Part shown: piece by piece, positions 1 through 23,049 of the stretch
Numbering within the stretch: the first letter of the stretch is position 1
Layout: each line of letters begins with the position of its first letter
Origin: Candidatus Sumerlaeota bacterium
Lineage (GTDB): Bacteria; Sumerlaeota; Sumerlaeia; JAFGJS01
Assembly (NCBI GenBank): GCA_016928995.1
Contig: JAFGJS010000016.1
Location: 1 to 23,049, forward strand
Reading direction: 5' to 3'
Length of the DNA: 23,049 bases
Translations under genes and position numbers: made by a program
The notes under the pieces: model-generated
The model's database searches: none
Seen by the model: the letters and a program-made list of their open reading frames with translations, nothing else
Told to the model about the DNA's origin: nothing

Positions 1-87
1 AAGGCCGCGGAGAAGCGCCGCGCGCGCGAGGAGTACGAGCGCACGAAGGGCGGGATCGAGCTGGAAACCACCCCGGAAGCGCAGTGA
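1..87 (+). CDS. C-terminal end of an unidentified protein (partial)
   Basis: An open frame runs from the first base to a TGA at 85-87 and gives 28 residues, very rich in Lys, Arg and Glu (ending ELETTPEAQ). Its G-rich codon use matches the secretin gene that starts about 107 nt downstream on the same strand, so it may be the previous gene of the same operon. The charged tail carries no recognisable motif and no function can be given. Confidence 0.55.
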   Translation, partial: KAAEKRRAREEYERTKGGIELETTPEAQ

Positions 88-194
88 GGCCCAGCCTCGC
101 CGGGCGAAGGGGTTGAATAGCGCACTGATTTTGAGAGTGGAAGATTGCATCTTGGGATATTGATCCCGATATGCATATAAGGAGGCGCGGGGGG

Positions 195-1715
195 ATGAAG
201 CTGCATGTGCAGACCGATCATCGGCAAAAAACAACCTCTTCTTTAAGCATCTATTTCGCCTTTCTTTTGTGGTTGGGGTTGGTTTGGGGGGTGATGTTGC
301 GGGTGGCGGGGGGGCAGGAGCCGAGGCCGGGCGATCCGGGGGCGCCGCCGGAGCTGCCGGCGAATGCGCCGCATGTCGTGCAGCCGCCCGTGGACCGGCC
401 GCCGTGGGGCGTGGAGGTCGAGGCGGGCGAGGCGCAAGGCGAGGCCGAAGCCGAAGCCGCGGCCGAAGACGAGGGTGAGGCGCTGTTCGGTCAGGCGCCC
501 GGGGAGGAGGAGCTTGAGGCGGTCGAGGCGGCGGCGGCGCGGCCGGCGGAGCAGCCGGAGGACAACGGCGCGAGCCGCGCCGTGCTGGACGATTATACGG
601 CGCTGGCGCGCACGATGATCGGCGAGGAGCGCGAGGAGACGGAGATCCGCAGCTATCATTGCCGGCATATCGACAGCAATTCGCTGAGCCGGGTGCTGGC
701 GGAGTTCATCTCGCCGAGCGGCAACGTGGCGGACAATCCGCAGGCGAACATCGTGGTGGTGTCGGACTTGCGCGAGAACATGGCGGATTTGCTGCGGATC
801 GCGGAGATGGTGGATCAGCGCGCGCCGCAGATTTACGTGAAGGCGCAGATCGTGGAGATTCTGCTGGACAAGGATTTTGAGAAGGAGCTGAACCTCACGT
901 TGAGTTTGGCGGAGGAGCATTCGTTTTTGAAGTCGCTGATCGTGAACCTGGATACGCCGGGTTCGGAGCCGAGCACGGATCAGGGCAGCGCGGTGTCGCT
1001 GCAGCCGTGGGTGACGTTGCGCGGCGACGGGACGGTGGACAATCTGACGTCGTTTTTCCGCTACCTGGAGACGCGCAACAAGGCGAAGATTTTGTCGGCG
1101 CCGAACTTGATTTTGCGCCAGGGCCAGGAGGGGAGCATCATCACGGGCGAGGAGGTTCCGATCCAGGAGCAGACGGTGGTTTCGGGTTCGATCAGCAGTT
1201 CGACGGAGTTCAAGAGCGTGGGGGTGAAGCTGGTGGTGACTCCGCTGATGATCGCGGAGGACCGGATCGTGCTGTCGATCGAGCCGGAGGTTTCGACGAT
1301 CACGAGCTACACGGAGGCGACGGAGACGACGGCGGCGAATCCGATCATTTCGGTGCGGAAGGCTTCGACGGAGTTGGAGGCGAAGGACGGCGAGGTGATC
1401 ACGATCGGGGGTTTGCTGCGCGACGAGGAGCGTTTGATCGAGCGCCGGGTGCCGATTCTGGCGTCGCTGCCGGTGCTGGGTCATTTTTTCCGGAGCGTGC
1501 GGAAGCAGACGGAGCGGACGCATCTGATCATCATGCTGCAGGCGGAGATTTTGGAGGAGGGTGTGGCGCACGGCGAGCGGATCGTGCGTCCGTCGGATCA
1601 GCCGGCGGCGTTCCGCGAGGAGTTCGAGCGGTTGGAGCAGGAGCCGGACCTGCAGTATCCGGAGCCTGATTTGCGGCGCGAGCTGCGCGAGTGGGGGGAT
1701 GATTCGATCCGATGA
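195..1715 (+). CDS. Short secretin (GspD/PilQ-type outer-membrane channel protein)
   Basis: Secretins form multimeric gated channels in the outer membrane for type II/III secretion or type IV pili. The ATG at 195 is preferred over the in-frame ATG at 171 because TAAGGAGG lies at 178-185, 9 nt upstream of it; this gives 506 residues. A hydrophobic segment at about residues 16-40 acts as signal or anchor. A long Ala/Glu-rich linker follows to about residue 130. Next comes an N-domain (VVVSDLRENMADLLRIAEMV, then a QIYVKAQIVEILL strand). The beta-barrel secretin domain covers about residues 290-450 and ends with the family signature VPILASLPVLGHFFR near residue 419. The protein is shorter than typical GspD or PilQ (about 600-700 residues): only one clear N-domain is visible, with no recognisable AMIN or extra KH-like domains. 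The adaptor gene follows directly. The system it serves is not identifiable. Confidence 0.9.
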   Translation: MKLHVQTDHRQKTTSSLSIYFAFLLWLGLVWGVMLRVAGGQEPRPGDPGAPPELPANAPHVVQPPVDRPPWGVEVEAGEAQGEAEAEAAAEDEGEALFGQAPGEEELEAVEAAAARPAEQPEDNGASRAVLDDYTALARTMIGEEREETEIRSYHCRHIDSNSLSRVLAEFISPSGNVADNPQANIVVVSDLRENMADLLRIAEMVDQRAPQIYVKAQIVEILLDKDFEKELNLTLSLAEEHSFLKSLIVNLDTPGSEPSTDQGSAVSLQPWVTLRGDGTVDNLTSFFRYLETRNKAKILSAPNLILRQGQEGSIITGEEVPIQEQTVVSGSISSSTEFKSVGVKLVVTPLMIAEDRIVLSIEPEVSTITSYTEATETTAANPIISVRKASTELEAKDGEVITIGGLLRDEERLIERRVPILASLPVLGHFFRSVRKQTERTHLIIMLQAEILEEGVAHGERIVRPSDQPAAFREEFERLEQEPDLQYPEPDLRRELREWGDDSIR

Positions 1716-1731
1716 TCGGGGGCATGTGCGG

Positions 1732-3276
1732 ATGATGTCGAGGGTCGATGGCGTTGCGGGCCGCGGGCGGCGGAGCTGGCTGTTTTGGCTGGCTGCGGCG
1801 GCGCTGGTCTGCGCGGTGGCGGCGAGCTGGGGCTGGATGGGCGAGTGGCTGGGCGCGCATTTGGCGGGCGATTCGTCCGCCCCGGAGCTGGACCGTCTGT
1901 TCACCGTCCGCAAAGGCGGATTTAAGATTGAGATCGAACGCGAGGGTGAATTTTGCGAAGTCGACCGGTACAATTTGATTTTCCGGTCGCGGCAACAGCA
2001 AGGGGATCTTCGAATCACCAAGGTGGTCGAGGACAAGACGCCCGTGAAGAAGGGCGATGTGGTGATTGAAATCTCCCGCGACTCGCATGACAAAAGACTC
2101 GATCAGTTGAAGCAGGACCTGGAGACCGCGCAAAAAGATCTGGCGCTTTCGCGCGAGGAGCTGGAGATCAAAAAGAGCGGCAACATGTCCTCGATCAAAA
2201 ACAGCGCCCACGACCTGGAAAATGCCAGGGAGTCGATGGCTCAATATCGGGACATGGAATCCCGGCAAAGGAAAAAAACACTCCGCAACGCGATTGATGA
2301 GGCCGTTGAGGATTACGACGCCGCCGTGGCGAAGCTCAAAGAGGCGCGCGACAATAAAAACAGCGTGCAGGCCGGCGGGATGGAGAGTGAGGAACTGGAG
2401 CAACTTGAGCGTCAGGTGAACGAGGCGCAGCAGCAGTTGGAGCAAAGGCGAACGAGCTTGGAAAACGCGCAATATCAGCTGCGCATTTTCCGGCAGTATC
2501 AACATCCGCAAAAGATGGATTCGTTGCAGGAGGCCGTTGATCGCGCCAAGCTGGTGCTGGATCGAACGATCGTGCAGGCCAAGGGCAGCGTGGTGCAGGA
2601 GGAAAGCATGATGCGGAACTTGCAGAATAGCATCGCGCAGACTGAGCAAAAAATAAAGGAAATCAGCGAAGACCTGGATAATCTCACGCTTCGCGCGCCG
2701 GCGGACGGCATCGTCAGCCTGGGCGCTCCTGAGAGCATTAATTACGGCGGTTATATTCCCGTGCCGCAGGTCGGGATCAATGTTTATTCCGGGCAGATCC
2801 TCGCCACGATACCAGTGCTTTCGAAGATGATCGTCAAGACGCGGATCCCTGAAACGCATCGTTCGAAGATCAAGGAAGGTCAGCTCGCCTTGATCTATGT
2901 GCCCGCGGTGGATAATCTTGAAATGAGCGGCTCGATTGAAATGGTTTCACAGATGACGGAGAAGCTGAATCCATGGGAAGGCGGCGATGAAGGCGTCAAG
3001 TACTACCCCATTGAAATCGGCGTTGAAAATGTGGACCCTCGCATCACGCCCGGCTTGACGGCAAAAGTGGAAATTATCATCGATGAAGTGCAGGATGCGC
3101 TTTATCTGCCGTTTGAATGCGTCTATTTGGATGGCGATCAAGCCTGGTGCGACGTTTGGATAAATAAACAGATCGTGCCGCGTAAAATCGAAGCCGGACG
3201 CGCCTCCATGCATTACGTGGAAATCCTCTCCGGCCTGGAGGAGAGGGAGCAAGTTCTGCTAAATCCAGGGAAATGA
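1732..3276 (+). CDS. HlyD/MacA-like membrane fusion (periplasmic adaptor) protein
   Basis: Adaptors of this family are anchored in the inner membrane and bridge an inner-membrane pump to an outer-membrane channel. From the chosen ATG the product has 514 residues: an N-terminal membrane helix (about 15-33), a lipoyl-like half (ITKVVEDKTPVKKGDVVIEIS), a long charged coiled-coil hairpin (about residues 115-310), the second lipoyl half (LTLRAPADGIVSLG), and beta-barrel and membrane-proximal domains (IVKTRIPETHRSKIKEGQLA, then TPGLTAKVEIII). The frame is open further upstream and starts at 1699 or 1735 are possible; 1732 has GGGGG 9 nt upstream. A start at 1699 would overlap the secretin gene by 17 nt. 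Tight linkage to the secretin points to one operon. The pump partner is not in the window. Base composition changes soon after the membrane helix. Confidence 0.85.
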   Translation: MMSRVDGVAGRGRRSWLFWLAAAALVCAVAASWGWMGEWLGAHLAGDSSAPELDRLFTVRKGGFKIEIEREGEFCEVDRYNLIFRSRQQQGDLRITKVVEDKTPVKKGDVVIEISRDSHDKRLDQLKQDLETAQKDLALSREELEIKKSGNMSSIKNSAHDLENARESMAQYRDMESRQRKKTLRNAIDEAVEDYDAAVAKLKEARDNKNSVQAGGMESEELEQLERQVNEAQQQLEQRRTSLENAQYQLRIFRQYQHPQKMDSLQEAVDRAKLVLDRTIVQAKGSVVQEESMMRNLQNSIAQTEQKIKEISEDLDNLTLRAPADGIVSLGAPESINYGGYIPVPQVGINVYSGQILATIPVLSKMIVKTRIPETHRSKIKEGQLALIYVPAVDNLEMSGSIEMVSQMTEKLNPWEGGDEGVKYYPIEIGVENVDPRITPGLTAKVEIIIDEVQDALYLPFECVYLDGDQAWCDVWINKQIVPRKIEAGRASMHYVEILSGLEEREQVLLNPGK

Positions 3277-3334
3277 GCAGTCATGTTTGTTAAGGGATAT
3301 CGATCTTTATAATCGCCATCCGAGGAGGAACAAA

Positions 3335-4561
3335 ATGTTCAAAAAAAATTATCTTTTCTTTCTCCCTGTTTTGATATGGATTCTATCGCTGCCGGCATTC
3401 CTGCAGTCCTCGGGCTTTGCGGGCGAGGAGGCGACGCAGACGAAGGAAACAAGCGGGACCGTGAAATCCTCAACGGATCAATCTTTCGAGCGCTATGAAC
3501 AAGTGCGCGATCAGGCTGTGCTGAAGGCGCTGAAGTGGATTGACAGCTATCTGGACCGCGAAGCGTATTTCAAGGCGATGCCTTATGAGACCTATCAAGT
3601 GTTTCATGAATTTGCGCTGACGTCCGCGAATCCTGAAATCAAGGCGTATGCTGAAAAGGCGAGAGAGAAATACGCCAAGCGTCTTTTGCAGCATTATCTT
3701 GATTTTGGCGCGCTGAACACTGGCGATTTTTTCAATGCGCTTGATTTTTACGCGGACCGGCAATATCTCGGCGAGCTGGAGCTCGATCCGTTGCTGGAAA
3801 AAGCAAAAGAATCCTGGAAAGGATGGGCGGAGCGGAAAGACTCGTTGGGATTTGACATCGACGGGCTGTCCTGGAGCGCAAATGAGCTCTATGATCTTGT
3901 GCATAACTCCTACATTATCTTGAAAGTCAATGCGTCAATCTCTGAGGAGTATGACACGTTCACCGTTTACTATCCGCTTGAGCATGCGTTCGAGGACTTG
4001 AAAAAGGAACGCTTGGCCGGCTTTAAGGATGATGACACCGAAGAAAAAGATCTCGCGAAAACTCATATGAAGCGTGTCTTTCAATACCTTTATACGATCA
4101 GCGGTTTCAGCCGGAACAAGGTGAATTATAAAGACGCCCTCTGGTTTTACAAATACCTGCATGAGAATTTTAACGCTTTGATGGAGGACGGCGATATCGC
4201 GTTGATCGGCGAGTATGTCGATGCGATTCGCACGATCGGCTATGACGAGAAAACGGACAAGTTCGTGCTGAAGGGATCGGAGTTTCTGCTGAAATCACAA
4301 AAGCCCGACGGCAGCTGGGGGGATTTTGACGAGTACGCTCCGCCGCAGCAGCGGGTGTTCACCACGTGGTGCGCGGCCTCGGGACTCAAATCCAGAATTT
4401 TTCTGCCGGACACCAAGTTGCAGGATGAAGTGAAGCAGATATTGAAAAAATTCGAGTACGACAAGCCGTATGATGAGTTTGATTATTTATATTCGAGCGG
4501 AGAAATCACGGAGACAACAGCTCCGCCGGACGTGGAAAGCTCCGCTCCACCGTCAAGGTGA
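3335..4561 (+). CDS. Exported protein of unknown function with a C-terminal QW-like motif
   Basis: The ATG at 3335 has AGGAGG at 3323-3328, spaced 6 nt, so it is preferred over the upstream TTG at 3287. The 408-residue product begins with a clear signal peptide (FKKNYLFFLPVLIWILSLPAFL, probable cleavage after GFA near residue 30). The mature part is mostly helical and rich in Tyr, Asp, Glu and Lys, with no membrane segment. Near the C-terminus it has FLLKSQKPDGSWGDFDEY followed by TTWCAASGL. This resembles a single QW/prenyltransferase-type repeat of alpha/alpha-barrel proteins (squalene-hopene cyclase, terpenoid cyclase, complement C3-like fold). No DXDD catalytic motif was seen, so cyclase activity is not claimed. 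It sits 58 nt behind the adaptor gene and is probably its operon partner, acting in the periplasm or outside the cell. Confidence 0.8.
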   Translation: MFKKNYLFFLPVLIWILSLPAFLQSSGFAGEEATQTKETSGTVKSSTDQSFERYEQVRDQAVLKALKWIDSYLDREAYFKAMPYETYQVFHEFALTSANPEIKAYAEKAREKYAKRLLQHYLDFGALNTGDFFNALDFYADRQYLGELELDPLLEKAKESWKGWAERKDSLGFDIDGLSWSANELYDLVHNSYIILKVNASISEEYDTFTVYYPLEHAFEDLKKERLAGFKDDDTEEKDLAKTHMKRVFQYLYTISGFSRNKVNYKDALWFYKYLHENFNALMEDGDIALIGEYVDAIRTIGYDEKTDKFVLKGSEFLLKSQKPDGSWGDFDEYAPPQQRVFTTWCAASGLKSRIFLPDTKLQDEVKQILKKFEYDKPYDEFDYLYSSGEITETTAPPDVESSAPPSR

Positions 4562-4596
4562 CCGGTTGGTCTGGCTGGTTCGTAGATTTTTTTGAT

Positions 4597-4877
4597 TCAG
4601 CGCCACGACCGTGAGGGAGCAGTCAGCTAACGTTGCAGCAAAGGTTAACCTGAATTTTTCACCACGGTGTATAAGATTGTAATGGTATCGTGCCTGAGAC
4701 CGAAAATTCTTGCTCGTGCTCTTGCTCGTGCTCTCGCTCACAAAAAACAGTGTCGGATTGGGCGTGAAGAGCAAGAGCACGAGCAAGAGCAAGTGTGACA
4801 ATTTCTCACAGCCGGAAACATGCTAAGTGGTGAGAAATGCGGGTTAACGGGCCGCTCCCTAACGGTCGCGGTACTGA
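4597..4877. repeat. Nested inverted-repeat element, outer arms
   Basis: The outer arms are 24 nt each at 4597-4620 (core GACCGTGAGGGAGC) and 4854-4877 (core GCTCCCTAACGGTC). They are imperfect inverted copies of each other and match the arms of the compact element at 13589-13671 with 2-3 mismatches each. So the same family occurs twice in the window, once with a 36-base spacer and once with a 233-base spacer. The longer spacer encloses a second, unrelated inverted repeat at 4709-4787. It looks like a REP/BIME-like or MITE-like dispersed element; no transposase is present. Confidence 0.75.
4709..4787. repeat. Inner inverted repeat of GAGCAAGAGC type
   Basis: The segment 4709-4727 (CTTGCTCGTGCTCTTGCTC) is the exact reverse complement of 4769-4787, with a 41-base spacer, so a 19-bp perfect stem is possible. 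The unit is a low-complexity GAGCAA/GAGCAC hexamer run that extends past each arm (to about 4739 and 4793). The same motif recurs as a single direct tract at 22888-22927. Confidence 0.8.
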
Positions 4878-4961
4878 TTGTAGTGGTTCATACAATCATG
4901 CATGCGGAACAGTCTATATCGCTACTCTCAGATGAGGCGCGTTTTCGGCCTGAAAGGCGTT

Positions 4962-7631
4962 TCACTTCGAGGTGAATTCTTCCGCTGCGCTGATTTTATC
5001 CCAGTGAAACTTGTATAGGCGGTTGCATTGTTTGAGGTCGTCCGCGGTCAGGTTTTCCTTGTATGGCTCGCGGAGATGCAAGGGGCGAGTGATGGTGATC
5101 AGCTCCATCACGGGCGTGTCCAGCCATTCATCCACGCCGAGGCGCTTGTTGATCGGATTGTGCTCCTCGTTGGGAATGTATAGGTAGTAGTCCACGCCGC
5201 GCTTCACGGTCTTGCCGTCGCTTTCATGCACCTCCATATCGCGCAGCCGCCGCCAGCGCTCCTCGACGGGCAAATCCCACAGCGGCCAGATTTCCGGTTC
5301 GTCCATGTGGAACAGCGTGATCGAGGGGTGATACGCGAGATGGCGGTTTTCATGCGTGAGGATCACGGCGCCTTCCTCCGGCGTCTTGCCGGCGCAAACG
5401 GAGTTGACCAAGTTCCATATTTCCACGTCGTGATCGTAGCGCAGCCGCCGCATGTCGTCGGCGCTCATGCCCAGATGCCGCAAGGGATACATGTCCATCC
5501 AGCGCACGACTTCGCCTTCGAGTTCCGTGGCGCCGGTGGCCTTGAAGCCCAGCAGGGAAAAGGGGAGCGCGGGAAACAGCGCAACGAGCAGCAACGCCGC
5601 CGCCATGCCGTACGCTGGCAGCCGGCCGCGCGTGAGCCAGAGGCAAAACACCGGCGCAAGGCTCAACGCAGGCAGCATCGGCAGGATCTGATACTGGTAA
5701 TAATCGCCCAGCGCGTAATGAAATCCGAGCATGGACGCCACGACCAGGGCGATCACGGCGCCGAATTTGAGTTCGGCGTAAACCGGTCTGCGTTTGAAGA
5801 AGGCGACGGATAAAAGTCCGAGCCAGATCAACAATCCGGGAACGCCGAAGCCGATCAGCGCCGGGCTGAATTTGGTGGCGTGGTTGCGCGAGTCGAACCA
5901 GAAGGATTTTGAGAGTTGTAGTTTGACCAGCAGATTTTCCGCCTTGGATTGTTCTCTCCACTTCAGCCAGATCGCCCAATCGCTTGCGTCGCCGTCAATC
6001 TGCGCGCGATAGGAGTTGCGCCAGACTTGCCAGGCGTATCCGCCGACGCCGTCGCCGTTGAGCGTCCATTCGTAATCGGCGGATTGCATCACGTCTTCGT
6101 TGTAATTGATTCCGCCGAACACGCCGTGAAAAAAGGCGTACACCGGATTGCCGGTGAGCGCCCAGTTGCGGATGTGCCATGTGCCCGCCGTGAGGCCGGC
6201 GATGATCAGCAGCGTCCAGAACCACTTGGCGGTGAGCAGGCACCCGAGCGGCGGGCACGTTCCATTCACCACGAACGGCAGCGGCGCCTGCCGCCGTACG
6301 CGCGAGTCGCCTTCAAATAGATTGTCGATGCTCTCCAGTTCGCCATAGCGCGGCCGAAGATGCACGGTCAGCACGGTGAGCGCCCAGGGCAGCCAGAGGA
6401 TGCCCATCAGGTAATTGATGTGCATGGCGAAGGCGGGGATGAAGGTGAGCAGAACGAGATAGCCGCGCAGCGCGGTTTCGAGATATTTCCACGCGAGGTA
6501 GAGGAAGACGGCGGTGAAGAGGATCGCCACGGCGTAATCCGAGGCGTACATCGCGTAGGCGATGGCGTAGACCGGCGTGCGAAAAAGCAGCGCCAGCACG
6601 GCGCCGGCCAGGCGGCTGCGCGTGACTTCCGTCGCGGTGTAGTAGATCGTGATCGTGGAGAGCATCGCGCACCACGGCGGCGCGGTCTGCGCGAATACGT
6701 CATGCCATCCGCCCCACAACGCGGCCGTGGTTGAGCCGACGAGTGGATAAAGATGCGGATAATTCGCGCCAAGGCCATAGCCGACATGCGCGACGGCTTT
6801 GAACGGAAAGCCGTGCTGCAGGTATGTCATGCGGCCATAGCCCATGTATAGAATCAGGCTGTCCCAATAGGTTTCGGCGAAAAAGATCGCGTGAAACGCG
6901 GCCAGCAGCAAGAGCAAGCCGGAGGCGCTGAGCAATGCGATCCATAAGCCGAATTGCCAGCGGTTCAAGGGCATAAGCGATTCGCGGAGCGCCTTGCGTG
7001 CAAGATTGACCTGGCCCGACGAGATTGCGCGTGGGTCTTGATGCGTCTCGCCGTCCGATTTGCGCCGCATCATCGCCAGCCACGACATGCGCCAGAACAC
7101 AATGATGGCCAGGGCGAACATGATGATGATTGGCCAGCGGTACAGCAGGCGAAACATGGCGAGCAGTTCGATCAGCACGGACATCGCGCCAAGGCCGGCG
7201 ACGTAGTTGATCGGCAGCCGCATCAAGCGCGGCACGTAGATCTCGCAGCAGTTGACCGCGAGGTTGCCGACGAAGGTGTAGAGCGCGATCATGGCGCAGG
7301 CGAACAAGAGCGGCAGCCATGCGATCCCGCCCAATTGCCAATGCCACGGTTCGAGCAAGCCGGAATACCATGGCAGCATGGCCTCGCGCAGAGCCGCTGT
7401 GAGCATGCGCGGATTGGCGAACAGCCCGAGCGTGGAATCCGCGTATTGCTCCAGCGGAATGAACTTCGTCATGAGATGCAGGCAGCAGAACAGCGCCCAC
7501 AACACCGCCGCCATCGCGACAATGAGCCGAAGCCATTCGCCGCGATCCATCGGCTCGCGAGGACGCTCTTCATCCGGCGCTTTCAGCTCCGGCGAAGGCT
7601 CATCCTCCACATTGAAAGATAGATCATCCAA
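4962..7631 (-). CDS. Large GT39-like (GT-C fold) membrane glycosyltransferase
   Basis: This 889-residue protein has an acidic cytoplasmic N-terminus (about 30 residues), then more than ten hydrophobic segments and a soluble C-terminal domain of about 200 residues. The loop with AETYWDSLILYMGYGRMTYL holds an acidic residue at about 257 in the position of the GT-C catalytic loop, followed by HGFPFKAVAHVGYGLGANYPHLYPLVG, typical of PMT/ArnT-like enzymes that use polyprenyl-phosphate sugars. It probably transfers a sugar on the periplasmic face; donor and acceptor are unknown. The frame opens at a TTG (7631) without a clear ribosome binding site; an ATG at residue 28 is an alternative. It lies 52 nt behind the ankyrin gene on the same strand and is probably cotranscribed with it. 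A generic multi-pass membrane protein of the GT-C clan is the fallback call. Confidence 0.75.
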   Translation of the reverse strand: MDDLSFNVEDEPSPELKAPDEERPREPMDRGEWLRLIVAMAAVLWALFCCLHLMTKFIPLEQYADSTLGLFANPRMLTAALREAMLPWYSGLLEPWHWQLGGIAWLPLLFACAMIALYTFVGNLAVNCCEIYVPRLMRLPINYVAGLGAMSVLIELLAMFRLLYRWPIIIMFALAIIVFWRMSWLAMMRRKSDGETHQDPRAISSGQVNLARKALRESLMPLNRWQFGLWIALLSASGLLLLLAAFHAIFFAETYWDSLILYMGYGRMTYLQHGFPFKAVAHVGYGLGANYPHLYPLVGSTTAALWGGWHDVFAQTAPPWCAMLSTITIYYTATEVTRSRLAGAVLALLFRTPVYAIAYAMYASDYAVAILFTAVFLYLAWKYLETALRGYLVLLTFIPAFAMHINYLMGILWLPWALTVLTVHLRPRYGELESIDNLFEGDSRVRRQAPLPFVVNGTCPPLGCLLTAKWFWTLLIIAGLTAGTWHIRNWALTGNPVYAFFHGVFGGINYNEDVMQSADYEWTLNGDGVGGYAWQVWRNSYRAQIDGDASDWAIWLKWREQSKAENLLVKLQLSKSFWFDSRNHATKFSPALIGFGVPGLLIWLGLLSVAFFKRRPVYAELKFGAVIALVVASMLGFHYALGDYYQYQILPMLPALSLAPVFCLWLTRGRLPAYGMAAALLLVALFPALPFSLLGFKATGATELEGEVVRWMDMYPLRHLGMSADDMRRLRYDHDVEIWNLVNSVCAGKTPEEGAVILTHENRHLAYHPSITLFHMDEPEIWPLWDLPVEERWRRLRDMEVHESDGKTVKRGVDYYLYIPNEEHNPINKRLGVDEWLDTPVMELITITRPLHLREPYKENLTADDLKQCNRLYKFHWDKISAAEEFTSK

Positions 7632-7683
7632 TTAGAATTCCATTTGCTCAGCGCCTGATATAAGACGCCGTTATGACAAGGCC

Positions 7684-8283
7684 TCAACGGCCTCCGCGCG
7701 AGGCGAGGAATTTCGCCATTTCCGCCTGCCCCGAGGCTTTGGCCAGCTGATAGGGCGATTTGTTGAACGCCACGCCGTTGTTCACGTTTGCGCCGCCGTC
7801 GAGCAGCAGCCGCGCCAGTTCGATATTGCCCGCGACCGCCGCGTGATGCAGCGCGGCGTAGTCGTTGTCGTCCGTCGCTTCCAGATCGATGTCCCGTTCG
7901 ATCAACTGCCGCGCTAACGTTGCGTTGCCCGACTGCACGGCCAGGATGATGTCCGGCAGCGGTTCGCGCATGACCGGTTTCGCCGCGGCAGGACGCGGTT
8001 GTTGTCCGGTTTGGTCGTTGGATGGCGTTCTTCCCGCGGCGCAATCCTTGCAGATCTTCACGCCTACCGGTGTGAGGCGCCCGCATTTTTTGCATTTGCT
8101 CAGTTCGCCGGCGGACATTCCTATGCCGCCGGCCAGATAAGCGCGGATTTTCGGTCCGAAAAAAAACAGAACCGCAAAGCCCAGCAAACCCGCGCCGACG
8201 ACGAACATCGCCATCTCCGGAACATTCTCAAAAGCGCCCTGAATGCTTAATAGGGGCGTCAAGCCTGCTGCAAGGTGCGTCAT
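7684..8283 (-). CDS. Membrane-anchored zinc-ribbon and ankyrin-repeat protein
   Basis: The chosen ATG (8281-8283) has GGAG 7 nt upstream and gives 199 residues; an upstream in-frame extension to 8460 runs into a perfect hairpin and is unlikely to be coding. One membrane helix lies at about residues 24-43. A CxxC-x10-CxxC zinc-ribbon follows (Cys64, Cys67, Cys78, Cys81). After a Pro/Gln/Ala linker there are about three ankyrin repeats from residue 105 to the end (DIILAVQSGNATLARQLIE; DYAALHHAAVAGNIELARLLLDGGANVN; KSPYQLAKASGQAEMAKFLAS). Ankyrin repeats bind proteins, so this is likely a membrane-tethered scaffold. Its place directly upstream of the GT39-like gene suggests a shared transcript, but no partner can be named. 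Confidence 0.85.
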   Translation of the reverse strand: MTHLAAGLTPLLSIQGAFENVPEMAMFVVGAGLLGFAVLFFFGPKIRAYLAGGIGMSAGELSKCKKCGRLTPVGVKICKDCAAGRTPSNDQTGQQPRPAAAKPVMREPLPDIILAVQSGNATLARQLIERDIDLEATDDNDYAALHHAAVAGNIELARLLLDGGANVNNGVAFNKSPYQLAKASGQAEMAKFLASRGGR

Positions 8284-8451
8284 CTTTGGGCTCCATTCAC
8301 GTTCGCCGCGCTTTTGGCATGCCGGCGTTCTGTTGATCGGTGCAAATGAATGATAAAATTCTGCTTGCAGGGAGCGCACAAGATCAAGCGCGAAATCCGA
8401 TCCGCTTTGCGCCTGGGCGCATCCCTTTTCAACTACGAACTTCGCACAAAC

Positions 8452-8490
8452 GGCTGTCATGATTTTTGCGGGGCAAAAATCATGACAGCC
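8452..8490. repeat. Perfect 18-bp hairpin with 3-nt loop
   Basis: Bases 8452-8469 (GGCTGTCATGATTTTTGC) pair exactly with 8473-8490 around a GGG loop. The gap 8284-8695 that holds it has no convincing gene. On the minus strand it sits between the GT-C-like gene and the ankyrin gene and could end the former's transcript. However, there is no T tract directly after it on that strand; on the plus strand a GTTTTTA lies 6 nt beyond. A recombination or mobile-element end is another reading. Confidence 0.85.
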
Positions 8491-8511
8491 TGGAGTGTTT
8501 TTATGCGTCTA

Positions 8512-8559
8512 CCCAGGCCGGCGCTCACGGCCGCTTCGCGGCCTACGCTCTGGCCTGGG
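8512..8559. repeat. Composite GC-rich hairpin (REP-like)
   Basis: The outer arms CCCAGGCC (8512-8519) and GGCCTGGG (8552-8559) enclose an inner hairpin GGCCGC-TTC-GCGGCC (8529-8543). It lies 21 nt after the perfect hairpin. The mirrored GCTCACGG and CCTACGCTC flanks of the inner stem look like an extragenic palindromic repeat. It may act as a transcript-end barrier for the minus-strand gene upstream. Confidence 0.7.
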
Positions 8560-8596
8560 CTTTGATACGCAGCGCTTTCAGCGCAGATAAGGAGCC

Positions 8597-8665
8597 ATGA
8601 TTAGAAGAGATTTGAATGTGCAATTCCGCTCCGAGTGGAATGCAAGGTCGCTGCGGAGTTCATGA
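8597..8665 (+). CDS. Possible 22-residue small ORF (weak)
   Basis: AAGGAG (8589-8594) sits 2 nt before an ATG that opens a 22-codon frame ending in TGA at 8663-8665. The product is basic and has no recognisable motif. The ribosome binding site is closer to the start than usual, and the ORF lies in a gap full of hairpins opposite two minus-strand genes. It is listed only because the gap 8571-8695 holds nothing else. Confidence 0.15.
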   Translation: MIRRDLNVQFRSEWNARSLRSS

Positions 8666-8695
8666 TCGCTGATGAAAAAGGATGCGTCCTATCCG

Positions 8696-10498
8696 TTACG
8701 GCGCGCTGCGGCGCGAGAGGTTTCGGGGCGTGCTGCGCAGCTTTTCCGTCGCGCGGCAGCGTTCGATCAGCGCCTGATTCTCCGGCGTGTCGCGGATGAA
8801 AATCACCCAGCCGCGTTTGCTCTGGAATGAATTGAGCAGATCGATCATGACCCAATCCGGATTGCATGCTAATGCTTCCACCAATTTCGCGCCGGCGCCG
8901 CAAACGATGAAATTGATCTGCCATTTGTTGAGCAATTGCAGATAGCGCGGCGGATCGGTCAACTCGCCGGTGAATTCGCTTTTTTCCTGCGCGTTCTCGA
9001 TGATCACGGCTTCGAAGGCGAAGTCGCCGCCGAAGATGTCGAAACGGTCGTCGGTGAAGGTCTTGTGTTTCTCCGGACTCAAGCGCCAGATCAGGTATCC
9101 CGCGTCGTTGATCGGCGCGTACATCCTGCCATGAAAATCTTTTTCCAAAATGAAATCACAAATCGCCTTGGGATAGGCGCCGGTTTCCATCGCCTTGCCC
9201 TGCAGAAATCGCGCGTTGCGCTGATGGAAGGTCATGAGATCAGGCGGGTTGATGTCAGACCGGTAGTCCTGTCCGAAGAAGTAATAGGCGGCGAGCGCGA
9301 TAGCCGCTGCGCCCAGCGACGCTCGCGCAATCCGGCGTGTGCGCGCCGCTGCTGTTGAAACTGTCTCTTTCGAATTTTCCTGCGCCCATCCCATTAACGC
9401 GCCGTTCCATAGCTCCGCGATCAGCGGCGCGGCCGTCAGCGCGAAAAGCGGCAGATGCCGAACGTGGCTGAGCGATTGCTGTAGAAAAAAAACAACGATT
9501 AATAGTTCGCCGGGATGGGATTGTGGAATGCGCCGCGCGCAAGACGAGTACGGCATCCACTCGCGCAACGCAAACACCGCCGCGCTGAATACGGCCAAAA
9601 GACCGACGGCCAACAATGCGATCATCGCCAGGTAGGAAGGCACATGATGGAAATCGGGCGGCAGCAACTCCGGAATCATCGCCACGAGCTGCTTGTCGCT
9701 CATCACGCGGTTGAACATGCCATAGAGTTTGTAGCCATATGGATTGAGCAAGGTGACGGCCGTGCTGGCCGCGAGGATTCCCAGCAGCATGGCGCCACGA
9801 ACAAGGCGCGGACGCCACGCCTCACGATCTTCCCGCCGCATACGCCAATGCCAGGCGCCCGCCATGAATTCGCCGGACATGAAGCCGCCGATCACGATCA
9901 GCCCCAGAATGAATCCGCCGTGCATGTTGGTCCAGAGGATCGTCAGCAACGGCAAGGTCCAGAGCCAGCGCAGCCGCAGCTTGCCGAAGACGTGCGCGTT
10001 GAGCAGAAAGAGAAACACGACGAGGAAAAAATACGTCACGACCGGCGGACGCGCATAGAGCGTCCAGCGCGAGGCGTTCACCGCGATGATCGCGATCAGC
10101 GCGGCCAGCGCCGCATTGCGCGTGCGCCAGAGCAGCAAGGCGTAGAGCAGGGCGAACGTGGCGGCGACCAGCAGCGCCTTGGCCGCAATCACGATCCATG
10201 CACCGCTGTCCGGCCCTTGCCCTTCGCCGGCCTGGTATATCCACCATGCGATGATTTGCGTCAGCCACTCGTGGTTGTGCCACTCGTAGTCCGCCGAGGT
10301 GAACGAGAAAACATCATGCTCGGGCAGCCGATAGCCATGCTCGACGATGTAGCGGCCCGCCTTGAGCTGCCACCAGAAATCCTGATCCGTACGCAATGGC
10401 GTCATGGCATGCGACAATCCGACCAGCGCAACCAGCGCGCCCAGCAAGATCGCCAGCGCATGACGCTTCCATATGATGGAGTTTTGAGTTTCCGGCAT
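8696..10498 (-). CDS. GT-C-like polytopic membrane protein, probable glycosyltransferase
   Basis: From the ATG at 10496-10498 the product has 600 residues; in-frame starts at 10519 (ATG) and 10534 (TTG) are possible, and none has a clear ribosome binding site. After a first membrane helix (about residues 13-33) comes the motif DQDFWWQLKAGRYIVEHG (from residue 38) and then HDVFSFT..EWHNHEWL. This acidic and aromatic first-loop pattern is seen in uncharacterised GT-C-like membrane proteins of many environmental bacteria. About ten more hydrophobic segments follow, then a soluble C-terminal region of about 180 residues with PINDAGYLIWRLSPEKHKTFTDDRFD. It is probably a lipid-linked-sugar transferase; donor and target are unknown. 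It starts 45 nt after the stop of the M48 gene, in line with one operon. Confidence 0.7.
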   Translation of the reverse strand: MPETQNSIIWKRHALAILLGALVALVGLSHAMTPLRTDQDFWWQLKAGRYIVEHGYRLPEHDVFSFTSADYEWHNHEWLTQIIAWWIYQAGEGQGPDSGAWIVIAAKALLVAATFALLYALLLWRTRNAALAALIAIIAVNASRWTLYARPPVVTYFFLVVFLFLLNAHVFGKLRLRWLWTLPLLTILWTNMHGGFILGLIVIGGFMSGEFMAGAWHWRMRREDREAWRPRLVRGAMLLGILAASTAVTLLNPYGYKLYGMFNRVMSDKQLVAMIPELLPPDFHHVPSYLAMIALLAVGLLAVFSAAVFALREWMPYSSCARRIPQSHPGELLIVVFFLQQSLSHVRHLPLFALTAAPLIAELWNGALMGWAQENSKETVSTAAARTRRIARASLGAAAIALAAYYFFGQDYRSDINPPDLMTFHQRNARFLQGKAMETGAYPKAICDFILEKDFHGRMYAPINDAGYLIWRLSPEKHKTFTDDRFDIFGGDFAFEAVIIENAQEKSEFTGELTDPPRYLQLLNKWQINFIVCGAGAKLVEALACNPDWVMIDLLNSFQSKRGWVIFIRDTPENQALIERCRATEKLRSTPRNLSRRSAP

Positions 10499-10543
10499 GG
10501 CCCAACTATGTCGCGCCATGCACGGTCTTTGCAAGACTGATTC

Positions 10544-12433
10544 TTATGACCCGCTGTTCGGATCGGCGCCGTTCGCTTCCTCGCTGGCCTTCTGTTGCAG
10601 CCATTCCTTGGCAACCATGTGTCGGCCGTAGTATTTCTGCATTATTTCCCAAATTTCCTTTGCCGCTGTTTCGAATTTGCTGATGTTCAGTTTTGTTTTT
10701 TTCGCGCTGTCGTCGATTGGTTTTTGATGGAGGATTGTCACATAAACCGACCCAAAGGATTCTTCGGCGATCATATTGACGACCGCTGAAAAGTGAATCG
10801 GTTCAGCCCACTCGGTGAGCCGCAATTTTTCATAATCCAGAATCAACTCCAAATTTTCTTTCTTATGCTTGAAACTGACTTCGGGAAAATAACGCACGAC
10901 AATCTCGCGTTCCTGCTCATTGGAGGGCGCCATGCGATAGGGCAGCGTCGCTTCGTGATATTTGCGAAACTCCTCTTCGAAATGCGCCCATTGTTCGGCC
11001 TCGATTTGATCCGCGTTGTTGATTTGCGAATGCCAGGAGTCGAAAACCGGATCGAGGACGGCTGCATTCAGCGCTTCGCCAAGGGACATCCCAACGGCGT
11101 CGAGCCGCTGCTTCAGCGGAGGATGCGAATCAAACGGATGGGATGGAACCTCGCCGCCGAGATGCTGATCCTGGACGCATGCGCGCGCGAATTCGTTGAA
11201 TCCGGCTTCAATCCGGCTGATGATATTCATCGATTCCACGGCATGCTCCTGGGCGAAAAGCTCCGACTGCACTTGATGGCGGTAGTTGGAATAGATGATG
11301 ATTTTCACCAGCGACCGGGCCATCGCCTGCGGCGAAGTCAGTTCGGCGGCGATTGCATCGGCGCGGAATTCACGGTGCCGACTGAGGCGATTCAACGACA
11401 ATTGATACATGCTCCAGAAGAAAAGCATGAAGTAAAACACCGGCCGTGAAATGACGTTGGCATACAAAGTCCCAAGATATTCACCGTATCGCGACATGAG
11501 CGGCGAGATTTTTTTGGAGTAGATCGTGTCCGCTCCGCTGAAATGCGCCATCTCGTGCGCGAGCACCGCATTGGCCTCTTGCATCGATAGAATTTTCAGC
11601 AGCGCCAGGCTGACGAACAATGTGCGGCCGGTGTGCGTCACGCCCTGCACCGTGACGGGATGCTCGGTGACAAAGAAATTGTCGTCGATTCCGGCGACGA
11701 TCTGGTCCGGCTTTTGCAGGCCGAGTCTGCCGCAGAGCTCCTGGATCTGGCTCCATAATTTTGCGGCTTCAAACTCGTCAAGCAGGCGTCCTTCGATTTC
11801 GCTGTCCGGATGAAGCGGCTTGATGATCGCCCAGATCATCATTCCCACGGCGCAGATCGCGCCAATGCCGGCCAAAAGAACCAATTTCGGAAAGTATCGT
11901 TCCGCCCATAAGGCGGTGATCCAATATGAAAGCGCGACGCAAAGAGCGCTTTGGCAGACAACCTGGATCACGGAAATCAATTTCAGAATCTGCCATCCGA
12001 TGGAGAGACTCCAGTATTGCATCAGTTGCGAGGAGAATGACAATAAAACGCTTAGGCCGACAAAAATGAACGCCCCCGCGCCCGTGACCAGACAGTAAAT
12101 CGAGAACCGGATCATCCAGCGAAAAGTTGTATACCGTATACGCGCCTTAGAGAACGTTTGCCGCAGCTCGGCCCATTCCGGGTTGTCGCTGGCCATAATC
12201 ACGGAAGCCGGAGTCTCGCGGAAAAATCGCAAATAATCATCCTTTTCTTCCTGGCTGAGCTCCGCGTCCTGAGCGATTTCGCTTTCGATGGCTTCGAAAA
12301 TTTCCCGGTCCGTCTTGTTTTGCGCGTGATGGAAAAACCAAAGCGAAAAGGAGGGGATGAGGAAAATCAGAACAACTGGAACGCAAAAAGATTTGAAAAA
12401 ACTCATGCGTGAAAAACCTGTTTCCTGTTCCAT
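10544..12433 (-). CDS. Integral-membrane M48-family zinc metallopeptidase
   Basis: The ATG at 12433 has GAGG 8 nt upstream, so it is preferred over an in-frame start at 12469; the product has 629 residues. Four membrane helices are visible in the first about 200 residues. They are followed by the zinc site HEMAH (residues 293-297) and a second ligand region RHREFRADAIAAEL (ExxAD type), with a hydrophobic hairpin between (PVFYFMLFFWSMYQLSL). This is the HtpX/Ste24-like arrangement of membrane proteases that cleave damaged or specific membrane proteins. A C-terminal extension of roughly 190 residues with no recognised fold makes it much longer than HtpX (about 290 residues). It lies between the methyltransferase and GT-C-like genes on the same strand. 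The substrate is unknown. Confidence 0.88.
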   Translation of the reverse strand: MEQETGFSRMSFFKSFCVPVVLIFLIPSFSLWFFHHAQNKTDREIFEAIESEIAQDAELSQEEKDDYLRFFRETPASVIMASDNPEWAELRQTFSKARIRYTTFRWMIRFSIYCLVTGAGAFIFVGLSVLLSFSSQLMQYWSLSIGWQILKLISVIQVVCQSALCVALSYWITALWAERYFPKLVLLAGIGAICAVGMMIWAIIKPLHPDSEIEGRLLDEFEAAKLWSQIQELCGRLGLQKPDQIVAGIDDNFFVTEHPVTVQGVTHTGRTLFVSLALLKILSMQEANAVLAHEMAHFSGADTIYSKKISPLMSRYGEYLGTLYANVISRPVFYFMLFFWSMYQLSLNRLSRHREFRADAIAAELTSPQAMARSLVKIIIYSNYRHQVQSELFAQEHAVESMNIISRIEAGFNEFARACVQDQHLGGEVPSHPFDSHPPLKQRLDAVGMSLGEALNAAVLDPVFDSWHSQINNADQIEAEQWAHFEEEFRKYHEATLPYRMAPSNEQEREIVVRYFPEVSFKHKKENLELILDYEKLRLTEWAEPIHFSAVVNMIAEESFGSVYVTILHQKPIDDSAKKTKLNISKFETAAKEIWEIMQKYYGRHMVAKEWLQQKASEEANGADPNSGS

Positions 12434-12582
12434 AGCAAATCCCTCGGATAAAATAATGTAGGCGAACATCGATCTTGGGAATTAAGATATAGAAAGGCAC
12501 AATCCCACTTCCATGATATTCTGCCTTAACTGTTTTTTTGATGAGAGATTTCGGAAAAATAACGTGGTTGATCGGTTGACAA

Positions 12583-13368
12583 TCAGCCTTTTTTGGTGGC
12601 GATCCAGATTTGTTCGTCGCAGCCGGAATCGAGCGGCCCCCAGTCGAAATCGCCGACCACCTCGGCCTGTTCGAAGCCGGCCAGCCGCAGCAACAGCGAC
12701 ATTTCGCTGGGATGCACCCAGCGCAAGGTGACCGGCAGGAACATGCGGCGCGGGGCCTGACCCTTGGGCGGCTGCAATTCTTCGATGATCCACACGTCCG
12801 TCCGGACTTGCATAAGCGAGTCGATCTCCGCGACGTAATGGGAGATCAACACCGGCTCGCCGGTCTCCGGATTTTCCACGGCGCCGGTGACCTTGAGCGA
12901 GTTGTCCGCCTGCACGATCGTGTCCGGATGCGGGATGAAGGTAGCGATGATGAGCTGTCCGCCGGGGCGCAGGTGCTTGTAGCAATTGCGCAGGCATTGC
13001 AATTGCGCGTCCGGATTGGGGCAATGATTGAACGTGCGGAATGCGATGAGGATGCGGTCGAAGCGCTCTTTGTATTTGAAGTCGAGCATCGAGGCTTGCT
13101 TGACCGGCGGCTTGTCGATGCCTTGCGCCTTGGCCTTGGCCTTCAGCCGGTCGAGCAGCGGCTTGCTGATGTCGAAGCCGCGCGCGTCGATCCCTTCCTG
13201 CAGCATCGGCAGCAGCAGGCGCCCCGTGCCGCAGCCAGCCTCCAGCACCGGCCCTTTGGCCGTGCGCGCCAGCCCCATCATGAAGGTGAAGTCGTCGTCA
13301 TAGGAGCCGAAGTAGCAATCGAACCACTCGCCCCATTCGGTCGTGTCATATTGATGGAACTGTTCCAT
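12583..13368 (-). CDS. Class I SAM-dependent methyltransferase
   Basis: The 261-residue product carries the Rossmann-type SAM-binding motif I PVLEAGCGTGR (residues 40-50), a downstream acidic region ARGFDIS, motif FDRILIAFRTFNH and the post-motif LRPGGQLIIATF. This is the Methyltransf_25-like layout. It is soluble and cytoplasmic. The substrate cannot be read from sequence; the C-terminal half (about residues 150-250) is beta-rich and may bind it. It heads the minus-strand gene series, 149 nt before the M48 start, so it may be cotranscribed with it or not. The start ATG follows GGAATCCGCGATC, a weak ribosome binding site. Confidence 0.88.
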   Translation of the reverse strand: MEQFHQYDTTEWGEWFDCYFGSYDDDFTFMMGLARTAKGPVLEAGCGTGRLLLPMLQEGIDARGFDISKPLLDRLKAKAKAQGIDKPPVKQASMLDFKYKERFDRILIAFRTFNHCPNPDAQLQCLRNCYKHLRPGGQLIIATFIPHPDTIVQADNSLKVTGAVENPETGEPVLISHYVAEIDSLMQVRTDVWIIEELQPPKGQAPRRMFLPVTLRWVHPSEMSLLLRLAGFEQAEVVGDFDWGPLDSGCDEQIWIATKKG

Positions 13369-13505
13369 GATCGCGGATTCCGCCGTTTGGTGAATTTCAC
13401 ATGAACGCCGCCCAATCTGCGTTGTCGCGTTCGCGATGTAAAGTGCAAAACGCGAGTCGCCGCCGAACCAGGAGTTTTACTGCTTCCTTGTTCTTTCCTT
13501 GGCAA

Positions 13506-13540
13506 TGCGCAATTAACGATTGGCAATTGCCAATTGTGCA
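13506..13540. repeat. CAATTGCCAATTG-type hairpin
   Basis: TGCGCAATT (13506-13514) pairs with AATTGTGCA (13532-13540) with one wobble. Inside it lies the 14-base perfect palindrome TTGGCAATTGCCAA (13520-13533). It sits upstream of the methyltransferase in the 548-base divergent gap 13369-13916, which otherwise holds only the repeat at 13589-13671 and no supported gene. Confidence 0.6.
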
Positions 13541-13588
13541 TTTTAAACTGAACTTCAAAAAATCGTTGCTTTCGATGAATCATCGCAT

Positions 13589-13671
13589 TCAGTGCCGCGA
13601 CCGTCAGGGAGCGGCCCACACAGCGCTGTGGCAATGCGATGCGGGCTGCTCCCTGACGGTCGCGGCACTGA
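13589..13671. repeat. Compact inverted-repeat element (same family as 4597-4877)
   Basis: Perfect 24-nt inverted arms lie at 13589-13612 (core GACCGTCAGGGAGC) and 13648-13671, extended by GGGC/GCCC with one mismatch. The 35-base spacer contains the perfect palindrome CACAGCGCTGTG (13619-13630). The arms are near-identical to those of the larger element in the 4562-4961 gap. This is a strong cruciform or hairpin former in a divergent intergenic region, without coding content. Confidence 0.85.
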
Positions 13672-13916
13672 TTGAAAACAACGATAATAATGCGAAACGA
13701 TCAAGATTGCGTTGAAATGATGTTTTTGGAATTAGATTCATGCAAACAAGGCGACAGATGAAGGCGATGGTCTTGCGAGGCGAGCGCATCGGCGCACGTG
13801 GCGATCCAGGTCGCACGGTCCGCAGCGTAATGAAGCGTTAATAAAATTGAAGCGTTCCGAGTTGCGCGGCGCGGCGGTGTTGCGCATGGCATGACACACG
13901 ACACGTTGAACAGAGG

Positions 13917-14447
13917 ATGAGCATTGCATCCATGAGACAAACGGTATTTGGATTTTTGCTTCTAGCGCAGGCGCTATCGGCCGCCGCGCTATACCGGTTC
14001 CTGGACGGCGCGGCTGTGATCACGTTCAGCTCGATTAAAACCTATCAATCCGATCCAACAACAGCAGGCGCCTTTGTATTCGGCGGAATTTTTCTCGCGC
14101 TCTTTGCGCTAGCGATGATACTCGTGTTCGTAGCGGGCGCATTGTTCATATCCGCCGCGGCTGGTTTTACGGGCGGCATGCTGTTGTGTAAAAAGGGCGG
14201 CGCCATATCCGGCAAGGAAATCGCTGTTCTGTTGATTCTATCAGTTGCTCTCAACACAATCATGCTGCTGGCGGGCGCGCATTTTTTCGCGGAATACTGG
14301 TATCGGCCGAAATTACAGGAAGCGGTCTCCTTATTCGTCATGGCCGGTTTGATGGCGGTGAATGCGACGCTGAATATGGGCGTAGCGATTGCGGCATTGA
14401 AACTGACGATGAAACGGTCCGTACACACAACCGCTCCGGGCGATTGA
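13917..14447 (+). CDS. Small polytopic membrane protein of unknown function
   Basis: The product of 176 residues has four or five hydrophobic segments (VFGFLLLAQALSAAALYRFL; a long one from GAFVFGGIFLALFALAMILV; IAVLLILSVALNTIMLLAGA; VSLFVMAGLMAVNATLNMGVA) and no soluble domain or conserved motif that I recognise. The ATG at 13917 directly follows AGAGG; the in-frame ATG at 13932, 15 nt after that AGAGG, is an alternative start. The gene stands alone, convergent with sppA, and ends in a hairpin that overlaps its stop codon. Confidence 0.7.
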   Translation: MSIASMRQTVFGFLLLAQALSAAALYRFLDGAAVITFSSIKTYQSDPTTAGAFVFGGIFLALFALAMILVFVAGALFISAAAGFTGGMLLCKKGGAISGKEIAVLLILSVALNTIMLLAGAHFFAEYWYRPKLQEAVSLFVMAGLMAVNATLNMGVAIAALKLTMKRSVHTTAPGD

Positions 14448-14462
14448 GATCGTCGCCCGGAG
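14434..14462 (+). terminator. Probable Rho-independent terminator
   Basis: CTCCGGGCGA (14434-14443) pairs perfectly with TCGCCCGGAG (14453-14462) over a 9-nt loop and is followed by TTCTTATT. The stem overlaps the stop codon of the small membrane protein. The T tract is short, so strength is uncertain. Confidence 0.6.
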
Positions 14463-14493
14463 TTCTTATTGTCATTGCTCTCGAAAATCAGTT

Positions 14494-15690
14494 TTAAAAC
14501 CAGCAGCGGTATTGGAAGTGCAGGCCGGGAGTCAGGCCGCTGGTGAGGTTGCGCGCGAACGACTCGGCGCGGCCGCTGAAAATGTCGGCCAGCGTCGGCT
14601 CGCGTTTCATTTCCTTCAGCGTGTAATCGGTCAGACCGGCCAGACTCGCGGCGCGCGTCACTGCGTCATTGAAACTGCCGATCGAGTCGATCAGGCCGGT
14701 CTCAACGGCGGCGATTCCCGTGAAGATGCGGCCGTCGGCGACGTCGCTCTTCATCCACTCACGCAGTTCCTCGTCCGCCACGGCGGCGTCCACCTCGGAG
14801 TCCTGCATGTCCTGTTCCGCAATGTCGTGCGCACGCATGTATCCGCGTTTGAGCGCGGTGGAGCGGCTGTCGATCACCGCGGAGAGAAACTGGCCGTACA
14901 TCTCATCGACGGTTTCCTTGAGATAGGTCTTTTCCTCTTCGCTCAGCGGACGCGAGATCGATGGAACGTCCTTGAATTTGCCGCTAGTCACGGCCTCCAT
15001 GTCGGCGCCGATTTTCTCCAGCAGCCCCTCCACGTTCACCAGGCTCATCAGCACGCCGATGCTGCCGGTCACCGTGCCTTCGTAAGCGAACACCTCATCG
15101 CAGCCCAGCGCGGCGTAATAGCCGCCGGATGCGGCGGTGTTGCCCATCGCGCCGACCACGGCGATGCCCTGCGCGCGCAGACGGTTGAGCTCATAGTAGA
15201 TTTCCTGGGATGTGCCGACGGCGCCGCCGGGGCTGTCGATGCGCACGACGACGGCGCGAATGCTGTCGTCTTTATCGAGCCGGTCGAATTGATCGCGGTA
15301 CAGCTCGGCGTCCATGATGGCGCCTTGGATCTCGATTACGGCGATGGAGCCGCCGCTGAAGGGGCTGGAGAAACCTTCAAAGTTAATCAGCGCGACCACG
15401 CCAATCAGTCCGCCGATGGCGAACATGCCAATCAAGAGCACGACGCCGATGATCAAACCGATTTTTCCTCCGTTTGAGCCTTGTGGTCCGCTGGGGCGGG
15501 TGTAACGCGAGCCTTGCGGCGGCATGGGCGGCCGGCCTCCAGGGGAATTTGCTGATTGGTATGGGCCGCCGCTGGGCGGCGCGGATGATGGCGGAGGCGG
15601 AGGCAAAGGCTGTCCGCTTGCGCGCTGCGGATCGCTTGCGCTCGGCTGTTGCCCGTGGTCCGGTTCGCCATTGGGTTTATATTCCGTCAT
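14494..15690 (-). CDS. sppA: Signal peptide peptidase SppA (S49 family)
   Basis: SppA degrades cleaved signal peptides in the membrane with a Ser-Lys dyad. The 398-residue product begins with a long Pro/Ser/Gly/Gln-rich cytoplasmic stretch (about residues 1-75) that is unusual for the family. One membrane helix follows (IGLIIGVVLLIGMFAIGGLIGVVALI). The S49 domain has IRAVVVRIDSPGG, the nucleophile Ser188 in NTAASGGYYAA, TGSIGVLM, and the general base Lys238 in TSGKFKD. The Ser-Lys distance of 50 fits the short, single-domain SppA of about 36 kDa rather than the E. coli two-domain form. GAGG lies 7 nt upstream of the ATG. It is divergent from trxB, with a shared 248-base control region. Confidence 0.93.
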   Translation of the reverse strand: MTEYKPNGEPDHGQQPSASDPQRASGQPLPPPPPSSAPPSGGPYQSANSPGGRPPMPPQGSRYTRPSGPQGSNGGKIGLIIGVVLLIGMFAIGGLIGVVALINFEGFSSPFSGGSIAVIEIQGAIMDAELYRDQFDRLDKDDSIRAVVVRIDSPGGAVGTSQEIYYELNRLRAQGIAVVGAMGNTAASGGYYAALGCDEVFAYEGTVTGSIGVLMSLVNVEGLLEKIGADMEAVTSGKFKDVPSISRPLSEEEKTYLKETVDEMYGQFLSAVIDSRSTALKRGYMRAHDIAEQDMQDSEVDAAVADEELREWMKSDVADGRIFTGIAAVETGLIDSIGSFNDAVTRAASLAGLTDYTLKEMKREPTLADIFSGRAESFARNLTSGLTPGLHFQYRCWF

Positions 15691-15768
15691 GATTCAACCT
15701 CTTGTTTAAGATAAGCGTTCTGAATCATCAGAACACGGAATTTGCGTTTGGTTGCACATAAAATAATA

Positions 15769-15797
15769 ATATTAGTATCGTCCGGCGATTTGATCAA
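15769..15797 (-). promoter_or_regulatory. Possible sigma70-like promoter of sppA
   Basis: On the minus strand TTGATC (15792-15797) and TAATAT (15769-15774) are 17 nt apart, in an AT-rich stretch about 80 nt upstream of the sppA start. Each box matches consensus at 4 of 6 positions. Confidence 0.35.
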
Positions 15798-15829
15798 TGG
15801 CAAAGTCCGCATTCCCGCTCTATTTCCTA

Positions 15830-15859
15830 TTGCGCTTTTCGCCATATCGCCGCTATGGT
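15830..15859 (+). promoter_or_regulatory. Possible promoter of trxB and the ABC exporter
   Basis: TTGCGC (15830-15835) and TATGGT (15854-15859) are spaced 18 nt and would start transcription about 70 nt before trxB. A similar TTGCGC-18-TATAGC pair precedes nadD. The match to consensus is only partial. Confidence 0.3.
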
Positions 15860-15938
15860 CTAAAGCGATTTGATAGTTAAATTCGTTCTGGCGGCCTTTC
15901 CAGCCGTGCGGGCATCGTAATAAAAGGAATTCCTAATC

Positions 15939-16901
15939 ATGGCGGAAAAAGTGATCATTCTGGGGAGCGGTCCGGCCGGCCTCACAGCGGCGCTCTATGC
16001 CGCGCGCGCCGATCTGGAGCCGCTGGTGCTGGAAGGCGGACAGCCCGGCGGGCAATTGACCACGACGACGGAAGTGGAAAATTATCCCGGTTTTGTCGAG
16101 GGCATCGACGGCACGAAGCTCGTGGACGCCATGCGCGAACAGGCCAAGCGTTTCGGCGCGCGGTTTGAATACGGCCGCGTGGTGGAATGCGATTTGTCGC
16201 AGCGGCCGCTGACGATCGGCGTGGCCGATCCGTTCGATACGAGCGACGAGGCCAAGGCGCAAAAGCAGCTGGAGACGCAAACGCTGATCATCGGCACGGG
16301 CGCCTCGGCGCGTTATCTCGGGCTGGCAAGCGAGCGGCGCCTATTGAACAAGGGCGTTTCGGCCTGCGCAGTGTGCGATGGGGCGCTGCCGATTTTCCGC
16401 AACGCCACGCTGGCCGTGGTGGGCGGCGGTGATTCGGCCTGCGAAGAGGCGCTCTACCTCACCAAGTTCGCCAGCAAGGTTTACATGGTGCATCGCCGGG
16501 ATCAACTGCGCGCCTCGACGATCATGGCCTCGCGCGTCGAGAAGCACGAGAAGATCGAGGTGCTCTGGAACAGCGTGATCGAGGACGTGCTGGGCGATGA
16601 AAAGGTCGAGGGCATGCGCGTCAAGGACGTGAAGACCGGCGCAACGCGCGATGTGGAGCTCGGCGGTTTCTTCCTCGCCATCGGCCATGATCCGAACACC
16701 AAGTTTCTCAAAGGGCAGCTCAAGCTGGACGCCCAGGGCTTCATCGAGGTGGAACATCCCAGCGCGCGCACGAGCGCGGCGGGAGTGTTCGCCTGCGGCG
16801 ACGTGATGGACCCGCATTACAAGCAGGCGATCACCGCCGCCGGCAGCGGCTGCCGCGCCGCCCTCGACGCCGAAGCATATCTGGAATCGCTGGCGGATTA
16901 A
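15939..16901 (+). CDS. trxB: Thioredoxin reductase (NADPH)
   Basis: TrxB passes electrons from NADPH through FAD to thioredoxin. The 320-residue product, the usual family length, shows the FAD-binding GSGPAGLTAA (from residue 9), GGQPGGQL, the redox-active CAVCDGA (Cys143 and Cys146), the second nucleotide-binding motif VVGGGDSACEEALYL, an HRRDQLRAS segment typical of NADPH binding, and the C-terminal FAD motif GVFACGDVMDPHYKQAITAAGSGC. AAAGGA ends about 10 nt before the ATG. An insert of about 10 residues (FDTSDEAKAQKQLE) shifts the active-site cysteines from the E. coli 135/138 positions. It is the first gene of a two-gene unit with the ABC exporter. Confidence 0.97.
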   Translation: MAEKVIILGSGPAGLTAALYAARADLEPLVLEGGQPGGQLTTTTEVENYPGFVEGIDGTKLVDAMREQAKRFGARFEYGRVVECDLSQRPLTIGVADPFDTSDEAKAQKQLETQTLIIGTGASARYLGLASERRLLNKGVSACAVCDGALPIFRNATLAVVGGGDSACEEALYLTKFASKVYMVHRRDQLRASTIMASRVEKHEKIEVLWNSVIEDVLGDEKVEGMRVKDVKTGATRDVELGGFFLAIGHDPNTKFLKGQLKLDAQGFIEVEHPSARTSAAGVFACGDVMDPHYKQAITAAGSGCRAALDAEAYLESLAD

Positions 16902-16914
16902 TTCCGCCCCCCTG

Positions 16915-19062
16915 ATGGTTCGACCCATGATCGTTTACCACCTCACGCATCAAGACAAGCTGCGCCGGTACTTTCAGGAAGGCGTCAAGCGTTCCGAAAC
17001 CCGCATCTATGTCTTTCCCAACTTCGAGCACATCGAGTTGTGCATCGACGCGATGGCGATGGAGGACAACGGGCAAAGCTCCATCGAACAATATCGCGTG
17101 CTGGTGTTGAATGTGGACGAGGATCAGATGCTGCGCGCGCCAATTCCCCGCGCCAGCCTTCCCGTCAATCTGAAGCCGGAAACCGTCGAACAGCTGCAGG
17201 CGGAATCGTGCTACATCGAAACAGACCTGGCTAAGGAGCGCATCATCGGTGTGAAGACCGTGTACGGCGACAATGAGACGGCCAAGCATCGCGTCACTCA
17301 GGCCAGGACGTCGAACATTCCGCGTTTCCTGAAATTCGTGAAGCCTTACTGGCGCTTTGTGCTGGGCGCCACGCTGATGGGTTTCGCCAAGTTCCTGATT
17401 CCGGTCGCTTTTCCCTGGATGCTTCGCACCGTGCTGGACGATGTGATTCTGCGCGACGGGCTGGACGCCGCAGAACGCAACGCCACGATCCTGCATCTGA
17501 CGCTGATGATGATCGGGCTGAACCTGCTCTGGATGGGCGCGACTTTCTGCCGCAGCGTGTTCACTGCGACGGCGGGCAACAGCATGATCCGCGATTTGCG
17601 CCTGGCGCTGTATAATCACGTCCAGCGCCTGTCGCATCATTTCTTCACATCGCGCCAGAGCGGCGCCATCGTCACACGGCTGGTGAACGACATCTCCCAG
17701 GCGCAAAATTTTGTCGGCCATGCCTTGACCAATCTTTGGATGGACCTGGTGCTGATGGTCGTCCTGCTCGCCATTCTGATTCCTCTGAACTGGAAACTGA
17801 CCCTTGTCGCGCTTTGCCTGATGCCGTTGTTTCTCTTTTCCATCCGCCATATCGGCCGCCGCATCCGCCTCTCCAGCCAGGAGGTTCAGCAGCGCATGGA
17901 AGTGCTCGCCGGCGGCCTGCAGGAGAAGGTCGCCGGCGTCGTGATCGTCAAGGGCTTCACTCGCGAACGCGAGGAGTCTGACGTTTTCCGCACGCAGGCC
18001 AACAAGCTTTACAGCAAGGTGCTGCGCTCCGTGCGCTACATGGCCTGCAATGAAATGATCGTCGGCTTTGTCGTGCTGACGTCGCCCGTGCTGGTCGTCT
18101 GGCAGGGTTCGCATCTGATCATCCAGGGCGAACTCACCGTCGGCCAACTGACTCAATTCCTGCTGTACCTCGGCATGTTTTACGGGCCGTTGCAGCGCAT
18201 GTCCGACCTGGGCGCCGTGCTGGCCTCTTCGCTGGCCTCGATCGACCGCGTGTTCGAGTACTTCGACACGGCGCCGCAGGTGACGGACAAGCCCGAAGCC
18301 CTGCCGCTCAAGACGGCTCGCGGTCATCTCGTTTTCGACGACGTCACCTTCGGCTACGATCAGGATAAGCCGGTGCTGAAAGACATTTCGCTGGAGATTC
18401 AACCGGGCGAGACCGTCGCTTTTGTCGGTCCCAGCGGATCGGGCAAATCGACGCTGGCGAATCTTGCGCCGCGATTCTACGATCCGGACAAAGGGCGCAT
18501 CCTGCTCGACGGGCACGACCTGCGCGACGTTCAGCTCGATTCGCTGCGGCAGAACATCGGCATCGTGAATCAGGAGACGATCCTCTTCAGCGGGACGGTG
18601 CGCGAGAATCTGCTGCTGGCCAAGCCGGACGCTGAACCGGACGAATTAATGGCCGCGCTCAAAGCGGCCAACGCCTTGCAGTTCGTGGATGAACTGCCTG
18701 AAGGTTTATGGACGGAAATCGGCGAGCGCGGCCTGAAACTCTCCGGCGGGCAAAAGCAGCGCCTCGCCATCGCGCGCGCGTTCTTGAAGAATCCGCGCAT
18801 CCTGATCCTCGACGAAGCCACCTCGGCGCTCGATTCGCGCTCCGAGCGCCTGATCCAGGAAGCCCTGCGCAACCTGCTGCAGGACCGCACGGCCATCGTG
18901 ATCGCGCACCGCCTTTCGACGATCCTCAATGCCGACAAGATCGCCGCGCTCGATCGCGGCCGCATCATCGAATGCGGCAGCCACCACGTCTTGCTCGAAC
19001 AAGGCGGCCTTTACGCCCAGCTTTTCGAAGAGCAATTCGGCGCCCTGAGCGCGGAGGCATAG
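16915..19062 (+). CDS. MsbA/LmrA-type ABC exporter half-transporter with an unusual N-terminal soluble domain
   Basis: The 715-residue protein has a soluble N-terminal domain (residues 1-117), a six-helix ABC exporter membrane domain (about 135-430) and a nucleotide-binding domain (about 460-700). The latter shows Walker A GPSGSGKST (505-513), Q-loop NQETILFSG, signature LSGGQ (609-613), Walker B ILILDEA (Asp633, Glu634) and the switch His665; all are intact, so it should hydrolyse ATP as a homodimer. The substrate is unknown; lipid, peptide or drug export are all possible. The N-terminal domain begins VYHLTHQDKLRRYFQEGVK and contains RIYVFPN, VLVLNVDED and CYIETDLAKERIIGV, a pattern that resembles the KptA/ADP-ribosyltransferase fold. 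It starts 13 nt after trxB without a clear ribosome binding site; the ATG at 16927 is an alternative. The gene ends before a strong terminator. Confidence 0.93.
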   Translation: MVRPMIVYHLTHQDKLRRYFQEGVKRSETRIYVFPNFEHIELCIDAMAMEDNGQSSIEQYRVLVLNVDEDQMLRAPIPRASLPVNLKPETVEQLQAESCYIETDLAKERIIGVKTVYGDNETAKHRVTQARTSNIPRFLKFVKPYWRFVLGATLMGFAKFLIPVAFPWMLRTVLDDVILRDGLDAAERNATILHLTLMMIGLNLLWMGATFCRSVFTATAGNSMIRDLRLALYNHVQRLSHHFFTSRQSGAIVTRLVNDISQAQNFVGHALTNLWMDLVLMVVLLAILIPLNWKLTLVALCLMPLFLFSIRHIGRRIRLSSQEVQQRMEVLAGGLQEKVAGVVIVKGFTREREESDVFRTQANKLYSKVLRSVRYMACNEMIVGFVVLTSPVLVVWQGSHLIIQGELTVGQLTQFLLYLGMFYGPLQRMSDLGAVLASSLASIDRVFEYFDTAPQVTDKPEALPLKTARGHLVFDDVTFGYDQDKPVLKDISLEIQPGETVAFVGPSGSGKSTLANLAPRFYDPDKGRILLDGHDLRDVQLDSLRQNIGIVNQETILFSGTVRENLLLAKPDAEPDELMAALKAANALQFVDELPEGLWTEIGERGLKLSGGQKQRLAIARAFLKNPRILILDEATSALDSRSERLIQEALRNLLQDRTAIVIAHRLSTILNADKIAALDRGRIIECGSHHVLLEQGGLYAQLFEEQFGALSAEA

Positions 19063-19089
19063 TCGATAGATTTACTATAATTGAAATGA

Positions 19090-19135
19090 AACACCCGGCG
19101 GTCGCTTGTTGTTGCGTCCGCCGGGTGTTGTTTTT
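19090..19135. terminator. Strong, probably bidirectional Rho-independent terminator
   Basis: AACACCCGGCGG (19090-19101) pairs perfectly with CCGCCGGGTGTT (19118-19129) over a 16-nt loop, followed by GTTTTT on the plus strand. On the minus strand the stem is followed by TCATTTCAATT. It lies between the convergent ABC exporter and rny genes and can end both. Confidence 0.85.
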
Positions 19136-19166
19136 ATGGCGTGTATCCTGAAATGTCGCTTGCTTT

Positions 19167-20744
19167 TTACTTGGCGTACTCCACGGCCCGGGTCTCGCGG
19201 CATACTGTGACTTTGATCTGTCCCGGGTACTGCAGTTCGTCTTCTATCTTGCGTGTTACGTCTCGGGCTAATTTAACGCATTCGTTGTCTGTGATTTTGC
19301 CGGGTTCCGCGATGATGCGGACTTCGCGTCCGGCCTGGATCGCATAGGCCTTTTCCACTCCGTCGAAGCTCTTGGCGATTTCCTCCAGGCTTTCCAGCCG
19401 CTTGATGTAGGACTCCAGCGTTTCCCGCCGGGCGCCGGGTCGAGCGGCGCTGACGGCGTCGGATGCCTGAACCAGCACGGCAATGATGGTTTTGGGCTCC
19501 TCTTCGTTGTGATGCGCGGCCACGGCGTGAACCACGGCCGGTTTTTCGTTGTGCTTGCGGCAAAGCTCCGCGCCGACCAGGGCGTGGGGGCCTTCCATTT
19601 CGAAGCTGACCGACTTGCCGATGTCGTGCAGCAGCGCCGCCCGTTTGGCCATTTTGACGTCCGCGCCGATCTCCGCCGCCATCATCCCGCAGATCTGGGC
19701 CACTTCCACCACGTGCCGCAGGATGTTCTGGCCGTAACTGGTGCGGAATTTCAGCCGTCCCAGGAACTTGATCAACTCAGGATGCAGGTCGTGGATGCCG
19801 AGTTCAAAGGCGGCCTGTTCGCCAGCTTCCTGGATTTCGTTGTTGATCTCCTTTTTGGCCTTCGCGACGACCTCCTCGATCCTTCCGGGGTGGATGCGTC
19901 CGTCTTCGACCAGTTTGCTCAAGGCCAGCCGGGCGACTTCCCGGCGGATCGGATCGAAGCAGGAGAGCACCACGGCCTCCGGTGTGTCGTCCACGATGAT
20001 GTTGCAGCCGGTCTCGGTCTCCAGCGCGCGGATGTTGCGCCCTTCGCGGCCGATGATGCGGCCTTTCATGTCGTCGCCGGGCAGCTGCACCACCGAAACG
20101 GTCGACTCGCTGACTTGCTCGGTGGAGCAACGTTGGATCGCCAGTGTGATGATCTGGCGCGCCTTTTTGTCGGCGATTTCCTTGGTTTCCGCTTCGATTC
20201 GGCGAATCAGCGCCGCCGACTCCTGCCCCAGTTGCTCTTCCAGGCTCTTCAACAGCATTTCGCGCGCCTGATCGCGGGTCAGCCCCGAGATTTCTTCGCA
20301 TTGCCGTTGAATTTCCTGGAATTTGACTTCAAATTCCTCTTCCTGTTGCCGCATGCGCTGCAGTTTTTGATCCACTGCCGTGCGTTTGTCGGTTAACTGT
20401 CGTTCCAGACGTTCCTGGTTTTCCAGTTTCGAATCCAGCTGGCTTTCCTTATGCTGTAAACGCCGCTCCAGCCGTTCGGCTTCTTTTTGTTTGCGTTTCA
20501 GTTCGCGTTCCAGCCCCCGCTGCCGTTTATAGAGTTCGTCCTTTATCTCCAATCGGCCTTCCTTAAGGATCTGCTCCGCTTCCTTCTGCGCTTGATCTTT
20601 GATGGTTTCGGCCTGTTTTTCAGCCTCGACAACTTTGTCCTGCAGATCGACCTCTTTGCGTTTTTGCCCGAACACGTAACCCATAACGCCGCCGATAACG
20701 ATTCCCGTCACGGCGACGATTAACGGAATTACGTATCCATCCAT
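19167..20744 (-). CDS. rny: Ribonuclease Y
   Basis: RNase Y is a membrane-anchored endoribonuclease that starts mRNA decay in many bacteria lacking RNase E. The 525-residue product, the usual length, has an N-terminal membrane helix ([21 protein letters not shown]), a long charged coiled coil (about 28-200), a KH RNA-binding domain ([15 protein letters not shown], about residues 210-275) and an HD domain with AALLHDIGK (His373, Asp374) and [11 protein letters not shown]. The C-terminal [12 protein letters not shown] and [17 protein letters not shown] are typical. AAGGAGG lies 11 nt upstream of the ATG. It is convergent with the ABC exporter and divergent from nadD, with a long upstream gap. 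Confidence 0.97.
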
Positions 20745-20991
20745 TGCAACATGGTCCTCCTTCCATTGCGTTTCGTTCGATCAATGGGAGCATTCAATGA
20801 CATCTGCTCATAATCCAGTGTTGTTATTTGCGATTTGGCGGAGCTAAAGCGGCGCGACCACGCCATAGCCGCTCGCCCGGCATCCGCTAAACCGGAAGGA
20901 ATCGCGCTTTGTTTATTTCGGTTTGCGATTCCCGCGCTCAAAGCTATCATCCGAAAGGCGCAAGGCCCTAAGAAAATCGGAATAGATTTGA

Positions 20992-21020
20992 ATCTTATGA
21001 TTTTTGGTTAAATAACTCAA
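20992..21020 (-). promoter_or_regulatory. Possible promoter for rny or a leader RNA
   Basis: On the minus strand TTGAGT (21015-21020) and TAAGAT (20992-20997) are 17 nt apart in an AT-rich stretch. Each box matches consensus at 4 of 6 positions. Transcription would start near 20985. Confidence 0.35.
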
Positions 21021-21028
21021 AAAGTCAA

Positions 21029-21065
21029 GCGGAAAGGAAGCCTGTAATTTACAGGCGGCTTCCGC
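21029..21065. repeat. Two-part hairpin upstream of rny
   Basis: GCGGAA (21029-21034) pairs with TTCCGC (21060-21065) and, inside it, GCCTGTA (21040-21046) with TACAGGC (21050-21056) over a 3-nt loop, with an internal loop between the stems. It lies just upstream of the possible minus-strand promoter and could insulate rny from nadD transcription or bind a regulator. Confidence 0.5.
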
Positions 21066-21071
21066 AAAGCA

Positions 21072-21101
21072 TTGCGCCTTTTGTTGATAGACCTGTATAG
21101 C
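21072..21101 (+). promoter_or_regulatory. Weak promoter candidate for nadD
   Basis: TTGCGC (21072-21077) and TATAGC (21096-21101) are spaced 18 nt, about 145 nt before the nadD start. The arrangement resembles the candidate before trxB. Confidence 0.2.
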
Positions 21102-21244
21102 TTAGCATGGTTGTTTCCAAACGTTTAATGAAGCTCGTCAATCTGCGCTGCGCTTGCGCATCAAGCATGCTTTTGCATTGACCTTCCTTGGCCGCCTGCT
21201 GGAGACTGAAGACGGTTAAAAATTTCGCGTTCGGAGGCGGCGCC

Positions 21245-21790
21245 ATGATCCTCGGCGTGCTGGGCGGCAGCTTCGATCCGCCGCATATCGCCCATGCGAT
21301 GATTGGCTTTTACGTTCTGGAGACTCAGGGGGTGGATCGCGCGCTCTACTGCCCGACGGCCGCGCATCCGCTGGGCAAGCCGCTGACGCCGTTCGCGCAT
21401 CGCCTGGCCATGACGCGACTGGCTGTCGCGCAGTTCGGCGAGCGCGCCGAGGCGCTCGATATCGAACATCGGTTGCCGCGGCCAAACTACACGATCACGT
21501 TGCTGTGCGAATTGCAACGGCTGCATCCTGACGCGCAAATCCGCCTGATCATCGGCAGCGACATTCTCGCCGAATGCGGACAGTGGAAGGACTTCGATCA
21601 GATCGAACGCGACTTTGCGCCGATTGTGGTTCCCCGTCCTGGTCATCCGGTCGGGGACGAGACGACGGCCATGCCTGACGTCTCAAGCAGCGAAATCCGC
21701 CGCCGTCTGCGCGAAGGCGAAGACGCTGCATCCTTCCTCCACCGCGATGTGCTGGCTTACATCATGCGTCACGAGCTTTACGGGACGTGA
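21245..21790 (+). CDS. nadD: Nicotinate-nucleotide adenylyltransferase
   Basis: NadD joins nicotinate mononucleotide and ATP to deamido-NAD in NAD synthesis. The ATG at 21245 has GGAGG 7 nt upstream and gives 181 residues; an in-frame start at 21188 would add 19 residues before the conserved N-terminus. Family motifs are the nucleotidyltransferase GGSFDPPHIAHAM (from residue 6), IRLIIGSDILAE, the substrate-loop Trp in QWKDFDQI, and SSSEIRRRL (residues 147-155), the ISSTxIR signature. It ends in YIMRHELYGT, typical of the family. In many genomes nadD lies beside obgE or rsfS, but here it stands alone. Confidence 0.93.
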   Translation: MILGVLGGSFDPPHIAHAMIGFYVLETQGVDRALYCPTAAHPLGKPLTPFAHRLAMTRLAVAQFGERAEALDIEHRLPRPNYTITLLCELQRLHPDAQIRLIIGSDILAECGQWKDFDQIERDFAPIVVPRPGHPVGDETTAMPDVSSSEIRRRLREGEDAASFLHRDVLAYIMRHELYGT

Positions 21791-21799
21791 TTTTTTTTT
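21769..21799 (+). terminator. Possible Rho-independent terminator of nadD
   Basis: TCACG (21769-21773) can pair with CGTGA (21786-21790), overlapping the stop codon, and is followed by nine T residues (21791-21799). The stem is only 5 bp, so this is uncertain, but the T tract is long. Confidence 0.4.
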
Positions 21800-22133
21800 A
21801 ACGCAGAGACGCAGAGACGCAAAGAAGATAGGTTTCGAAATGATTGGATTTTGAACGACTGATTGTAGAGCGCATGTTTTTTGTGACAGGATGAACAGGA
21901 TTGAATGGATTTGCCCGGAAACCTATTTCTTGTGTTCAGATGAATATCAGACTGCTATAGAGTTGCTTAAAAGTTTTATCCGAAAAAGGGCTTGCAGCCG
22001 AAGTGGAGACATTCAATAAGATTCGGCAACATCTTGTTGATCCTGTTTATCCTGTCAAAAAACATATGGCAGCGTAATATATATTCAATACAACTTTTCT
22101 TTGCGTTCTTTGCGGCTTTGCGCCTTTGCGTTA
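21799..22133. repeat. Nested inverted-repeat element, outer arms of CGCAGAGACGCAAAG type
   Basis: The left arm at 21799-21829 (TAACGCAGAGACGCAGAGAC and on) and the right arm at 22098-22133 (ending CGCCTTTGCGTTA) are imperfect inverted copies of a short low-complexity repeat. They flank a second, unrelated inverted repeat at 21885-22056. The element fills almost the whole convergent gap between nadD and the UspA gene (21791-22140), which holds no supported gene. The right arm ends about 7 bases from the UspA stop codon. Confidence 0.75.
21885..22056. repeat. Inner inverted repeat of GACAGGATGAACAGGATTGA type
   Basis: The 20-nt arms at 21885-21904 and 22037-22056 (TTGATCCTGTTTATCCTGTC) match as inverted copies at 17 of 20 positions. 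They lie inside the outer arms at 21799-22133. The spacer of about 132 bases has no recognisable coding or RNA feature. Confidence 0.75.
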
Positions 22134-22140
22134 AAATCCG

Positions 22141-22605
22141 TCAGGGTAGCACGAATTCGTGCTCGGGATGGCGGATGGTGAGAACCGGGCATGGGGCCTT
22201 GCGCACGACTTTCTCCGCCGTGCTGCCGATCAGCAGGTGCTTGATGAATCCGCTGCCGTGAGTGGCGATGATAATCAGATCCGCATTGATTTCGCGCGCT
22301 GCGATGCAGATTTCCACAAACGGCGTCCCTTCCTTGAACAGCGACTCCGCCTCCAGGCCATGCTCTTGTTGCAATTCCTGCACGAGCGCCTCAAGCCGGT
22401 CGCCGGCGGTTTTACGCGATTCCTTGAGCAGCATGAACGAAGTCGTCATCGCTTCGTCGGGATACGTGCTGATCGGCAGCGTGATCACGTGCATCGCGAC
22501 CACTTTCGCGCTGAACTGCCGCGCCAACTCGATCACGTATTTCTTCGCATGCCCGGCATGCTCCGAAAAATCCGTGGGATAAAGGATTTTCTTCAGCTCA
22601 ATCAT
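22141..22605 (-). CDS. Universal stress protein, UspA family
   Basis: UspA-type proteins are small ATP-binding or dimerising stress proteins. The ATG at 22605 has GGGAGG 8 nt upstream and is preferred over an in-frame start at 22632; the product has 154 residues. The fold is visible as IELKKILYPTDFSEHAGHA (first strand, with the conserved Asp), VVAMHVI, ADLIIIATHGSGFIKHLLIGSTAEKVVRKAPCPVLTIR. The ATP-binding motif G-x2-G-x9-G-S/T is present except that its first Gly is Ala (ATHG, then nine residues, then GS). ATP binding is therefore likely. The gene stands alone, with its stop directly at the edge of a repeat element. Confidence 0.93.
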   Translation of the reverse strand: MIELKKILYPTDFSEHAGHAKKYVIELARQFSAKVVAMHVITLPISTYPDEAMTTSFMLLKESRKTAGDRLEALVQELQQEHGLEAESLFKEGTPFVEICIAAREINADLIIIATHGSGFIKHLLIGSTAEKVVRKAPCPVLTIRHPEHEFVLP

Positions 22606-22677
22606 GTTTGCTGCCTCCCGGCCAGAAATCATCCTCGCCTTCCGTCATTTCCCCGATGAGACTTCCATGCAACCTAT

Positions 22678-22707
22678 ATTTTAACGCTGATTCATCGGAC
22701 GATGCAA
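22678..22707 (-). promoter_or_regulatory. Possible promoter of the UspA gene
   Basis: On the minus strand TTGCAT (22702-22707) and TAAAAT (22678-22683, 5 of 6 matches) are 18 nt apart, about 75 nt upstream of the start codon. Confidence 0.35.
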
Positions 22708-22887
22708 GGAAATCCGCAAATGCGCCGACTGATACATGACATATTGGCCGGTGACTTATCCCAATCTTATCCGGATTATGAGTTTTTCTCTTGCTCGCAA
22801 TCGGAATCTGGTATCCGGCGACAGAATTGGGATTCAAATGGTTGACGCAGGGTTGATGCAAATCTTCGGTTGCAAGACTGTTTTTCG

Positions 22888-22927
22888 GAGCAAGAGCAAG
22901 AGCAAGAGCGAGAGCGAGAGCAAGAAA
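22888..22927. repeat. GAGCAAGAGC hexamer tract, single copy
   Basis: A run of GAGCAA units passing into GAGCGA units, the same family as the inner arms at 4709-4787 but without an inverted partner in the window. The gap 22606-23049 otherwise holds only the promoter candidate and a possible gene tail; open frames across the tract encode alternating Leu/Ala or Ser/Lys and are not credible genes. Confidence 0.75.
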
Positions 22928-22977
22928 AGACATGGGATAAAGTCAAGATGAGCCTCCATACCCAGGACAATTCCGTT

Positions 22978-23049
22978 TTACGATCCATCCATGATCATCT
23001 TGACCGCGATTCGTGGATGTGCGCACAAGATGTTGCGTAGTTCGGGCAT
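22978..23049 (-). CDS. Possible C-terminal end of an unidentified protein (partial)
   Basis: On the minus strand the frame entering from the right edge reads PELRNILCAHPRIAVKMIMDG and one more Ser before a TAA at 22978-22980. The residue mix is protein-like, but 23 residues are too few to identify a family, and a 30-codon plus-strand frame (22948-23040) overlaps it. Kept as a weak call. Confidence 0.25.
   Translation of the reverse strand: MPELRNILCAHPRIAVKMIMDGS

What the first reader, a model, noticed from the sequence alone, without database searches (positions are those of the whole stretch)
16915..17265. ABC exporter fused to an N-terminal domain resembling the KptA/ADP-ribosyltransferase fold
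MsbA-type exporters normally begin within about 20 residues of their first helix. Here 117 soluble residues come first. They read like the core of a KptA or DarT-like ART domain: VYHLTH near the start (His9), an amphipathic helix ending in EGVK, RIYVFPN (Tyr32), a VLVLNVDED strand, and CYIETDLAKERIIGV (Glu102), similar to the closing strand and PPE-I motif of that fold. If correct, this would join NAD or nucleotide-phosphate chemistry or sensing to an exporter. It could also be a degenerate, non-catalytic ligand sensor.
Basis: partly seen in the sequence, partly recalled or inferred. Interest (0 to 1): 0.7.

Follow-up and report, generated by a model that had tools for sequence, protein, structure and literature searches.

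The report
Exporter with an ADP-ribosyltransferase-fold front domain
A bacterial membrane export pump carries at its front end an extra domain with the fold of NAD-using ADP-ribosyltransferase enzymes, conserved in two bacterial phyla but apparently without the catalytic residues, so it probably regulates or feeds the pump rather than acting as an enzyme.

Summary
ORF 16915-19062 (+) is an MsbA-type ABC exporter preceded by about 114 soluble residues plus a linker. The fold interpretation also holds. No sequence library recognises the extension, but four homologues (40-46% identity) were found in genomes of a different phylum, all fused to the same exporter (60-62% identity over the whole protein). 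With these five sequences AlphaFold2 gives a confident model (pLDDT 88, pTM 0.82); its best solved-structure matches are ADP-ribosyltransferase (ART) folds: Tpt1/KptA, DarT, pertussis toxin S1, CC0527. The catalytic reading does not hold. His9 varies (H/C/Y/H/L). The second catalytic His of Tpt1 is Phe. Glu102 is invariant but lies after the strand that the ART Glu precedes. The Tpt1 RNA lobe is absent. Equivalents of Tpt1 Thr103, Gly115 and Arg121 are retained, with further family-specific invariants. Best reading: a non-catalytic, cytosolic ART-fold sensor or docking domain on a homodimeric exporter; ligand and cargo unknown. The extended exporters form one clade (support 100/100). The family is rare: five of roughly 1,000 genomes searched. 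I know of no reported ART-fold/ABC-exporter fusion, and the open-access literature searched showed none.

The parts
16915..19062 (+). ABC exporter gene with N-terminal ART-fold domain, 715 aa (711 aa if it starts at 16927)
16927..17268 (+). ART-fold domain, ORF aa 5-118
   Evidence: A1 alignment of 5 homologues; AF2 pLDDT 87.8, pTM 0.82; fold searches
16939..16941 (+). His9: first ART motif position, not conserved (H/C/Y/H/L)
17002..17004 (+). Arg30 (residue 26 in A1): invariant; aligns with Tpt1 Arg121
   Evidence: PMC6333775
17008..17010 (+). Tyr32: invariant, in strand R-x-Y-V/F-F
17218..17220 (+). Glu102: invariant, in SFYLETDLxPxRI, just after the strand (not at the ART catalytic Glu position)
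17269..17322 (+). Linker, variable in length and sequence (6-24% identity to homologues)
17374..18192 (+). ABC transmembrane domain (PF00664)
18376..18825 (+). ABC nucleotide-binding domain (PF00005) with intact Walker A (GPSGSGKST), signature (LSGGQ), Walker B (LILDEATSALD); H-loop AHRLST follows it

Best explanation
The gene encodes a homodimeric type-I (MsbA-like) ABC exporter. Each half carries, on the cytosolic side before the first membrane helix, a compact ADP-ribosyltransferase-fold domain that is probably not a catalyst. It most likely works as a regulatory or ligand-sensing module: it binds a small anionic ligand (a nucleotide, NAD-like or phosphate-bearing molecule) or a partner, and through the flexible linker gates the transporter. 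Shown here: the conserved two-domain architecture, the ART fold (predicted model), loss of the catalytic residues by alignment, and intact ATPase motifs. Inferred: cytosolic location (family knowledge of MsbA-type topology), homodimer (no second half-exporter next door), ligand binding and gating.
For: Four homologues with the same fusion in another phylum. Confident AF2 model from five natural sequences, ART-fold matches throughout the top hits in the PDB and viral libraries. VIA: PltC Z 8.8 (4.0 A, 107 aligned), pertussis S1 Z 8.5 (3.8 A, 111 aligned), Tpt1 8tg4 Z 7.9 (3.2 A, 84 aligned, 18% identity), DarT Z 7.2 (4.3 A, 120 aligned). His9 variable; no conserved Glu before the strand; Phe in place of the VHLS His. 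Equivalents of Tpt1 Thr103, Gly115 and Arg121, which contact the adenosine ribose, adenine and phosphates (PMC6333775), are invariant. N-domain 39-53% identical among the five while the linker is 6-56%. Walker A, signature, Walker B and H-loop intact in the window protein. No DarT or KptA hit in the own genome.
Against: No ligand, cargo or regulation has been shown. Only 3 of about 14 Tpt1 ADP-ribose contacts are retained (His101, Arg139 and Arg140 are not), so NAD binding in the Tpt1 manner is uncertain. Family-specific invariants (Glu102, Asp104, Arg109, Pro-Ile-Pro) are unexplained and could form a different active site.
Confidence: 0.55

Rival explanations
1. The domain is a cargo-recruiting or docking domain, working like the C39-like domain of HlyB: it holds the substrate or a partner protein near the translocation path and binds no nucleotide.
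For: It occupies the same cytosolic N-terminal place as the C39 and C39-like domains of type I secretion and peptidase exporters (family knowledge). Invariant residues such as Pro-Ile-Pro, E-T-D, R109 and K114 are not explained by an ART site.
Against: No conserved neighbouring substrate gene in any of the five loci. Invariant residues include the Tpt1 Thr103/Gly115/Arg121 equivalents.
Confidence: 0.2
2. The domain is an active enzyme that uses NAD or a related nucleotide with non-classical residues (for example Glu102, Asp104 and Arg30), coupling NAD chemistry to export.
For: ART fold; Arg30, Tyr32 and Glu102 invariant in all five; Tpt1-type ARTs lack the classical Glu, so absence of Glu alone does not prove inactivity.
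Against: First motif His not conserved (H/C/Y/H/L); Phe at the second motif position; the Tpt1 RNA lobe (Arg18, His19, Arg68) is missing; no known triad intact.
Confidence: 0.15
3. The domain is thioredoxin-like, as suggested by the trxB gene next door and the low-confidence single-sequence model.
For: Single-sequence AF2 model (pLDDT 46) matched thioredoxins best, Z 4.2.
Against: With five sequences the model becomes confident and matches ART folds, not thioredoxins; no CxxC; trxB is not next to the gene in the other four genomes.
Confidence: 0.02

Closest known systems
Tpt1/KptA NAD lobe (RNA 2'-phosphotransferase, PF01885)
   Same: Same fold and size, same order of elements; top Foldseek hits (8tfi E 6e-4, 1wfx 7e-4); motifs YxxT, G, RxYV, and SFYLETDLxPxRI against the VWL-x-x-x-VPPxYI ending recalled for Tpt1 (NKVWLCD in L073)
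   Different: No N-terminal winged-helix RNA lobe; HGT and VHLS histidines and Arg139/140 equivalents absent; fused to an ABC exporter
DarT (PF14487) DNA ADP-ribosyltransferase
   Same: ART fold (VIA Z 7.2); N-terminal YHxTHxxxLxxxxxxG motif resembles DarT (profile score 23.2 against a shuffled maximum of 19.5)
   Different: About 80 residues shorter; no conserved catalytic Glu; no partner gene seen; not matched by the Pfam model
CC0527 (PDB 2o0q; DUF952 family, as I recall)
   Same: Small stand-alone ART-like fold of about 114 residues (Foldseek E 1.6e-3, VIA Z 7.3-7.5)
   Different: 8% identity; stand-alone; function unknown
ABC exporters with accessory cytosolic N-terminal domains (C39 peptidase, HlyB C39-like domain)
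   Same: Soluble cytosolic domain before the first transmembrane helix of a type-I exporter
   Different: Those domains are papain-like; here the fold is ART
MsbA-type exporters (TIGR02203/TIGR02204)
   Same: Transmembrane and nucleotide-binding domains (E 3e-144)
   Different: Below the NCBIfam equivalog cut-off (481 against 602 bits); carries the extra domain; substrate unknown

Membership tests
ADP-ribosyltransferase (ART) fold superfamily | ART fold of the NAD lobe | tested here: met
   AF2 pLDDT 87.8; PDB and viral top hits are ART fold; predicted, not solved
Catalytic ADP-ribosyltransferases | Catalytic residues (H-Y-E, R-S-E or H-H-h type) conserved | tested here: not met
   First position H/C/Y/H/L; no conserved Glu before the strand; Phe at the second His position; by alignment
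KptA/Tpt1 (PF01885) | Pfam model match | tested here: not met
   No match in any of 5 members at E up to 10
KptA/Tpt1 (PF01885) | N-terminal winged-helix RNA lobe with Arg-His-Arg of the essential tetrad | tested here: not met
   The domain begins at the NAD-lobe strand; nothing precedes it
KptA/Tpt1 (PF01885) | Fourth tetrad Arg (Arg121 of C. thermocellum Tpt1) | tested here: met
   Arg30 invariant and aligned with it, by alignment only
DarT (PF14487) | Pfam model match and catalytic Glu | tested here: not met
Type-I (MsbA-like) ABC exporter | ABC_membrane plus ABC_tran with intact Walker A/B, signature and H-loop | tested here: met
MsbA lipid A exporter (TIGR02203) | Score over the equivalog cut-off | tested here: not met
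   481.5 bits against 602
NAD/ADP-ribose-binding proteins | Binds the ligand | not testable with these tools
   Needs a binding assay

The most novel reading that the evidence does not exclude
An ABC exporter family whose transport is gated by an NAD- or ADP-ribose-type ligand through a built-in ART-fold pseudo-enzyme domain: a direct link between NAD/nucleotide status and export that has not been described.
Probability: 0.3. Interest if true: 0.8.

Novelty: new variant of a known kind. Interest (0 to 1): 0.6.

Why it matters
ART-fold domains are known as toxins, DNA/RNA modifiers and RNA-repair enzymes. Here one is a conserved built-in part of a membrane exporter in two bacterial phyla, apparently without catalytic residues. 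It would show that the ART fold has been reused as a transporter accessory domain, and it offers a small, testable system for asking whether NAD or nucleotide levels control an ABC exporter. No Pfam, NCBIfam, PHROGs or PADLOC model recognises the domain.

Tried and rejected
Single-sequence searches (Pfam, NCBIfam, PADLOC, PHROGs, PDB sequences, viral contigs, phages, plasmids, GTDB contig scan) found no relative. Three weak hits in relatives (E 0.002-0.006) were chance stretches inside carbamoyl-phosphate synthase-like and oxidoreductase genes. A single-sequence AF2 model suggested thioredoxin and was discarded once the five-sequence model was confident. Profile comparison with KptA was not significant, and with DarT only at the first motif. 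A later start codon (GTG at 17251 or 17260) was considered and rejected because the extension is conserved as protein. Literature searches for ART/ABC-exporter fusions found none, but only open-access papers were searched.

Full report
Observation. ORF 16915-19062 (+) encodes 715 aa. Pfam places the ABC transmembrane region at aa 154-426 and the ATPase at aa 488-637; NCBIfam gives MsbA-type models as best hits, below the MsbA equivalog cut-off. Walker A, signature, Walker B and H-loop are intact. About 114 soluble residues plus a linker precede the first membrane helix. A gene that reads as thioredoxin reductase, trxB (15939-16901; named from its sequence, no family search run), ends 13 bases upstream.

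Is the extension real? By sequence alone it looked like an orphan: no hit in Pfam, PADLOC, phages, plasmids, viral contigs or a GTDB contig scan, and none of note in NCBIfam, PHROGs or PDB sequences. No relative of it was found in 98 other related and distant genomes; three weak hits were chance. The nearest unextended exporters lack it. A search of 82 genomes of another phylum then gave four clear homologues, E 3e-26 to 2e-30, 40-46% identity. All four are fused to the same exporter, with 60-62% identity over the whole protein and no shared neighbouring genes. Between window and homologues the N-domain is 39-46% identical, the linker 6-24%, the TMD 62-64% and the NBD 68-70%. This is a folded, selected domain. 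Three homologues are best started at M-I-V/F-Y, so the window gene probably starts at 16927.

Origin and spread. In a tree of 56 exporter cores the five extended proteins form one clade with support 100/100; the closest unextended exporter, L007, is from the window's own class. One gain of the domain followed by transfer between phyla is the simplest reading; it is inference. The family is rare: a profile search of 386 genomes around the window's organism found only the window, and a profile search of the other phylum found only the same four of 82. Two further phyla searched with the single sequence gave nothing. These absences are only as good as the searches: the four homologues were missed by the GTDB contig scan, if they are held there at all.

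Fold. The single-sequence AF2 model was poor (pLDDT 46) and matched thioredoxins weakly. With the five natural sequences (alignment A1) the model is confident: pLDDT 87.8, pTM 0.82, five models between 84.9 and 87.8. Foldseek against the PDB puts Tpt1/KptA first (8tfi E 6e-4, 1wfx 7e-4), then CC0527, DarT, pertussis toxin and other ART toxins. VIA-align gives PltC Z 8.8, pertussis S1 8.5, Tpt1 7.9 (3.2 A over 84 residues, 18% identity), DarT 7.2 and IcmQ 7.0. Among viral models the best is a phage DarT-like protein, E 3e-6, TM 0.57/0.71. The E-values and Z-scores are moderate, but the top ranks are essentially one superfamily, and the VIA match to A. pernix Tpt1 begins with residue 1 of the model on residue 92 of the chain, which places the domain's Y-x-L-T on the Y-H-G-T of Tpt1.

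Active site. In C. thermocellum Tpt1, His101 and Thr103 (HGT) bind the adenosine 2'-OH, Gly115 and neighbours bind adenine, and Arg121, Arg139 and Arg140 cage the phosphates; Arg18, His19 and Arg68 of the RNA lobe complete the site (PMC6333775). A Tpt1 sequence aligned with the 182-aa chain 6e3a and an HH alignment of A1 to KptA map these to the family. Thr103, Gly115 and Arg121 equivalents are invariant (ORF Thr11, Gly23, Arg30). His101 is H/C/Y/H/L. The VHLS His is Phe34. No conserved Arg stands for Arg139/140, and the RNA lobe is missing. The HH score to KptA is itself not significant, so this mapping rests on the fold match plus motif spacing. Glu102 is invariant but follows strand 95-97 of the model, whereas the DarT catalytic Glu (A-E-x-L; its role is from my own knowledge) precedes the equivalent strand; in this family that preceding position is an invariant Ser or, one residue earlier, variable. 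Therefore classical ADP-ribosyl transfer and 2'-phosphotransfer are unlikely. Other invariants (Asp70, Pro-Ile-Pro 76-78, Ser98, Tyr100, Glu102-Thr-Asp104, Arg109, Lys114) are family-specific and unexplained.

Mechanism. MsbA-type exporters have a cytosolic N-terminus (family knowledge), so two copies of the domain would sit beside the NBDs and coupling helices of the dimer, tethered by a variable linker. I favour a regulatory or ligand-sensing role (0.55), then cargo docking (0.2), then unorthodox catalysis (0.15). Ligand and cargo are unknown; no genomic neighbour points to them.

Novelty. Exporters with accessory N-terminal domains are known (C39, C39-like). ART-fold domains are known. The combination, in a conserved family without catalytic residues, was not found in the open-access literature searched, and no domain library searched models it. 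I class it as a new variant of a known kind.

Noticed in passing
L040, L038 (own genome); L008, L010, L018, L028 (same class): Other MsbA-type exporters in this class carry a different N-terminal extension of about 150-200 aa: a possible bacterial PH-like domain (bPH_3 E 0.019, below cut-off) and in some a zinc ribbon (E 5e-4, below cut-off) before the membrane domain.
   Followed up: partly
window 171-3276 (+): A secretin gene (PF00263) overlaps the mechanical ORF of an HlyD-like adaptor (PF13437); the adaptor's true start is probably downstream of the overlap.
   Followed up: no
window 4962-7631 (-) and 8696-10534 (-): Two large, apparently multi-spanning membrane proteins (889 and 612 aa) without any Pfam match at E 0.001.
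   Followed up: no
G000, the window's genome: The genome has no DarT or KptA match, although several class members have DarT.
   Followed up: no
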